64,000 bases of DNA from Rhodobacterales bacterium RIFCSPHIGHO2_02_FULL_62_130 (GTDB taxonomy: Bacteria > Pseudomonadota > Alphaproteobacteria > Rhodobacterales > Rhodobacteraceae), in assembly GCA_001828855.1 (NCBI GenBank), contig MHZT01000048.1:248001-312000 (forward strand). The letters run 5' to 3'. A program made the translations under genes and the position numbers. The notes under the pieces are model-generated. The model saw nothing but the letters and a program-made list of their open reading frames with translations, did no database searches and was not told the origin of the DNA. The first letter of the stretch is position 1, and the number at the start of each line of letters is the position of its first letter. Below are positions 1-64,000 of the stretch, piece after piece.

Positions 1-1
1 T

Positions 2-1186
2 CCGGCCTTTGCGGCCGACCCGATCCTGATCGGTGTGCCGACCGCGCAATCGGGGCCGGTGGGGGTGGCCGATCAGGCGGATTGGCTGAACGGTGTCACC
101 ATGGCCGTCGAGGAGATCAACGCGGCGGGGGGCGTGAACGGGCGGATGCTGGAAACGCGGGTGGTGGATATTGACCTGCTGACGCCGGAAGGCACGGTGG
201 CCGCGTTCCAAAGCCTGACCGAGCAGGGCGTTCACGCGCTGGCGCATTCCTTTGCGATCATTCCGCAGCCTGCGATGGATGTGGCGGCGGTGACGGGAAC
301 GCCCTATCTGCATGGCAATACCTCGCAGGCGAGCCTTGATCTGTTCAAATCGGACCCGCAGAAATACCGCAACATCTTTCAGGTCGATGTGGCAGAGACG
401 TGGTATGGTGCGGGGCTGGTGCGCTATATCTCGGACGCCAAGGCGGCGGGTTGGGCGCCCAAGAACAACCGCGTCCATATCGTGCAAGAGCAGATCGGCT
501 ATACGCAGGTGATCTCGAAGGCCACGCAGGATGCGATTGCGGCCTCGGGTGGGGAATGGGAGGTGGGGCAGATCACCGATATCCAGTTCCCCGTGCAGGA
601 TTGGTCGCCCGTCATTCAGGCGCTGAAAGAGCAGGATGCGGGCGTCATCATGATCGACCACTGGGTTGCGGCCGAGTTGGCGTCTTTTGCCAATGCCTAT
701 GTGCTGGACCCTGTGCCGGGCGCGCTGGTCTATCTGCAATATGGCCCGTCGCAGCCCGAGTTCCTTGATCTGGCAGCAGAAAATGCCGAAGGGTTTATCT
801 GGGGTTCGGTGATTGGCACCTATGCCGATGAAAAGGGTGCGGCCTTCCGCGCGGCCTATCAGGAGAAATTCCCCGGCACGATGGGGATGGTTTACACGGG
901 GTCGGGCTATGACACCGTGCATATTCTGGCGCAGGTCTGGGCCACGGTGGACCCGTCCGAATTTGATGCGGTGGGCGCGGCGATCAAAGCGATCACGTAT
1001 CGCGGGGTTTGCGGCACTTATACTTTCGCCAATGATACCAACTCTGGCACCTCTTACCCCAACCAGACCGATGATCCCGAGGCAGGTCAGGCCCATCTGA
1101 TTTTTCAGGTGCAGGATGGCGCGCACAAGATCATCGCGCCTGCCGCCTTTGCCGAGGCCGCATTCCGCCCCGCGCCCTGGATGTAA
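2..1186 (+). CDS. Amide/urea-type ABC transporter substrate-binding protein (5' end cut off)
   Basis: This is the periplasmic binding protein of the ABC importer encoded by the next four genes. The frame is open from the first bases of the window, so the true start lies upstream. The residues PAFA-ADP at the left edge look like the end of a Sec signal peptide with cleavage after AFA. What follows (IGVPTAQSG, then a region rich in VEEINAAGG) is typical of type I periplasmic binding proteins of the branched-chain amino acid/urea/short-chain amide group. About 394 residues are visible, close to full mature length. Because the operon ends in an N,N-dimethylformamidase, the ligand is probably a formamide or other small amide; that is inference from neighbours, not from binding residues. 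Confidence 0.85.
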   Translation, partial: PAFAADPILIGVPTAQSGPVGVADQADWLNGVTMAVEEINAAGGVNGRMLETRVVDIDLLTPEGTVAAFQSLTEQGVHALAHSFAIIPQPAMDVAAVTGTPYLHGNTSQASLDLFKSDPQKYRNIFQVDVAETWYGAGLVRYISDAKAAGWAPKNNRVHIVQEQIGYTQVISKATQDAIAASGGEWEVGQITDIQFPVQDWSPVIQALKEQDAGVIMIDHWVAAELASFANAYVLDPVPGALVYLQYGPSQPEFLDLAAENAEGFIWGSVIGTYADEKGAAFRAAYQEKFPGTMGMVYTGSGYDTVHILAQVWATVDPSEFDAVGAAIKAITYRGVCGTYTFANDTNSGTSYPNQTDDPEAGQAHLIFQVQDGAHKIIAPAAFAEAAFRPAPWM

Positions 1187-1195
1187 GCGCGCAGC

Positions 1196-1927
1196 ATGGC
1201 ACCCGAGGACGGCATCTTCGGTTGCCGGGGGATTGGCATATCCTTCGGCGGCCGCGCGATCCTGCGCGAGGTTTCCCTTTCCGTTTCCCACGGAGAGGTG
1301 CTTGGTCTTGTCGGTCCCAACGGGGCTGGCAAGACCAGTCTTTTTGAAATCCTGTGCGGTCGCTACACGGCCAGCGCGGGTCAGGTCTTTCTGAAAGGAC
1401 AGGACGTGACGCGCAGGGCGGTGCATGACCGTGCGCGGATGGGTCTTGCGCGCACCTATCAAAGTCCGGTGGTGCCGTCTGCCATGACGATTGCCGAAAC
1501 CTTTCGCGCGGCGCGCTATGCCTACAGGCCTTACAAGACCCGTATGGAGGCCGAATGGGCCTGCCATCTGGCGAATTTCCGGCAGCCTTGGGATCGGATC
1601 GCGGGATCACTGGACACGTTTGACCGGCGCAAGCTGTTGCTGGCCTGTCTGCTGATGCGGCGGCCTGCGGTGCTGTTGCTGGATGAACCGGCCTCGGGGC
1701 TGATCAATTCGGAAATTGACGAGTTGGACCTGATCATCCGGCGTCTGGTGGATGAATACCATATCGCGGCCATCCTGATCGAACATCGGCTGGAACTGTT
1801 GTCGGCCATCGCGGATCGGGCGGTGGTGCTGGATATGGGCGAGGTGATTGCCACCGGCACCCCGCAAGAGGTGTTCCAGAACCCGCGCGTGCTGGCCGCC
1901 TATTTCGAGGAGCCGGCGCATGGCTGA
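1196..1927 (+). CDS. ABC transporter ATP-binding protein, LivG/UrtD type, degenerate signature
   Basis: One of two nucleotide-binding subunits that would power the importer from the cytoplasmic face. It has 243 residues, Walker A GPNGAGKT at 40-47 and Walker B LLLDE at 160-164, followed by a LIEHRLELL switch region like other LivG proteins. The place where LSGGQ/LSYGQ should be (about residues 139-147) reads LDTFDRRK, so the invariant glycine is missing. The partner ATPase has a normal signature, so the dimer may have one canonical and one degenerate ATP site. The start ATG at 1196 lies 9 nt after the binding-protein stop. The 3' end overlaps the next gene by 8 nt, implying translational coupling. 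Confidence 0.88.
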   Translation: MAPEDGIFGCRGIGISFGGRAILREVSLSVSHGEVLGLVGPNGAGKTSLFEILCGRYTASAGQVFLKGQDVTRRAVHDRARMGLARTYQSPVVPSAMTIAETFRAARYAYRPYKTRMEAEWACHLANFRQPWDRIAGSLDTFDRRKLLLACLLMRRPAVLLLDEPASGLINSEIDELDLIIRRLVDEYHIAAILIEHRLELLSAIADRAVVLDMGEVIATGTPQEVFQNPRVLAAYFEEPAHG

Positions 1928-2618
1928 TATTCTGAAAATCAGCGGCCTGACCGCGGGCTACGGGCCTTTGCGCGTGCTGCACGAGATCGATTTTCGTGTG
2001 GGCGAGGGCGAGCGGGTGGGGCTTGTCGGTCTGAACGGTCACGGCAAGACCACGCTTTTCCGTGCGATTTCATCGCTGGTCGGCTGGCAATCGGGGTCGA
2101 TCCTGTTGAACGGGGCCGAAGTGGGTGGCAGCCGTTCCACCGGGCCGGGGCGGCGGACGCCTGCGATTGTGCGGGCGGGTCTGGCGATGACTCCGCAGGG
2201 GGATGCGATCTTTCCGGGGTTAAGCGTGGCGCAGCATCTGGATTGCGGGGCCTATACGCCAAAAGCATGGAAAGACCGCAAGGCGCGGCGGGATATGGTG
2301 TTCGACATCTTTCCACCGCTGCGAAAGCTGGAACATGCGCTGGTCGGGCGGCTGTCGGGGGGCGAGCGGCGGATGGTCTCGGTGGGGCGCGCGCTGATGG
2401 TGGATGCGCGGCTTTATCTGATCGACGAGCCGTCTCTGGGCCTTGCCCCCAAGATCAGCGCCAGCGTGATCGAGGCGCTGTTTGCCCTGCCGCAAGACGG
2501 GCGCGCGATGGTGATTGCCGAACAGAATGTGGCGCTGCTGTCGGGGCGGGTGGATCGCATGGTGGGGATGCACGCAGGCCGTATCCGCGGCGATGTTGGC
2601 CATGTGAGTTTGCATTGA
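1920..2618 (+). CDS. ABC transporter ATP-binding protein, LivF/UrtE type
   Basis: Second nucleotide-binding subunit of the importer, 232 residues from the ATG at 1920. The frame is open further upstream, but this ATG begins the usual MADILKISGL...GYG start of LivF proteins. Walker A GLNGHGKT is at 37-44, an intact LSGGE signature at 145-149 and Walker B LYLIDE at 165-170, with the PSLGLAP motif typical of LivF. It overlaps the upstream ATPase by 8 nt, and its stop shares one base with the start of the permease gene. Together with its partner it would hydrolyse ATP to import the amide substrate. Confidence 0.9.
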   Translation: MADILKISGLTAGYGPLRVLHEIDFRVGEGERVGLVGLNGHGKTTLFRAISSLVGWQSGSILLNGAEVGGSRSTGPGRRTPAIVRAGLAMTPQGDAIFPGLSVAQHLDCGAYTPKAWKDRKARRDMVFDIFPPLRKLEHALVGRLSGGERRMVSVGRALMVDARLYLIDEPSLGLAPKISASVIEALFALPQDGRAMVIAEQNVALLSGRVDRMVGMHAGRIRGDVGHVSLH

Positions 2619-3547
2619 TGGATATTTCAGTCACTTTTATCAACGGGTTGAACCTTGCCGCGATCTACGGGCTGATGGCGATTGGCATATCCTTGCTGTG
2701 GTCCTCGGTCGGAATGATCAACATGGCGCATGGGGCAACCTTTGCCGCCTCGGGCTATGCGGCATGGCTGGCGGCGGATGCGACCAAGGCGCTGGTGCTG
2801 GCGGCTTTTGGCAAGGGCGTGCTGACCACAAGCGTGATGGCGGGGATTACCCTGACGGCGGGGGCGGGCTTTGGCGCGCTGTTTGGCGCGGTGATCTATC
2901 TGCTGGCCTTCCTGCCGATCCATGACAAACCGAATTTTCCGGTCCGCAGCCTGATCGTGACGCTGGCGATCAACCTTGCCACGGTGCAGGGCTTGCTGTG
3001 GTATTTCGGGCCAAAGCAAAAGAACCTGCCCAAGATTTTCGGCACCGGCAAGCTGGAGGTTCTGGGCATCTCGGCCCGTTATGACCAGATCGGGGCCATC
3101 CTGGCGACGACCGTGATCCTTGGGCTGGTGCTTTTCTGGCTGCGGGTGTCGCGCAAGGGGCTGGAAATCCGCGCGATGATGCAGAACCCCGAGGGCGCGG
3201 TTCTGTCGGGCATTTCCGTGCGCTGGACCGCGCTGCCGGTGACGATGCTGACGGGGGCGCTGGCGGGGCTGGCGGCGATTTTGCTGTCGCAGACCATCTT
3301 CGTGTCGCCCACCTCTGGCACCATGCCGCTGATCAAGGGGCTGACGATTGCGCTGCTGGGCGGGCTTGGATCGGTTCCCGGTGCGGTGGCGGGGGCCATC
3401 ATCATCGGCTTTCTTGAGGCGATTGTGGGCGCGATCCCCTTCCTTGGTCAACGCTATGTGCTGTTTGCGACCTTCGTTTTCATCATTACCGTCCTGATCA
3501 TCCGCCCGCGCGGGATTGGCGGCTTGCTGGACGAGGCGCGCAAATGA
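2618..3547 (+). CDS. ABC transporter permease, LivH/UrtB type
   Basis: Integral membrane subunit of the importer, 309 residues from the ATG at 2618, which overlaps the preceding stop codon by one base. The protein is mostly hydrophobic segments, begins with the INGLNLAAIYGLMAIG segment typical of LivH and has NMAHGA near residue 35. A LLGGLGSVPGAVAGA segment near residue 250 is the usual cytoplasmic coupling region of this family. The frame runs open well upstream, but that extension belongs to the overlapping ATPase. The gene ends 4 nt inside the next permease gene. Substrate preference cannot be read from the sequence. Confidence 0.88.
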   Translation: MDISVTFINGLNLAAIYGLMAIGISLLWSSVGMINMAHGATFAASGYAAWLAADATKALVLAAFGKGVLTTSVMAGITLTAGAGFGALFGAVIYLLAFLPIHDKPNFPVRSLIVTLAINLATVQGLLWYFGPKQKNLPKIFGTGKLEVLGISARYDQIGAILATTVILGLVLFWLRVSRKGLEIRAMMQNPEGAVLSGISVRWTALPVTMLTGALAGLAAILLSQTIFVSPTSGTMPLIKGLTIALLGGLGSVPGAVAGAIIIGFLEAIVGAIPFLGQRYVLFATFVFIITVLIIRPRGIGGLLDEARK

Positions 3548-5055
3548 AGAAGTTCTACGAAATCGGTCAGCGCCCGTCGGAAATCATCCTGCATCCTGCG
3601 GGGGATAGCCCCTTGGCGCGCAGGCGCCTGCCCTTGACCCGCCGCCATCTGCTGAAATGGCGCAGCCGCACCAATCCGAAAACCCTGCAACAAGAGCGGA
3701 TGTTGGCCGACAAGCGCCCGCTGTGGTGGGCGATCGGGCTGGGGGCGCTGCTGGTGGCCGCGCCGTTCCTGTCGAACCCCATGCTGACCATCGCCGCAAT
3801 CTTTTGCATCTTTGCGGCGATCAATGTGCTGTGGACACTGGTGATCGGCACGGCGGGGATATTCTCGCTGGCGACGCTCGCCATCGTCGGCATCGGCGCC
3901 TATGCGAGTGCGGGGCTGAATATCTGGTTGGGCCTGCCGTGGCCGCTGATGTTCGTGGCGGGCGGTATTGCGGGGCTGATCGTGGGCGGCTTTCTGGCGC
4001 TGCCTTCGACGCGGCTGGACGGGTTGTATTACGCGCTGCTGACCATGGGCTTTGCCGAGATTTGCCGCGTGTTCGTCCAGCAACTCAAGGTGCTGACGCC
4101 TGCAAACGGGTCGATCAACAATGTCGGCTCTTTCATCCCTGCCGACTGGCAGTTGCAGCGGCCCGGCCTTTTGTTGGGCTTTGCGGGGGCCTTTGTCATC
4201 CTGCTGCTGGCGCTTTTGATCTTTCGCATCGTCAATTCCGAACGCCTTGGCATGTTGCTGCAAGCCGCGCGCGAGGATGAGGCCTTTGCCGAGGCCACCG
4301 GCATCGATTTCCGCCGCGCAAGGCTGCATGTGTTCCTGATCTCGTCGGCGGGGTTGGGGGTGATCGGGGCGTTTTACGCGCAGTTTTACGGATCAATCTC
4401 GCCTTCGATCTTCAGTCTTGACCAGTTGATGCTGCTGTTTGCGATGATCGTGATTGGCGGGTTGGGGCGCAGCGAGGGGGCGGTGATCGGCACCGCCATC
4501 GTGGTGCTGATCGACAAGGGCCTGCTGAACCTTGGCCCGATTCGCATTCTTCTGGTGGCGGCCCTGATGCTGGCCGTGACCCCTCTGGCCCATAACGGGC
4601 TTGTCGGCATCCGCGAGCAATTCCGGGGCTGGCGCAATCGCAAGAAATCCGAGGCGCGCGCGCGTCGCACTGAAAAGGGGGGCGAAGTCATGCCCGAGGA
4701 AGCCATCGAATTCGCGGACAAGCAGGAAATCTACTACCGGCGGTTCCAGAAACGCCTGCGCGACCGGTTGAAGGCGCTGATCACGCCCGAATTGATCGAG
4801 GAACACCGCCAGCGGCCCTTGGGGCAACATTCCGATGCGCTGAACCGGGTGTTGAACCACTTTAGGCGCGGCGAGGTGGCGGACAAATACGCGATCATGC
4901 GGCAGCCGGGGCAGTTCCATTCCTACAAGATCGTGGCCTTTTCCGGTGTGCGCGGTGCGCCGCCGCGACTGGTCGATGACAAGATATACGAGGACATCAA
5001 TCAAGCCTATCACGCCGTGTTCCTTTTGCGCGTCAATGACTTGATGGAAAGCTGA
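3544..5055 (+). CDS. LivM-type permease fused in frame to a DMFase small-subunit-like domain
   Basis: This 503-residue protein has two parts. Residues about 60-360 form a LivM/UrtC-type ABC permease with the expected hydrophobic segments and an IVIGGLGRSEGAVIG coupling region. A basic linker follows (RKKSEARARRTEKGG), then residues 383-503 form a soluble tail with LIEEH, PLG, LNRVLNHFRR, HSYKIVAF, LVDD and HAVFLLRVNDL. That tail matches, as I recall the family, the ~130-residue small (alpha) subunit of N,N-dimethylformamidase. The large-subunit gene starts 1 nt after the stop. No stop codon separates the two parts. An A4G6 run at 4673-4682 precedes ATG 4690, so internal initiation, slippage or a base-call error at the run must be considered. 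Confidence 0.85.
   Translation: MKKFYEIGQRPSEIILHPAGDSPLARRRLPLTRRHLLKWRSRTNPKTLQQERMLADKRPLWWAIGLGALLVAAPFLSNPMLTIAAIFCIFAAINVLWTLVIGTAGIFSLATLAIVGIGAYASAGLNIWLGLPWPLMFVAGGIAGLIVGGFLALPSTRLDGLYYALLTMGFAEICRVFVQQLKVLTPANGSINNVGSFIPADWQLQRPGLLLGFAGAFVILLLALLIFRIVNSERLGMLLQAAREDEAFAEATGIDFRRARLHVFLISSAGLGVIGAFYAQFYGSISPSIFSLDQLMLLFAMIVIGGLGRSEGAVIGTAIVVLIDKGLLNLGPIRILLVAALMLAVTPLAHNGLVGIREQFRGWRNRKKSEARARRTEKGGEVMPEEAIEFADKQEIYYRRFQKRLRDRLKALITPELIEEHRQRPLGQHSDALNRVLNHFRRGEVADKYAIMRQPGQFHSYKIVAFSGVRGAPPRLVDDKIYEDINQAYHAVFLLRVNDLMES
4690..5055 (+). CDS. dmfA1: DMFase small (alpha) subunit region, possible separate product from an internal start
   Basis: This is the 3' part of the permease frame, listed separately because it may be translated alone. 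ATG 4690 is in frame and preceded 7 nt upstream by AAAAGGGGGG, a strong ribosome-binding site. Initiation there would give a 121-residue protein, close to the ~130 residues of known DMFase small subunits. Its position directly before the large-subunit gene matches the dmfA1-dmfA2 order known in Paracoccus. The similarity call rests on shared motifs recalled from memory (LIEEH, FR, SYKI, HAVFL), not an alignment. Whether the protein is tethered, free or both cannot be decided here. Confidence 0.55.
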   Translation: MPEEAIEFADKQEIYYRRFQKRLRDRLKALITPELIEEHRQRPLGQHSDALNRVLNHFRRGEVADKYAIMRQPGQFHSYKIVAFSGVRGAPPRLVDDKIYEDINQAYHAVFLLRVNDLMES

Positions 5056-5056
5056 C

Positions 5057-7366
5057 ATGACCAACGCCCGCATTTTCGGCTATGCCGACCCGCTGAACGC
5101 CCGCGCTGGAGGATCGGTTGATTTCATGATCTCGGTCGAGGGCCGGGATGAGGTTGAGATGGAGCTGGTCCGCGCCCTCCATGGCGATGAAAACCCCGAT
5201 GGGCCGGGCTTTCTGGAGGAGGTCATTCCGCTGGGACTGCCGAAAACGCTGAAAGTGGCGCGGCAATTCACACAAGTCGGGTCATTCGCCCGCGCCGCTG
5301 ATCCCGAGGGGCGGCTGGATGGGCTGCAATCCTTCACCCTGTTCGCCCATGTCTTCCCGACCCTGCCCAAAGCGGAACGCCAGCAGATCATGGGGCGCTG
5401 GGATATTGAAGGATCAAAGGGCTTTGGCCTTGGCATTGATCCCGATGGCCATGTGGCGCTGTGGGTGGGCGATGGTGTGGGGGTGGATGAAATCCGCTCC
5501 GAGATCACCCTTGTGCCGCGCTGCTGGTATTTCGTGGCGGCCAGCTATGACGCAGCCTCACACGAGGCCAATCTGCACGTGATCACCTGTGTTTCGCCGT
5601 GGAACGGGCGGATTTCCACCGTGGTGCCGCTGCAAACCGACACATGGATCAGCGAAACGCTGCGCGTGACTCCGGCGGCGACCAAGGGGGCTGCCAGCTT
5701 CAAACTGGCTTCGGCCACCGCCTTTAACCCCGTGCGCGGGCATTTCGGGGCGTTTCTGTTCAATGGCAAGATCGACCGCTCCGGCGTTTACACCCGTGCC
5801 TTGGCGCGGGCCGACATTGAGGCGCTGGCCAAAGGGGCGGACCCGTCGCAGCAGGGTTTGCTGGCCTATTGGGACCCGACCGCCAACCTGACCCGCGAGG
5901 GCGTGGGCGATACAATCCCCGATACCGGCCCGCACGGGTTGCACATGCAGGGGGTGAACCGCCCTGTGCGTTGCATGACGGGGTTCAACTGGAAGGGCGA
6001 GGACAGCTATCGCCTTGCGCCGGAAACCTTTGGCGGCGTGCATTACCATGATGATGCGATGACCGATTGCGGCTGGCAGGTCAGCTATTCCCTGACCCTG
6101 CCGGGCAGCCTGAAATCCGGCGTCTACTGCCTGCGCCTGCGGGGTGGCGGGGCCGAGGACCATATTCCCTTCATTGTGCGGCCCGCGAAACCAAAGGCAA
6201 AAATCGCCTTCCTGCTGCCGACCTTTACCTATCTGGCCTATGCCAACGAACATCTGGCCTATGAGGCCCCCATCGCGCAGGCGATCACCGCCCATACGCC
6301 GGTGATCGTGGCCGAGGATCTGGAATACAAGAAGCTGGAGGAATTCGGCCTTTCCACCTACGACCACCACACCGATGGCGCGGGGTGCTGCTATTCGTCG
6401 TGGCGGCGGCCCGTGATCTCGATGCGGCCACGTTACCGGATGCCGGCGATGAACTTTCCTTGGGCGCTGCCGGCGGATCTGTCGCTGATCTGGTGGCTGG
6501 ATCATGCCGGTTATGAGTATGATCTGCTGACCGACCACGACCTGCACGCCGAAGGCGCGGCGGCGCTGGCGCCCTATAAGGTGGTGCTGAACGGCACGCA
6601 TCCGGAATATTATTCCGAACAGATGATGGACGGGACCGAGGCCTATCTGGCCGCAGGGGGCCGCGTCATGTATCTGGGCGGCAACGGTTATTACTGGGTG
6701 ACCGGCACCCGTGAAGATGCGCCGCATTGCATCGAGGTTCGCAAGCTGGACAGCGGCTCGCGCGCGTGGCAGGCCGAACCGGGCGAGGGCTATCTGGCCT
6801 CGACCGGGCAGAAATCGGGGCTGTGGCGCAACCGCGGCCGCGCGCCGCAAAAGATCGTGGGCCTAGGTTTCACCACCGAGGGCATGGACGAAAGCCAGCC
6901 CTTTGAGCGGATGCCCGACAGTTTCCACCGCCGTGCATCGTGGATCATGGAGGGGGTTGGCGACGAGGAGTTGATCGGCGATTTCGGCCTTGCCGGTGGC
7001 GGGGCGGGCGGCATCGAATTGGACCGCTATGAGCTGGGCTTGGGAACGCCGCCGCATACCCTGTTGCTGGCGGCGACCATCGGCCATTCCGACAACTACC
7101 CGCTTGTGTCCGAGGAAGTGACCTATGCTTTTCCCGGCAGGGGCGGCACGCAGGACGCGCAGGTGCGCGGCGATATGATCTATTTCACCACCCCGAACCA
7201 AGGTGCGGTGTTCGCGGCGGGGTCGATTGCGTGGTCACAGGCCCTGCCCTGCAAGGGCGGCGAAAACAACGTCGCTCGAATCATGCGTAACGTGTTAAAT
7301 GCTTTCCTGAAGGATGGCGATTTGCCGGGTAGCCAGTTTACGGGCGACGAAAAGCTGTGGCGCTAG
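5057..7366 (+). CDS. dmfA2: N,N-dimethylformamidase large (beta) subunit
   Basis: DMFase hydrolyses N,N-dimethylformamide to formate and dimethylamine using a mononuclear iron held by two tyrosines and a glutamate. This 769-residue protein is close to the known ~760-residue large subunit. Residues about 90-250 look like a LamG/jelly-roll domain (FTLFAHVFP, GRWDIEG, WYFVAASYD). The catalytic half contains THPEYYS with His515 and Glu517, then GGNGYYW with Asn543; this His-x-Glu...Asn spacing equals that recalled for the Paracoccus active site. Tyr395 (LAYANEH) and Tyr435 (TYDHH) are the likely tyrosine ligands. It starts 1 nt after the small-subunit-like domain. The true substrate could be another N-methylated amide. 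Confidence 0.88.
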   Translation: MTNARIFGYADPLNARAGGSVDFMISVEGRDEVEMELVRALHGDENPDGPGFLEEVIPLGLPKTLKVARQFTQVGSFARAADPEGRLDGLQSFTLFAHVFPTLPKAERQQIMGRWDIEGSKGFGLGIDPDGHVALWVGDGVGVDEIRSEITLVPRCWYFVAASYDAASHEANLHVITCVSPWNGRISTVVPLQTDTWISETLRVTPAATKGAASFKLASATAFNPVRGHFGAFLFNGKIDRSGVYTRALARADIEALAKGADPSQQGLLAYWDPTANLTREGVGDTIPDTGPHGLHMQGVNRPVRCMTGFNWKGEDSYRLAPETFGGVHYHDDAMTDCGWQVSYSLTLPGSLKSGVYCLRLRGGGAEDHIPFIVRPAKPKAKIAFLLPTFTYLAYANEHLAYEAPIAQAITAHTPVIVAEDLEYKKLEEFGLSTYDHHTDGAGCCYSSWRRPVISMRPRYRMPAMNFPWALPADLSLIWWLDHAGYEYDLLTDHDLHAEGAAALAPYKVVLNGTHPEYYSEQMMDGTEAYLAAGGRVMYLGGNGYYWVTGTREDAPHCIEVRKLDSGSRAWQAEPGEGYLASTGQKSGLWRNRGRAPQKIVGLGFTTEGMDESQPFERMPDSFHRRASWIMEGVGDEELIGDFGLAGGGAGGIELDRYELGLGTPPHTLLLAATIGHSDNYPLVSEEVTYAFPGRGGTQDAQVRGDMIYFTTPNQGAVFAAGSIAWSQALPCKGGENNVARIMRNVLNAFLKDGDLPGSQFTGDEKLWR

Positions 7367-7395
7367 GCGGGGCAGGACGGACTGGTGGCAAGCAG

Positions 7396-7440
7396 CGGGG
7401 GGCTGTCTGCCCCCCGGTCACATTCGCGGGCGAATGCGAC
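7396..7440 (+). terminator. Tandem hairpins after the DMFase operon
   Basis: Two inverted repeats follow the DMFase stop. The first is a perfect 8-bp stem CGGGGGGC/GCCCCCCG with loop TGTCT (7396-7416). The second is CATTCGC/GCGAATG around GG (7421-7436), extended by GTC/GAC outside one mismatch. Neither is followed by a T-run, so they may act as an mRNA 3'-end stabiliser rather than a classic terminator. Confidence 0.5.
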
Positions 7441-7472
7441 CTCCCCCCGAGGATATTTGGGCAGAGAGGATG

Positions 7473-7491
7473 ACAATTTGAGTCAAATTGT
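7473..7491. promoter_or_regulatory. Perfect 19-bp palindrome upstream of the LuxR-type regulator gene
   Basis: ACAATTTGAGTCAAATTGT is a perfect inverted repeat with 9-bp arms and one central base. It ends 21 nt before the ATG of the LuxR-family gene at 7513. Size and symmetry suit a dimeric LuxR-type regulator, so autoregulation is the simplest reading. No binding evidence is available. Confidence 0.6.
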
Positions 7492-7512
7492 TCGGAACCG
7501 GGTGGGGTGGCC

Positions 7513-8490
7513 ATGAGCCTTGGCATTGCCAGCTTTTCGCGGTTCATCGCGCAGATGAATGATCGGGTGCGGACCGAGGATGCCGAAGGGCTGGCGCGCT
7601 GGGCGGTGCAGGATTTGTCGCAGACGCTGGGCTTTGATGCGGCGTGGTATGGCTGGGCGCAATTGCTGCCGGAAGGCGTGCAGATCTATGCCAATGCCAC
7701 GGTGAATCTGCCGGACGGGTTCTATGACTACTGGCGCACCATGTCGGATCAGGATTTGCTGGCGCGCAGCATGATCGAAAACCCCGGCCAAACCGCGCTT
7801 TATGATCGCAAGCAGGGGCGGCAGACGGATGGCATGGTGGGATTGTCCGACACCTTCGGGCTTGCCAAGATTATCACCGCCATGCACGGACGTCCGGGGC
7901 GGGTGACCTCGTTCTACCTATCCAGCTATCGGGTCGGGGCGACGGGGCGGGCCTGGTCCGAGGAAGAGCGCGACTATCTGCAATGCGCCGTCGATCATTT
8001 GTCAGGGGCGATGAAGCTGACCACCACCGAGCCGGGGCGACCCAATCCGGCGGGGGCTGTTACGATTCTGGTGAATGAAAACGGCATGGGAATCCTGGGC
8101 CTGTCCGCGCTGCGCGAGCAGATGGGCGAGATCTGGCCAAGCTGGCAGGGCGATCATCTGCCCGAGCAGCTTTCGCGGCTGATCAACCTGCCAGGCCAGC
8201 ATATCCTGCCAGATCGGGATCTGGTGGTGCTGGTGGATCAGCCCCCGCGCTTTCAGGGCATGGGGTTGCGGCGGTTGACGCTGCGACGGCTGAACCCTGT
8301 CGATATGTTGACCAACCGCGAGCGCGAGGTTGCCCGTGCCTTGTCGGATGGCAAAAGCCACAAAGAGGTCGCGCGTCTGTTGGGGCTGGCTCCGGCGACG
8401 GTGCGGAACCAGACCCAGAGCATCTATGCCAAGCTGGGCGTGGACAATCGCGCCAACCTTGCCGCAATGGTCAATCAGGTCCGCCCTTGA
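7513..8490 (+). CDS. dmfR: LuxR-family transcriptional regulator, DmfR-like
   Basis: A 325-residue regulator with a C-terminal LuxR helix-turn-helix (LTNREREVARALSDG...SHKEVARLLGL...VRNQTQSIYAKLGV, roughly residues 262-320). The N-terminal ~200 residues resemble a GAF/autoinducer-type sensor (LGFDAAWYGW, YYWRTMSDQD-like region). In Paracoccus a LuxR-family protein, DmfR, activates the DMFase genes; the position directly after the DMFase operon supports the same role here. ATG 7513 is preferred over GTG 7507 because it follows the GGGTGGGG stretch at usable spacing. No luxI-type synthase is nearby, so the ligand is more likely an amide than an acyl-homoserine lactone. Its last 20 nt overlap the convergent hydrolase gene. 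Confidence 0.8.
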   Translation: MSLGIASFSRFIAQMNDRVRTEDAEGLARWAVQDLSQTLGFDAAWYGWAQLLPEGVQIYANATVNLPDGFYDYWRTMSDQDLLARSMIENPGQTALYDRKQGRQTDGMVGLSDTFGLAKIITAMHGRPGRVTSFYLSSYRVGATGRAWSEEERDYLQCAVDHLSGAMKLTTTEPGRPNPAGAVTILVNENGMGILGLSALREQMGEIWPSWQGDHLPEQLSRLINLPGQHILPDRDLVVLVDQPPRFQGMGLRRLTLRRLNPVDMLTNREREVARALSDGKSHKEVARLLGLAPATVRNQTQSIYAKLGVDNRANLAAMVNQVRP

Positions 8491-9655
8491 TTGTTTCAAA
8501 CCGCAGGCCTTTGGTCGATCCGGTGGCAAAGCCGGGCAGGTCGGGCGCAAGATAAGCGGCCAGACCCGACTGCCCCTGCAGATGCAGGCCAAGAAAGGCC
8601 GCGATGATATGCTGGGCGACCACATTCATCCACAGCGTCTCCCAGATTTCATCGGCGTAATGTTCGGCGGGCAGGAAATCGAGATGCGGGCTGGGTCTCC
8701 AGCTTTCTTCCGGTGCGGGGATGGGGGCTGCGGCGTTATGGCCTGCGCCGTCAAAGGTCAGCAGGTGGCGGGTGGTGCCTGTCAGCCCCGTAAAGACCGC
8801 GCGGATGCCAGTTTCATAGCCTGACACGGTATCCGCACTGCCCGCGATCAGCAGGCAGGGCTTTTGCACCGCGGCTAGGGCCTTGGCGCTCCAGAACCCG
8901 TGCTGCGCGCCCCAAAGTCCGATCGGCACGATGGCCTTGACCCTTGGATCTGTCAGTTCAGCAAGTGTGGCAGAGCCTTCCACATGGCGTAGCAGCAGGT
9001 CGCTTTGCGGCCCGCCATAGGCAAGCGCGGCCTTGGACAGTCCTGCGCCAGCAAACAGCAGCGCCCCGTAAGCCCCCATCGAATAGCCGATCACCGCCGC
9101 GCGGTCTGTGTCGATCCGGTCGGAATGGCTTGCCGCCAGACTGTCGATCACAAATCGCTGGTCCAGCGGGCGGTGCAGCAGGGTCGAGGTGAAAGCGTCT
9201 TTGTCGGCGTAGGTGCTGTCAGTATGGTCTATGGCCGCCACCGCAAAGCCGCGCGAGGCCAAGGTTTCGGCCAGATGGGCCATCAGAAAGCGGTTTCCGG
9301 GATAGCCGTGCGACAGGATCACCAAGGGCGGGCGGCCCGAGGCAGGCGCATCACGGCTTGCGCGGCCGTGCAGGGTAACAGGGGTTTGGCCGTCGCGCAG
9401 CAGGGTGTGATAGCTTGTGCCTTGGCCGGGGCCAGTGGTGGGGCCGGTGGCCGGATACCACAGTTCGACCATCAGCGGGCGGTCATAAAGCTGCGGCGTG
9501 CCATCTTTGGTTGCCAGCACATCGATCTGGCAGGCATGGATCAGCGCAAGCGTGGTGACCCCGACGGGCCACGCTCCGTAGCCCGCAAGTGGCGGGGCGT
9601 TCGGGGCCGTGCCGTCAACGCGATTGCCGCGCGGGCGATAGGGTGTCCGGGACAT
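8471..9655 (-). CDS. Alpha/beta hydrolase (PAF-acetylhydrolase/dienelactone-hydrolase-like)
   Basis: A 394-residue serine hydrolase with nucleophile motif GYSMG (Ser192), an upstream LSHGYPG oxyanion-hole segment near residue 114 and a C-terminal GAGHNAAAP that supplies the catalytic histidine. Start ATG at 9655 is preceded by GGAG; the frame is open 57 nt further upstream without a good ribosome-binding site. No signal peptide is evident. It converges on the LuxR-type gene, overlapping its end by 20 nt. Substrate unknown; the location between DMFase and TMA genes could mean an ester or amide linked to methylated amines, but nothing in the sequence proves this. Confidence 0.75.
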   Translation of the reverse strand: MSRTPYRPRGNRVDGTAPNAPPLAGYGAWPVGVTTLALIHACQIDVLATKDGTPQLYDRPLMVELWYPATGPTTGPGQGTSYHTLLRDGQTPVTLHGRASRDAPASGRPPLVILSHGYPGNRFLMAHLAETLASRGFAVAAIDHTDSTYADKDAFTSTLLHRPLDQRFVIDSLAASHSDRIDTDRAAVIGYSMGAYGALLFAGAGLSKAALAYGGPQSDLLLRHVEGSATLAELTDPRVKAIVPIGLWGAQHGFWSAKALAAVQKPCLLIAGSADTVSGYETGIRAVFTGLTGTTRHLLTFDGAGHNAAAPIPAPEESWRPSPHLDFLPAEHYADEIWETLWMNVVAQHIIAAFLGLHLQGQSGLAAYLAPDLPGFATGSTKGLRFETIKGGPD

Positions 9656-9760
9656 AGGTGGCTCCGTCTGGATTGGTGCAGATGGGCATATCCGCCCGCC
9701 CGTCACAAGCAAAAGCCGCCACTTTTGGCAGCACCCATTTGCTGCGCCGAAGATAAATTA

Positions 9761-9775
9761 TTTCCCTTAGGGAAA
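9761..9775. promoter_or_regulatory. Palindromic operator upstream of tmm
   Basis: TTTCCCTTAGGGAAA is a perfect 7+1+7 inverted repeat just before the predicted -35 box of tmm. Related TTTCC/GGAAA sites occur before other methylamine genes in the window, so it is a candidate operator of a shared regulator. Confidence 0.6.
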
Positions 9776-9780
9776 ATTAT

Positions 9781-9810
9781 TTGACAGCCAGTCATGAGTC
9801 TCGATAGCCT
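9781..9810 (+). promoter_or_regulatory. Predicted sigma70-type promoter of tmm
   Basis: A consensus -35 TTGACA at 9781-9786 is followed after 18 nt by TAGCCT (9805-9810), a weak -10. The palindrome at 9761-9775 lies immediately upstream, the usual place for an activator. The untranslated leader to ATG 9863 would be about 45 nt. Confidence 0.5.
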
Positions 9811-9862
9811 AAATCCCAATGAAAAAGGTGCCAGTTTGGGCCAGTCTGACCGGGAGAACAGT

Positions 9863-11206
9863 ATGACGAAACGTGTGGCAGTAATCGGGGCGGGTCCGTC
9901 CGGTCTGGCGCAACTGCGGGCTTTCCAGTCCGCCAAAGCCAAGGGCGCCGAAATTCCCGAGATTGTCTGCTTTGAAAAGCAGGACAACTGGGGCGGGCTG
10001 TGGAATTACACATGGCGCACCGGTCTGGATGAATATGGCGAGCCTGTGCATTGCTCAATGTATCGCTATCTGTGGTCGAACGGCCCGAAAGAGGGGCTGG
10101 AGTTTGCCGATTATTCCTTTGAGGAACATTTCGGCAAGCAGATCGCCAGCTATCCGCCGCGCGCGGTGCTGTTCGACTATATCGAAGGCCGTGTGAAAAA
10201 GGCACAGGTGCGTGACTGGATTCGCTTCCGCCATCCGGTGCGCTTTGTGAAATACAATGCCGACAAGGGCAATTTCACCGTCACCGCGCATGATCTGAAA
10301 GCCGACAGCATGTATGAGGAAGAGTTCGACAACGTGATCGTTGCATCGGGCCACTTCTCAACCCCGAACGTGCCGGAATATCCGGGGTTCGACAAATTCG
10401 GTGGCCGCGTGCTGCATGCCCATGATTTCCGCGACGCGATGGAGTTCAACGGCAAGGATATCCTGCTGCTGGGGTCTTCCTATTCCGCCGAGGATATCGG
10501 ATCGCAGTGCTGGAAATACGGGGCCAAGTCGATCACGGTGGCCTACCGCAATGCGCCTATGGGGTTCAACTGGCCGGACAACTGGAAAGAGGTTCCCGCG
10601 CTGGATCACGTGGATGAGACCACGGCCTATTTCAAGGATGGCACCTCGAAGAAGGTGGACGCGATCATCCTTTGCACCGGCTACAAGCATCACTTCCCGT
10701 TCCTGCCGGATGATCTGCGGCTGAAAACGGCGAACCGGCTGGCGGCGGCGGATCTGTATAAGGGCGTGGCCTGGGTTCACAATCCGAAGCTGTTCTATGT
10801 CGGCATGCAGGACCAGTGGTTCACCTTCAACATGTTCGACGCGCAGGCGTGGTGGGTGCGCGATGCGATCATGGGGCGGATTGCTATTCCGGCGGACAAG
10901 GCCGTGCTGCAGCAGGATGTGGCGGACCGTGTCGCGGGCGAGGATGCGGGCAAGGATGCCCATGATGCGATCCACTATCAGGGCGATTACGTGAAAGAGC
11001 TGATCGCCGAGACGGACTATCCGTCCTTTGATGTGGACGGGGCTTGCGAGGCGTTCTTCGAATGGAAGGACCACAAGGCGGCGGGGATCATGGAGTTCCG
11101 CAACCATGCCTACCGGTCGGTCATCACCGGCACGATGGCCCCGATCCATCACACGCCTTGGAAGGACGCGCTGGAGGACAGCATGGAAGCCTATCTGCGG
11201 AACTGA
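9863..11206 (+). CDS. tmm: Trimethylamine monooxygenase (flavin-containing monooxygenase)
   Basis: Tmm oxidises trimethylamine to trimethylamine N-oxide using FAD, NADPH and O2. The 447-residue length fits bacterial Tmm. The FAD site GAGPSG is at residues 9-14; the FMO signature region reads [11 protein letters not shown]; the NADPH site is GSSYSAED; and a C-terminal [11 protein letters not shown] matches the FMO TGY motif. Start ATG 9863 follows GGGAG at good spacing; upstream codons in frame lack a ribosome-binding site. The gene is single, with its own promoter and a double terminator. Its product feeds the TMAO demethylase encoded at 33425. A broader substrate range, as in other FMOs, is possible. 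Confidence 0.92.
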
Positions 11207-11224
11207 CCGCAGGGCGATCTGATG

Positions 11225-11254
11225 AAAAAGCCCCCGAGAGATCGGGGGCTTTTT
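11225..11254 (+). terminator. Rho-independent terminator of tmm
   Basis: A 13-bp stem AAAAAGCCCCCGA / TCGGGGGCTTTTT with loop GAGA, carrying its own U-tract, begins 19 nt after the tmm stop. It is nearly symmetrical and could also work on the minus strand. Confidence 0.9.
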
Positions 11255-11257
11255 GCT

Positions 11258-11280
11258 GGTCCCAAGTCGGGACCTTTTTT
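11258..11280 (+). terminator. Second terminator behind tmm
   Basis: GGTCCC / GGGACC around AAGTC is followed by six T residues. It sits 3 nt after the first terminator, giving a tandem arrangement. The GmaS operon converges from the right with its end at 11470. Confidence 0.8.
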
Positions 11281-11469
11281 GTTTGTTGTATATCAGATGC
11301 TTGGGGATTGGCGTTTAGGTATTGTTAACCTTTGGCCCGAGTGCGGCGGGTGTCATTGGCCGCGCGCGGGGTGGGGGCGCAAAATTTTTCGTCGAAAAAT
11401 TTTTGGGCGGTGGTCATGGGAAAAGGGCGCCGCATTTCTGCAGCGCCCTTTCCGGCAGGTTTGGCGGGA

Positions 11470-12777
11470 TCAGATGTCCAGCGTGTTTTCGTGTTCCCAG
11501 CGCGAGAAATGCGACACAAAGCTGTGCCATTCCTTGTGCTTCAGCTTCAGATACGCTGCCGAGAATTCCTCGCCCATCATCGACTTCAGGGTCTTGTCCT
11601 TGTCGTATTCGCGCAGCGCATCCAGCATGTTCAAGGGCAGCTTCGGCGCGCCTTTGACGGTGTGGCCTTGGGTATACATATCGATGTCCCACCGCTTGCC
11701 CGGATCGGCTTGGGTGCGGACACCATCCAGACCGGCGGCCAAGATCACGGCCTGCATCAGGTAGGGGTTGGCCGCGCCGTCGGGCAGGCGCAGTTCGAAC
11801 CGGCCCGGACCGGGGACGCGCACCATATGGGTGCGGTTGTTGCCGGTCCATGTCACCGTGTTCGGCGCCCATGTCGCGCCCGACGAGGTGCGCGGCGCGT
11901 TGATACGCTTGTAGCTGTTCACGGTCGGGTTGCAGATCGCGGCCAGTGCCGAAGCGTGCTTCATGATGCCGCCAAGGAAGTTGCGGCCACGGTCCGACAG
12001 GCCCAACTCCTTGGTATCATCGGAGAACGCGTTCTTGGTGCCTTCAAGGTTCCAGACCGAGATATGGGCGTGACAGCCCGAGCCGGTCAGGCCCTTGAAC
12101 GGTTTCGGCATGAAGGTGGCGCGCAGCCCGTGCTTTTCTGCCACCGACTTCATCATGAATTTGAAGAAGCTGTGCTTGTCGGCGGTTTGCAGCACGTCGT
12201 CGTATTTCCAGTTCATTTCATACTGGCCGGTCGCGTCTTCGTGGTCGTTCTGGTAGGCCTCCCAGCCCAGTTCCAGCATGTAATCGCAGACCTCGGAGAT
12301 CACGTCATATTGGCGCATCATCGCCTGCTGGTCGTAGCAGGGCTTTTCGGCATTGTCGTAGGGGTCTGCGGGGCGGTCGCCTTCGGGGGTCAGCAGGAAG
12401 AATTCCGGCTCGACCCCTGTTTTGACGCGCAGACCTTCTTTGGCGGCCTCGTTCACCAGATTGATCAACACGTTACGGGGGGCTTGATTGACCGGCTTGC
12501 CCTCCATCACGCAGTTCGAGGCCAGCCATGCCACCTCTTTTTTCCACGGCAGTTGGATCACCGAGGACGGGTCCGGCACGGCCATCATGTCGGGGTGGGC
12601 GGCGGTCAGGTCAAGCCATGTGGCAAAGCCTGCAAAGCCCGCGCCATCGACGGCCATATCGTTGATCGCCTGTGCCGGCACCAGTTTGGCGCGCTGGCCA
12701 CCGAACAGGTCGGTGTAGGAAATCATAAAGTATTTGATGCCCTTTTCGGCGGCATATTTGGCAAGATCCTTGACCAT
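11470..12777 (-). CDS. gmaS: Gamma-glutamylmethylamide synthetase (type III glutamine-synthetase-like)
   Basis: GmaS joins methylamine to glutamate with ATP to form gamma-glutamylmethylamide. The 435-residue protein has glutamine synthetase motifs: VEPEFFL, a NDHEDATGQYEMN stretch with metal-binding acidic residues, GSGCHAHIS, NSYKRI and RFELRLPDGAANPY. It is last in a leftward operon after mgsA, mgsB and mgsC, the arrangement seen with GmaS in methylamine users. An ordinary glutamine synthetase is unlikely because this GlnT/GmaS subfamily sits with split glutamate-synthase-like genes in the N-methylglutamate pathway. The gene is 88 nt from mgsC. Confidence 0.9.
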   Translation of the reverse strand: MVKDLAKYAAEKGIKYFMISYTDLFGGQRAKLVPAQAINDMAVDGAGFAGFATWLDLTAAHPDMMAVPDPSSVIQLPWKKEVAWLASNCVMEGKPVNQAPRNVLINLVNEAAKEGLRVKTGVEPEFFLLTPEGDRPADPYDNAEKPCYDQQAMMRQYDVISEVCDYMLELGWEAYQNDHEDATGQYEMNWKYDDVLQTADKHSFFKFMMKSVAEKHGLRATFMPKPFKGLTGSGCHAHISVWNLEGTKNAFSDDTKELGLSDRGRNFLGGIMKHASALAAICNPTVNSYKRINAPRTSSGATWAPNTVTWTGNNRTHMVRVPGPGRFELRLPDGAANPYLMQAVILAAGLDGVRTQADPGKRWDIDMYTQGHTVKGAPKLPLNMLDALREYDKDKTLKSMMGEEFSAAYLKLKHKEWHSFVSHFSRWEHENTLDI

Positions 12778-12865
12778 TTGCGGTCGCTCCCTGTCGTTTT
12801 TTGTGTGTCAGGCGAGCTTATCCCCGCCCGACGCCATGTATGTTTTGTTTGCGACGCGGATCGCG

Positions 12866-14191
12866 TCAGAACCCGCCGCGACCGGGAATCCAGTTGGTGC
12901 CAGCCACCGGCACGCCCGCCATTGCGGCAGCCTCCAGCGTCAGCGAGCAGAGATCTTCCGGCTCAAGGTTGTGCAGGTGGTTCTTGCCGCAAGCCCGCGC
13001 GATGGTCTGCGCTTCAAGCGTCATCACCTTGAGGTAGTTTTTCAGGCGGCGGCCACCGAGGATCGGGTCGAAGCGGCCATAAAGTTCGGGGTCCTGCGTG
13101 GTGATACCTGCGGGGTCTTTGCCTTCGTGCCAGTCGTCATAGGCCCCAGCGGTGGTGCCGAGTTTGCGGTATTCCGATTCCAGCGCCGGATCGTTGTCGC
13201 CCAGTGCCACAAGGGCGGCGGTGCCGATGGCCACGGCGTCAGCGCCCAGTGCCATCGCCTTGGCCACATCGGCGCCGGTGCGGATGCCGCCCGAGACGAT
13301 CAGCTGCACTTTGCGGTGCATGCCAAGGTCTTGCAGCGCCTTCACCGCCTGCGGGATACAGGCAAGGATCGGCATGCCGACGTTTTCGATGAACACGTCC
13401 TGCGTGGCCGCCGTGCCGCCCTGCATGCCGTCCAGAACCACAACGTCAGCGCCCGCTTTCACCGCCAAGGCGGTGTCGTAATAGGGGCGCGCGCCGCCGA
13501 TCTTGATGTAGATCGGCTTTTCCCAATCGGTGATCTCGCGGATTTCAAGGATCTTGATTTCCAGATCATCGGGGCCGGTCCAGTCGGGGTGACGGCAGGC
13601 GGAACGCTGGTCGATGCCCTTGGGCAGGTTGCGCATCATCGCGACGCGGTCGGAAATCTTCTGGCCCAGCAGCATACCACCGCCGCCCGGTTTCGCGCCT
13701 TGGCCGACCACGACTTCAATGGCATCTGCACGGCGCAGATCGTCGGGGTTCATGCCGTAGCGCGAAGGAAGGTATTGATAGACCAGCGATTTCGAGTGGC
13801 CGCGTTCCTCTTCGGTCATGCCGCCGTCACCGGTGGTGGTCGAGGTGCCAGCAGCGGATGCGCCACGGCCCAAGGCCTCTTTGGCGGGGCCGGAGAGCGC
13901 GCCGAAGGACATGCCCGCGATGGTGATCGGGATATCCAGATGGATCGGCTTTTTGGCGAAACGGGTGCCAAGCCAGACGTCGGTCGCGCATTTCTCGCGG
14001 TAGCCTTCCAGCGGGTAGCGGGAAATCGAGGCGCCAAGGAACAGCAGATCGTCAAAGTGGGGCAGGCGGCGTTTGGAGCCACCGCCGCGGATGTCATAGA
14101 TGCCGGTGGCGGCGGCGCGGCGGATCTCGGCGTTCACGTCGTTCGAGAAGGTCCAGCTTTGCTTGGGCGGGGTGTGGGGAAAATCGCTCAT
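12866..14191 (-). CDS. mgsC: N-methylglutamate synthase subunit C (FMN-binding glutamate-synthase-like)
   Basis: Catalytic synthase subunit corresponding to the FMN/2-oxoglutarate domain of glutamate synthase. It would transfer methylamine from gamma-glutamylmethylamide to form N-methylglutamate. The 441-residue protein has a TIM-barrel pattern with IAGMSFGALSG, a KPGGGGMLLGQKI stretch, IKIGGARPYYD, VVLDGMQGGTAAT and ASGGIRTGADVAKAMALGADAVAIG-like phosphate-binding segments (VSGGIRTGADV in this copy). It lies between mgsB (10 nt gap) and gmaS, so it is co-transcribed leftwards. GlxD is an older name for this family. Confidence 0.9.
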   Translation of the reverse strand: MSDFPHTPPKQSWTFSNDVNAEIRRAAATGIYDIRGGGSKRRLPHFDDLLFLGASISRYPLEGYREKCATDVWLGTRFAKKPIHLDIPITIAGMSFGALSGPAKEALGRGASAAGTSTTTGDGGMTEEERGHSKSLVYQYLPSRYGMNPDDLRRADAIEVVVGQGAKPGGGGMLLGQKISDRVAMMRNLPKGIDQRSACRHPDWTGPDDLEIKILEIREITDWEKPIYIKIGGARPYYDTALAVKAGADVVVLDGMQGGTAATQDVFIENVGMPILACIPQAVKALQDLGMHRKVQLIVSGGIRTGADVAKAMALGADAVAIGTAALVALGDNDPALESEYRKLGTTAGAYDDWHEGKDPAGITTQDPELYGRFDPILGGRRLKNYLKVMTLEAQTIARACGKNHLHNLEPEDLCSLTLEAAAMAGVPVAGTNWIPGRGGF

Positions 14192-14201
14192 CTGGGTGCC
14201 T

Positions 14202-14891
14202 TTAGTAGGAGGACGCGTTGTCGATATTGAAGGTGTAAAGCTTGCGGGCAGAGCCGTAGCGCTTGAACTCGGACGGTTTGGCCAGATGGTCGGCCTCGCC
14301 CTGCTTCAGCAGGTCGGCCAGCAGGGCGATATGCTCGGGGCGCATCTCTTTTTCGATGCAGTCCGCACCCAGCGATTTCACCGAACCGCGCACGAACAGG
14401 CCCGCTTCATACAGCGAGTCGCCAAGGGCTTCGCCCGCGTCGCCCAGCACCACAAGGTTGCCCGATTGTGCCATGAACGCCGACATGTGGCCGATGTTGC
14501 CATGCACGACGATGTTGATGCCCTTCATGGAAATCCCGCAACGCGAGCTTGCGTTGCCCTTGATCACCAGAAGCCCGCCGCGACCGGTGGCACCGGCGTA
14601 TTGGCTGGCGTCGCCGTCGATGATGACGGTGCCGCTCATCATGTTTTCGGCCACACCCGGACCGGCAGAGCCTTTGACGCGGATGGTGGCCTGTTTGTTC
14701 ATGCCGGCGCAATAGTAGCCGGTCGAGCCGCGCACGGTGATGTCAACCGGGGCATCGACGCCGACGGCAATCGCGTGGCTGCCCTTGGGGTTCACGACTT
14801 CCCATGCGGTTTCGTTGCTTTGGCCTTTGACGTTGTGAAGGGCCGAGTTCAGGGCGCGGAGGCCCTGCGCCTCAAGATCGAATGTCTGCAT
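14202..14891 (-). CDS. mgsB: N-methylglutamate synthase subunit B (GltB C-terminal GXGXG-domain protein)
   Basis: A 229-residue protein corresponding to the beta-helical GXGXG domain of glutamate synthase, encoded separately. It repeats turns such as VDITVRGSTGYYCAGMN, IRVKGSAGPGVAENM, VIIDGDASQYAGA and VVLGDAGEALGDSLYEAG, the pattern that builds the helix. It would serve as the structural link between the amidotransferase (MgsA) and the FMN subunit (MgsC). The gap to mgsA is 2 nt and to mgsC 10 nt. No catalytic residues are expected. Confidence 0.9.
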   Translation of the reverse strand: MQTFDLEAQGLRALNSALHNVKGQSNETAWEVVNPKGSHAIAVGVDAPVDITVRGSTGYYCAGMNKQATIRVKGSAGPGVAENMMSGTVIIDGDASQYAGATGRGGLLVIKGNASSRCGISMKGINIVVHGNIGHMSAFMAQSGNLVVLGDAGEALGDSLYEAGLFVRGSVKSLGADCIEKEMRPEHIALLADLLKQGEADHLAKPSEFKRYGSARKLYTFNIDNASSY

Positions 14892-14893
14892 GT

Positions 14894-15790
14894 TCAGCGT
14901 TCCCAGAAGTAGACGGTGGCAGGCTCGGGTTCCCAGACGCGGGCGGATTCGATGCCCGGAAGGTTGACCAGCGCGCGGTATTCCGACCCGAAGGCCACAT
15001 ATTGATCGGTTTCGGCCATGACGGCGGGCTTGCAGGCGATGGGATCGCGTACCACGCCAAAGCCGTTCTTGGTGCCGACGACGAAGGTGAAGAAGCCGTC
15101 GAGATCGGTGAGGGTGGCCTCCAGCGCGTTCTCAAGGGTTTCGCCGGTTTTCAGCTTGTGGCTGATGAAGGCTGCGCCAACCTCGGTGTCGTTCTCGGTT
15201 TCAAAGGTCATGCCCTGACGTTTGAGTTCGCGCCGCACGCCGTTGTGGTTGGACAGCGAGCCGTTGTGGACAAGGCACTGGTCCGCGCCGGTAGAAAACG
15301 GGTGCGCGCCCATCGTGGTCACGGCGGATTCGGTGGCCATACGGGTGTGGCCGATGCCGTGGGTGCCGTGCATCTTGGCCACTTCAAAGCGGGCGGCCAC
15401 GTCTTTGGGCAGGCCGACTTCTTTGTAGATTTCAATGCCTTCGCCCGAGCTCATCACTTTGACGTTGGGGCGCAGATGCGACAGGGCCGAGCGCGCGGCG
15501 TCAAGCTGATCTGCCGGAACTTCCAGCACGGCATGGCTGCTTTTGACCAGCATCAGCACCGGCTTGCCGATGGCATCTTTCAGGTCTGCATCCAGATTGT
15601 GGAAATCCACATCCGGCGTCGCTGACTGCACGGTCAGCTTGCCGCTATCTGCCTTGCCGCTGGAGTAGATCGCGATTCCAGCGCTGTCGGGGCCGCGGTC
15701 TGTCATGGTGATCAGCATGTCTGTCAACATCGCCCCAAGCTGCGGCTCCAGCTTGGGGTCTTTCAGGAAAAGTCCGACGATACCGCACAT
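14894..15790 (-). CDS. mgsA: N-methylglutamate synthase subunit A (class II amidotransferase)
   Basis: Class II (Ntn) glutamine-amidotransferase-type subunit of 298 residues. The start ATG 15790 places the nucleophile Cys at position 2 (MCGIVGLF), preceded by GAGGAG on the minus strand. Further motifs are MTDRGPDSAG, GHTRMAT and LVHNGSLSNHN. In this pathway the domain is expected to release methylamine from gamma-glutamylmethylamide instead of ammonia from glutamine. First gene of the leftward mgsABC-gmaS operon; the frame continues upstream, but an earlier start would bury Cys2. The promoter region carries two similar operator-like sites at 15863-15903. Confidence 0.92.
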   Translation of the reverse strand: MCGIVGLFLKDPKLEPQLGAMLTDMLITMTDRGPDSAGIAIYSSGKADSGKLTVQSATPDVDFHNLDADLKDAIGKPVLMLVKSSHAVLEVPADQLDAARSALSHLRPNVKVMSSGEGIEIYKEVGLPKDVAARFEVAKMHGTHGIGHTRMATESAVTTMGAHPFSTGADQCLVHNGSLSNHNGVRRELKRQGMTFETENDTEVGAAFISHKLKTGETLENALEATLTDLDGFFTFVVGTKNGFGVVRDPIACKPAVMAETDQYVAFGSEYRALVNLPGIESARVWEPEPATVYFWER

Positions 15791-15862
15791 GGGTTCGACT
15801 CCTCGTTCAAATTCTCGAATCAGGCTAGCACCGAAGATTGAACGACTCAACTGGTAAGAAAC

Positions 15863-15903
15863 TTTTTTAACCTGAGGGCAATCTTTTGTTCCCGAGGGCA
15901 AAA
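15863..15903. promoter_or_regulatory. Directly repeated operator-like sites before mgsA
   Basis: GAGGGCAA occurs at 15874-15881 and again at 15894-15901, exactly 20 nt apart (two helical turns). Each copy is embedded in a T-rich/A-rich frame; the second reads TTTTGTTCCCGAGGGCAAAA, a quasi-palindrome. The sites lie about 75-115 nt upstream of the mgsA start on its leftward strand. Confidence 0.55.
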
Positions 15904-15963
15904 TCTGGCGGTTTTCGCAAACTGCCTGTCGGTTGTGCGGCCTGCACAATTTCAAACCAATTC

Positions 15964-16022
15964 TTGACAGAATGTCGCAGGGGGCGTTTCCTGATGGAAA
16001 ACAAAATTGCCGCGAAGGGAAA
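15964..16022 (+). promoter_or_regulatory. Promoter-operator of the rightward small-membrane-protein operon
   Basis: TTGACA at 15964-15969 could be a -35 box. It is followed by TTTCCTGATGGAAA at 15987-16000, overlapping the -10 position, and by TTGCCGCGAAGGGAAA at 16007-16022. The two motif copies are about 21 nt apart, as on the mgsA side of this divergent region. Overlap with the -10 would suit a repressor, though an activator cannot be excluded. Confidence 0.45.
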
Positions 16023-16073
16023 CGGGCGCATCGGGCCAGCGCCGACATCACAAGGCCCATAGGGAGGGAAAAA

Positions 16074-16361
16074 GTGTCAGACCTAACGTCTCGAATCGAG
16101 TCCATGCACAAGCGCGATGTCGCCATTGCATGGGCCTTTGTGATCGGCCTGTGGGTGGCGATGATCTTTGTGGCGATTGCCACATGGGATCTGGCCCCCA
16201 GCGGGGCTGCCCGTATCGTGTTGCTGATCGGTGGCGCGATGGTGCTGGTGTTCAACACCGCCGCTATCGTCGCGATGTTGGCGCATTACCGCGAGGACCG
16301 CGATTTCATGTATGGGCTGGACATCAGTTTCATTGATGCCGCCAAAGCGCGGAAGGGGTAA
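16074..16361 (+). CDS. Small two-helix membrane protein of the methylamine transporter operon
   Basis: A 95-residue protein read from GTG 16074, which follows the strong ribosome-binding site AGGGAGGG. After a short charged N-terminus (SRIESMHKRD) come two hydrophobic stretches, about residues 15-35 and 43-67, then a polar tail. I do not recognise a characterised family. It heads a run of three short membrane proteins followed by an APC permease, spaced by 3-9 nt, so it is probably an accessory subunit of that transporter or a membrane anchor. An upstream in-frame start exists but lacks this ribosome-binding site. Confidence 0.75.
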   Translation: MSDLTSRIESMHKRDVAIAWAFVIGLWVAMIFVAIATWDLAPSGAARIVLLIGGAMVLVFNTAAIVAMLAHYREDRDFMYGLDISFIDAAKARKG

Positions 16362-16364
16362 GGC

Positions 16365-16745
16365 ATGGCCAAATATATCCCCCCCGTCCAAAGCAAGATC
16401 GGCCAGTTGATCGACGTGATCGTGCTGCTGATTCTGGCCGTCGGCGCCCTGTATATCCCGCTGTGGATGGGGCTGGCCGGTTCGTCCAAAGTGCCGGTTC
16501 CGATGGAAAACCCGACCTGGGAGGCGTTGGGCCAGAATCCAACCATGGTGGAACAGTGGAACAAGCTGGGCTTTGCCGATGCGGCCTCGGCCGCCGATAT
16601 GATCACGGCGCGGTTCGATTACAGCTTTAGCTGGGCCAGCCTGATCGTGATGGTGGTCGTCATCCTTGGCTACTTCCTGCTGATGATGCGCTTTTCCGAG
16701 TCCGAATACCGCGAAGTGATCGCGGAGAAGTTCGGCGAGAAATAA
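16365..16745 (+). CDS. Small membrane protein with N- and C-terminal helices
   Basis: A 126-residue protein starting 3 nt after the previous stop. It has a hydrophobic segment at about residues 13-37 (LIDVIVLLILAVGALYIPLW) and another at about 90-108 (ASLIVMVVVILGYFLL). Between them is a ~45-residue, probably extracytoplasmic loop with PTWEALGQNPTMVEQW. The tail SESEYREVIAEKFGEK is acidic. No family is recognised. Tight coupling to its neighbours and the APC permease suggests a multi-component membrane complex for methylated amines; the loop could contact substrate, but that is speculation. Confidence 0.75.
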   Translation: MAKYIPPVQSKIGQLIDVIVLLILAVGALYIPLWMGLAGSSKVPVPMENPTWEALGQNPTMVEQWNKLGFADAASAADMITARFDYSFSWASLIVMVVVILGYFLLMMRFSESEYREVIAEKFGEK

Positions 16746-16752
16746 GGGGCCG

Positions 16753-16923
16753 ATGATGGATATCTGGACAGTTCTTGAATACGGCGCTTGGGCGCTATCG
16801 GTGATTTTCGGGGCATATATCGTGCTGGACTGGATCAAGACCGACAGCACCTATTCCGAAGAGGTTCTCACCTCGTCCCGCGAGGGCGAGTTGGAAGCCA
16901 TGACCGAACAACACAAGCTTTAG
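16753..16923 (+). CDS. Very small single-helix membrane protein
   Basis: A short gene of 56 codons, starting MMDIWTVLEYGAWALS (ATG 16753, or the second ATG at 16756). One hydrophobic helix covers about residues 5-27 (up to AYIVLDWIK), followed by an acidic soluble tail ending EQHKL. AAGGGG sits 4-5 nt before the start region. The next gene, the APC permease, begins 9 nt after its stop. Size and position suggest an assembly or regulatory peptide of the same complex as the two preceding membrane proteins. No homologous family is recognised. Confidence 0.65.
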   Translation: MMDIWTVLEYGAWALSVIFGAYIVLDWIKTDSTYSEEVLTSSREGELEAMTEQHKL

Positions 16924-16932
16924 GGGGCGGGA

Positions 16933-18321
16933 ATGGCAACTTCTGCAACGAATGCGCCCGAAAAGGTCGGGCTTTTGCGGGTTCTTGGCCCGGCGCATAT
17001 CTGGGCGCTGGGGGTGGGGATCGTTCTGGTCGGCGAGTATATGGGCTGGAACTTTGGTGTGGCGAAGGGCGGGGCTTTTGCCGCGCTGATCGCCTGCTGG
17101 TTTGCCGGCACCCTGTATACCTGCGTGGCGATGATCGATTCCGAGGTGACATCGACGGTGGCGGCGGCGGGCGGCCAATATACGCAGGCCAAGCACATTG
17201 TCGGGCCGCTGATGGCGTTCAACGTCGGGCTGTATCTGGTGTTCGCCTATACCATGCTTGAGGCGGGCAACGCGATTACCGTGGGCTATCTGATGGACAC
17301 GGTGGCGGCGATGACCGGCCATTCGGGGCTGGATCAGCGACCCTTTATCATCCTGTCGATCATGTTTCTGGCATGGCTGAACTATCGCGGCGTGCTGGCG
17401 ACGCTGACGTTCAATCTGGTGATCACGGCCTTTGCCTTCAGCTCGATCCTGATCCTGTTTGTGGTGACGGCGCCGTGGTCGGATGCAAGCCCGATGCGCC
17501 ATGCCGAGTTGATGACCGATCTGCCCTATGGCTGGCTGGGGGTTCTGGCCTCGATGCACTTTGGCCTGTGGTATTATCTGGGGATCGAGGGGACTACGCA
17601 GGCGGCGGAAGAAGTGCGCTCGCCCGCGCGGTCCTTGCCGTTCGGCACGCTGGCCGGGATCATGACGCTGCTGATCGCGGCGACGCTGACGTGGTATATG
17701 TGTGTGGGCCTGATGCCGTGGGAGTATCTGGGTGGCGCAGGTGTGCCGCTGTTCGATGCCGCGCGGTTGTCGGGAAGTTCGTGGCTGGTGGTCTTGCTGG
17801 GCGTCGGCACGCTGTTTGCGACGCTGGCAAGCGCGAACGGCTGTATCAATGACGCCTCGCGCGCATGGTTTGCGATGGGGCGTGACCATTACCTGCCGTC
17901 GTGGTTCGGGGCGGTGCATCCGAAATTCCGCACGCCTTACCGGTCGATCATCTTTCTGGTTCCCATCGCGCTGATCTTCGCGCTGGGTGCGCCGCTGGAT
18001 CAGGTGATTACCTTCTCGATCCTGTCGGGGCTGCTGGAATACACCTTCATGCCGATCAACGTCATCATGTTCCGCAAGAAATGGCCGCTGGATACGATCA
18101 AGCGCGGCTATGTCCATCCGTTCCACCCGATCCCTGCGCTGGTGCTGCTGGCGCTGTGTTCCGTGACCTATTTCGCGGTGTTTCTGGGCTATGGCACGCA
18201 GTTGGTGGCGATGGTGGCGTTCTACATCGTGGTGTCGCTGTGGTTCCACTTCTGGCGCTATCGCTTTGTGAACCGCGGCGCGCAGTTCACGATGCCTTGG
18301 CCGCGGCCCAAGGGCTATTGA
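16933..18321 (+). CDS. APC-superfamily permease (ethanolamine/amino-acid permease-like)
   Basis: A 462-residue transporter with about 12 hydrophobic segments. The N-terminal LLRVLGPAHIWALGVGIVLVGEYMGWNFG segment (first helix region) and the GIEGTTQAAEEVRSPARSLPFG stretch are typical of APC permeases close to ethanolamine permeases. Placed directly after three tiny membrane proteins and divergent from mgsABC-gmaS, it probably imports a methylated amine or a related quaternary amine. Substrate cannot be read from the sequence. A hairpin with a short T-run follows the stop. Confidence 0.8.
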   Translation: MATSATNAPEKVGLLRVLGPAHIWALGVGIVLVGEYMGWNFGVAKGGAFAALIACWFAGTLYTCVAMIDSEVTSTVAAAGGQYTQAKHIVGPLMAFNVGLYLVFAYTMLEAGNAITVGYLMDTVAAMTGHSGLDQRPFIILSIMFLAWLNYRGVLATLTFNLVITAFAFSSILILFVVTAPWSDASPMRHAELMTDLPYGWLGVLASMHFGLWYYLGIEGTTQAAEEVRSPARSLPFGTLAGIMTLLIAATLTWYMCVGLMPWEYLGGAGVPLFDAARLSGSSWLVVLLGVGTLFATLASANGCINDASRAWFAMGRDHYLPSWFGAVHPKFRTPYRSIIFLVPIALIFALGAPLDQVITFSILSGLLEYTFMPINVIMFRKKWPLDTIKRGYVHPFHPIPALVLLALCSVTYFAVFLGYGTQLVAMVAFYIVVSLWFHFWRYRFVNRGAQFTMPWPRPKGY

Positions 18322-18327
18322 AACAGG

Positions 18328-18355
18328 GCGGCCCGCTGCGATGGCGGGCCGCTTT
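18328..18355 (+). terminator. Hairpin terminator after the APC permease
   Basis: A perfect 9-bp stem GCGGCCCGC / GCGGGCCGC with a 7-nt loop ends in TTT, starting 6 nt after the permease stop. The U-tract is short, so termination may be partial and the next two genes could receive some read-through. Confidence 0.6.
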
Positions 18356-18373
18356 CCATTGGAAGGGGCGGGC

Positions 18374-19057
18374 ATGGACAATCTGGCGTTCGGGGCGATG
18401 GCGGCGGGGTTGCTGGTGGCTGCGCTGGCCTTGCTATGGCAAACGCGCCGGGCGGCCGTGCAACGCAGCGCCAGCCGTGCGGCGTTCTTTGACGGGTGCA
18501 AGGTGTTGTTTTCGGATGGGCTGAAGGCGATTGCGCCGACCGGATTTCCGCGCATCTCGGGCCGCTACAAGGGCCAGACCTTTGATCTTCAGGCGGTGCC
18601 GGACACGCTGACCTATCGCAAGCTGCCCGCGCTTTGGGTGCTGGTGACGCTGCCTGCGCCGATGCCGGTGCGCGCGAGTTTTGATCTGATGATCCGTCCG
18701 GGGGGCGTGGCGCCGTTCTCGAATTTCCATAGCTTGCCCGACCAGATCACCCCGCCCGATGGCTTTCCTGCGGATTGCGCCATTCGCAGCGATGATCCGG
18801 CGCATCTGCCCGATGAGGCTTTGCTGCGCCGTTATCTGCCGCTGTTTCAGGATGCGCGGATGAAAGAGCTGGTGATTTCACCGAAAGGTCTGCGGCTGGT
18901 CTGGCTGGCCGAGGAGGCCAATCGGGGCCGCTATCTGTTTTTCCGCGACGCCGAGATGGGCAGGCTGGCGCTGCCCGCCAGTGCCATCCGCCCTTTGTTG
19001 GATAGCCTGCTTGCCCTGCAAGCCGATCTGGCCGCCCCGATGGAGCGCAGCGCATGA
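18374..19057 (+). CDS. Hypothetical membrane-anchored protein
   Basis: A 227-residue protein from ATG 18374, preceded by GGAAGGGGCGG. It has one N-terminal transmembrane helix (about residues 5-22, FGAMAAGLLVAALALLW) and a large soluble part likely on the cytoplasmic side given the following RRAAVQR. No known catalytic motif or family is recognised. The C-terminal ATGA overlap with the next membrane-protein gene suggests the two act together. Position between two methylamine-linked permeases is the only functional clue. Confidence 0.7.
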   Translation: MDNLAFGAMAAGLLVAALALLWQTRRAAVQRSASRAAFFDGCKVLFSDGLKAIAPTGFPRISGRYKGQTFDLQAVPDTLTYRKLPALWVLVTLPAPMPVRASFDLMIRPGGVAPFSNFHSLPDQITPPDGFPADCAIRSDDPAHLPDEALLRRYLPLFQDARMKELVISPKGLRLVWLAEEANRGRYLFFRDAEMGRLALPASAIRPLLDSLLALQADLAAPMERSA

Positions 19058-19356
19058 ACGATACCCGTCCTGCTGACCCGTCCTCCGCCCCGATCAACCC
19101 GCATCTGGTGCTGGTGGCGGCGATCATCCTTCCCGGCAGCGGGCAGGTGATCAACCGCGAACCTGTGCGCGGGCTGGTGTTTGTGTTCTTCATCGTGCTT
19201 CTGGGGGCCTATACCCTGAAAACCGCCGCCCCCGATGTATCCTTGGTGGGCAAGTTCGCGGGCGGGTTGTTCGTCTGGGCGATGGCGATTTTTGACGCCT
19301 ACAAGCGCGCGCGCATTCGATTCGAGATGTGGCGGCATGCCAGCGCCCGCCGATAG
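19054..19356 (+). CDS. Small hypothetical multi-pass membrane protein
   Basis: A 100-residue protein whose ATG overlaps the preceding stop. It starts with a proline-rich tail, then PHLVLVAAIILPGSGQVINREPVRGL, resembling small membrane proteins with a P-G-x-G-Q motif as in TM2-like domains. Hydrophobic segments lie at about residues 18-32, 40-57 and 65-80. It ends in a basic tail (YKRARIRFEMWRH), suggesting a cytoplasmic C-terminus. Probably partner of the anchored protein before it. Function unknown. Confidence 0.7.
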   Translation: MNDTRPADPSSAPINPHLVLVAAIILPGSGQVINREPVRGLVFVFFIVLLGAYTLKTAAPDVSLVGKFAGGLFVWAMAIFDAYKRARIRFEMWRHASARR

Positions 19357-19672
19357 GGCCAAGGCGCGGCAGAGCCATCGGCTTCATATGCCGCATTTCC
19401 AAGCACTTTGGCCGCGCAAGGGAAAACTTTTTTCTTCTCAGGCAAAAAACGCTTTGCCGAAGCCAAAGCCTGCGTCAATGTGACACCTATACTTGCCAAC
19501 CCCTTAAACTGGGGGCGGTGTTTGGGTCACGCAAGGCATGGCCCGCAGAAAAGGAGAGCGACAGATCGGATCGTCACGCGAACAGGCGGTCTGCAAGCCC
19601 AAATCAAAAGGACGGCGCGGGGAAACCTTAAGCGGGGCGTCCACTCAACAGGGAACAAGGGAGTTAGCCGAT
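19357..19672 (+). promoter_or_regulatory. 316-nt leader with paired operator-like sites before the second APC permease
   Basis: No gene is supported here. AGGGAAAA (19419-19426) and AGGCAAAA (19440-19447) are 21 nt apart. The second lies in TTCTCAGGCAAAAAA, whose reverse complement TTTTTTGCCTGAGAAGAAAA closely matches the site before dmmD. TATACT at 19488-19493 is a reasonable -10 with no good -35, as expected for an activated promoter. That would leave a leader of about 170 nt before ATG 19673. Confidence 0.45.
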
Positions 19673-21439
19673 ATGGCAAACGAAAAAGGGTCGGGCGCGC
19701 TGCATCGCGCCTTGGATTGGAAGGGTGCCTTCTGGGTTGCGGCAGGTGTGCCGCCGCTGGTGCTTTTCTCGATCGGCGGGATCGCCGGTGTGGCGGGTAA
19801 AGCCGCTTTCGTGGTGTGGATGCTGTCGATGGTGATGGGGTTCCTGCAATCCTTCACCTATGCGGAAATGGCGGGCATGTTCGGCAACAAGTCGGGCGGG
19901 GCCTCGGTTTACGGCGCGACGGCATGGCTGCGCTATTCCAAACTGATCGCGCCGCTGTCGGTGTGGTGCAACTGGTTCGCATGGTCGCCCGTGCTGTCCT
20001 TGGGCTGCGCGATTGCGGCGGGCTATATCCTGAACGCCTTGTTTGCGATTCCGGCAGCCGACAGTGCGGCGGTGCTGGAGTGGGTGGCGGCAAACCTTGC
20101 CAATTACACCGAGACGACGCAGGCCGTTGTTGACTATATCGCGGCCAATGCCGGCACCACGCCTGCAGATGCGATCACGGCGGTGGCGACGGCGGACGGT
20201 GTTGCGGCGCTGACCCCTGCGATTCGCAACTGGGAAGCCTTGCAGATTGCGATTCCCTATCTGGGCAACCTGCATTTCAACGCGACCTTCGTGATCGGCG
20301 CGATCCTGATGCTGATCATCTTTGCGATCCAGCATGGCGGGATTGCCTCGACCGCTGTGTCGCAAAAGTGGATGGCGATCATCGTGCTGGTGCCGCTGCT
20401 GCTGGTCGGCCTGATCCCGATTTTCACCGGCGCGATCCAGTCGGCCAACGTCACCGCGATTGTGCCGCCTACCGCCGGATATTCGGGCATTGACGGGGCT
20501 TGGGATATTGGCGGCTGGACGCTGTTCCTTGGTGCGATGTATATCGCGGCGTGGTCCACCTATGGCTTTGAAACCGCAGTTTGCTATACGGCGGAATTCA
20601 AGAACCCCAAGACCGACACCTTCAAGGCGATCTTCTATTCGGGTCTGCTGTGCTGCGTGTTCTTCTTTATCATTCCCTACTCGTTCCAAGGTGTCTTGGG
20701 CCAAGAGGGCATGTTGGCCACCGGCATCGTGGACGGCACTGGCGTAGGTGAAGCGCTGGGCGGTCTGGCGGGCGGCGGCAAGGTTGTCACGCAGATCTTC
20801 GTGGTGCTGATGATCATGGCGCTGTTCCTTGCGATCATGACCGCGATGGCCGGTTCCTCGCGCACGCTGTATCAGGGCGCGCGGGATGGCTGGTTGCCGA
20901 AATACCTGACCACGGTGAACAAGAACGGCGCGCCGACGGGGGCGATGTGGACCGACTTCGGCTTCAACCTGTTCCTGCTGGCCTTGGCCTCGGATGCGGG
21001 CGGCTACTTCTATGTGCTGGCGATTTCCAACGTCGGCTACATCCTGTTCAACTTCCTGAACCTGAACGCCGGCTGGATTCACCGCATCGACTCGGGCCAT
21101 ATCGAGCGCCCGTGGAAAGCGCCGGCGGTGCTGATCGGCATCAACACCGTGCTGGCCTTTGTGAACGCGCTGTTCTTGGGCGCTGGGGCCAAGGTGTGGG
21201 GCTATTCCTCGGCGCTGTGGGTCGGTCTGGCCTTTGCCGCGCTGATTCTGCCGGTGTTCTGGTTCCGCCACTATGTGCAGGACAAGGGCCATTTCCCGAA
21301 AGAGGCGATGGAGGATCTGGGCCTGTCCGATCATGGCGATCTGGGCGAGCGCAAGGCCGGGATTCTGCCCTATGTCACGCTGGTCGCGGGTGCGGCGGTG
21401 GTGCTGTGGGCCAACTGGTTCTTCGTGCTTCCGGGCTGA
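19673..21439 (+). CDS. APC-superfamily permease, large
   Basis: A 588-residue multi-pass transporter. Start ATG 19673 follows AAGGGAG; the frame continues 45 codons upstream but that stretch is hydrophilic and overlaps the leader. The N-terminus (WKGAFWVAAGVPPLVLFSIGG) and the AAWSTYGFETAVCYTAEFKNPKTD segment near residue 300 are APC-type. A long, probably extracytoplasmic loop lies at about residues 125-190, with TTPADAITAVATADG. It sits just before dmmDABC and shares a promoter motif with it, so a methylated amine such as di- or trimethylamine is the likely substrate. This is inference from context. Confidence 0.8.
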   Translation: MANEKGSGALHRALDWKGAFWVAAGVPPLVLFSIGGIAGVAGKAAFVVWMLSMVMGFLQSFTYAEMAGMFGNKSGGASVYGATAWLRYSKLIAPLSVWCNWFAWSPVLSLGCAIAAGYILNALFAIPAADSAAVLEWVAANLANYTETTQAVVDYIAANAGTTPADAITAVATADGVAALTPAIRNWEALQIAIPYLGNLHFNATFVIGAILMLIIFAIQHGGIASTAVSQKWMAIIVLVPLLLVGLIPIFTGAIQSANVTAIVPPTAGYSGIDGAWDIGGWTLFLGAMYIAAWSTYGFETAVCYTAEFKNPKTDTFKAIFYSGLLCCVFFFIIPYSFQGVLGQEGMLATGIVDGTGVGEALGGLAGGGKVVTQIFVVLMIMALFLAIMTAMAGSSRTLYQGARDGWLPKYLTTVNKNGAPTGAMWTDFGFNLFLLALASDAGGYFYVLAISNVGYILFNFLNLNAGWIHRIDSGHIERPWKAPAVLIGINTVLAFVNALFLGAGAKVWGYSSALWVGLAFAALILPVFWFRHYVQDKGHFPKEAMEDLGLSDHGDLGERKAGILPYVTLVAGAAVVLWANWFFVLPG

Positions 21440-21510
21440 CGCCCAAAGCATAGGCAAATCGGCAAGGGGCGGGCGCAGGTCCGCCCCTTTGCTATGGGCG
21501 CAGGTGAATT

Positions 21511-21530
21511 TTATGCCTGAGAGGAAAACT
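21511..21530. promoter_or_regulatory. Operator-like site upstream of the dmm operon
   Basis: TTATGCCTGAGAGGAAAACT shares the TGCCTGAGA-GAAAA core with the reverse complement of the site before the second APC permease. It lies about 85 nt upstream of ATG 21614. Confidence 0.5.
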
Positions 21531-21613
21531 TTTTGCACATGGAGGTTGCTTTTCGCATCATCTGATTTCAGACTGACCCCCAACAAGACAATATCTTCTA
21601 ACAGGGGGAACAT

Positions 21614-22750
21614 ATGACCAATTCCTGGAGATTCTCGACACTGGGTGATCGGCACCGCGCTTTGGGGTCTAACCTTGAGGACTGGAGCGGGATGGGAACC
21701 GCTTGGTCCTATAACGGTGACCCGGATGCCGAATATATGGCGATCCGCACCAAGGCCGGATTGATGGACGTGTCGGGGCTGAAAAAGGTGCATATCACCG
21801 GCCACGCCGCCAGCCATGTCATCGAGCGCGCCACCACGCGCAACATCGAAAAGCTGATGCCGGGCCGGTCGGTCTATGCCACCATGCTGAACGATGCGGG
21901 CAAGTTCGTGGATGACTGCGTGATTTACCGCACGGGGCCGAATGCCTTCATGGTCGTCCACGGATCGGGGGGCGCGCATGAACAACTGACCATGGCCGCG
22001 ACGGGCCGCGATGTGTCGATCCGCTTTGACGACAACCTGCACGATCTGTCGCTGCAGGGGCCGCTGGCCGTCGATTACCTTGAAAAGCACGTCGAGGGCA
22101 TCCGCAATCTGGCCTATTTCAGCCATATGCAGACCAGCCTCTTCGGCAAGCCGGTTATGATCTCGCGCACGGGCTACACCGGCGAACGCGGCTATGAGCT
22201 GTTCTGCCGTGGGCAGGACGCGGGCATGATCTGGGACCGTATCCTTGAGGAAGGTGCCGCGATGGGCATCATCCCCTGCCGCTTTACCACGCTGGATATG
22301 CTGCGGACCGAAAGCTATCTGCTGTTCTTCCCCTTCGACAATTCGGAAATGTATCCGTTCGAGAACGAAGGCCCCGGCGATACGCTGTGGGAGTTGGGCC
22401 TTGATTTCACCGTCTCGCCCGGCAAGGTCGGCTTCCGGGGCGCGGAAGAGCATTACCGTCTGAAAGGGCGCGAGCGGTTCAAGATTTGGGGTCTGAAGCT
22501 GGAAGGCACCAATGTGCCGGGCAACGGCGCGCCGGTGTTCCAGAACGGCAAGAAGGTGGGTGTGGTGACGCAGGCGATGTATTCGCCGCTGAACAAGCAC
22601 AACATCGCCATCGCGCGCATCCCCGTCGATTGCGCCAACAATGACACCAAGCTGGTGGTCAATTGTGGCACCCACGGCGAGATTGCAGCGACCACCCATT
22701 CGATGCCGTTCTACGACGTCGACAAGAAGCGCCGCACCGTAAAAGGCTGA
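21614..22750 (+). CDS. dmmD: Dimethylamine monooxygenase THF-binding subunit (GcvT-like)
   Basis: A 378-residue aminomethyltransferase-fold protein (IRTKAGLMDVSGLKKVHITG; a DLSLQGP stretch; ISRTGYTGERGYELF; TLDMLRTESYL). In the dimethylamine monooxygenase, also called heme-dependent oxidative N-demethylase, a GcvT-like subunit binds tetrahydrofolate and captures the formaldehyde released from dimethylamine. It is the first of four genes in the D-A-B-C order I associate with dmmDABC, so the symbol rests on order and family, not on alignment. It resembles the C-terminal half of the TMAO demethylase at 33425. A long inverted repeat separates it from the next gene. Confidence 0.8.
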   Translation: MTNSWRFSTLGDRHRALGSNLEDWSGMGTAWSYNGDPDAEYMAIRTKAGLMDVSGLKKVHITGHAASHVIERATTRNIEKLMPGRSVYATMLNDAGKFVDDCVIYRTGPNAFMVVHGSGGAHEQLTMAATGRDVSIRFDDNLHDLSLQGPLAVDYLEKHVEGIRNLAYFSHMQTSLFGKPVMISRTGYTGERGYELFCRGQDAGMIWDRILEEGAAMGIIPCRFTTLDMLRTESYLLFFPFDNSEMYPFENEGPGDTLWELGLDFTVSPGKVGFRGAEEHYRLKGRERFKIWGLKLEGTNVPGNGAPVFQNGKKVGVVTQAMYSPLNKHNIAIARIPVDCANNDTKLVVNCGTHGEIAATTHSMPFYDVDKKRRTVKG

Positions 22751-22774
22751 TCGGGCAAAGACTGATCGGGCCGG

Positions 22775-22859
22775 TTTCATCTTGGTAAAAATACTCCCGC
22801 CGGAGGCTTCGGCTGATGGGGCGGGTGCCTCCGGCGGGAGTATTTGAGCCAAGATGAAA
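22775..22859. repeat. 33-nt-arm inverted repeat inside the dmm operon
   Basis: Arms at 22775-22807 and 22827-22859 pair at 30 of 33 positions around a 19-nt loop. The arm begins TTTCATCTTGG and ends GCCGGAGGC. The same element type occurs as a single arm at 27280-27312, and a diverged relative lies at 7441-7475, which marks it as a dispersed intergenic element of this genome. Between dmmD and dmmA it could lower downstream expression or stabilise the dmmD mRNA. Confidence 0.85.
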
Positions 22860-22891
22860 TCCCGCGCCTTGCAGGTTCAAAGGTTGAAGAC

Positions 22892-23503
22892 ATGACGAAA
22901 ACGCAGTTCGAACCCTCGATCCGGTCGCGCCCCGTCTATGGCGAATTGGCCCCAAGGCCCGCTTTGGCGCATCTGCTGGTGGCGGATGGCGAGGGGGGGG
23001 AGGCTTTGGCGGATCTGGTTGCCAAGGCGGATGCCGGTTTTCTGGCCAATGCCCGTATCGTCTATGTGCCGGGGGCGAACGGCACGGATCTGACGGATAA
23101 GGTGCGTGCCTTGGGGGCGGCGCAGTTTCATCGCAGCCCGAGTTATACCGCCGCCGCGCCGCGTCTGAAAAAGGTGCTGGCCGACGCGCATATGGGGACG
23201 CAGATCTATCTGGCCGGCACCGAAGGGTTGATCGGGCAGGTTGTGGCCGAGGCTCTGGCGGCGGGGTTGCCGCTGTCGGGTATCCAGACCGAGCATCGCG
23301 GATCGACCGTGCGCCGCGTGCAATGCGTGCATTGCAAGGGCATCACCGAGAACGTCCGCACCGATCCGTTCCAGTGCAGCCATTGCGGGCTGCATCTGTT
23401 CGTGCGCGACCATTACTCGGTCCGCCTTGCCGCCTTTCAGGGCGTTTGTATCGACGCGGAAGACCCCGGAGTGGTGCCGCAAGCTGTGGAGCGTTTCAAA
23501 TGA
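22892..23503 (+). CDS. dmmA: DmmA-family subunit of dimethylamine monooxygenase
   Basis: A 203-residue protein whose C-terminal part carries a CVHC...CSHC pair (C-x2-C-x14-C-x2-C), a rubredoxin- or zinc-ribbon-like metal site. The N-terminal ~130 residues have an alternating alpha/beta pattern. DmmA-family proteins are the small accessory subunit of the four-part oxidative N-demethylase. ATG 22892 is chosen because a possible earlier start would lie inside the inverted repeat. Its stop overlaps the next start (ATGA). Electron transfer or structural zinc are both possible roles for the cysteine cluster. Confidence 0.82.
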   Translation: MTKTQFEPSIRSRPVYGELAPRPALAHLLVADGEGGEALADLVAKADAGFLANARIVYVPGANGTDLTDKVRALGAAQFHRSPSYTAAAPRLKKVLADAHMGTQIYLAGTEGLIGQVVAEALAAGLPLSGIQTEHRGSTVRRVQCVHCKGITENVRTDPFQCSHCGLHLFVRDHYSVRLAAFQGVCIDAEDPGVVPQAVERFK

Positions 23504-24465
23504 GCGTGGGCGCACCGAAGATTGCCGTGACCGTGGCAGAGGTTGTCAAGGTTAATGAACTGATCACGCGGTTCCGCTTTGTGCGCCGCGATGGTGGGCA
23601 GATGCCGGGGTTTTCCGGTGGCGCGCATACCGTGGTCGAGATGGATGACAACGGCACTCGCCGTCTGAACCCCTATTCGCTGATGAGTGATCCGGCGGAT
23701 TCTGCGGGCTACGAGATTTCCGTGCGCCGCGATGATACCGGGCGGGGAGGGTCGCTGTACATGCACCGCGCGGTCAAGGTTGGCATGGAGATGCTGATCA
23801 GCCCGCCGGTGAACCTGTTCCAATCCGAATGGCGTGCGAAAAAGCATCTGATGATCGCGGGCGGCATCGGGATCACGCCGTTTATCGCGCAGATGGCGCA
23901 GCTTGCGGCGATGGGGGCAAAGTTCGAATTGCACTATGCCGCGCGCAATCCGGCACTTGGGGCCTATATGCCCGAGTTGCAGGCCAAATACGGGTCGCGC
24001 GTGCATTGCTATTTTGACGAGGCGGGGCAGGCGATTGATCTGAAGGCGCTTTTGTCCACCCAGCCTTTGGGGACGCATCTGTATGTCTGCGGGCCGAAGG
24101 GGATGATTGCTTGGGTGCGCAATACCGCCGCCGCGATGGGCTGGCCTGCGGGCGCGGTTCATTCCGAAGAGTTTCTGGCGCCGCCTGTGGGCAAGGTGTT
24201 TCAGGTCACGCTGGCGCGGTCGGGCAAGACGATCAGCGTTGGCACCCATGAATCGTTGTTGGAGGCGATTGAAAAGGCCGGTGTCGATGCGCCCTATCTG
24301 TGCAGGGGCGGGGCCTGTGGCCAGTGCGAGACCGATGTGATCTCTTGCGAGGGCAGCATCCAGCACAACGACCATTGGCTGACGGACGAGCAAAAGGCAG
24401 CGGGCAAGAAGATCATGCCTTGCGTGTCGCGTTTTGAGGGAACCTCCCTCGTTCTGGATCGATAG
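23500..24465 (+). CDS. dmmB: Reductase subunit of dimethylamine monooxygenase (phthalate-dioxygenase-reductase family)
   Basis: A 321-residue reductase that would pass electrons from NAD(P)H through flavin and a plant-type [2Fe-2S] centre to the heme subunit. Seen: flavin motif RLNPYSL near residue 61, nucleotide-binding GGIGITPFIAQMA, and a C-terminal ferredoxin domain with CRGGACGQC plus a later PCVSR cysteine. This domain order is that of phthalate dioxygenase reductase. ATG 23500 overlaps the dmmA stop. The next gene, the heme oxygenase subunit, begins 9 nt after its stop. Confidence 0.9.
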   Translation: MSVGAPKIAVTVAEVVKVNELITRFRFVRRDGGQMPGFSGGAHTVVEMDDNGTRRLNPYSLMSDPADSAGYEISVRRDDTGRGGSLYMHRAVKVGMEMLISPPVNLFQSEWRAKKHLMIAGGIGITPFIAQMAQLAAMGAKFELHYAARNPALGAYMPELQAKYGSRVHCYFDEAGQAIDLKALLSTQPLGTHLYVCGPKGMIAWVRNTAAAMGWPAGAVHSEEFLAPPVGKVFQVTLARSGKTISVGTHESLLEAIEKAGVDAPYLCRGGACGQCETDVISCEGSIQHNDHWLTDEQKAAGKKIMPCVSRFEGTSLVLDR

Positions 24466-24474
24466 GGGGCCGCG

Positions 24475-25518
24475 ATGTCACTGGATTTCAACGTTGAGAC
24501 GTTCCGCAACGATTTCACCTTCAAGAACTCGGATAAGGCGATCAAGCGGTTTCCCTTCCCGTTCCCCGAAGACAGCTACATGTATTCGGTGAACATGGAG
24601 CCGCATGTGCCGGGGCCGAAGGGATCGGTGTTCGAGCATACCTTTGATGTGGATGAACATTACGTGGCCGAGATGCGCGACCGCGCGCAGGTGTTGGCGG
24701 AAGATCCGCTGCGTTGCCAGTCCTTGCCGCATATGACGCTGGCGGGCTGGGATCTGCTGGAACTGATCATGGAGTCAAAGGCGCGGGATTATCCGCAGTG
24801 GTTTACTTTGACCAAGGACGGCAACCAGTGGCACTGGATCAACAAGCCGCTGGGGATTGATCAGAAGTTCACCTTCATGGACGAGTCCACCCTGCCTTAT
24901 GGGCCGATGGAATATATCACGCGGCAGACGCAGGGGGATTTCACCCTGCAGGATCAACGGGATGAGACGTTGTGGGTCGATGCTGGCATGGTCACCACCC
25001 AAGCCGACTGGAGCCTTGATTTCAACATCGGCATGAACTTTCACCAATGGCACGCGCCGGTGCCGGTGGCGCATGAGTTGGGCGTGTTCGACCGCGCGCT
25101 GAAATTCCTGATGAACCTGCAACTGGGCGCGCCGGTGCGGCGGTTCAACTGGACGATGACGGTTGATCCCCTGCTGGACACCAGCCCCGAGAATTATCCG
25201 GTCTGGGGGCCAAGCCGCGCGTCTTTGACGCCGGAAACGGTGGGCAACCGGATGCATCTGCGGGTGGAATTGCAGACGCTGTTCCGGCTGCCGCGATCGA
25301 ACGCCATCGTGTTCCCGATCCGCTGCTATCTGATCAAGTTCGAGGAAATCGCCACTCAGCCGAAATGGGCGCGCCGGTTGCATCGGGTGATCCGCGATAT
25401 TCCGGATGAATTGGCCACCTATAAGGGCTTTTTGCGCAACAAGCCGATGATGGTGGACTATCTGGCGCAGTTCGATGATGGCGCGCCTACCAGCCCCGGC
25501 TGGTGGGCGGACCGCTAG
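24475..25518 (+). CDS. dmmC: Heme-dependent oxidative N-demethylase catalytic subunit (DUF3445)
   Basis: A 347-residue member of the DUF3445 family, the heme-containing PAS-like catalytic subunit of the oxidative N-demethylase that converts dimethylamine to methylamine and formaldehyde. Recognisable features are the aromatic FPFPFPEDSYMYS-type N-terminus, HQWHAPVP near residue 195 with histidines that could ligate or shield heme, and TLFRLPRSNAIVFPIRCY. It is the last gene of dmmDABC. Its stop codon shares CTAG with the convergent regulator gene. The letter C is assigned by gene order. Confidence 0.85.
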   Translation: MSLDFNVETFRNDFTFKNSDKAIKRFPFPFPEDSYMYSVNMEPHVPGPKGSVFEHTFDVDEHYVAEMRDRAQVLAEDPLRCQSLPHMTLAGWDLLELIMESKARDYPQWFTLTKDGNQWHWINKPLGIDQKFTFMDESTLPYGPMEYITRQTQGDFTLQDQRDETLWVDAGMVTTQADWSLDFNIGMNFHQWHAPVPVAHELGVFDRALKFLMNLQLGAPVRRFNWTMTVDPLLDTSPENYPVWGPSRASLTPETVGNRMHLRVELQTLFRLPRSNAIVFPIRCYLIKFEEIATQPKWARRLHRVIRDIPDELATYKGFLRNKPMMVDYLAQFDDGAPTSPGWWADR

Positions 25519-26192
25519 GCCTGCGGGTAGGAAATAACCGACAGATAGCGGGCCGGAAGTTTCACCAGAACCTCTGGCCCGTGCTGGGCGTCGGCATCGA
25601 AGAACAGGCTATCCCCCGGTTTCATATGGAAAAGCTGATCGCCATGCCGATATTGAACCTCGCCCTCCAGCATATACAACAGCTCGATCCCGTCGTGCTG
25701 GAAGGTGGGGAAAACGTCGGATTCCTCGGTCAGCGTGATGATATAGGGTTCGACCACCACGCCCGAACTGTTCGATCCGATATGGCCCAGAAGGTTATAC
25801 TGATGCCCCGCGCGGGTGCCGCGGCGTTCGATTTCAACGTGTTCGCCAGCCTTGACGTGCTGCACCTCGCGGCGTTCCTCGAACCGGCGGAAGAACGAGG
25901 TGACGGGCGTGGAAAAGGCGTGGCTCAGGATTTGCAGCGTGGTCAGCGAGGGGGACGTGATGCCGTTTTCGATCTTTGACAGCATGCCGATGGACAGGCC
26001 GGTGATGCCCGCCAGATCGGCCACGGTCAGCCCTTGCTGGCGGCGAAAGGCGCGGACCTCGCGGCCAATGGCGACCTCGAGGTTGCGCTCGGATATATCG
26101 CGGACGCGGTGCGGGTCCTGGTCGAAGGCGGGTTTGCCCTTGGCAAGTGAGGCTTCGGGGGTGTCGTCTTCGGGAAGATCAATCTGGGTCAT
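25515..26192 (-). CDS. XRE-family regulator with C-terminal cupin sensor
   Basis: A 225-residue regulator. An XRE helix-turn-helix spans about residues 38-92 (FRRQQGLTVADLAGITGLSIGMLSKIENG), and a C-terminal cupin occupies about 135-220 (HDGIELLYMLEGEVQYRHGDQLFHMKPGDSLFFDA in several strands). XRE-cupin proteins sense small nitrogen compounds. ATG 26192 is preferred over GTG 26204 because GAGGG precedes it. It converges with dmmC and diverges from a GlxA-type regulator; the gap has a perfect TTTCAC/GTGAAA palindrome likely used for autoregulation. It is a good candidate controller of the methylamine genes. Confidence 0.85.
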   Translation of the reverse strand: MTQIDLPEDDTPEASLAKGKPAFDQDPHRVRDISERNLEVAIGREVRAFRRQQGLTVADLAGITGLSIGMLSKIENGITSPSLTTLQILSHAFSTPVTSFFRRFEERREVQHVKAGEHVEIERRGTRAGHQYNLLGHIGSNSSGVVVEPYIITLTEESDVFPTFQHDGIELLYMLEGEVQYRHGDQLFHMKPGDSLFFDADAQHGPEVLVKLPARYLSVISYPQA

Positions 26193-26226
26193 CGCGGCCC
26201 TCACAAACGCTGAAATGCACGGTCTG

Positions 26227-26242
26227 TTTCACTATAGTGAAA
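26227..26242. promoter_or_regulatory. Perfect 16-bp palindrome between the divergent regulators
   Basis: TTTCACTATAGTGAAA is fully symmetrical and lies 34 nt before one start and 31 nt before the other. Its form is typical of operators for XRE-cupin repressors, and it contains a TATA-like centre. Confidence 0.65.
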
Positions 26243-26273
26243 TTCCTGCCAACTCAAACCGAAATTCCGCGCC

Positions 26274-27275
26274 ATGACCACCGCAACCTGTAGCCTTGGC
26301 TTCCTGCTTTTCCCCGGTTTTCCGATGGCCTGCCTGACCTCGGCCATTGAACCCTTGCGCGCGGCAAACGAGATCACGGGGCGGCGCGAATTCAGTTGGA
26401 CGTTGGTGGGCGAAGAGGCTGCGCCGATCCGGTCCTCGGCGGAAGTGCGCTTTGATCCCGATATGGCGCTGGCGGATGTGAAGGGGCTGGATTGCCTGAT
26501 GCTGCTGTCCAGCCCGACCGCGCGGTTTGAGAATCCGCGCAAGGGCAACGCGCAACTGCGCTGGCTGGATCGCACAGGCATGGTGCTGGGCGCGTTTTCG
26601 GGCGGGATTTTTCCGCTGGCACGGTCTGGGCTGATGGAGGCGCACCGGGCCTCGGTCCACTGGTGCTATGAGGCGGCGTTCAAGGCCGAGTTTCCACAGA
26701 TCGAGGCCAGCCCCTCGGTCATCATCCGCGACCGTCGGCGCTATACCGCCTCGGGCGCGGGCGCGGTGTTCGACCTGATGCTGCGGCTGATCGAGGAACG
26801 GCTGGGCCGCGACACGATGACCGAGGTGGCTTGCTGGTTCCAGCATCCCTTCGTGCGGGAAGAAACCGCCAGCCAGAAGGTGCCGGTTTCCAAGCAGGGC
26901 GGCACCGATGATCTGTTGCCCGAAACCATCCGCGCCGCGATCCAGATTTTTGCCGAGCATATCGAAGATCCGATCCAGATCGCCGATGTGGCGGCGGCGG
27001 TGGATATGTCGGAACGGCATCTGGAGCGGTGCTTCAAACAGGCTACAGGGCAAAGTCCGTTGAAATATTACCGGCTGATGCGGCTGAAAAAGGCGCGGCA
27101 GCGGGTGCTGTATTCCACCGACACGATCACCGAAATCGCGCAGTCTGTAGGCTTTGCTTCCTCGACCCCGATGGCGCGGCACTATGCCGAGGCGTTCGGG
27201 GTGAACCCCAACGACGAACGCCGCCGCCTGATCGGGCTGCGCGGCCTTGGCGGGGCAATGCCCCCAAACGACTAA
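26274..27275 (+). CDS. GlxA-family AraC-type transcriptional regulator
   Basis: A 333-residue regulator with an N-terminal DJ-1/PfpI-like amidotransferase-fold domain (about residues 8-190: LGFLLFPGFPM..., VLGAFSGGIFPLA) and a C-terminal AraC domain (about 215-320: IADVAAAVDMSERHLERCFK, ITEIAQSVGFASSTPMARHYAEAFG). The catalytic cysteine of active PfpI proteins is replaced by serine in AFSGGIF, as usual for sensors. Relatives GbdR, SouR and CdhR respond to glycine betaine, sarcosine and carnitine, so a methylated amine or its glutamyl derivative is a likely ligand. AraC-type proteins often bind direct repeats about 21 bp apart, which fits sites in this window. Confidence 0.88.
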   Translation: MTTATCSLGFLLFPGFPMACLTSAIEPLRAANEITGRREFSWTLVGEEAAPIRSSAEVRFDPDMALADVKGLDCLMLLSSPTARFENPRKGNAQLRWLDRTGMVLGAFSGGIFPLARSGLMEAHRASVHWCYEAAFKAEFPQIEASPSVIIRDRRRYTASGAGAVFDLMLRLIEERLGRDTMTEVACWFQHPFVREETASQKVPVSKQGGTDDLLPETIRAAIQIFAEHIEDPIQIADVAAAVDMSERHLERCFKQATGQSPLKYYRLMRLKKARQRVLYSTDTITEIAQSVGFASSTPMARHYAEAFGVNPNDERRRLIGLRGLGGAMPPND

Positions 27276-27279
27276 GGGA

Positions 27280-27312
27280 TTTCATCTGTTCTTAAATATC
27301 CCCGCCGGAGGC
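27280..27312. repeat. Dispersed intergenic element, single arm
   Basis: The stretch beginning TTTCATCTGTTC and ending GCCGGAGGC matches an arm of the inverted repeat at 22775-22859. It is followed by GGCTCCTCCAGCGGGGC, a short imperfect hairpin partner. It lies between two convergent genes and may act as a terminator for both. Confidence 0.65.
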
Positions 27313-27341
27313 TCCTCCAGCGGGGCTTGGTGCGTGCTTGC

Positions 27342-27905
27342 TCAGTAAGCGCTTTTCGCGCCCGTAATCAGCGCATGGTGCAGCGATCCGGCGGACGAAC
27401 GCGGGCCGATCACGCTGATCTGGGTGGCGCTGCGTTTGACGACATAGCAGCCCAGATGCTCGATCACCGTGCGGGTGGTTCCGCCTTCGGGCAGGGCGCG
27501 GGTGTCAAGGTTGCACAGCCGTTCGAACAGGGCGGGCAGATCGGGGGCGGTCAGATCAAAGCGCACCCAAGCGTCGGTCTGTTCAGTGATGGATGCCGCA
27601 TCGCCAAACAGGGGCAGCAGGGCGGCGCGGATGTCTTCATGGGTGGCAAAGGCCGCGTCCAGCATCCACTGTTCCGCCCCCAGCCAGATCGCGCCATAGG
27701 TGGCCCCAGTGGCCGACATGCCCGGCCCCGGCAGCGGGATTCCGGCGGCGGCTGCTGCCTTTGCCACATCGCCCTCGCGCCCCAGACGCGAGGCCAGCGA
27801 GGCCATCGCAAAGCTGGTGTTTTCGGTGATGGTCAGCGGGCCGACTGTCACGGTTTCGGGCGCGTCGTGGCCCAGCGGGGTCAGTGCTTTCAAACGGTTA
27901 GCCAC
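27342..27905 (-). CDS. mgdD: N-methylglutamate dehydrogenase subunit D (SoxG-like gamma subunit)
   Basis: A 187-residue protein of the sarcosine oxidase gamma subunit family (NRLKALTPLG, GAEQWMLDAAF, TAPDLPALFERLCNLDTRAL). It is the last gene of the leftward soxBDAG-like operon. GTG 27905 overlaps the alpha-subunit gene by 8 nt and is the best-coupled start; a start 24 nt upstream is possible. The gamma subunit helps assembly and holds the THF-binding side of the complex. Given mgsABC, gmaS and tdm nearby, the tetramer is read as N-methylglutamate dehydrogenase rather than sarcosine oxidase. Confidence 0.8.
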   Translation of the reverse strand: MANRLKALTPLGHDAPETVTVGPLTITENTSFAMASLASRLGREGDVAKAAAAAGIPLPGPGMSATGATYGAIWLGAEQWMLDAAFATHEDIRAALLPLFGDAASITEQTDAWVRFDLTAPDLPALFERLCNLDTRALPEGGTTRTVIEHLGCYVVKRSATQISVIGPRSSAGSLHHALITGAKSAY

Positions 27906-30807
27906 GGAGACGTTCCCCCTCGGGATCAATGAAATGCGGGCTGACGATTTCGATGTCTACCTCGGTTCCGGCCAGAAGGTTGACGGCGCGCAGCTTTTCA
28001 CCGCGCCGCGTGTCGCCGTTTTTCAGATAGCCAAGCGCGATCGAATGGCCCAGATGGGGCGAATAGACCACCGAAGTCAGCCAGCCGCCGTCATTCTCCG
28101 CCGTAGCGGGTTTGCCGGTGGCAACGAAATGGCTGCCTGCGGTCAGGGGTTTGGCGGGATCAACCGGCTTCACACCGACAAGGCGATAGCCACCCTCCGC
28201 CACCAGCCCTTCGCGCTGCGACAGCACTACCCCGATGGCGTCTTTCTTCTTCGACACCATCTTGCCAAGGCCCATGTTCAGGGCGGTGCTTTGGCCGTTC
28301 AATTCGTTCCCCGCGACGTGGCCTTTTTCCACACGCATGACGCCAAGGGCTTCGGTGCCGTAAACCACGGCATCGAATTCCTGCCCTGCCGCGACCAGTT
28401 CGCGGATCATCGCATCGCCGTAGCGGGTGGGCACGGCGATTTCATAGGCCAATTCGCCCGAGAAACTGATACGGAACAGCCGCGCACGCAGGCCCCCGCA
28501 GACGGTGATCTCGCCGCAGGCCATATAGGGGAAGGCCGCGTCGGAAATGTCCTGATCGACCAGTTTTTGCAGCAGTTTCCGCGCGTTGGGGCCAGCGACG
28601 GAATATTGCGCCCAAGCCTCGGTGGTGGAAATCAGTTGCACGTCCAGATCCGGCCACAGCACTTGGCGGCAGTATTCCAGATGGCGGAACACCGGCACGG
28701 CATTGGCGGTGGTGGTGGTCATCACATATTCGTTCTGCCCCATCCGCGCGGTGGTGCCGTCGTCCATCACCATCCCGTCTTCCCGCAGCATCAGCCCGTA
28801 GCGGACCTTGCCAACGCCAAGCGTGCTGAAGGTATTGGCATAAACGCGGTCAAGGAAAGCGCCTGCGTCAGTGCCTTGGATGTCGATCTTGCCAAGGGTG
28901 GTCACGTCGCAGATGCCCGCCGATTTGCGGGTTTGCAGCACCTCGCGGTCAACCGATTGCCGCCATGTGGTTTCGCCTGCGCGGGGGAACCACTGGCCGC
29001 GCAGCCACATGCCAACCTCGACAAAGACCGCGCCCTGTTCGGAGGCCCATTTGTGCGAGGGCGTGAGCCGAGTGGGGCGGAAGTCCTTGCCGCTTGAACG
29101 TCCCGCCAGCACGCCCATCGCAACGGGGGTATAGGGTGGGCGGTAGATGGTGGTGCCGGTTTGCGGGATGCTTTGGCCTGTCAGTTCCGCCATCACCGCA
29201 AGGCCGATGACGTTGCCGGTCTTGCCCTGATCGGTGGCCATGCCAAGGGTGGTATAGCGCTTCAGGTGTTCAACCGAGCGGAAGTTTTCCTGATGCGCCA
29301 GTTTGACGTCCTTGACGGTCACGTCGTTCTGCTGGTCGATCCAGGCGCGGCCCTTGCCGGAATGGACGAACCACAGCGGCTTGATGGACACGGGCGCATC
29401 CTCGGCCGGCGGCAGGTCGGCTGCGGGGGCGGTGAAGCCAAGGTCCGACAGGGCTGCGGCGGCTTGGGCCGCGCCGTGGGTCAGGGCGGCGTGGGTGGAC
29501 ATTTGCCCTGCGGCGGCTCCGGCCGAGGTCAGGCCCGCAGGGCCGTCGGGGGCGGGCAGGAAGGCTGCGATGGCGTCATCCCAGACGGGGCGGCCGCGGT
29601 GGTGGGACGAGATTGACAGGTTCGGGTTCCATCCGCCTGACACGCCCACGGCATCGACGGCTATCGTGCGGGTGCCTTGTGCGTCGCGGACGGTGATGGA
29701 TTTCACGCCCAGACGGCCTACGGAATCGATGACTTCGGCCCCTGTGCGGCTGTCGATCACTTCAACCGAGATGCCCTTGGCGCGCAGGTCGGATGCCGTG
29801 CGAAGGCCGTCGTCGTTGTTGGTGAACACGGCCACGCGCTTGCCCACGGCGACGCCCCAGCGGTTGGCATAGGCGCGCAAGGCCCCCGCCAGCATGATGC
29901 CGGGACGGTCGTTGTTTTCAAACGCGATGGGGCGCTCGATGGCACCAGCGGCAAGGATCGCGCGGCGGGTGTAGATGCGCCACAGGATCTGGCGCGGTTT
30001 GCCAGCGGCGGGGACGGCGATGTGGTCGGAGACACGTTCAACCGCGCCGTAGATGCCGTGGTCAAAGGCTCCGATCACGGTGGTGCGGGGCAGCAGGCGG
30101 ACGTTCGGCATGGAGGCGAGTTCGGCCACGGTGCGCGCGGCCCAGTCGGCACCCGAAGCGCCGCCAAGTTCGAAGGTTTCGGCGTTCAGGCGGCCGCCCA
30201 TGCGGAAATCTTCATCCGCCACGATCACCCGTGCGCCAGAGCGGCCAGCGGTCAGCGCCGCCGCCAGACCCGCCGGACCCGCGCCGATAATCAGCAGATC
30301 GCAATGCAGGAAGCCCTTGTCATATTCGTCGGGATCATCCTGTTTCGACAGGCTGCCAAGGCCAGCGGCGCGGCGGATGATCGGCTCATACACCTTTTCC
30401 CAGAAGGCGGCGGGCCACATGAAGGTTTTGTAGTAGAAGCCTGCGGTGAAAAAGGTGTTCAGGCGGTCATTGATCGCCAGCGCGTCGAATTTCAGGCTGG
30501 GCCACGCGTTCTGGCTGCGCGCCTGCAGACCGTCAAACAGTTCCACCACGGTCGCGCGGGTGTTGGGTTCCTGCCGCGCGCCGGAGCGCAGTTCCACCAG
30601 CGCGTTCGGTTCCTCGGAGCCTGCCGAGATCACCCCGCGCGGGCGGTGGTATTTGAAGCTGCGGCCCATCAGTTTCACGCCATTGGCCAGCAGCGCCGAA
30701 GCGAGGGTGTCGCCCGCGTGGCCGGTGTAGGGGATGCCGTCAAAGGTAAAGCGCAGGGGGCGGCTGCGGTCGATCTGGCCGCCGGAGATGCGGTTGTCTT
30801 GCGTCAT
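27898..30807 (-). CDS. mgdC: N-methylglutamate dehydrogenase subunit C (SoxA-like alpha subunit)
   Basis: A 969-residue alpha subunit with an N-terminal 2Fe-2S-ferredoxin-like fold (FTFDGIPYTGHAGDTLASAL), a Rossmann NAD/FAD region (LLIIGAGPAGLAAALTAG near residue 172) and a C-terminal GcvT-like tetrahydrofolate domain (about 590-960: SAGICDVTTLGKIDIQGTDA, VAGPNARKLL). In heterotetrameric enzymes of this family the folate domain receives the methyl carbon as 5,10-methylene-THF. It overlaps its neighbours on both sides (4 and 8 nt). Sarcosine oxidase alpha is the alternative reading; the surrounding N-methylglutamate genes favour Mgd. Confidence 0.85.
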   Translation of the reverse strand: MTQDNRISGGQIDRSRPLRFTFDGIPYTGHAGDTLASALLANGVKLMGRSFKYHRPRGVISAGSEEPNALVELRSGARQEPNTRATVVELFDGLQARSQNAWPSLKFDALAINDRLNTFFTAGFYYKTFMWPAAFWEKVYEPIIRRAAGLGSLSKQDDPDEYDKGFLHCDLLIIGAGPAGLAAALTAGRSGARVIVADEDFRMGGRLNAETFELGGASGADWAARTVAELASMPNVRLLPRTTVIGAFDHGIYGAVERVSDHIAVPAAGKPRQILWRIYTRRAILAAGAIERPIAFENNDRPGIMLAGALRAYANRWGVAVGKRVAVFTNNDDGLRTASDLRAKGISVEVIDSRTGAEVIDSVGRLGVKSITVRDAQGTRTIAVDAVGVSGGWNPNLSISSHHRGRPVWDDAIAAFLPAPDGPAGLTSAGAAAGQMSTHAALTHGAAQAAAALSDLGFTAPAADLPPAEDAPVSIKPLWFVHSGKGRAWIDQQNDVTVKDVKLAHQENFRSVEHLKRYTTLGMATDQGKTGNVIGLAVMAELTGQSIPQTGTTIYRPPYTPVAMGVLAGRSSGKDFRPTRLTPSHKWASEQGAVFVEVGMWLRGQWFPRAGETTWRQSVDREVLQTRKSAGICDVTTLGKIDIQGTDAGAFLDRVYANTFSTLGVGKVRYGLMLREDGMVMDDGTTARMGQNEYVMTTTTANAVPVFRHLEYCRQVLWPDLDVQLISTTEAWAQYSVAGPNARKLLQKLVDQDISDAAFPYMACGEITVCGGLRARLFRISFSGELAYEIAVPTRYGDAMIRELVAAGQEFDAVVYGTEALGVMRVEKGHVAGNELNGQSTALNMGLGKMVSKKKDAIGVVLSQREGLVAEGGYRLVGVKPVDPAKPLTAGSHFVATGKPATAENDGGWLTSVVYSPHLGHSIALGYLKNGDTRRGEKLRAVNLLAGTEVDIEIVSPHFIDPEGERLRG

Positions 30808-31091
30808 TTGCTGCGCCCTGCCTTGCGGGCCACATCGCGGGCCAGTTCTACTGTCGTGATTTCATGCGTGACGGTGTTGCGGGTGACCACCAGCCAGGAC
30901 CGGTCGCCCTGTTCGTGATACCACAGCTCGCGGTGCAGACCGGCGGGGTTGTCGCGCAGATAGGCGAAGTCGATGAAGGCGGCCAGCGCGCCTTCGGCCA
31001 TGCCATCGGGGCGGTTCATCAGGGCGGCATCGCCGAGATAGACGAACTCTTGTGAATCGCGCGGGCCCAGCAGGGGGTGATTGATAATCAT
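30804..31091 (-). CDS. mgdB: N-methylglutamate dehydrogenase subunit B (SoxD-like delta subunit without cysteines)
   Basis: A 95-residue delta subunit (NHPLLGPRDSQEFVYLGDA; GLHRELWYHEQGDRSWLVVTRNT). True sarcosine oxidase delta subunits begin with a CPxCG zinc motif and have a further cysteine in the H-x3-GC region; here these positions read HPLLG and GD, and the protein has no cysteine at all. It therefore cannot bind zinc in the known way. This difference supports assignment to the N-methylglutamate dehydrogenase type rather than sarcosine oxidase. ATGA overlap with the alpha-subunit gene; 9 nt after the beta-subunit gene. Confidence 0.8.
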   Translation of the reverse strand: MIINHPLLGPRDSQEFVYLGDAALMNRPDGMAEGALAAFIDFAYLRDNPAGLHRELWYHEQGDRSWLVVTRNTVTHEITTVELARDVARKAGRSK

Positions 31092-31100
31092 GTCAGACCT

Positions 31101-32351
31101 TTAGTGCAGGTTCGGCTGGGCGCCCTGGCCCTTTTCGTCGATCATCAGCCCTTTGGCGAAACGATCGAAGCGATAGGCCGTGGCGGTTTTGTGGGGGGTG
31201 TCGGTGGCCAGAAGATGCGCGAAACAGAAGCCGGAGGCGGGCGTGGCCTTGAAGCCGCCATAGCACCAGCCGCCGTTGAAATAGAGGCCGTCAATGCCGG
31301 TGCGGTCGATGATGGGCGAGCCGTCCATCGACATATCCATGATCCCGCCCCACATCCGCAACAGGCGCGCGCGGCCCACCATCGGCATCAGGGCCATGCC
31401 GCCTTCGCACACATCCTCCACCACCGGAAGGTTGCCGCGCTGGGCGTAGCTATTGTAGCCGTCTATATCGCCGCCAAAGACCAGACCGCCCTTGTCGGAC
31501 TGGCTGACGTAGAAATGCCCTGCGCCAAAGGTCATCACGCCGTCGATCACGGGTTTCAGACCTTCGGACACGAAGGCTTGCAACACATGGCTTTCCATCG
31601 GCAGGCGCATATGCACCTTGTCCATCACGCGGCTGGAGGAACCGGCCACGGCCACCCCGACCTTTTTCGCGCCGATATACCCGCGCGAGGTTTCCACCCC
31701 CAGAACCTTGCCGTTTTCGGTGCGGAAGCCGGTGACTTCGCAGTTCTGGATAATATCGACGCCGCGCATATCGGCGCCGCGGGCATAGCCCCATGCCACC
31801 GCATCGTGGCGCACCGTGCCGCCACGTTTCTGCGCAAGGCCGCCCTTGATCGGGAAGCGGGCGTTGTCGAAGTTCAGGAAGGGATAGAGCGCGCGCACGT
31901 CCTCCTTGGTCAGCAGTTGCGCGTCGGCCCCGTGCATGATCATGGCATTACCGCGACGCGTATAGGCGTCGCGCTGGGCATCGGTGTGGAACAGGTTCAG
32001 GATGCCGCGCTGGCTGACCATGGCGTTGTAGTTGAAGTCCTGCTCCAGCCCCTCCCACAGTTTCAGGCTGAATTCGTAGAAGGGTTCGTTGCCGTCCAGC
32101 AGATAGTTCGACCGGATAATCGTGGTGTTGCGGCCCACGTTGCCGCCGCCGATCCAGCCCTTTTCCAGCAGGGCAATGCGCGCCTGTTTGTATTCCTTGG
32201 CAAGGTAATAGGCGGTGGCCAACCCATGCCCGCCGCCGCCGACGATGATATAGTCATAGGCCGGCTGCGGTTCGGGATTGCGCCAAGCGGGCGTCCAGCC
32301 CTTGTGGCCGGTTAGGGCCTCGCGGATCACCCTGAAACCTGAATAGCGCAT
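31101..32351 (-). CDS. mgdA: N-methylglutamate dehydrogenase subunit A (SoxB-like beta subunit)
   Basis: A 416-residue flavoprotein oxidoreductase of the DAO/sarcosine oxidase beta family. The FAD-binding motif IIVGGGGHGLATAYYLAKE lies near residues 35-53. A VRHDAVAWGYARGA segment near residue 180 corresponds to the region of the covalent-flavin histidine in SoxB, and the C-terminal GGWCYGGFKATPASG is the usual second FAD contact. It would oxidise N-methylglutamate at the N-methyl carbon, regenerating glutamate. First gene of a leftward four-gene operon; 97 nt separate it from the DMT permease upstream, with which it may be co-transcribed. Confidence 0.85.
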   Translation of the reverse strand: MRYSGFRVIREALTGHKGWTPAWRNPEPQPAYDYIIVGGGGHGLATAYYLAKEYKQARIALLEKGWIGGGNVGRNTTIIRSNYLLDGNEPFYEFSLKLWEGLEQDFNYNAMVSQRGILNLFHTDAQRDAYTRRGNAMIMHGADAQLLTKEDVRALYPFLNFDNARFPIKGGLAQKRGGTVRHDAVAWGYARGADMRGVDIIQNCEVTGFRTENGKVLGVETSRGYIGAKKVGVAVAGSSSRVMDKVHMRLPMESHVLQAFVSEGLKPVIDGVMTFGAGHFYVSQSDKGGLVFGGDIDGYNSYAQRGNLPVVEDVCEGGMALMPMVGRARLLRMWGGIMDMSMDGSPIIDRTGIDGLYFNGGWCYGGFKATPASGFCFAHLLATDTPHKTATAYRFDRFAKGLMIDEKGQGAQPNLH

Positions 32352-32448
32352 GAAAGCCCCCTTTGGTGTTACCGGCGAATATGGACCCGGCAGAGGCGCG
32401 TGGCCCCTCTCATTTCCGACATTGGCCCGTTCATTTCAGCCATTGCCG

Positions 32449-33288
32449 TCACGCGGCAAGAGTGGCGATGCCGCTAAAGACCACGGCTACGCCAAGCCAT
32501 TGGATCGGCTGCATCCGTTCATGCAAAAAGCGCCAAGCCAGCAGAATGGTGATGATGCCAAAGATGGCCGAGGCAACGGCGGCGTATTCGGGGTGGGGCA
32601 GGCTGCCGGCGGCCAGAACGGCTGTCAGCGCGGTGGCATCCAGCAGGCCCATCAATCCCAGCGTTTTCAGATAGGGCAGGGTGGGGGTAAGGCTGGTGCG
32701 GCTGGCCAGCAGATAGGTCGTCACCAAGGACAGCCCGACAAGCCGCGAGATCAGGGTGGCGGGCAATTCCCCGCCCGCTTCGGCTGCAATCTGGCCAAGG
32801 TGGAAGGTCAGTGCAAAGCACAGCGCGCCAAGGCCGGCCCACAGGATCGCGGCGCGGCGGTTGGGGCTGGCTGTGGTGTCGCCGGACTGGCGGGCGACCA
32901 GCGCGATGCCCGCGATCACCGCCAGAACGGCGATCCATTCCAGCGCGGTGATGCTGCGGCCTTGCAGCACGGCCAGCCCCATCGTCACCATCGGAAAGGC
33001 GCCGCAGATCGGTGCCACCAGCCGGACGGGGCCGATGGCAAAGGCACGGAACAGGCCCAGCGATGCCCCCGCGAAACTGACCCCCGAGGCCATTGCGATC
33101 AGCGCGGCGCGCGGAGTCATGTCTTGCCAGCCCGTCAGAACCGACAGCGGAGCCAGCGCCAGCGCGCCTGCGGCCATCACCACGAACAGCAGCGGGGCCG
33201 CCGTGCCGTGCTGCGTGACCTTCCGCACCAGAAAATCATGCAAGCCCCAGGCAAGGGCTGCGATCAGACCGAATAGAAGTGATAGCAT
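32449..33288 (-). CDS. DMT-superfamily (EamA) permease
   Basis: A 279-residue membrane protein with two EamA repeats and about ten hydrophobic helices (MLSLLFGLIAALAWGLHDFLVRK at the start; a second repeat from AAILWAGLGALCFALTFH). Start ATG 33288 is preceded by AGGAG; the frame is open upstream but overlaps the divergent control region. Such permeases export or import small metabolites. Location between mgdABCD and tdm suggests a methylated-amine-related solute. Substrate not deducible. Confidence 0.8.
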   Translation of the reverse strand: MLSLLFGLIAALAWGLHDFLVRKVTQHGTAAPLLFVVMAAGALALAPLSVLTGWQDMTPRAALIAMASGVSFAGASLGLFRAFAIGPVRLVAPICGAFPMVTMGLAVLQGRSITALEWIAVLAVIAGIALVARQSGDTTASPNRRAAILWAGLGALCFALTFHLGQIAAEAGGELPATLISRLVGLSLVTTYLLASRTSLTPTLPYLKTLGLMGLLDATALTAVLAAGSLPHPEYAAVASAIFGIITILLAWRFLHERMQPIQWLGVAVVFSGIATLAA

Positions 33289-33336
33289 GCGAACTCCTGT
33301 AGGTCTGTTGTCCGGCGCGGTGCAGGATTTCGCAAG

Positions 33337-33349
33337 TCCTGACGGGAAA
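33337..33349. promoter_or_regulatory. Operator-like site between the DMT permease and tdm
   Basis: TCCTGACGGGAAA resembles TTTCCTGATGGAAA at 15987. It is flanked by CAAGTC and GACTTG (33333-33338 and 33350-33355), forming a larger inverted repeat. It lies 76 nt before ATG 33425. Confidence 0.4.
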
Positions 33350-33424
33350 GACTTGTCGGATGCAAAAGCGCTGGCTATTCTTTCTGTGAAACAAATTTTA
33401 CGCTCGCGCAACACTGACGAGGCC

Positions 33425-35797
33425 ATGATGCTTGACAGCTATCCCCGCGTGAACCCCGGCCCGCCGCGCCCCAGCCGGATTATCACGCCTGCTTCGGTCT
33501 CGGCGCAGACGGGCCGCGAACGCTATGAGGTGGCGGGCGAGGGTGCGCTGCTGGTGCCGGTGCGGGCGGGTGACAAGCTGACAGTGGCCAACCTTGAAGG
33601 CGGGCAGCCCTGCGAGATGGTGGCCGCCGATCCGCAGGGGCGGGTTGATCTGGGGATCATCGGGGCGGTGGCAAATGCCACACCTGCGGGGTTGATGGCG
33701 CTTTTGGCGGCGGGGCGTGGGTCGGGTCTGGGCGGGTTGCGGCTGGGGATCGAGCGGCGCGGAATTGATCTTGCGGCGGCGCAGGCGCTGCGGCTGTTTG
33801 ATGAAGCCACCCCCGCCAAGGCTGCGGAAAGTTTCAGCGTGGTGCGGGATGGGGTTCTGATCGTGGCGGCCCCTGCCAAGCCGATGACGCCCGACGCGCA
33901 GGATACCGCCACCCCGATTGAGCTGGTGATCCAGCGCGCCAATCTGCACCTGATCCGCCAGCATGATCTGCCCGATCCGCTGGCGACGCCCGTGATGGAT
34001 TTGCGGGTAAAGTCGGCCACGGCGGAATCCTATTTCGTCAAGGCAGGCGATTATATCCAGATCATCGACGTGGATGGCCGCCAATGCACGGATTTCCAAT
34101 GCTTTTCCGCGCGCAAGCTGGATCAGGGAATCGAACATGCGCTGGATGTGACCACATCGCGCACGCTGATGGGCCATGCCTATTCGATGCCGGGTCTGCA
34201 CTCGAAGTATTATGACCAAGACTGGGTGCCGCTGGTCGAGGTGGTGCAGGATACCGTGGGGCGGCATGATGCCTTTGCGATGGCTTGTGCGTCGAAATAT
34301 TATGACGAGATCGGCTATCCGGGCCATGTCAACTGTTCCGACAACTTCAACGGTGCGCTGTCCAAGCATGGGGTGACCGCGCGGCCCGGTTGGATGGCGG
34401 TCAACCTGTTCTTCAACACCAATATCGACGCGCATGGCGTGCTGATTTCGGATGAGCCGTGGTCGCGCCCCGGGGATTATGTGCTGTTCCGCGCGCTGAC
34501 GGATATTGTCTGCGTGAACTCGGCCTGCCCTGACGACACCTCGCCCGCGAATGGCTGGTATCTGTCGGATATCCATATCCGCACCTATGCGGGGTCTGAA
34601 CCCTTCCAGCGGTCCATCGCCTACCGCCCCACGCCCAATTCGGAGCCGAAGATGACGAAAGAAACCGCGTTCCATGCCCGCACCAGCGCCAAGACGCGGA
34701 ATATGGTGGAGTATAAGGGCTACTGGCTGCCGAACGTCTATTCGTCGAACGGCGCAATCGAGGAATATTGGGCCTGCCGCGAAAAGGCGGTGGTGCTGGA
34801 TCTGTCGCCCTTGCGCAAGTTCGAGGTGACGGGGCCGGATGCCGAAGCCCTGATGCAATACACCCTTACGCGGGATGTGAAAAAGCTGTCGGTGGGGCAG
34901 GTGGTCTATTCGGCCATGTGCTATGAACATGGCGGCATGATCGACGACGGCACGCTGTTCCGGTTGGGGAAAGATAACTTCCGCTGGATTGGCGGCGATG
35001 ATTACGGCGGGGTCTGGCTGCGCGAGCAGGCGGAAAAGCTGGGGCTGAAGGTGATGGTGCGCTCGTCCACCGACCAGTTGCACAATTTGGCCGTTCAGGG
35101 GCCGAACTCTCGCGAGATCATGAAGCGTATGATCTGGACCGCGCCGCATCAGCCGACGATTGAGGAATTGGGCTGGTTCCGGTTCACCATCGGGCGGATT
35201 GGCGGGCCGGATGGCGCGCCGGTGGTGGTGTCACGCACCGGCTATACCGGCGAGTTGGGGTTCGAGGTGTTCTGTCACCCCAAGGATGGCAGCACGGTTT
35301 ACGATGCGGTCTGGGCTGCGGGCGGCGATCTGGGGCTGCGCCCGATGGGGTTGGCCGCGCTGGATATGGTGCGGATCGAGGCGGGGCTGATCTTTGCCGG
35401 CTATGATTTCAGCGACCAGACCGATCCTTTTGAGGCGGGGATCGGGTTCACCGTGCCGTTGAAGGGAAAAACCGATGATTTCATCGGGCGCGACGCGCTG
35501 ATCCGGCGCAAGGAAAACCCGCGTGACAAGTTCGTGGGGCTGGACATTGATGCGGCGGTCGATGTCGGCCACGGCGATTGCATCCATGTGGGGCGCGCGC
35601 AGATCGGGGTTGTCACCTCGTCGATGCGCTCGCCTTTGCTGGGCAAGAACATCGCGCTGGCGCGGGTCGATCTGGCCCATTCCGAGATCGGCACCGAGGT
35701 GGAGGTGGGCAAGCTGGACGGCCAGCAGAAACGCCTGCCTGCGCGGATCGTCGGTCTGTCGCATTACGATCCGAAGAAAACCCGTCCGCAAAGCTAG
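33425..35797 (+). CDS. tdm: Trimethylamine N-oxide demethylase (DUF1989 plus GcvT-like THF domain)
   Basis: Tdm splits TMAO into dimethylamine and formaldehyde. The 790-residue length and domain order fit: residues about 1-395 are a DUF1989 (urea-carboxylase-associated) zinc/iron domain with His301, Cys304, Cys363 and Cys368 as candidate metal ligands (GHVNCSD, CVNSAC). Residues about 420-790 are a GcvT-like tetrahydrofolate domain (VLDLSPLRKFEVTGPDA, VSRTGYTGELGFEVF) that would trap formaldehyde as methylene-THF. ATG 33425 is chosen because the frame, though open much further upstream, runs antisense to the DMT permease there. The truncated-globin gene follows after 9 nt. Confidence 0.9.
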   Translation: MMLDSYPRVNPGPPRPSRIITPASVSAQTGRERYEVAGEGALLVPVRAGDKLTVANLEGGQPCEMVAADPQGRVDLGIIGAVANATPAGLMALLAAGRGSGLGGLRLGIERRGIDLAAAQALRLFDEATPAKAAESFSVVRDGVLIVAAPAKPMTPDAQDTATPIELVIQRANLHLIRQHDLPDPLATPVMDLRVKSATAESYFVKAGDYIQIIDVDGRQCTDFQCFSARKLDQGIEHALDVTTSRTLMGHAYSMPGLHSKYYDQDWVPLVEVVQDTVGRHDAFAMACASKYYDEIGYPGHVNCSDNFNGALSKHGVTARPGWMAVNLFFNTNIDAHGVLISDEPWSRPGDYVLFRALTDIVCVNSACPDDTSPANGWYLSDIHIRTYAGSEPFQRSIAYRPTPNSEPKMTKETAFHARTSAKTRNMVEYKGYWLPNVYSSNGAIEEYWACREKAVVLDLSPLRKFEVTGPDAEALMQYTLTRDVKKLSVGQVVYSAMCYEHGGMIDDGTLFRLGKDNFRWIGGDDYGGVWLREQAEKLGLKVMVRSSTDQLHNLAVQGPNSREIMKRMIWTAPHQPTIEELGWFRFTIGRIGGPDGAPVVVSRTGYTGELGFEVFCHPKDGSTVYDAVWAAGGDLGLRPMGLAALDMVRIEAGLIFAGYDFSDQTDPFEAGIGFTVPLKGKTDDFIGRDALIRRKENPRDKFVGLDIDAAVDVGHGDCIHVGRAQIGVVTSSMRSPLLGKNIALARVDLAHSEIGTEVEVGKLDGQQKRLPARIVGLSHYDPKKTRPQS

Positions 35798-35806
35798 GGG
35801 GCCGGA

Positions 35807-36190
35807 ATGGCAAGCGTGTTGGAGGAGATTGGCGGAGAGCCTGCGCTGCGGGCCTTGGTGGCGCGGTTCTATGATCTGGTCGAATCCGATCCGCAGGGCG
35901 AGACGATCATGAGCCTGCATTTCCGCGGCCACGGGCTGGCGCATGTGCGGGAAGAGCAGTTCAACTTCCTGTCGGGCTTCCTTGGCGGGCGACGGTATTA
36001 CGAGGAAAAACACGGCTCGATGGAGGTGCGTCTGATGCACGCCCATGTGCCGATCCGCCTTCAGGATGCCGAAGATTGGCTGGCGCTGATGGACCGCGCG
36101 ATTGCCGATATGGGCCACAAGGGGCCAGCGGTTGAGAGGATGCGCGCCGCATTCCGGCGGGTGGCGATGGTGCTGGTGAACCGCGACTGA
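35807..36190 (+). CDS. Truncated hemoglobin, group II-like
   Basis: A 127-residue globin (LEEIGGEPALRALVARFYDLVESDP; FNFLSGFLGG; HGSMEVRLMHAHVPI). His78 aligns with the proximal heme ligand of group II truncated hemoglobins, and Phe21-Tyr22 is the expected B-helix aromatic pair. It is 9 nt downstream of tdm and surely co-transcribed. It could supply or buffer O2, bind NO, or protect the iron centres of the demethylases; none of these is proven by sequence. It ends back-to-back with the convergent ROK repressor gene. Confidence 0.85.
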   Translation: MASVLEEIGGEPALRALVARFYDLVESDPQGETIMSLHFRGHGLAHVREEQFNFLSGFLGGRRYYEEKHGSMEVRLMHAHVPIRLQDAEDWLALMDRAIADMGHKGPAVERMRAAFRRVAMVLVNRD

Positions 36191-37468
36191 TTATTCGGCT
36201 GCCAGCACGCGGGCGGGACCAAGCAGGCCAAGGCTGACTTCGGAAAGCGCCAGCGCCGCCGCGCCATGCGCCCACAAAAGATCGCCCCATGCGTGAATCT
36301 CGATGGGCGGGCGGGGGCGTCCGGTGTTGATGACCAGATTTGCCATCTCGGCCAGACATTCCTCGGCATAAAGGTAGTCATAGCGCATGCGGTCGCCCGA
36401 CAGGATGATCAGCGCGGGGTCGAACAGGTTGACCACATTCGAAAGGCCAATCGCCAGATAGCGGCCCGCGCGGCGGAAGATCGACTGCGCGGTGATATTT
36501 CCAGCCTTTGCATGGTCATAGAGGCTTTCCAGCAGGGCGGGGATTGACGGGTTTTCCAGATGGCTGCGGTTCAGCGCGGTGGTCGCTTCACGCGCAAGGG
36601 CATAGTCGGCGACGTAGGCCTCAAGACAGCCGCGCTGACCGCAGCGGCAGAGCGCGCCGTCAAGGTGAACCTTGGTGTGACCCAGTTCCATCCCCAAGCG
36701 CTGCGCGCCGCGATAGAGCCGATGGTTCAGCACAAAGCCCATGCCGACGCCGTGTTCGATGGTGACAACGGCGAAATCCGACAGGCTGCGGCCCGCGCCG
36801 AACCACAATTCGGCCAGCGCCACAAGGTTGGCATCGTTGTCGATGCTGACCGGCACGCCCAGACGGTCCGCAGTCAGGGCGGCCAGCGGAACCGCGCGCT
36901 CGATCAGGGTCGAAGACCACAGCACCATGCCTTCGGCGCTGTCGACAAAGCCGGGAACGCCGATTCCGATGGCCGAAAGGTCGGCGCGGTCCATGCCCGC
37001 CTTGGCGCAAACGCGGCCCAGCAGGGTTTCCACCGCGTCGATCAGTTCCGAAACCTCCATCGGGCCGGGGCGGCGGGGGATCACGTCATCCGCGATCAGG
37101 TTGCCGGCAAAATCCACGATCACGGCGGTATGTTCGCGGTCTGACAGCTTCATCCCCGCCACGCGATGCGCCGAGGCGCGCACGCCAAGCGCCACGGCAG
37201 GACGGCCCCGCACCACCTCGCCTTCGCGGGCGGCGGCGATTTCCTCGATCAGGCCAGAGTCGATCAACTCCGAGGTGATGGTGGTCACAGAGGCCGGGCT
37301 GACCCCCAGATCCTTGGCCAATTGCACGCGTGGAATCAGGCCTGCGGCGCGGATGCGTTCGAACACCTGCTGGCGCAGCGGGCGCAAGGTATCGGACAGC
37401 GGCGGAATCAAGGGGCCGACGCCTTTGCGCGCCTCGGATGCGTCGTCGGGGGATGGCTGCGCCACCAT
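36191..37468 (-). CDS. xylR: ROK-family transcriptional repressor of the xylose operon
   Basis: A 425-residue ROK protein with an N-terminal winged helix (about residues 30-90: RVQLAKDLGVSPASVTTITSELIDSGLI) and a ROK sugar-binding/kinase-fold domain (GIGVPGFVDS, ELGHTKVHLDG, then the CRCGQRGCLEAY zinc motif). It diverges from xylF with a palindrome in between, the usual set-up for xylose repression relieved by xylose. It is not a glucokinase: the N-terminal DNA-binding domain marks it as a regulator. ATG 37468 is preceded by AGGAGG. The symbol is by context; other ROK regulators of pentose genes have other names. Confidence 0.85.
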   Translation of the reverse strand: MVAQPSPDDASEARKGVGPLIPPLSDTLRPLRQQVFERIRAAGLIPRVQLAKDLGVSPASVTTITSELIDSGLIEEIAAAREGEVVRGRPAVALGVRASAHRVAGMKLSDREHTAVIVDFAGNLIADDVIPRRPGPMEVSELIDAVETLLGRVCAKAGMDRADLSAIGIGVPGFVDSAEGMVLWSSTLIERAVPLAALTADRLGVPVSIDNDANLVALAELWFGAGRSLSDFAVVTIEHGVGMGFVLNHRLYRGAQRLGMELGHTKVHLDGALCRCGQRGCLEAYVADYALAREATTALNRSHLENPSIPALLESLYDHAKAGNITAQSIFRRAGRYLAIGLSNVVNLFDPALIILSGDRMRYDYLYAEECLAEMANLVINTGRPRPPIEIHAWGDLLWAHGAAALALSEVSLGLLGPARVLAAE

Positions 37469-37517
37469 TTATTCGGCCTCCTAACAAAATTGCTGCATTT
37501 TCATCCCCTGAGGGACC

Positions 37518-37544
37518 AAATATTGCTGCATTGCAGCGGAATTT
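37518..37544. promoter_or_regulatory. Palindromic operator between xylR and xylF
   Basis: Core GCTGCATTGCAGC (37525-37537) is a perfect inverted repeat, extended by AAAT...ATTT to 27 bp with mismatches. A direct half-site TTGCTGCATT recurs at 37490-37499. A CCCTGAGGG palindrome (37506-37514) lies between them. Probable binding region of the ROK repressor. Confidence 0.6.
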
Positions 37545-37681
37545 GGATGAAAAAGGCGGCAACCTTAGTCTGGCCTATCATTTTTATTTTGACAACTGAA
37601 TTTATTAGGGTCAGTTTTCCCGCGTTGAGGCGAATCTGCCTAACCGGCCATGCGCTGGCCGAATCCATAGGGAGGATACTT

Positions 37682-38707
37682 ATGCGTAATGCAATTCTGC
37701 TCGCGGTCATCGCCGCAGCTGGTTTCTCGTCCGCTGCGATGGCGGAAGGCAAGAAGATCGGTGTGTCCTGGGCGCAGTTCCAGGAAGAGCGTTGGAAGAT
37801 CGACGAAGCCGCAATGAAGGCCGCAATCGAAGCTGCTGGCGACGAATATATCTCGGCTGACGCGCAATCGTCGGCTGAAAAGCAGCTGTCGGACATCGAC
37901 GCGCTGATCGCACAGGGCGTTGACGCGCTGATCATCAACGCATGGGACAAGGACGCCATCGGGCCGGCCATTGAAAAGGCCGCTGCCGAAGGTATCCCGA
38001 TGGTCGGCTATGACCGTCTGATCGAAGATGCCCGCACCTTCTACCTGACCTTCGACAACAAGGGCGTTGGCCGGATCATCGCCGAAGAAGTCACCAAGGC
38101 CAAGCCGGATGGCAACTATGCGATCATTCTGGGCGACCCCGGCGATCCGAACACCGCGTTCCTGCGTGCAGGCATGGAAGAAGTCATCGGCGCGGCAGTT
38201 GCGGCTGGCACCATCAAGATCGTCGGCGAAGCAACCACCGATGGCTGGAAGCCGGAAAATGCCCAGAAGAACATGGAGCAGATCCTGACTGCCAACAACA
38301 ACGCCGTTGACGCCGTTCTGGCCGAAAACGACGGTATGGCGGGCGGCGCTGCTGCTGCGCTGGCGGCTCAGGGTCTTGTGGTTCCGCTGGGTGGTCAGGA
38401 CGGCGACCTTGCCGCCATCAACCGCGTGGCCCGTGGCACCCAGACCGTTTCGGTGTGGAAAGACTCGCGTCAGCTTGGCAAGGCAGCCGGTGAAATCGCC
38501 GCTGCTCTGGCAGCCGGCACCGCTTTGGACGCCATCGCTGGCGCGACGAAGTTCAACGGCGGCGAAAAAGGCGTTGAAATGAACGCGATCCTGCTGTCGC
38601 CGACCCCGATCACCAAGGACACGCTGAACCTTGCGATCGACGCTGGCCACATCACCAAGGAACAGGCTTGCGAGGGCGCCATGGAAGGCGTCGCTGCTTG
38701 CCAGTGA
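37682..38707 (+). CDS. xylF: D-xylose ABC transporter substrate-binding protein
   Basis: A 341-residue periplasmic sugar-binding protein with a clear signal peptide (AILLAVIAAAGFSSAAMA, cleavage before EGKK). The mature part shows the type I fold: IGVSWAQFQEERWKIDEAAM, ADAQSSAEKQLSDIDALIAQGVDALI, AENDGMAGGAAAAL and GGQDGDLAAINRV. It matches XylF in length and in having the downstream xylHG-xylBA genes. ATG 37682 follows AGGGAGGA. The codon choice (many GCT, GCA, GAA) differs from neighbours, as expected of a highly expressed binding protein. An attenuator-like terminator follows it. Confidence 0.9.
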   Translation: MRNAILLAVIAAAGFSSAAMAEGKKIGVSWAQFQEERWKIDEAAMKAAIEAAGDEYISADAQSSAEKQLSDIDALIAQGVDALIINAWDKDAIGPAIEKAAAEGIPMVGYDRLIEDARTFYLTFDNKGVGRIIAEEVTKAKPDGNYAIILGDPGDPNTAFLRAGMEEVIGAAVAAGTIKIVGEATTDGWKPENAQKNMEQILTANNNAVDAVLAENDGMAGGAAAALAAQGLVVPLGGQDGDLAAINRVARGTQTVSVWKDSRQLGKAAGEIAAALAAGTALDAIAGATKFNGGEKGVEMNAILLSPTPITKDTLNLAIDAGHITKEQACEGAMEGVAACQ

Positions 38708-38720
38708 TCTAGGTTAAGGC

Positions 38721-38755
38721 TCCGGCGTCTGCCTTTGGGTGGACGCCGGATTTTT
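38721..38755 (+). terminator. Terminator/attenuator between xylF and xylH
   Basis: A 9-bp stem TCCGGCGTC / GACGCCGGA with a 12-nt loop is followed by five T residues. Such an intercistronic terminator usually makes the binding protein more abundant than the permease and ATPase. Confidence 0.8.
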
Positions 38756-38845
38756 CCATGACCCGGCACCTTGTCGGACCGCAGGCGCAATTGGCGCGCC
38801 CGTCTGGCCCCTGCCGCGTCGCCCTCTCATATTTTGGACGAGGAC

Positions 38846-40153
38846 ATGACAAACACACCCCCCACCCACGCCCCGCAGGGGACCGAAGCGCCGGTGAATC
38901 CGATTGCCCGCTTTGTCCGCGCCACCGAGCTTGATACCCGTATGCTGGGCATGGTCGGCGCGCTGTTGCTGATCTGGATCGGCTTTCACGTTTATGGCGC
39001 GTTGATGAACGGTGGCGGGGTGTTCCTGACGCCGCGCAACCTTTGGAACCTGTCTGTGCAGACCTCGATGACGGGGATCATGGCGACGGGGATGGTGCTG
39101 ATCATCATCACCCGCAATATCGACCTGTCGGTCGGCTCTATCGTCGGTGTCACCGGCATGGTGATGGGCCTGTTGCAGGTGGAGTTTCTGCCGCAATATC
39201 TGGGGCTTGGGCATCCGGCGATCTGGGTTGTCACGGTGGTGGCCGGTTTGCTGGCCGGAACCGCCATCGGCGCGCTGCATGGCTGGCTGATCGCCTATCG
39301 CGGGATTCCGTCCTTTATCGTGACGCTGGGCGGTCTGATGGTCTGGCGCGGGATGGCGTTTCTGTCGGCGGACGGGCGCACGATTTCGCCGGTGGATGAG
39401 ACTTTCGCGCTGCTGGGCGGCGGGCCTTCGGGGTCTATCGGGGCTGCGGGAAGCTGGGCTGTCGGCCTTCTGGGCTGTGCGGCGGTGCTGTGGATCTTGC
39501 GCTCGGGCCGGATTGCGCGCCGCACGCACGGGTTCGCGCTGCGCCCGATGTGGGCCGAGTATACCTTGGCGGCCTTGGGCTGCGGGTCGCTGATCGGTGC
39601 GGTTCTGGTGGTGAACGCCTATCCTTGGCCGAAAGGCATCCTGAAGCAGCAGAATCTGCCGGAAGACGCCTTTATCGCGCATGGTTTCGCCTATCCGGTG
39701 CTTATCCTTGCGGTGGTCGGCATCCTGATGACCATCCTGATGACCCGCACCCGCTTTGGCCGCTATGTGTTCGCCATCGGGGGCAACCCCGAAGCGGCGG
39801 CGCTGTCGGGCATCAACACCCGCTGGGTGACGCTGAAGATTTTCGCTCTGATGGGCATGCTGTCGGGCATCGCGGCGGTTGTGGCCTCGGCCCGTCTGAA
39901 CTCGGCCACCAACGCGCTGGGCGATCTGGACGAACTTTACGTCATCGCCTCGGCTGTCGTCGGCGGCACCTCGCTGGCGGGGGGCGTCGGCACGATTTAT
40001 GGCGCGATCATCGGCGCGCTGGTGATGCAGTCCTTGCAGACCGGCATGGTGCTGATCGGCTTTGGCGACGGGTCTTATCGCAAGATCGTGGTGGGCGTGG
40101 CGCTGGTGCTGGCCGTCTACCTTGACAATCTTTACCGCAAGAAAACCAAGTGA
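38846..40153 (+). CDS. xylH: Xylose ABC transporter permease
   Basis: Membrane subunit of the xylose importer, 435 residues. Characteristic of the RbsC/XylH family: [26 protein letters not shown] near residue 90, [18 protein letters not shown], and [25 protein letters not shown] near the C-terminus. Length above 400 residues, with an extra segment around 200-290, is normal for XylH. ATG 38846 follows GAGGAC. The coding strand reads into xylG after 11 nt. Confidence 0.9.
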
Positions 40154-40164
40154 GGAGTGAAAGC

Positions 40165-40923
40165 ATGGCACATTCTGGAACTCCTTTGGTCGAGATGCGC
40201 GACATCTCGATCTCGTTCGGCGGGATCAAGGCCGTCAACCATGTGACGATTGATCTGCATCCGGGCGAGGTTGTGGGCCTGCTGGGCCACAACGGCGCGG
40301 GCAAATCGACGCTGATCAAATGCCTGTCGGGGGCCTATCAGGCCGATCAGGGGGATATTCTGATCAACGGCGAAAAGGTGCAGATCAAATCGCCCCGCGA
40401 TGCGCGCGCGCAGAACATCGAGACGATCTACCAGACGCTGGCCTTGGCCGACAATCTGGACGCGGCCTCGAACCTGTTTCTGGGGCGTGAATTGGTGGGG
40501 CCGGGCGGTTTTCTGGACGACTCCAAGATGGAGGCCGAAACCCGCAAGATCATGGCGCGGCTGAACCCGAACTTCCGCAAGTTCAACGTGCCGGTCTCGG
40601 CGCTGTCGGGCGGTCAACGCCAGTCGGTCGCCATCGCCCGCGCGGTCTATTTCAACGCCAAGATCCTGATCATGGACGAACCCACCGCCGCCCTTGGTCC
40701 GCATGAAACCCAGATGGTTTCCGAACTGATCCAAGAGCTTAAGGCGCAGGGTTTGGGGATTTTCCTGATCGAGCATGACATCCACAACGTGATGAAGCTG
40801 TGCGATCGGGCAAGCGTGATGAAGAACGGGCAGCTTGTCGGCACGGTCAATGTCAACGAGGTGACGGATGAAGACATTCTGGGCATGATCATCATGGGCA
40901 AACAACCCGCGAAGGTTGCGTAA
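40165..40923 (+). CDS. xylG: Xylose ABC transporter ATP-binding protein (single domain)
   Basis: A 252-residue ATPase with Walker A GHNGAGKS near residue 42, signature ALSGGQRQS and Walker [12 protein letters not shown]. Unlike the double-domain XylG of Escherichia coli (about 500 residues), it has one ATPase domain, so it must act as a homodimer; single-domain forms are common in alphaproteobacteria. ATG 40165 follows GAGGAG. The GTG 15 nt earlier is less likely. The stop is one base from the xylulokinase start. Confidence 0.88.
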
Positions 40924-40924
40924 G

Positions 40925-42361
40925 ATGTATATCGGCCTTGATCTGGGAACCTCGGGCCTCAAGGCCATCCTGATCGACGAAAATCAGCGCGTGCTGGCAG
41001 AAGCCAGCGCGCCGCTTACGGTTAGCCGCTTGCATGAGGGCTGGTCGGAACAGGCGCCATCCGACTGGATCGGAGCGGCGGAGATTGTGCTGGACCAGTT
41101 GGCCAAGCACGGGCTGGCGGGGGTGAAGGGCATCGGGCTGTCGGGCCATATGCATGGCGCGACGCTGCTGGATGCGTCGGACGCGGTGCTGCGGCCCTGC
41201 ATCCTGTGGAACGACACCCGCAGCCATCTTGAGGCGGCGGAACTGGACGCCGACCCGCAATTCCGCCGGATTTCGGGGAATATCGTGTTTCCGGGCTTTA
41301 CCGCGCCGAAACTGGACTGGGTGCGGGCGCATGAGCGCGCGATCTGGGACAAGGTTGCCAAGGTGCTGTTGCCCAAGGATTTCCTGCGGCTGTGGCTGAC
41401 CGGTGATCATGTTGCCGAGATGTCGGACGCGGCGGGGACAGCTTGGCTGGATACAGGGCGGCGGGATTGGTCGGATGATCTGCTGGCCGCGACGGGGCTG
41501 ACGCGCGCGCAGATGCCGCGGCTGGTCGAAGGCTCGGATGTGTCGGGCGTGATGCGGGCCAGTCTGGCCGCGCGCTGGGGCCTGCCTGCGGGCGTGGTCG
41601 TGGCGGGCGGCGGCGGGGACAATGCGGCTTCGGGCGTGGGTGTCGGTGTGGTGCGCGCGGGTGAGGCATTTGTGTCGCTTGGCACATCGGGCGTGCTGTT
41701 TGCCGCCAATGACGGCTATCAGCCCGCGCCGGAAACTGCTGTGCATACCTTTTGCCATGCGCTGCCCGATACGTGGCACCAGATGGGCGTGATTTTGGCC
41801 GCGACCGATGCGCTGAACTGGTATGCCAAGTTTGTAGGGTCGGATGCGGCCAGCCTGACGGGCGGGCTTGGCGCGCTCCAAGCCCCCGGAAAGACGACAT
41901 TTCTGCCCTATCTGGGGGGGGAGCGTACTCCCCTGAACGATGCCGCCATTCGTGGTGCGTTTACGGGGCTGGAACATGCGACCGACCGCGCCGCCGGAAC
42001 CCGCGCGGTGCTTGAAGGCGTGACCTTTGCCATCCGCGACAGCCGCGATGCGCTGGCGGCAACCGGCACGCGGCTGGAAAACCTGATCGCGGTCGGGGGC
42101 GGATCGCGGTCGGATTACTGGCTGGCGGCCATTGCCACCGCGCTGGATATTCCGGTGCATCTGCCGGTGGCAGGGGATTTCGGCGGGGCGTTCGGCGCTG
42201 CCCGTCTTGGCCTGATGGCCGCCACAGGTGCGGGGGCCGAGATTGCCACCCTGCCGCAAATCGCCCGCACGGTCCTGCCGGACCCTGCCCTTAAAGATGC
42301 CTTCGATGCGGGACATGCCCGCTATCGCGCTGCCCAATCCGCCATCAGGAGCCTGTCATGA
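40925..42361 (+). CDS. xylB: Xylulokinase
   Basis: Phosphorylates D-xylulose to xylulose 5-phosphate. The 478-residue FGGY-family kinase begins [16 protein letters not shown], the ATP/phosphate loop, and has [22 protein letters not shown] with the likely catalytic aspartate region, and a C-terminal [15 protein letters not shown]. It overlaps xylA by 4 nt, so the two enzymes are translationally coupled. The product enters the pentose phosphate pathway. Confidence 0.92.
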
Positions 42362-43659
42362 CCGATTTCTTCAAAAACATTCAGCCGATCAAGTTTGAAG
42401 GTCTGGAAACCGCCAACGAATTCGCCTTCCGCCATTATGATCCTGATGAGGTGCTGCTGGGCAAGCGGATGGAGGACCATCTGCGTTTCGCCGTGGCCTA
42501 TTGGCATTCCTTTGCATGGCCGGGCGGTGATCCCTTTGGCGGGCAGACCTTTGAACGTCCGTGGTTCGGCGAGACGATGGATCATGCGCGGGTCAAGGCC
42601 GATGCCGCGTTTGAAATGTATGATATTCTGGGTGTGCCGTTCTACGCCTTCCACGATGCCGACGCGCGTCCCGAAGGGGCTACCTTTGCCGAAAGCCTGC
42701 GGAACCTTGAGGAAATCGTTGATTACCTTGGCGAAAAGCAGACCAAGCACAAGGCCAAGCTCTTGTGGGGCACGGCGAATATGTTCAGCCACCGCCGCTG
42801 GATGTCGGGGGCTGCCACCAATCCCGACCCCGAGGTTTACGCCTACGCTGCCGCCACGGTGAAATCCTGTCTGGATGCCACGCATAAGCTGGGCGGGCAG
42901 AACTATGTGCTGTGGGGCGGGCGTGAAGGCTATGAAACCCTGCTGAACACCGACCTGAAGCTGGAGCGCGCCCATGCCGGACGCTTCCTGCAATCGGTGG
43001 TCGAATATGCCCACAAGATCGGCTTCAAAGGCTCGATCCTGATCGAACCGAAGCCGCAGGAACCTTCGAAGCACCAGTATGATTACGATGTGGCGACGGT
43101 TTACGGCTTCCTCAAGGACTTCGGGCTTGAGAAAGAGGTCAAGGTGAACATCGAGCAGGGCCATGCGATTCTGGCGGGCCATTCGTTTGAACATGAAATC
43201 GCGACGGCGGCGGCGCTGGGGATTTTCGGCTCGATCGACATGAACCGGAATGACTATCAGTCCGGCTGGGACACCGACCAGTTCCCGAACAACCATGCCG
43301 AAAAAGCCGTGGCGTTTTATGAAATCCTGCGGGCAGGGGGCTATACCACCGGCGGCACCAACTTTGACGCCAAGGTCCGGCGGCAATCGCTTGACCCCGA
43401 GGATCTGATCCTTGCCCATGTCGGCGGGATGGACACCTGTGCGCGGGCGCTGAAGGCGGCGGCCTATCTGTATGAGGATGGCATCATGGAGGCCGCCCGC
43501 GAGGCGCGCTATGCCGGTTGGCAGCGTGACGGGGCCAAGGCGATGCTGACGCAACCGCTGGAGGTGATCGCGCAGGCGGTGGTGGATACCAATATCAACC
43601 CGCAGCCGCGCTCGGGCCGTCAGGAACGGCTTGAGAACCTTTGGAACTACTACATCTGA
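42358..43659 (+). CDS. xylA: Xylose isomerase
   Basis: Converts D-xylose to D-xylulose with divalent metals. The 433-residue class II type enzyme shows [10 protein letters not shown] with the catalytic histidine, [32 protein letters not shown] with metal-binding glutamate, [35 protein letters not shown] and [13 protein letters not shown]. All key metal-ligand segments appear intact. It is the last sugar gene of the operon; the PAP2-type gene starts inside its stop codon, so that gene may be co-expressed. Confidence 0.95.
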
Positions 43660-44987
43660 TGCGCGGGCGGGGGGGGATTTCGCGGCGTGGGGTTCTGGGG
43701 ATGGCGGCGGGGCTTGCCGCCCTTCCGCTGACCCGTGCGGCGGCCAGCAGCAACAGTGCCACGCCCGAGGATGTGATCGGGCGCTGGTATAAGCTGGTGC
43801 TGCAACTGGTGCGCCATACCGCCACCTATTCCCCCCCCGTCGCCAGCCGCGCCTTTGCCTATCTGGGCATCGCCGCCTATGAGGCGCTTGCGCCTTCTGG
43901 CGGGATGCGGACGCTGGCGGGGCAGGTGAACGGGCTGACAGCGGTGCCTGCACGCGCTGCGGGGCAGGACTATAGCGACGCGGTGCTGCTGCATGCGGTG
44001 ATGACCGCCAGCACGCAGAATTTCTTTGGCAATACCGGCCCCAGCGGGCAGGGCGCGATGGCGGCGATGGCGCAAAAGCTGGGCGCGCGGGCAGCCGATG
44101 GCGTGGCGGCGGATGTGGTTGCGCGGTCTACCGAATTGGGTCAGGCGATTGCCGCGCATATCTTTGCATGGTCGCAGGGCGATGGCGGGGCCGTGGTGGA
44201 AAACATGGGTTTTCCACTGGAATACACCCTGACCGAAGGTGCCGCGCATTGGGTGCCGACAAGTCTGGTCCGCCAGCAACAGATGCCGCTTTTGCCGAAT
44301 TGGGGCAACAACCGGCCCTTTGCGATGGCGGATGGCGGGGTGTGCGGGCTGGAACCTCCGTTGGAGTATTCCGAAGATCCGGCATCCGAGTTTTACGCGC
44401 AGGCGATGGAGGTTTACACCACCAGCAAGACCCTGACCGATGAACAAAAGCTGATCGCGCGGTTCTGGTCGGATGATCCGATGCTGTCGCCCACGCCACC
44501 CGGCCACTGGATTTCGATTGCGATGCAGATTCTGGCGCGGGACCACGCCGATGCGCCGCGCTGTGCCGAGGTGCTGGCGCTGCTGGGGATTGCGGTGGCG
44601 GATGGCTTTATCGGTTGCTGGCACGAGAAATTCCGCCATGACCTGCTGCGCCCTGTCACCTATATCCGGCGGGTGATCGACAAGACGTGGAACCCGCTGC
44701 TGATCACGCCGCCTTTCCCTGAATATCCCTCGGGCCATTCCACCCAGTCGGGGGCGGCGGCGGCGGTGCTGACGCATCTGTTCGGGGAAGGTTTTGCCTT
44801 TGACGATGCCACGCATGAGAACGAGGGTTTGCCAGTGCGGTCTTTTCCCGATTTCTGGGCGGCGGCAGAGGAGGCGGCGGTGTCGCGGCTTTACGGCGGC
44901 ATCCATTTCCGGGCGGCCAACGAACGCGGGCTGGCGCAGGGGCGCTGCATCGGGGAACAGGCTATAGCCCTGAAAACTAGGGGATAA
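43659..44987 (+). CDS. Vanadium-dependent haloperoxidase-like PAP2-superfamily protein, exported
   Basis: A 442-residue protein with a twin-arginine-type signal (SRRGVLGMAAGLAALPL) and the three phosphate/vanadate-binding motifs: KFRHDLLRP, PSGHS (Ser358-Gly359-His360) and SRLYGGIHF. Proteins of this set either oxidise halides with vanadate or are acid phosphatases; the sequence alone does not tell. Tat export would fit a cofactor loaded in the cytoplasm. ATG 43659 overlaps the xylA stop. The next gene encodes an FG-GAP/ASPIC-UnbV protein 3 nt away, a pairing that suggests joint function. Confidence 0.8.
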   Translation: MRGRGGISRRGVLGMAAGLAALPLTRAAASSNSATPEDVIGRWYKLVLQLVRHTATYSPPVASRAFAYLGIAAYEALAPSGGMRTLAGQVNGLTAVPARAAGQDYSDAVLLHAVMTASTQNFFGNTGPSGQGAMAAMAQKLGARAADGVAADVVARSTELGQAIAAHIFAWSQGDGGAVVENMGFPLEYTLTEGAAHWVPTSLVRQQQMPLLPNWGNNRPFAMADGGVCGLEPPLEYSEDPASEFYAQAMEVYTTSKTLTDEQKLIARFWSDDPMLSPTPPGHWISIAMQILARDHADAPRCAEVLALLGIAVADGFIGCWHEKFRHDLLRPVTYIRRVIDKTWNPLLITPPFPEYPSGHSTQSGAAAAVLTHLFGEGFAFDDATHENEGLPVRSFPDFWAAAEEAAVSRLYGGIHFRAANERGLAQGRCIGEQAIALKTRG

Positions 44988-44990
44988 TTC

Positions 44991-46562
44991 ATGCGGGTTT
45001 TGGCCGTTCTGCTGATGCTGTGCGGTCCTGCTTTGGCCGAGGAACCGCTGCTGCCCGCCTTTGCCGAGGAAACCACCACGGCGGGGATCGACCACCGCTA
45101 TATGGGCGATTGGCAATATATGGTGGGCGGCGGGGTCGCGGTGTTTGACTGCGACGCTGACGGGTTCGAGGATGTGTTTCTGGCAGGCGGGGCGGGGCCA
45201 TCGCAGCTTTATCGCAATGTGTCCGAGCAGGGGCAGGCGCTGCGGTTTGAACCTGTGGACGGGATGGCGCTGGACAGCGTGACGGGGGCCTATCCTCTGG
45301 ATGCGGACAATGACGGGCTGATGGATCTGGCGGTGCTGCGGGTGGGAGAAAACCGGCTGCTGCGGGGCTTGGGTGCGTGTCGGTTTCAGGATGCCAGTGC
45401 CGAATGGGGCTTTGACGGCGGCGATGCGTGGTCAACCGCCTTTGCCGCGACATGGGAAAAGGGCGCGGATTGGCCGACGATTGCGATTGGCAATTACATC
45501 GACCGCGCGCAGGAAGATTTCCCATGGGGGTCTTGCACCGACAACTGGCTGCACCGCGCCGAGGGGCGGCGGTTTGCGGCCCCCTTGCCGCTGACGCCCA
45601 GTTTCTGCGCGCTGTCGATGCTGTTCACCGACTGGAACCGGTACGGCAGGCCCAGCCTGCGGGTGTCCAATGACCGTGAATATTACGAGGGCGGGCAGGA
45701 ACAGCTTTGGCATCTTGAGGCAGGCACCCCGCCGCGGCTTTATACCGAGTCCGAGGGCTGGGCGCGGCTGCGCATCTGGGGCATGGGGATTGCGTCGCAG
45801 GACGTGACGGGCGACGGCTTTCCCGATTATTTCCTGACCTCGATGGCGGATAACAAGCTGCAAACATTGGCCGCGCAGCCTGCCACGCCGGATGCCAAGC
45901 CTGCCTTTGCCGATGTGGCCTTTGCGCGGGGGGTGACGGCACACCGGCCCTATACGGGGGGCGAGACGCGGCCTTCGACGGCATGGCACGCGCAGTTTGA
46001 CGATGTGAACAATGATGGGCGGGCGGATTTGTTCGTGGCCAAGGGCAATGTCGATGCCATGCCGGATTTCGCATCGGATGATCCGAACAATCTGCTGCTG
46101 CAGCGCGCTGACGGGACATTTCTTGAAGCGGGGGATGTGGCGGGCGTGGCCAGCATGAAATCGGCGCGGGGGGCGGCCTTGGCCGATTTCAACCGCGACG
46201 GGCTGCTGGATCTGATCGTTGTCAACCGCCGTGAGCCTGTGCAGATCTGGCGCAATGTGACCACCGGCGCGGGGCATGCTGTGGCGCTGTGGCTGCGGCA
46301 GGGCGGTTCAAATCGCGACGCGATCGGGGCGTTTGTCGAGGTGAAGACCGATGCTGGGGTGCAATCGCGCGAGATCACCATCGGTGGCGGCCATGCCGGC
46401 GGGCAGTTGGGCTGGCGGCATTTCGGCCTTGGCGCAGCGGCCACCGCCGAAGTCCGGGTGATCTGGCCCGATGGCTTGGCAGGCGAGTGGCAAAGCGTGG
46501 CGGCGGATGGGTTTTACCTGATGGACCGCGACAAGCCCCCGCAAGCGGTAGCACCAAACTAG
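44991..46562 (+). CDS. Exported FG-GAP/VCBS-repeat protein with ASPIC/UnbV C-terminus (CRTAC1-like)
   Basis: A 523-residue protein with a signal peptide (MRVLAVLLMLCGPALA, cleaved before EEPL). It is built of repeats carrying calcium-type loops: DADNDGLMDLAVL, DVTGDGFPDYFLT, DVNNDGRADLFVA and DFNRDGLLDLIVV, forming a beta-propeller. The C-terminal ~90 residues (NRDAIGAFVEVKTDAG..., RVIWPDGL) are the ASPIC/UnbV module. It is coupled to the haloperoxidase-like gene, so it may act as its extracellular partner or substrate scaffold. Function is inferred only from domain type. Confidence 0.82.
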   Translation: MRVLAVLLMLCGPALAEEPLLPAFAEETTTAGIDHRYMGDWQYMVGGGVAVFDCDADGFEDVFLAGGAGPSQLYRNVSEQGQALRFEPVDGMALDSVTGAYPLDADNDGLMDLAVLRVGENRLLRGLGACRFQDASAEWGFDGGDAWSTAFAATWEKGADWPTIAIGNYIDRAQEDFPWGSCTDNWLHRAEGRRFAAPLPLTPSFCALSMLFTDWNRYGRPSLRVSNDREYYEGGQEQLWHLEAGTPPRLYTESEGWARLRIWGMGIASQDVTGDGFPDYFLTSMADNKLQTLAAQPATPDAKPAFADVAFARGVTAHRPYTGGETRPSTAWHAQFDDVNNDGRADLFVAKGNVDAMPDFASDDPNNLLLQRADGTFLEAGDVAGVASMKSARGAALADFNRDGLLDLIVVNRREPVQIWRNVTTGAGHAVALWLRQGGSNRDAIGAFVEVKTDAGVQSREITIGGGHAGGQLGWRHFGLGAAATAEVRVIWPDGLAGEWQSVAADGFYLMDRDKPPQAVAPN

Positions 46563-46678
46563 GCAGGCCAGCCAAAGGCTTGCCCTGCAAGATTGACGCC
46601 TTGCGTGATGAAACCGGCCATAGTAGCGATCCGGCGACGCATCGGTCTTTCGGGACCATCAGCCGGGAGCCGCATGTC

Positions 46679-47689
46679 ATGAAACGCATCCTTGTCACAG
46701 GCACGGCAGGCTTTATCGGCTTTCATCTTGCCCGCTTGCTGCTTGCCGAAGGGTTTCGGGTGCATGGCTTTGACGGCATGACGGATTACTATGATGTCCG
46801 GCTGAAACAGCGCCGCCATCAGATGTTGTTGCAGAACCCGAATTTCTCGATGACCGAGGGGATGCTGGAAGATCAGCGGCTGTTTGATACCGTCGCCGAT
46901 GACTTCGTGCCGGATGTGATCGTGCATCTCGCGGCGCAAGCGGGGGTGAGGTATAGCCTTGAAAACCCGCGCGCCTATCTGGACAGCAATGTGATCGGCA
47001 CCTTCAACGTGATGGAGGCCGCGCGCCGCCTGAAGGTGCAGCATTTGCTGATGGCTTCGACCTCGTCGGTTTACGGGGCCAATACCGAGATGCCCTTTGT
47101 CGAGACGGAAAAGGCCGACACGCAGTTGACGATCTATGCGGCGACGAAAAAGGCCAATGAAAGTATGGCCCATGCCTATGCCCATCTTTATGATCTGCCG
47201 ACAACGATGTTCCGCTTTTTCACGGTCTACGGGCCGTGGGGGAGGCCGGACCTTGCGCTTTACAAGTTCGTGGATGCGATCCTTGATGGCCGTCCGATCG
47301 ACATCTACAATCATGGCGATATGCACCGTGACTTTACCTATGTCGATGATCTGGTGCGCGCGATCCGTCTGCTGATCGACGCCGTTCCCCGACGTCCGGC
47401 GGATGGTGTGGTGCCGGAAGGCGACAGCCTGTCCCCCGTGGCGCCCTATCGCGTGGTCAATATCGGCAATTCCGACAAGGTGCGGCTGCTGGATTTCGTG
47501 GACGCCATCGAAGCCTGTCTGGGGCAGAAGGCCGAGCGCAATTACATGGAGATGCAGGCCGGTGATGTGCCAGCCACTTGGGCCAATGCCGATCTTTTGA
47601 AGACATTGACAGGCTATCGCCCCCAGACAGATTTCCGCGAGGGTATTGCACGCTTTGTCGAATGGTATCGGGATTATTCCGGTAAGTGA
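46679..47689 (+). CDS. NAD-dependent sugar epimerase (UDP-glucuronate 4-epimerase-like)
   Basis: A 336-residue extended short-chain dehydrogenase/epimerase. NAD motif GTAGFIG is at residues 8-14, the catalytic triad region shows STSSVYG and YAATK (Tyr-x3-Lys), and RFFTVYGPWGRPDLALYKF is characteristic of UDP-glucuronate 4-epimerases, which make UDP-galacturonate. It starts the surface-polysaccharide block. ATG 46679 is preceded by GGGAG. The 116 nt before it hold no recognisable gene. Related 4-epimerases on other UDP-sugars cannot be excluded. Confidence 0.85.
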   Translation: MKRILVTGTAGFIGFHLARLLLAEGFRVHGFDGMTDYYDVRLKQRRHQMLLQNPNFSMTEGMLEDQRLFDTVADDFVPDVIVHLAAQAGVRYSLENPRAYLDSNVIGTFNVMEAARRLKVQHLLMASTSSVYGANTEMPFVETEKADTQLTIYAATKKANESMAHAYAHLYDLPTTMFRFFTVYGPWGRPDLALYKFVDAILDGRPIDIYNHGDMHRDFTYVDDLVRAIRLLIDAVPRRPADGVVPEGDSLSPVAPYRVVNIGNSDKVRLLDFVDAIEACLGQKAERNYMEMQAGDVPATWANADLLKTLTGYRPQTDFREGIARFVEWYRDYSGK

Positions 47690-47776
47690 ATTTCGCCGCA
47701 GATCTGCGGGCTTTGCCGGTTTTGAGGTGAAAGGGCGTTGGCGGCAGGTCTGACGCGGTTTTGTAGGGCGTTTCAT

Positions 47777-48373
47777 ATGCAGCGGATTTTTGATATTTTT
47801 GCGGCCTGTATCGGCTTGATCGTCTTTTCGCCGGTCCTGATTATTGTGGCCATCTTGGTGGGGCGGCAAATGGGCAAGCCGGTCTTGTTCCGGCAGACCA
47901 GACCGGGGTTGCATGGCGTGCCATTCCTTATGATCAAGTTCCGCACCATGCGGGATGCAGTGGATGCAAGCGGTGTGCCTTTGCCGGATGCCGCGCGGCT
48001 GACCCGTTTAGGCCGCTTTTTGCGATCTTCATCGCTGGATGAATTGCCGGAGCTTTGGAACGTGCTGAAGGGCGAGATGAGTCTTGTTGGGCCGCGCCCG
48101 CTGCTGATGGAGTATCTGCCGCTTTACAGCGCCGAGCAGGCGCGGCGGCATGAGGTCCGGCCCGGAGTGACGGGCTGGGCGCAGGTGAACGGCCGCAATG
48201 CGCTGAGTTGGGAAGAAAAATTCGCGCTGGATCTGTGGTATGTTGAAAACCGCTCGCTGTGGTTGGATTTGAAAATCGTGTGGCTGACCATCCGCAAGGT
48301 GATAAAACGCGACGGGATAAGTGCCGAAGGAGAGGCGACGATGCCGAAGTTTACGGGAAGCGGCCCGAAATGA
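47777..48373 (+). CDS. Undecaprenyl-phosphate sugar phosphotransferase (PglC/WcaJ-type)
   Basis: A 198-residue membrane-associated priming transferase that puts the first sugar phosphate on undecaprenyl phosphate. Seen: an N-terminal re-entrant hydrophobic helix (DIFAACIGLIVFSPVLIIVAILV), FRQTRPGLHG, MIKFRTM, the catalytic LDELPELWN Asp-Glu pair, GEMSLVGPRPLL and VRPGVTGWAQVNGRN. The small size is like Campylobacter PglC rather than the long WbaP type. ATG 47777 is followed by a PglD-like gene overlapping its end, suggesting a bacillosamine-type sugar as the first residue. Confidence 0.88.
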   Translation: MQRIFDIFAACIGLIVFSPVLIIVAILVGRQMGKPVLFRQTRPGLHGVPFLMIKFRTMRDAVDASGVPLPDAARLTRLGRFLRSSSLDELPELWNVLKGEMSLVGPRPLLMEYLPLYSAEQARRHEVRPGVTGWAQVNGRNALSWEEKFALDLWYVENRSLWLDLKIVWLTIRKVIKRDGISAEGEATMPKFTGSGPK

Positions 48374-49023
48374 CGCGGCTGATCGGCGTTTATGGTGCAG
48401 GTGGTTGCGGTCGTGTGGTGCTGCCGTTTCTGCGGGATGACTTGCGCGATTCAGCCCCGAATGTGGAACTGGTCTTTATTGAAGATCATCCAGTTAATGC
48501 CGAGATAAACGGCCATCGGGTTATGAGTTTCGCGGCGTTTCACAGCGAAGATGCCGAGCGTAAGAGTTTTACCGTTGCGATTGCGGATTCACGCACGCGG
48601 CAGCGCTTGTCGGAAACATGCAAAGCGGCTGGTATGGACTGGTTGACCCATGTTTCCCAACGGGCGCTTCAATTGGACGGGGTTACGCTTGGTGAAGGGG
48701 CAATTGTGTCGCCGTTTGCCACGCTTGGTTCGAATGCAAAGGTGGGAAAAGGGTTCCTCGGGGATATATACAGTTGTGTAAATCACGATTGTATTCTTGG
48801 TGATTGGGTCACATTGGCACCCTATGCCAATGTGAATGGCAATGTTCATATCGGCGACCATGCCTATATCGGGTCTGGCGCCCTGTTACGTCAGGGCAGC
48901 GCAGATCACCCATTGCGTATCGGGGACGGCGCTATCGTCGGCATGGGTGCGGTTGTGACCAAGGATGTGCCTGCCGGTACGACGGTTGTGGGCAATCCGG
49001 CGCGTGTATTGAAAAGGGACTGA
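48370..49023 (+). CDS. PglD/NeuD-type sugar O/N-acyltransferase
   Basis: A 217-residue acyltransferase with an N-terminal Rossmann-like part (LIGVYGAGGCGRVVLPFL) and a left-handed beta-helix of hexapeptide repeats (VTLGEGAIVSPFATLGSNAKVGKG in repeats; VNHDCILGDWVTLAPYANV; IGDGAIVGMGAVVTKDVPAGTTVVGNPA). The conserved histidine in VNHDC is the usual catalytic base. It overlaps the transferase gene by 4 nt. Base composition in the middle of the gene is visibly AT-richer than in its neighbours, hinting at separate origin. It would N-acetylate a UDP-amino-sugar made by the next gene's aminotransferase. Confidence 0.85.
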   Translation: MTRLIGVYGAGGCGRVVLPFLRDDLRDSAPNVELVFIEDHPVNAEINGHRVMSFAAFHSEDAERKSFTVAIADSRTRQRLSETCKAAGMDWLTHVSQRALQLDGVTLGEGAIVSPFATLGSNAKVGKGFLGDIYSCVNHDCILGDWVTLAPYANVNGNVHIGDHAYIGSGALLRQGSADHPLRIGDGAIVGMGAVVTKDVPAGTTVVGNPARVLKRD

Positions 49024-49025
49024 CC

Positions 49026-50264
49026 ATGTTGAACACCGCGTTTTCGCCCTGGCCGTCCTTTACTAAGGAAGAGGCGGATGCCGCCGCCCGTGTGATCTTG
49101 TCGAACAAGGTCAATTACTGGACGGGGCAGGAGTGCCGGCAGTTCGAGGCCGAGTTTGCCGCTTGGGTCGGAACCTCGCATGCCATCGCCTTGGCCAACG
49201 GGACGGTTGCGCTGGATCTGGCGCTGCATGGGCTTGGGGTCGGGGCGGTCAATGGCGGTTTGGCGGCGGATGAGGTGATCGTGACGCCGCGCACCTTCTT
49301 TGCCTCGGTGTCTTGTGTGGTCAATGCGGGCGCGATCCCTGTCTTTGCCGATGTGGACAGTGACAGCGGCAATATCACCGCCGACAGCATCGCCAAGGTG
49401 CTGACTCCGCACACCCGCGCCATCATTGCGGTGCATCTGGCCGGATGGCCTTGCGATATGGATGCGATCATGGCGCTGGCCGAGGCGCGCGGGATCAAGG
49501 TGATCGAGGATTGCGCGCAGGCGCATGGCGCGCGCTATCGTGGCCGGTCGGTCGGGTCGATCGGGCATGTCGGGGCGTGGTCGTTCTGTCAGGACAAGAT
49601 CATGTCCACGGGGGGCGAGGGTGGCATGGTGACAACCAGCGACGCGGCCCTCTGGGCGCGGATGTGGGCATTCAAGGATCACGGCAAGGACTTTGCTGCC
49701 GTGTATGAGCGCGCGCATCCCCCCGGCTTTCGCTGGCTGCACGAAAGCTTTGGCACCAACTGGCGCATGCTGGAGGTGCAGGGGGCCATCGGGCGCATCC
49801 AACTGGGGCGCATGGCCGACTGGACGCGGGCGCGTGTGGACAATGCCGCGCGGTTGCGGGCTGCGCTTGGGGCTTTTGCCGATGCGGATGGTCCGGCCAG
49901 GGTGCCGGATTTTGCCTGTGCGGGCTGTCAGGGCTGCAAGGCTGCGACAGGGTGCCAGCACGCCAATTACAAATTCTACGCCTATGTCCGCCCCGAAAAT
50001 CTGCGGGCGGGCTGGAGCCGCGACAGGATCGTGGCCGAAATCATGGCCTTGGGGGTGCCATGCTATCAGGGGTCGTGTTCCGAGGTCTATCTGGAAAAGG
50101 CCTTTGACGGAACGGGGTGGCGGCCTGCCACGGCTTTGCCCGTCGCGCAGGCGCTGGGCGAGACGAGTCTGATGTTCCTTGTCCATCCCACCCTGACCGA
50201 AGCCGAGATCGACAAGACCTGCGCGGCAATCGGATCGGTCTTGTCGCAGGCCATCCGGCCCTAG
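49026..50264 (+). CDS. DegT/DnrJ/EryC1 aminotransferase with a four-cysteine insert
   Basis: A 412-residue PLP-dependent sugar aminotransferase that would aminate a keto-sugar nucleotide. Family motifs include ALANGTVALDLAL, IVTPRTFFASVSCVVNAGAIPVFADVD in the PLP pocket, VIEDCAQAHGA and SFCQDKIMSTGGEGG with the PLP lysine. Unusual is CAGCQGCKAATGC at residues 298-310 (Cys298, 301, 304, 310), a spacing that could bind a metal or an Fe-S cluster. In the Pgl-type pathway the aminotransferase acts before the PglD-like acyltransferase, the neighbour here. The end overlaps a convergent gene by 4 nt (CTAG). Confidence 0.85.
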   Translation: MLNTAFSPWPSFTKEEADAAARVILSNKVNYWTGQECRQFEAEFAAWVGTSHAIALANGTVALDLALHGLGVGAVNGGLAADEVIVTPRTFFASVSCVVNAGAIPVFADVDSDSGNITADSIAKVLTPHTRAIIAVHLAGWPCDMDAIMALAEARGIKVIEDCAQAHGARYRGRSVGSIGHVGAWSFCQDKIMSTGGEGGMVTTSDAALWARMWAFKDHGKDFAAVYERAHPPGFRWLHESFGTNWRMLEVQGAIGRIQLGRMADWTRARVDNAARLRAALGAFADADGPARVPDFACAGCQGCKAATGCQHANYKFYAYVRPENLRAGWSRDRIVAEIMALGVPCYQGSCSEVYLEKAFDGTGWRPATALPVAQALGETSLMFLVHPTLTEAEIDKTCAAIGSVLSQAIRP

Positions 50265-51055
50265 ATTTGCCGCGGGGCGCGGGTGCGAAGGCGGGCGATG
50301 CGCGATGCCCAGTCGGGCAGGACATAGCGGTTCAGGTAGACCAGTTGCGCCGAGATGCTGCGGGCCTCGGGGTATTTTTTCTGCATGAGCAGTGCCTCGG
50401 CGCGGCGGGCCTGCGGGGTGAGCAGGCTGGTCTGCTGGAGTGCGTGCCGACGGGTTGCCACCATCAGGCGCGGCGATAGCAGGGGCGGGCCAAGCGTGGT
50501 TTGGCAGCGGTGGTAGTAATCCACGTCCATCATCCAGTTCAGCCGTTCGTCAAAGCGGGGGGCGCGGGCGCGGCGCAGGGCGACGACAGAAGGATGACCG
50601 ACGGTGTTGACTCCCATCACCGTCATCGCATCCATGCGCGGGGTCTGGCTGCCATGCAACTGCCCGTCGGCATCAAGGCTGCGCCCGCCACAGGCAAACC
50701 ATGTCACCGCCGCATCCTCGAAGGCGGTCAGGGTTTCCGAGAGGGCGGTTTCAAGGATCAGCAGATCGTCCTGAAACAGGAACTTCACCACCTCGCCCCG
50801 AGCCGCCTCAAGCGCGGCGTTGGTATTGGCGCTGCTGCTGCGCGGCAGGTCGCGGGTATCAAGCCGACGCAGGCGCAACCTGCCCGCAAAGCCCGCGCAG
50901 ACAGTGGCAAGGCTGTTGTCATCGGATTGGTCGGCCACGATCACTTCGAAATCAGGCAGATCCTGCTGTGCAAGCGAGCCGAGCGCTTGGGCAAGATAGC
51001 CCGCCCCCACGCCGCCCATTTCATAGGCCGGGATCAGAACGCTTAGTCGCGGCAT
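50261..51055 (-). CDS. Family 2 glycosyltransferase
   Basis: A 264-residue GT-A type transferase. It begins MPRLSVLIPAYEMGGVGAGYLA and shows VIVADQSDDNSL and a KFLFQDD acidic motif that binds the sugar nucleotide and metal. The frame is open another 116 codons upstream, but the family start at ATG 51055 is unambiguous. It lies on the opposite strand from the other glycan genes, converging on the aminotransferase gene. Donor and acceptor are unknown. Confidence 0.82.
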   Translation of the reverse strand: MPRLSVLIPAYEMGGVGAGYLAQALGSLAQQDLPDFEVIVADQSDDNSLATVCAGFAGRLRLRRLDTRDLPRSSSANTNAALEAARGEVVKFLFQDDLLILETALSETLTAFEDAAVTWFACGGRSLDADGQLHGSQTPRMDAMTVMGVNTVGHPSVVALRRARAPRFDERLNWMMDVDYYHRCQTTLGPPLLSPRLMVATRRHALQQTSLLTPQARRAEALLMQKKYPEARSISAQLVYLNRYVLPDWASRIARLRTRAPRQI

Positions 51056-51311
51056 GACTTCATCTCGGTTCTTTGCACTCCCTCTGGTTGTTGCATGACG
51101 GGTCAGGGCAGGCCAGAGGAACAGATCCGTTATCCGGCCCGTGGCGGCGCGTGTCCAGAGGTGGCGCGCAGTTGCACGCAATTCCGCCGAGCCTGCATCG
51201 GTGCTTGTGGCAAATCCTGCGCGTGCTATTGCGGGCATGCCCCGCGAGCGGTAATTTCGCCGCGCTTCGGCCATCGCCGGAGCGGCGCCATTAGGGGCGA
51301 CAGGAACGATA

Positions 51312-53135
51312 ATGGCATTTGCCCAAGTGACGTTTATTTCTTTCTCCAAACTTCGCCAGACGTGGCGTGATTCCATTCTTGGCCGTCTGCTGGGCGAAAA
51401 CATCCGCCGTCAGCGGCTGCTGTATATCGTCTCGCTGATTGCCATGAGCTTTGAGGCGGTGACGATCTCGCTGATGGCGTGGATGATGAAAAGCATCGTC
51501 GATACCATGACAAACCCCGAGGACCGTGCGGCGGTGGTGGCCTTGGCGCTGTCGATTGCGGTGGTCTTCATCATCAAGGGGATCGCGACCTATATTCAGG
51601 TGATCTCGTTGCAGCGGGCGGGCAACCGGATCGTCGCCTCGCAGCAATCGCTGCTGTATGCCAAGCTGTTGCGGCAGGGGGTGGCGTTTTTCAATCTGAC
51701 GGAATCCTCGCAGCTTTTGATGCGGATCACCCAAGGCGCGCAGGCGGCGCGGTCGGTGATCGATCTGATTGTTACCTCTTTCGTGCGTGATTTGCTGACG
51801 CTGGTGGGGTTGGCGGCGGTGATGGTGGTGCAGCAGCCCTATCTGGCGCTGTTTTCGCTGATCGTGGGGCCGCTGGCGATCTTTGCCATCCGCATTTTGC
51901 TGACCAAGGTTCGCAGCATCGTTCGCAAGGAAGCCGCCTCGATGGCCGAGATCATCAAGGTGATTCAGGAGACTGCGGCGGGCGTGCGGATCATCAAGGC
52001 CTTTGCCATCGAGGACCGGATGTCGGCCCGCATGACCGATGCGGTGTCGCAGGTTGAACAGCGGTCAAACGCCATCGCGCGGCTTGAGGCGGCGGCGGGG
52101 CCGATCATGGAAACCCTGTCCGGCATCACCATCGCGGCAGTGGTGATCCTGTCGGCGTTCAAGATGCTGGGCGGGGCGGACCAGACGCCGGGGCAGTTGA
52201 TCTCTTTCGTCACCGCCTTGCTGATGGCCTATGAACCCGCCAAGCGGCTGTCGCAGGTTCGGGTCAGCATCGAATCCGGCATGGTCGGCGTGAAGATGAT
52301 GTATGAACTGCTGGATCATCCCGAAACCATGGTCGAGCATCCCACCCCCATTGCCTTGCCGCAGGGGGCGGGGTTGATCGAATTGCAGGATGTAAGCTTT
52401 GCCTATGATCCCGAGCGTCCGGTGATGCAGGGGATGAACCTGACCTTTGCCGCCGGAAAGACGACGGCACTGGTGGGGGCTTCGGGGGGCGGGAAATCGA
52501 CGCTGATCAACCTGATCATGCGGCTTTACGATCCTGTGACGGGTGTGGTCCGCATCGACGGGGCCGATCTGCGCGAGGTGTCCTTTGCGAGCCTGCGCCG
52601 CGCGATCAGCTTTGTCGGGCAGGATACGTTCCTGTTCTCGGATACCGTGCGCGAGAATATCCGCTGCGGTGACCGCGATGCGGATGAGGCGGCGGTGATT
52701 GCTGCAGCGAAATCCGCCTCGGCGCATGATTTCATCATGGCGCTGCCGCAGGGCTATGACACGCTTGTGGGTGAAAACGGGGCGTTTCTGTCGGGCGGGC
52801 AGCGGCAACGTCTGGCGATTGCGCGGGCGATGTTGCATCGCGGACGAATCCTGTTGCTGGACGAGGCCACCTCGGCGCTGGACCCGGATTCCGAGGTGCT
52901 GGTGCAGCAGGCGTTGGAGCGGTTATCGCAGGGTGTTACGACGGTGGTGATCGCGCACCGCCTGTCCACCATCCTGAACGCCGACACCATTTGTGTGATC
53001 GAAGGCGGGGCAGTGACGGAACAGGGTAGCCTGACCGAGTTGCTGGCGCGCAACGGCCGCTTTGCCAGCCTGTTCCACAAGCAATTCGGCCATGTCGCCT
53101 CGATCACCGATCGGGCGCGCGCTGGGGATGCCTAG
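51312..53135 (+). CDS. MsbA-type ABC exporter (fused membrane and ATPase domains)
   Basis: A 607-residue half-transporter: membrane domain about residues 35-330 with six helices, ATPase domain about 355-590 with Walker A GASGGGKST, signature LSGGQRQR and Walker B ILLLDEATSALD, then the H-loop VIAHRLST. This is the lipid A/polysaccharide-lipid flippase architecture. Its place among glycosyltransferases and sulfotransferase genes suggests export of a lipid-linked glycan. The 256 nt upstream hold no recognisable gene and presumably the divergent promoters of this gene and the glycosyltransferase. Confidence 0.88.
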   Translation: MAFAQVTFISFSKLRQTWRDSILGRLLGENIRRQRLLYIVSLIAMSFEAVTISLMAWMMKSIVDTMTNPEDRAAVVALALSIAVVFIIKGIATYIQVISLQRAGNRIVASQQSLLYAKLLRQGVAFFNLTESSQLLMRITQGAQAARSVIDLIVTSFVRDLLTLVGLAAVMVVQQPYLALFSLIVGPLAIFAIRILLTKVRSIVRKEAASMAEIIKVIQETAAGVRIIKAFAIEDRMSARMTDAVSQVEQRSNAIARLEAAAGPIMETLSGITIAAVVILSAFKMLGGADQTPGQLISFVTALLMAYEPAKRLSQVRVSIESGMVGVKMMYELLDHPETMVEHPTPIALPQGAGLIELQDVSFAYDPERPVMQGMNLTFAAGKTTALVGASGGGKSTLINLIMRLYDPVTGVVRIDGADLREVSFASLRRAISFVGQDTFLFSDTVRENIRCGDRDADEAAVIAAAKSASAHDFIMALPQGYDTLVGENGAFLSGGQRQRLAIARAMLHRGRILLLDEATSALDPDSEVLVQQALERLSQGVTTVVIAHRLSTILNADTICVIEGGAVTEQGSLTELLARNGRFASLFHKQFGHVASITDRARAGDA

Positions 53136-53240
53136 GCGTGGCGTCGCCGGACTGCGGCAGTGAAGGGCGGTTGCGTTTTGTTAGGCAGCGCTGCAAACGG
53201 GCGCTGATTTTTTTGTTATGTCATAGGGTTCGTGCGGCGC

Positions 53241-55625
53241 ATGATTGATCTTCTTTTTGTTATTGGCATGCACCGCAGCGGGACCAGCGCCTTTGCTGGC
53301 AGCGCCATGCTTTTGGGCGGGGCGGCCCCCTTTGAGATGCCAAGCAGTTCGCCCTTCAATCCCAAAGGCTATTTCGAGCCGGTCCATGTAGTGACGGGCA
53401 ATGACATGTGTCTGGCCGTTCAGGATCGCAGTTGGTCGGATTGCCGGCCGGCCGACGCGATGGACACTGGCACCACCTCGGCCTGGGTGCAGGCCTTTGC
53501 CGAGAAACTGGAGCAGGCTTTCGGGCCGATGCCTCTGAAGATTGTCAAAGACCCGCGCCTTAGCCTTACGGTGCCGTTGTGGCACAAGGCGGCGCTGCAG
53601 ATCGGGCATTTGCCGGGCTATGTGATCTTGCTGCGCGAGCCAACGCAATCCGCCACCTCGATCATGCGCCGCGATGGCTTTTCGGACGAGGCGGCGGTGG
53701 CGCTTTGGCTGCGCTATATGCTGGATGCAGAGCGGAACACGCGCGGGCTGCCGCGGATGATCCTGTCAACCGCCGAATTCAGCATCTGTCCGTCGGCGGT
53801 GCTGGCGCGCGTGGCGGCGCGCTTGGATTTTGCATGGCCGCACGCGCCCGAAACCTTGCCGCCCGATTTTGTTGAACCGGGCATGATCCATCCGGCGCAG
53901 CCCGTTGTGACTGATCTGATGCCTTTGGCGATGGAGGCGTTTCGCGCCCTGTTGCATTTGGCGCAAGATGGCGATGATGCGGGCGCGATGGCAAATCTTG
54001 ATGCCATCCGCGCCCGTTTCGATCCGCTGACGCCGGTAATCCACGACCGGTTCCTTGCGGACCAGTCGCCTGAGACGCCCTTGCAAGATCGGCGTGCGGC
54101 CGTGGCGTTGCTGCCAGAGGTGACTCGGGATGAGGATATCCTATCTCCCAAAGTGGCGCTGGCCGCCGAGCGGGTGCAGCGGGCAATTTCGGACCGGCTG
54201 CGCGAGAATGCGGCGCTGCGGCTGAATTTGGTCACTGAAGCGGTAACTTATGCAATGCGGCATCCTTTCTGGCCGTTGCTGGGGTATTTGCGCTTTTATG
54301 GATTTATGGGGCTGGCGGCGGCGGTGCGTCCTGTGCTGCGCCCTTTGGCAAACTGGTTGCAGGGGGTGGCCGGTCCGGCAGATCCCGACCGTTTTGCCAA
54401 GGGTCGCGGAGAGCTGCCGCAGCAGCGCGCGCGCAGGGCCAAGGCCAAGATCTTGCGCTTGCCGTTCTCGACGCTGGATGAAGGGTTTGTGCCGTATAAT
54501 CCCCCCGCGCCGATTGATCCTGCGGTCAAGTTGATCGCGTTCTACCTGCCGCAGTTCCATCCCTTTGCCGAGAATGACGCGTGGTGGGGCAAGGGCTTTA
54601 CCGAGTGGAGCAATGTCGGCAAGGCGGTGCCGAATTTCGATGGGCATTATCAGCCGCATTGCCCGATCCACTTTGGTTATTACGACCTGCGGGTGCCTTC
54701 CGTGATGGAAGAACAGGCCCGCGTTGCCAAACAATATGGCATCGGCGGCTTTTCCTATTATTTCTACTGGTTCGGCGGCAAAATCCTGATGCAAGAACCG
54801 CTGGAGGCGATGCTGGCCAATCCGGCTGTGGACATGCCGTTCTGCTTTACATGGGCGAACGAAAACTGGACACGGCGCTGGGACGGGGCCGAGGATGACA
54901 TCCTGATCGCGCAGCGCCATTCGCTTGAGGACAGCCTTGCGCTGTTGCGGCATCTGTCGCGCTATTTCAACGATCCGCGCTATATTCGGATCGAGGGCAA
55001 GCCGGTGTTCATCGTCTACCGCGCCGATATTATTCCCGACATTGCAGAAACCGTCGCGGCGTGGCGGGACGAGGCGGAAAAGCTGGGCTTTCCGGGGATT
55101 TATCTGATGGCGGCGCAAAGCTTCCAGATCGGTGATCCGACCGGAATGGGCTTTGATGCGGCGGTTGAATTTCCGCCGCACGGGGTGCCGACCACCGATA
55201 TTGTGGCCAAGCTGGGCAATGTGCGCCCGGATTTTCGCGGCCATGTCGTCGAATATGAACAGGCGGCAGATTATGCCGTGTCGCGGGCCGAAGTGCCGTA
55301 CAAGCTGTTCCGCACGGCGATGCTGTCTTGGGACAATACCGCGCGAAAGCAGCAGGGCGCCTATACGTTCCACAATTTTAGCGTGACCGCCTTTTCGCAA
55401 TGGCTGTTGGCGCTTGGACATCGGGTGATGACCAGCCCCGCGCATGGGCCGGATGAAAAGCTGGTGTTTGTGAATGCGTGGAATGAATGGGCCGAAGGGT
55501 CGCATCTGGAGCCGGATCGCAAGCATGGGTTCGGCTATCTTGCCGCCGCGCGGGCCGCGCTGGCCCCGTTTGATAGGGCAAGCCTTCCGCCCGTGCCGGT
55601 GTTGCCCGCGCGCCTTTTGCGGTGA
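53241..55625 (+). CDS. Fusion of a sulfotransferase-like domain and a WbsX-like glycosyltransferase domain
   Basis: A 794-residue two-part protein. Residues about 1-260 look like a sulfotransferase, with the PAPS-binding loop GMHRSGTSA at 9-17 and IVKDPRLSLTVPLW as the 3'-phosphate-binding region. Residues about 430-750 belong to the WbsX/GH99-like family found in O-antigen clusters (IAFYLPQFHPFAENDAWWG, FTEWSNV, FCFTWANENWTRRWDG, FVNAWNEWAEGSHLEPD). A linker of about 170 residues joins them. The protein could both extend and sulfate a surface glycan. ATG 53241 is chosen; GTG 53232 is possible. It overlaps the RgpF-domain gene. Confidence 0.8.
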   Translation: MIDLLFVIGMHRSGTSAFAGSAMLLGGAAPFEMPSSSPFNPKGYFEPVHVVTGNDMCLAVQDRSWSDCRPADAMDTGTTSAWVQAFAEKLEQAFGPMPLKIVKDPRLSLTVPLWHKAALQIGHLPGYVILLREPTQSATSIMRRDGFSDEAAVALWLRYMLDAERNTRGLPRMILSTAEFSICPSAVLARVAARLDFAWPHAPETLPPDFVEPGMIHPAQPVVTDLMPLAMEAFRALLHLAQDGDDAGAMANLDAIRARFDPLTPVIHDRFLADQSPETPLQDRRAAVALLPEVTRDEDILSPKVALAAERVQRAISDRLRENAALRLNLVTEAVTYAMRHPFWPLLGYLRFYGFMGLAAAVRPVLRPLANWLQGVAGPADPDRFAKGRGELPQQRARRAKAKILRLPFSTLDEGFVPYNPPAPIDPAVKLIAFYLPQFHPFAENDAWWGKGFTEWSNVGKAVPNFDGHYQPHCPIHFGYYDLRVPSVMEEQARVAKQYGIGGFSYYFYWFGGKILMQEPLEAMLANPAVDMPFCFTWANENWTRRWDGAEDDILIAQRHSLEDSLALLRHLSRYFNDPRYIRIEGKPVFIVYRADIIPDIAETVAAWRDEAEKLGFPGIYLMAAQSFQIGDPTGMGFDAAVEFPPHGVPTTDIVAKLGNVRPDFRGHVVEYEQAADYAVSRAEVPYKLFRTAMLSWDNTARKQQGAYTFHNFSVTAFSQWLLALGHRVMTSPAHGPDEKLVFVNAWNEWAEGSHLEPDRKHGFGYLAAARAALAPFDRASLPPVPVLPARLLR

Positions 55626-56266
55626 TTTTGCATCTGCATTACCCAGATCTGTGGCCGGAAATCCGCGAGGCGCTGGCCACGCTTGGGCCACATGATCTGT
55701 ATGTTAGCGTCACCGATGCAAGGACGGTGGCGCTGGTGCAGGCTGATCGGCCTGATGCCTTCGTCGAATGGGTTGAAAACCGTGGCCGCGACATCCGCCC
55801 CTTCCTGTCGCTGCTGCGCCGGATCAGGCCGCTGGGCTATACGGCGGTCTGCAAGATTCATTCGAAGAAAAGTCCGCATCTGGCCGATGGCGGCATGATC
55901 CGTAAATCCCTGATAGAGCAACTGGTTGATCCGGCGCTTGCGGCTGCTTTTGCCGGTGATCCCCGCCTTGGTATGGTTGTGGTGCAGTCAAGCTATCTCA
56001 GACGCGCTGCGATCAACGCGAGTTGCAACACAGACTCTGTCGCCGCCTTGGCCAAGGAAATCGACATCCCGCTGGATTGGGCGCATTTCCCCGCAGGCTC
56101 GATGTATTGGTTCCGGCCCGAGGCGTTGGTCGATCTGGACAAGATTGACTTGCACCGCGATTGGGGAATTGAGAAAGGGTTGACCGATGGCACGAAGGCG
56201 CACGGGATTGAGCGGATCACCTCGTTCTTGACCGAGCGCGCGGGCTTTGGCATTCGCCAGATCTAG
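55622..56266 (+). CDS. Rhamnan-synthesis RgpF-domain protein
   Basis: A 214-residue protein of the RgpF type: LHYPDLWPEIREAL at the start, VENRGRDIRPFLSLL and KIHSKKSPHLADG are the usual motifs, and FPAGSMYWFRPEAL closes the core. RgpF domains act in polymerising rhamnose-containing and other polysaccharides. GTG 55622 overlaps the upstream stop (GTGA), so it is translationally coupled to the sulfotransferase/WbsX fusion. In some genomes WbsX and RgpF domains are parts of one protein; here they are split by the overlap. Confidence 0.8.
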   Translation: MILHLHYPDLWPEIREALATLGPHDLYVSVTDARTVALVQADRPDAFVEWVENRGRDIRPFLSLLRRIRPLGYTAVCKIHSKKSPHLADGGMIRKSLIEQLVDPALAAAFAGDPRLGMVVVQSSYLRRAAINASCNTDSVAALAKEIDIPLDWAHFPAGSMYWFRPEALVDLDKIDLHRDWGIEKGLTDGTKAHGIERITSFLTERAGFGIRQI

Positions 56267-56288
56267 TATTCCACAGACAGGACCACCC

Positions 56289-57587
56289 GTGCATCACACC
56301 TCACTTGAGAATATGGATCGCTGCATCCGCGCCTATCTGCCGCAGGGCCATATCGAGGCTGTCGATCTGGGGTCTTACGATGTGAACGGCAGTTATCGCG
56401 GGCTGTTTCCCGCCCGTGTGCAGTATACCGGCTATGATCTGGAACCGGGGCCGGGGGTGGATCATGTGTTGGCCGACCCTTACGTCTTGCCGATGGCCGA
56501 TGCTTCGGTCGATCTGGTGGTTTCGGGGCAGATGCTGGAGCATTGCCCGCAATTCTGGCGGCTGTTCCCTGAAATCGCGCGGGTGCTGCGCCCCGGAGGC
56601 ATGGCCTTTGTGATTGCGCCCTCGGCGGGGCCGATCCACCGCTATCCGACCGATAACTACCGCTTTTATCCCGATGCCTATACGGCGCTGGCTGATTATG
56701 CCGGTTTGCGGCTGGTGGATTGCTGGCTGGACCCGCGCGGGATGTGGCGCGATCTGGTGGGTGTGTTCCAGAAGGGCGGTGATGTGCAGCGCCTGACCGC
56801 CCCGCCCGTGGCCGAGGTGGTAGCGGTGCAAAACGATGAAACTCCGGCGGATCTGCCTGCTGCCGAAGTGGGGCAGGGGCCGCGCACCTCGCATGAGGTG
56901 CTTGACCTGTTGCACCGCCATTTGCAGCCGGCGCTTTATGTGGAAATCGGGGTGCGGCACGGGCATAGCTTGCAGCATTGCCGCGGCAGGGCCGTGGCGA
57001 TTGATCCCGCCCCCGAAGTGCAGGAACTGCCGCCGCTTGCCAGCTTGCACCGCTGCACCAGCGATGATTTCTTCCATTACAGCGCAGCGGCGGCGCTGGA
57101 TGTGCCGGTGGGTCTGGGCTTTATCGATGGCATGCATCTGGCCGAGAACGTCTACCGCGATTTCATGAACCTTGAGCAGTTCATGGACCCTGCGGGCGTA
57201 ATCGTGATTGACGATGTGCTGCCGAACCACCCGTTGCAGGCCGCGCGCATCCGCCAGACCCGCGCCTGGACCGGAGATGTCTGGCGCTTTGCCGAAGTTC
57301 TGGCCGAGATGCGCCCCGACTTGCGCCTGACATGGCTGGACAGTTTTCCGACCGGCCTTTTGCTGGTGCAGGGGCTGGACCCGGCCAATCGCGTGTTGGC
57401 GGATGGCTATGATGACGCGATGGAGCGGTTGCGCCTTGGCCGCGATACGCCGGTGCCACCACGGTTGCTGACTCGTCTGGGCGCGGTGGCTCCCGATGAT
57501 GCAACGGTGCTTTCCGCGCTGGGCGGTGTCATGCCGCAGGCCAAGCCGGTGGGGAAATGGCGCGGGCTTTTGGCGCGCTTGCGCTAG
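56289..57587 (+). CDS. Two-domain SAM-dependent methyltransferase
   Basis: A 432-residue protein with two methyltransferase modules. The N-terminal one (about residues 20-190) is class I with VDLGSYDVNGSYR, VVSGQMLEHCPQFW and RVLRPGGMAFVIAPS. The C-terminal one (about 215-370) resembles the Methyltransf_24 type: LYVEIGVRHGHSLQHC, LGFIDGMHLAENVYRDFMNL and GVIVIDDVLPNHP. They could methylate two positions of a glycan or one could be a binding module. GTG 56289 is preferred; an earlier start would overlap the RgpF gene's end. Confidence 0.75.
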   Translation: MHHTSLENMDRCIRAYLPQGHIEAVDLGSYDVNGSYRGLFPARVQYTGYDLEPGPGVDHVLADPYVLPMADASVDLVVSGQMLEHCPQFWRLFPEIARVLRPGGMAFVIAPSAGPIHRYPTDNYRFYPDAYTALADYAGLRLVDCWLDPRGMWRDLVGVFQKGGDVQRLTAPPVAEVVAVQNDETPADLPAAEVGQGPRTSHEVLDLLHRHLQPALYVEIGVRHGHSLQHCRGRAVAIDPAPEVQELPPLASLHRCTSDDFFHYSAAAALDVPVGLGFIDGMHLAENVYRDFMNLEQFMDPAGVIVIDDVLPNHPLQAARIRQTRAWTGDVWRFAEVLAEMRPDLRLTWLDSFPTGLLLVQGLDPANRVLADGYDDAMERLRLGRDTPVPPRLLTRLGAVAPDDATVLSALGGVMPQAKPVGKWRGLLARLR

Positions 57588-57696
57588 GCGGCTTGCAAAT
57601 TTGCACAACGGTTCTGCGAGGGGGGACGGCATTGGCGGATTGCCAAAGCCACGCCCGAGGCAGATCATTGCCGCCATGTTTTTGACGGAGTTTGCG

Positions 57697-58494
57697 ATGT
57701 CGCAACGCTTTCCCACCTATTTCATTTCTCACGGCGGCGGGCCTTGGCCCTGGCTGCGCGACATGCGCCGGATGTTCAGCAATCTTGAGGCGTCGCTGGC
57801 GCGGATTCCGTCGGAATTGCCGGCGGTTCCCAAGGCTGTGCTGTCGATTTCCGGCCATTGGGAGGGGCGCGATTTTGCGGTGATGTCATCGCCGCGCCCG
57901 CCGATGGTCTATGACTATTCCGGCTTTCCGCCCGAAACCTACAGCATCGTCTATCCCGCACCCGGTGCGCCCGAACTGGCGGCGCGCACAGCGGATCTGT
58001 TGCGCGGGGCGGGGTTGCCGACGCGGCTTGATCCCAAGCAGGGGTTTGACCACGGCACCTTTGCGCCGCTTTTCGTGATGTATCCCAAGGCGGATGTGCC
58101 GGTTTATCAGATCTCGCTGCAATCGGGCTATGATCCGGCGGCGCATTTCGCGCTGGGCCGTGCGCTGGCACCTTTGCGGGACGAGGGTGTGCTGATCCTT
58201 GGCTCGGGGCTAAGCTATCACAACCTGCGCCTGTTCGGGCCTGCGGCCAAGCAGCCCTCGACCGCCTTTGATGGCTGGTTGGATCGCACGCTGGCGCTGG
58301 ACCCCGCCGCACGCACCAAGGCTTTGGAGCAATGGGACCAAGCCCCCTATGCCCGCGTCTGTCACCCCGAAGAAGATCACTTTGTGCCGCTTTTCGCCGC
58401 CCTTGGCGCTGCCGAGGGGGAGGTTGCCACCCGCACCTACCATGACGAAGGCCTGTTCGGCGGTGTTACTGCATCCAGCTATCGCTTTGGCTGA
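57697..58494 (+). CDS. Class III extradiol ring-cleavage dioxygenase family (LigB/YgiD/DODA-like)
   Basis: A 265-residue protein with the LigB fold: FISHGGGPW with the first iron-binding histidine, SISGHWEG with the second, a GFDHGTFAPLFVMYP stretch with the catalytic histidine and HPEEDHFVPLF near residue 220. These residues match 4,5-DOPA dioxygenase-like enzymes, which cleave catechols; many family members have unknown substrates. ATG 57697 follows GGAG; ATG 57676 is possible. It stands alone between the glycan genes and a convergent flavoprotein gene. Confidence 0.85.
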   Translation: MSQRFPTYFISHGGGPWPWLRDMRRMFSNLEASLARIPSELPAVPKAVLSISGHWEGRDFAVMSSPRPPMVYDYSGFPPETYSIVYPAPGAPELAARTADLLRGAGLPTRLDPKQGFDHGTFAPLFVMYPKADVPVYQISLQSGYDPAAHFALGRALAPLRDEGVLILGSGLSYHNLRLFGPAAKQPSTAFDGWLDRTLALDPAARTKALEQWDQAPYARVCHPEEDHFVPLFAALGAAEGEVATRTYHDEGLFGGVTASSYRFG

Positions 58495-58503
58495 ATGCAG
58501 AAG

Positions 58504-58540
58504 GCCGGACGCGGGGGGAAGTCCCGCGTCCGGCGCTTTT
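58504..58540. terminator. Strong terminator between convergent genes
   Basis: A 12-bp perfect stem GCCGGACGCGGG / CCCGCGTCCGGC with a 7-nt loop is followed by GCTTTTG. It ends 2 nt before the stop of the minus-strand flavoprotein gene and serves the dioxygenase gene 10 nt upstream. Confidence 0.85.
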
Positions 58541-58541
58541 G

Positions 58542-59768
58542 TTATTTGCGCGCGGCGATGTGGTCGGCCAGATAGCTGGCATCGTGCCAGACGCCCCAGA
58601 TAAAGGGCGAGGCCCGCCGCGCCAGCCAGGCCAGCCCAAGGAAATACAGCCCCGGCACGTTTGACACACCGCGATCATGTGCGGGGCGGCCTTTTTCGTC
58701 GAAGGCATCCAGTTTCAGCCAGCCGAAATCCAGCTCGAACCCGGTGGCCCAGACGATCGAGGTGACACCCGCCGCCTTCAGATCCAGCGACAGCAGCGGG
58801 TTCTTCACGCAATCGGGGGCGGCGCCGATCTGGCGGGCTTCGGGTTCTTCGGGAAGATCAAGGTTGTTCTTGGTGGCGTAGGCGTCCGCCTCATCCAGCA
58901 CCGACAGGTAATTTGCATCGCCCCGCGCGATATTGCCCGCCAGATCGGGGGCAAAGCTGATGCTGCCATCGACATAGGCCCCCGCGCGGCCCACCAGCGT
59001 CATCCCGCGCGCGGCAAGGCGGCGGAAATCAACCGTATGCCCGCCCAAGGCACCGCTGACCGAGATGGTCACATGCTCCATCCCCGGTTCGCGGGTTTTG
59101 GCATCCCAATAGCCCAAAGCCCCCAGCCACCAGACGAAATCCTTGCCACGATAGCGGCGCGGCGGGCGATCATGCGGGCCGACCGACAGGTAAACCTGCT
59201 TGCCCGAGCGCAGCAGTTCATCCGCGATCTGCGCGCCGGACGATCCCGCGCCGACAACCAGCACCGCGCCTTGCGGCAACTGGCCGGGATTGCGGTACTG
59301 CGACGAATGCATTTGCGTGATGCCCGCCTCGTCCGGCACCACTGCCGGAATGATCGGGCGCTGGAACGGGCCGGTGGCAGCGATCACGTTGCGCGCCTCG
59401 ATCACCCCTGCCGAGGTTTCGGCGACAAAGCCCGCACCATCGGCTTTGGGTGTCAGCGAAAGCACCTCGATGCCGGTGCGGATCGGGGCGGCGATTTGCG
59501 CGGCATAGGCCTCGAAATACGCGACAATCTCGGTTTTGGAGGCGAAGGCGTCGGGGTCCAGATTGGCAAAGGTCATGCCCGGAAAACGGTCGTGCCACGC
59601 CGGACCATTGGCCACCAGCGAATCCCAACGCTCGCTGCGCCAGCGTTCGGCGATCCGGTTCCGCTCGACCACCAGATGCGGCACGCCTTGGCGGCTTAGA
59701 TGTTCGCTTGCCGCCAGTCCGGCCTGCCCGCCCCCGATGACCAGCGTATCGATCTTTTCAACGGACAT
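58542..59768 (-). CDS. Flavin-dependent monooxygenase-like oxidoreductase (CzcO/FMO type)
   Basis: A 408-residue flavoprotein with FAD motif VIGGGQAGLAASEHL near residues 10-24, NADPH motif VVGAGSSGAQIADELL near 180 and WATGFELDFGWL near the C-terminus, which corresponds to the FMO/YUCCA-like TGF motif. It resembles CzcO-type putative monooxygenases rather than the Tmm at 9863, which has a different FMO signature. Start ATG 59768 is chosen because MSVEKIDTLVIGGGQ begins the FAD fold. Substrate unknown. No link to the glycan genes is evident. Confidence 0.8.
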   Translation of the reverse strand: MSVEKIDTLVIGGGQAGLAASEHLSRQGVPHLVVERNRIAERWRSERWDSLVANGPAWHDRFPGMTFANLDPDAFASKTEIVAYFEAYAAQIAAPIRTGIEVLSLTPKADGAGFVAETSAGVIEARNVIAATGPFQRPIIPAVVPDEAGITQMHSSQYRNPGQLPQGAVLVVGAGSSGAQIADELLRSGKQVYLSVGPHDRPPRRYRGKDFVWWLGALGYWDAKTREPGMEHVTISVSGALGGHTVDFRRLAARGMTLVGRAGAYVDGSISFAPDLAGNIARGDANYLSVLDEADAYATKNNLDLPEEPEARQIGAAPDCVKNPLLSLDLKAAGVTSIVWATGFELDFGWLKLDAFDEKGRPAHDRGVSNVPGLYFLGLAWLARRASPFIWGVWHDASYLADHIAARK

Positions 59769-60112
59769 TCCCGCACCCCTTTTGGTATCTCTGCGCCTAG
59801 CGCCGCTTTGCAAGACAGGTGTAAAAGAGGTCGCACTTCAGGGAAATATGTATCCTTCTTAGGTCGGGATAGGCTGTGCCTAAGCCGTGGCGGCTTTGCC
59901 CCTTGGTGATGGGCCATAATCCGACAAGGTAAAGCCAAGCGGATGCATGCCGCGGATCGGCATCCGCAAGGCTTTGGTCTTGTGCAGGGCGCTGGAAAGC
60001 GATATCGCTCAACTCAGAGCAATCTTGCAATTTTATACCGAATATTGAACCGAAGCCCCTGCGGCGTTGCCGCCCTTTCTTGCGTAGCTGCCCGAGCGAA
60101 AGTCCAGATGCC
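59769..60112. other. 344-nt intergenic region without recognisable gene
   Basis: This region lies between the divergent flavoprotein and MarR-type genes, so it should contain both promoters. It is AT-richer near 60020-60055 (TTTTATACCGAATATTGAA), a plausible promoter zone for the regulator, but I find no convincing -35/-10 pair, hairpin or small gene. Confidence 0.6.
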
Positions 60113-60490
60113 ATGACGACACAGCGCGACAAACTGCGTGAGGATGTGAACTTCCGCATCCTGCGCTTGCTGCAGGATAACCCCGAGATGACCCAGCGCG
60201 AATTGGCGCGGGCGGTCGGTGTCAGCACGGGCGGCATCCATTATGTGCTGACTGCGCTGCTGGACAAGGGCGTGATCAAGCTGGGGAATTTCACCGCCTC
60301 GACCGACAAGCGGCGCTACGCCTATGTGCTGACGCCGAAGGGGATTACCGAAAGGGCGCGGCTGACGCGCAATTTCATTATCCGCAAGATGGCGGAATAT
60401 GAGGCGCTCAAGATCGAGATCGAGGAGGTCGGGGCAGATCTGCCCGCGACCGAGTTTGATGCGCTGCGGGCCGAGTCGCGGGGGCGTTAA
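60113..60490 (+). CDS. MarR-family EPS-associated transcriptional regulator
   Basis: A 125-residue regulator with a MarR-type winged helix: FRILRLLQDNPEMTQRELARAVGVSTGGIHYVLTALLDKG at residues about 13-55, then GVIKLGNFTASTDKRRYAYVLTPKG as the wing. This form is found next to exopolysaccharide genes in many proteobacteria and is named EPS-associated MarR. It lies 106 nt before the nucleotide-sugar operon, presumably its target. ATG 60113 begins the family-typical MTTQRDKLREDVNFRIL. Confidence 0.88.
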   Translation: MTTQRDKLREDVNFRILRLLQDNPEMTQRELARAVGVSTGGIHYVLTALLDKGVIKLGNFTASTDKRRYAYVLTPKGITERARLTRNFIIRKMAEYEALKIEIEEVGADLPATEFDALRAESRGR

Positions 60491-60596
60491 CATGCGCGGG
60501 TCGGTTCCAGAGGCGGTTTGCCGTGGCGGCAGGCGCTACGGAAACAAAGGGTGTCGCCGGCGCGGCAGGATTCACTGGTTTATTTGAGAGGCAAGT

Positions 60597-63418
<2,822 letters not shown>

Positions 63419-63422
<4 letters not shown>

Positions 63423-64000
63423 TCCCTTTCATCGACCTTGCCGCCCAGCAAGACCGGTTGCGCCCCCAGATCGAGGCGGGGATCGCGCGGGTACTGGCGC
63501 ATGGCCAGTATATCCTTGGTCCCGAGGTGGACGAGCTTGAGCAGAAACTGGCCGCCTATACCGGGGCCGCGTATTGCATCACCTGCGCCAATGGCACCGA
63601 TGCTTTGCAGATCGCGCTGATGGCGCTGGGGGTCGGGCCGGGTAGTGAGGTGATTACCCCCGGCTTCAGCTATATCGCCACCGCCGAGGCGGCGGTGCTG
63701 CTGGGCGCGAAAGTGGTCTACGTCGATATTGACCCCGAAACCTATACGCTGGATGCGGCCCTGCTTGAGGCTGCGATCACGCCAAGGACCAAGGCGATCC
63801 TGCCGGTATCGCTTTACGGGCAATGCGCGGATTACGATGCGATCAACGCCATCGCCGCGCGTCATGGCATTGCCGTGATCGAGGATGCGGCGCAAAGTTT
63901 CGGAGCCAGCTACAAGGGGCGCAAGTCCTGCAATCTGACCACCATCGCCTGCACCAGCTTTTTCCCGTCGAAACCCTTGGGCTGCTATGGCGATGGCGGG
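63419..64000 (+). CDS. wbpE: UDP-3-keto-sugar aminotransferase, WbpE-like (cut by window end)
   Basis: A DegT-family PLP aminotransferase with 194 visible residues; the rest lies beyond the right edge. Motifs: [79 protein letters not shown], and [14 protein letters not shown] with the PLP lysine. It would aminate the 3-keto intermediate from the Gfo/Idh enzyme using glutamate. It overlaps the wbpD-like gene by 4 nt. Confidence 0.9.

Follow-up and report, generated by a model that had tools for sequence, protein, structure and literature searches.

Why would the gene for an ABC importer permease run, in frame, into a subunit of a catabolic enzyme, and what would a cell gain from it? The question is raised by one operon in the 64,000-nucleotide stretch of DNA analysed here (the window). 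A preliminary description had reported a LivM-type permease, a basic linker and the small subunit of DMFase in a single frame directly before the DMFase large-subunit gene, and had suggested that the importer carries half of its enzyme. We examined the fusion, its relatives, its junction and its probable cargo.

A permease and an enzyme subunit in one reading frame

The operon and the parts of the fusion are as follows.

35..1186, + strand: periplasmic substrate-binding protein (Peripla_BP_6; Pfam PF13458, E=1.1e-29)
1196..1927, + strand: LivG-type ABC ATPase (Pfam ABC_tran, E=2.8e-24; NCBIfam LivG, E=1.6e-46, under the curated cutoff)
1920..2618, + strand: LivF-type ABC ATPase, the second ATPase (ORF 1848-2618, start taken at the Met of MADILK)
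2618..3547, + strand: LivH-type permease (BPD_transp_2, E=8.2e-31, in ORF 2243-3547; probable start MDISV)
3544..5055, + strand: LivM permease::DMFase small subunit fusion (ATG start, 503 aa, 0 internal stops)
3544..4593, + strand: permease part, a basic N-terminal extension (residues 1-60) and membrane core (residues 61-350), with PF02653 over residues 81-345
4594..4689, + strand: basic linker NGLVGIREQFRGWRNRKKSEARARRTEKGGEV (residues 351-382), gap-free in 25 rows
4690..5055, + strand: DMFase small-subunit domain (residues 383-503; phmmer, profile and Foldseek matches to the DMFase small subunit)
5057..7366, + strand: DMFase large subunit (6lvb_A, E=2.3e-181; Pfam DMFA2_C, E=3.9e-95)
7507..8490, + strand: LuxR-family regulator (Pfam GerE, E=9.8e-14), which adjoins the large subunit in many relatives

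The reading frame is as first described. ORF 3544-5055 encodes permease, linker and small subunit with no internal stop, and its translation contains the LIEEH, NHFRR, HSYKI and HAVFL motifs. The stop codon (TGA, 5053-5055) is followed one base on by the large-subunit ATG at 5057, which gives the 1-nt spacing reported earlier. In the permease part, BPD_transp_2 covered residues 81-345 (E=1.4e-27, profile positions 3-268 of 269), and the curated NCBIfam models scored below cutoff (80.4 vs 366 bits for LivM, 60.3 vs 296.2 for UrtC). The context of a LivM-type operon, namely a binding protein, two ATPases and LivH, is present in the window (genes 35-3547) and also in relatives. The basic N-terminal extension of the permease was also seen in relatives, as was the LivF-type ATPase gene. 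The signal peptide of the binding protein appears to cross the left edge of the window, where translation of the frame ahead of base 35 gives PAFAADPILIG...

Assignment of the tail came from sequence and fold comparisons. Residues 383-503 matched nothing above the Pfam cutoff and nothing in NCBIfam. A phmmer search matched them to 6lvb_B, the DMFase small subunit (E=3.4e-8), and a profile built from eleven fused tails retrieved 6lvb_B from the PDB as the sole sequence at E<=0.01 (E=8.9e-16). The predicted fold of the linker end plus tail had a mean pLDDT of 80; with this model, Foldseek returned only 6lvv_B, 6lvb_B and 6lvd_B at E<=0.001 (E from 1e-6 to 7.5e-6, TM 0.66-0.75; 6lvb_B E=1.6e-6, TM 0.66/0.73). 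The full-length fusion was poorly predicted (pLDDT 54.9) and was left out of the fold search. By all three routes the tail matched characterised DMFase small subunits, as had been proposed. The gene thus encodes a 503-residue, single-frame LivM::DMFase small subunit protein; in the window the small subunit is not a separate gene, its domain being fused to LivM.

A hydropathy script applied to membrane topology returned segments that overlap, from which helices could not be usefully counted. The C-terminus of the permease is probably cytoplasmic, judging from the basic linker and from the LivM family, whose C-terminus we take to lie on that side.

The fusion recurs in many genomes and on plasmids

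The same fusion was sought in other genomes and found at 39 further loci. Together with the window, 40 of 40 tabulated loci carry LivM and the small subunit in frame, in a table entered via the junction motif, so that a broken copy lacking the motif would be missed. The stop or frameshift between the two parts that would have separated them was absent from all 40. These loci belong to alphaproteobacteria, to conjugative plasmids and to two genomes outside the class of the window, and their identity to the window is 48-93% where measured. One record, L045, breaks off ahead of the junction. In the fused loci the genes keep a fixed order: binding protein, two ATPases, LivH, LivM::small, large. 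Among plasmid records matching at E<=1e-40, all 26 align over 80% or more of the query.

The probable cargo and a model for coupled import

The large subunit retains Y395, Y435, H515, E517 and N543, which correspond to 6lvb Y399, Y440, H519, E521 and N547; Y399, Y440 and E521 are the iron ligands of 6lvb, and H519 and N547 were the further residues checked. All five are kept in 45 of 50 large-subunit rows, with fused and unfused operons pooled. In Paracoccus, the DMFase large subunit is inactive without the small one, and the N-terminal helix of the small subunit lies at the large-large interface (both from excerpts of PMC7686228).

We favor, with moderate confidence, a model in which the gene supplies both a small subunit tethered to the importer and an internally started free form, with the cargo amide cleaved at the channel exit. 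That the two parts form one protein, connected by a basic linker, suggests tethering at the inner membrane face. LivM of an amide importer would display the DMFase small subunit toward the cytoplasm, where the large subunit would dock on it. The imported amide, small and membrane-permeant, would most likely be DMF or a close N-methyl formamide; it would be cleaved when exiting the channel, and its ionic products would not leak back out.

DMF is the likely substrate. The iron ligands and catalytic residues are kept, and the best PDB match is DMFase. A dimethylamine route is encoded in the window (trimethylamine monooxygenase, E=1e-250; DmmA, PF22290, E=2.1e-34); elsewhere among the fused loci, within the stretches fetched, methylamine-type genes occurred only in L141 and L143. 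A LuxR-family neighbor also adjoins dmfA1A2 on pAMI2, although the two regulators share only a 54-residue local match (31%), a weak pointer to DMF. The same machine might instead handle another N-alkyl or short-chain amide, a reading to which we give somewhat less than an even chance. An N-acetyl-(R)-beta-phenylalanine acylase (8huy, E=2.1e-110) is also among the relatives of the large subunit. A related but unfused pair on pAMI5 (34% identity to DmfA1, 40% to DmfA2) has no link to DMF use in excerpts of PMC4543880. Finally, the operon on an Aminobacter plasmid adjoins genes for propionyl-CoA synthetase and a haloacid dehalogenase.

A constrained junction with a candidate internal start

Junction residues 366-389, a segment picked after the alignment was seen, had a median dN/dS of 0.082, vs 0.236 for the membrane core and 0.221 for the small domain. 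The junction is under purifying selection and is the most constrained segment of the fusion. Conservation of the fusion together with this constraint makes the tethering idea credible, yet it is probably incomplete, and two features at the junction bear on what is missing.

4673..4686, + strand: Shine-Dalgarno-like stretch AAAAGGGGGGCGAA, which doubles as the KGGE codons (-9.6 kcal/mol with the anti-SD core)
4690..4692, + strand: ATG at the junction, a putative internal start for a free small subunit of 121 aa

Directly after the G-rich KGGE codons, 33 of the 40 loci have an ATG, either at the codon used in the window or at the one before; one clade has it one codon upstream of its place in the other clade. 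The first Gly codon is GGG or GGA in 26 of the 33 ATG loci vs none of the seven loci without ATG. At the junction site of L178 there is a TTG, which could still start translation. Pairing as strong as -9.6 kcal/mol is attained at 3.4% of the 495 codon positions in the gene. Against synonymous shuffles the stretch in the window was no stronger than expected (p=0.57), and p fell below 0.05 in 9 and below 0.06 in 10 of 25 rows, a set containing two same-record pairs (L004/L035 and L006/L037). Synonymous variation over the KGGE codons, tested as a sign of a ribosome-binding site, was not depressed. For junctions lacking ATG, pairing energies with the anti-SD core were -5.9 to -10.1 kcal/mol, and seven annotated starts of free small genes spanned -5.9 to -11.2 kcal/mol, which takes in all of the former; therefore, Shine-Dalgarno strength alone does not separate them. 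In this energy comparison L182 was placed in the 'separate small' group of eight because of its likeness to L181 (182 of 200 end residues alike).

The presence of the ATG tracked the absence of a second small-subunit gene. A separate small gene was found in 7 of 39 testable fused operons, comprising 6 of 6 testable loci without ATG and 1 of the 33 that have the ATG (Fisher p=2e-6, with no correction for kinship). L182, which ends at a contig end just past the fusion, was untestable and is excluded from the six; L089, which ends inside the large gene, is counted as lacking a second gene in the 1 of 33. Sampling was partly directed, as later genus searches were aimed at genera already showing a second small gene, so that counts made after them do not come from random sampling. 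L178, L179 and L181, half of the six, come from a genus searched for its known second gene. Before those searches the counts were 3 of 3 vs 1 of 27 (p=0.001).

A tree of the fusion, with 2 of 40 rows left out as truncated (L181 and L183), placed two independent changes of ATG state, forced by the starred branches and both within one half of the tree. None of 200 bootstrap trees needed only one change. L161, which has both the ATG and a second small gene, groups with a pair lacking ATG (95/91). In one of the two changed lineages the second small gene is accompanied by a second large gene. For the tree of the small domain, three duplicates and one short row of 70 were left out.

A start-like site at the junction, with second small genes where that site is missing, points to an additional free form; the gene probably also yields a free small subunit by internal initiation. 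That the importer bears a DMFase small subunit is borne out by the fusion, whereas the notion that all of the small subunit resides on the importer probably does not hold. The KGGE-coding Shine-Dalgarno-like stretch and the ATG would give the free subunit and hence a soluble enzyme, and tethered and free copies would share one dimer. A fuller account, which we rate slightly better than even, is that one gene makes anchored and free subunits that pair in the dimer and so build an import-and-hydrolyse complex, and that lineages gaining a second gene then lost the internal start. If so, this loss would be an evolutionary sign that both forms are needed.

Alternatively, the tethered small subunit may be the sole source, with the second small genes being unrelated duplications. 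The tail model has predicted helices 2-12 and 19-47 with a low-confidence break between them; KGGE falls in this break, ahead of the long helix, and with its Met it may simply be a protein hinge. The shuffle result for the window and the undepressed synonymous variation agree with this, and the order fusion-large-small-large in L157, L161 and L181 could reflect duplication of the enzyme. We nevertheless consider it unlikely, since the Met occurs at two codons in two clades, is missing only in lineages with second small genes, and changed state twice independently.

Functional coupling versus chance joining

A fortuitous stop loss could have joined the two parts with no functional coupling, the tail being cut off or acting as a free subunit. 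A separate small subunit does work in Paracoccus (excerpts of PMC7686228), and in a class sample, where 38 of 385 genomes had a small-subunit match, it was unfused to a permease in 36 of the 38. Against this, the fusion is kept over 40 loci and down to 48% identity where measured, linker length is constant, and dN/dS is lowest at the junction. No close permease without the tail appeared among the matches listed (for each genome, its best 3 to 5 candidates), in which the next-best permeases scored 113, 110.6 and 115.3 bits vs at least 498 for the fused ones. We thus regard uncoupled joining as very improbable.

Further fusion candidates were considered. Apart from G000 and G295, eight open frames of at least 277 residues were fetched from the class sample (L088 and L090-L096), and none had a LivM match. 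Seven were judged chance open frames because the upstream stretch lacked a Pfam match, and L092 (G628:C187) is a small::large single chain. The remaining class-sample matches lie in open frames of at most 216 residues. An apparent fusion in the archaeon Halalkalicoccus jeotgali, named 'inner-membrane translocator', is a separate 180-residue small subunit with in-frame stops just upstream; the name looks propagated.

The junction homopolymer AAAAGGGGGG could mask a frameshift, but an assembly or sequencing artefact is negligibly probable because the same frame recurs across all 40 loci, from isolates, MAGs and plasmids, and 24 of the 26 plasmid records have one permease annotated under the match, the other two being unannotated.

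Significance and comparison with known systems

If the model is right, the physical link between an ABC importer and the enzyme consuming its cargo would make a simple natural metabolon for a leak-prone, permeant compound, and the coupling of import to the first catabolic step would become directly testable within one operon. The entries named 'branched-chain amino acid ABC transporter permease' (those same 24 plasmid records) would carry an enzyme subunit; the plain permease annotation, made automatically, would therefore hide what is probably a system for amide degradation, present in many bacteria and on conjugative-typed plasmids.

The preliminary description knew of no example of such metabolic coupling. 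Stated that broadly the claim falls, as SulP::carbonic anhydrase and LplT-Aas precede it; it may stand for ABC importers, insofar as the excerpted literature on DMFase and permeases described no ABC permease to which an essential part of a catabolic hydrolase is fused.

Paracoccus DmfA1/DmfA2 (6lvb; pAMI2 dmfA1-dmfA2) shares with the window the small-large order, the active-site residues and a LuxR-family neighbor. Its small subunit is a separate gene with no importer gene listed alongside, whereas that of the window is fused. LivFGHM and urea-type importers have the same permease family (BPD_transp_2) and the same order of binding protein, two ATPases, LivH and LivM; unlike them, the permease in the window carries an enzyme subunit at its C-terminus and is extended at its N-terminus by a basic segment.

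In SpaO, which is not a transporter, a short form arises from an internal start, an event that is only predicted for the window. The C-terminal domain of SpaO is produced as part of the long form and also separately, joining one assembly (excerpts of PMC13059759). In LplT-Aas, a transporter and the next enzyme are separate in some bacteria and one ORF in others; excerpts of PMC11416262 call the natural fusions uncharacterised and report that an artificial one disrupted LplT expression. That system differs in that it flips and acylates lysophospholipid.

SulP::carbonic anhydrase proteins unite a secondary transporter with a whole enzyme. Such transporter-enzyme fusions are known (Felce and Saier 2004, as cited in excerpts of PMC6458275) and place a transporter and an enzyme for its substrate in one frame. 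In the window, a single and conserved frame likewise joins two such parts, but here they are the permease of an ABC importer, whose substrate is putative, and an essential subunit outside which the iron site lies.

A single permease-dimethylformamidase reading frame

The fusion joins a LivM-type permease to the small subunit of dimethylformamidase (DMFase) and lies within the following genes of the window:

Upstream of the fusion: binding protein, two ATPases and LivH
3544-5055 (+): LivM permease fused to the DMFase small subunit
5057-7366: next gene, DMFase large subunit
Downstream of the DMFase operon genes: LuxR-family regulator
Further downstream: trimethylamine monooxygenase (NF058570, E=1e-250)
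Further downstream: type III glutamine synthetase (TIGR03105) of the kind known as GmaS
After the glutamine synthetase: dimethylamine monooxygenase DmmA (PF22290)
After the glutamine synthetase: haem-dependent N-demethylase alpha subunit (PF11927)

The fused gene is one open reading frame of 503 residues, uninterrupted by stops. A ribosome reading it through to the stop yields the joined protein, barring a frame shift in translation. In the permease part, residues 81-345 cover nearly the whole BPD_transp_2 profile (Pfam, E=1.4e-27). For the tail (residues 383-503), nothing in Pfam scored above cutoff and NCBIfam had no match. The tail was matched by phmmer to the Paracoccus DMFase small subunit 6lvb_B (E=3.4e-8), which was also the sole PDB sequence retrieved at E≤0.01 by a profile built from eleven fused tails (E=8.9e-16). 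Foldseek analysis of the tail model (mean pLDDT 80) returned three DMFase small-subunit chains, and nothing else, at E≤0.001.

The large subunit matches 6lvb_A (E=2.3e-181). PMC7686228 names three iron ligands and two further residues of the DMFase active site, and the window's protein retains these iron ligands and active-site residues (Y395, Y435, E517, H515, and N543). The same genome also encodes an unfused small-large pair on another contig, with a large subunit that is 35% identical. This DMFase-like pair lies at G000:C2:24694-24954 (loci L002 and L101), where the neighbor appears by eye to be a polyamine-type ABC binding protein gene.

Distribution of the fusion

Full fusions were present in 5 of 295 genomes sampled at the family level, 2 of 292 at the order level, 2 of 385 at the class level (where 38 of 385 had a small-subunit match), and 3 of 398 at the phylum level (one of them outside the class); these samples overlap, and each includes the window's genome. 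Further searches found it in 6 of 149 (family search), 1 of 180, 6 of 16, 2 of 3, 1 of 1, and 2 of 70 genomes. A species scan revealed 13 loci from Tabrizicola, Rhodobacter, Phaeobacter, Nitratireductor, Hoeflea, Bradyrhizobium, and metagenome-assembled genomes. Twelve span residues 4-503 or more, and the thirteenth is cut by a contig end. All 26 plasmid records showed coverage of at least 80%, with a single permease annotation beneath the match in 24. The plasmids and the mixed host families in the fusion tree suggest that the operon may move as a unit.

Fused permeases scored at least 498 bits, while the next best non-fused permeases among the matches listed (the top 3 to 5 candidates scored in each genome) reached at most 113 (family), 110.6 (phylum), and 115.3 bits (order). 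Because of this drop from at least 498 to at most 115.3 bits, no close permease lacking the tail was seen among these matches in the three samples.

Constraint on the join

The join is under strong constraint. Residues 351-389, comprising linker and junction, aligned with no gaps in 25 rows (23 distinct records). Residues 366-389 had a median dN of 0.047 and a dN/dS of 0.082 (159 of 300 pairs with 0<dS<3), for a segment picked after the alignment was seen and with dS near or above 1 across much of the data. The other segments had higher dN/dS: the linker (residues 351-392) had 0.201 over 207 pairs, the small domain 0.221 over 269, the membrane core 0.236 over 279, and the N-terminal extension 0.423 over 257. 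The motif KGGE..PEEA occurred in all 40 tabulated fused loci, which were chosen by presence of the junction motif, and PEEA was absent from the nine unfused small subunits in alignment A1. A constrained junction with a retained motif is expected if selection sees a continuous protein.

A proposed second product from the junction

In 33 of the 40 loci, an ATG (4690-4692 in the window) follows a Shine-Dalgarno-like stretch made up of the KGGE codons; one clade has KGGExM at this place and the other has KGGEM. Evolutionary pattern provides stronger evidence for a second product than does this pairing. The first two loci found without the ATG (L007 and L049) each encode a further small subunit in the operon as a gene of its own, as does a third from the family search (L157). 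At that point, a separate gene accompanied 3 of 3 loci without the ATG vs 1 of 27 with it (p=0.001). The genus of L157 was then searched because L157 had a second small gene, and three more loci (L178, L179, and L181) lacked the ATG and carried the separate gene. Overall, the gene was present in 6 of 6 testable loci without the ATG vs 1 of 33 with it (Fisher p=2e-6, kinship uncorrected). The exception, L161, has both. The fusion tree requires two changes of ATG state, which would be losses under midpoint rooting, and groups L161 with a pair lacking the ATG (support 95/91), as if the second gene preceded the ATG change.

Four fused operons contain two large-subunit genes (L046, L157, L161, and L181). 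In each, one copy retains the full set of five active-site residues, and in the other one or more of them are replaced: E to A in L046, Y to C in both L157 and L181, and two changes, Y to L and H to R, in L161. It looks as though an inactive partner had been retained.

Pairing of the window's stretch with the anti-Shine-Dalgarno core (-9.6 kcal/mol, a value reached at 3.4% of the gene's 495 codon positions) falls within the range for annotated starts of seven free small-subunit genes (-5.9 to -11.2). Speaking against a start at the junction, sites without the ATG also fall within it (-5.9 to -10.1), the window's pairing strength equaled the synonymous expectation in shuffles (p=0.57), with p<0.05 in 9 of 25 rows, and synonymous variation at the KGGE codons showed no depression. 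Median pairing energy was -9.8 in the 32 ATG loci that lack a second gene vs -6.1 in the eight loci that have one; L182 is assigned to the eight by assumption. The first Gly codon was GGG or GGA in 26 of 33 ATG loci vs 0 of 7 without the ATG; in L161, too, it was GGC.

Proposed coupling of import and hydrolysis

The basic linker would place the small-subunit tail in the cytoplasm. Each transporter contains one LivM and would thus tether one small subunit. DMF, being small and neutral, could leak back out, and immediate cleavage would keep it trapped as formate and dimethylammonium. A supply of free small subunit, whether made from the junction start or encoded by a second gene, would allow enzyme copies to exceed transporters, and tethered and free subunits could share a dimer.

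The window's methylated-amine genes could provide a route for using dimethylamine, the amine product of DMF. The methylated-amine island (9794-30807) adjoins the DMFase operon and also contains GcvT-like and sarcosine-oxidase-like genes. Among the fused relatives covered, methylamine-type genes occurred only in L141 and L143, within the stretch analysed at each locus.

L138 belongs to one of two genomes outside the window's class, both of which retain the junction ATG. Between its fusion and large-subunit gene is an open reading frame (9915-11045) that by eye is porin-like with a signal-peptide-like start, and that had no Pfam match. Such a gene would fit a system that takes up a small solute.

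Relation to known systems

A different fusion solution was seen in L092 (G628:C187, 4750-7326), where DMFase small and large subunits form a single chain in one open frame. A separate archaeal small subunit on a Halalkalicoccus plasmid (L050, 8779-9321) is annotated 'inner-membrane translocator', a name probably carried over from the fusion. Among listings and abstract openings in the open-access literature, we found no description of a permease joined to a DMFase subunit, or of an ABC importer whose permease carries a subunit of a catabolic hydrolase, although absence is not proof. The DMFase enzyme and the importer family are both already known, and the concept of joining a transporter to its enzyme already appears in two papers (PMC6458275, PMC11416262).
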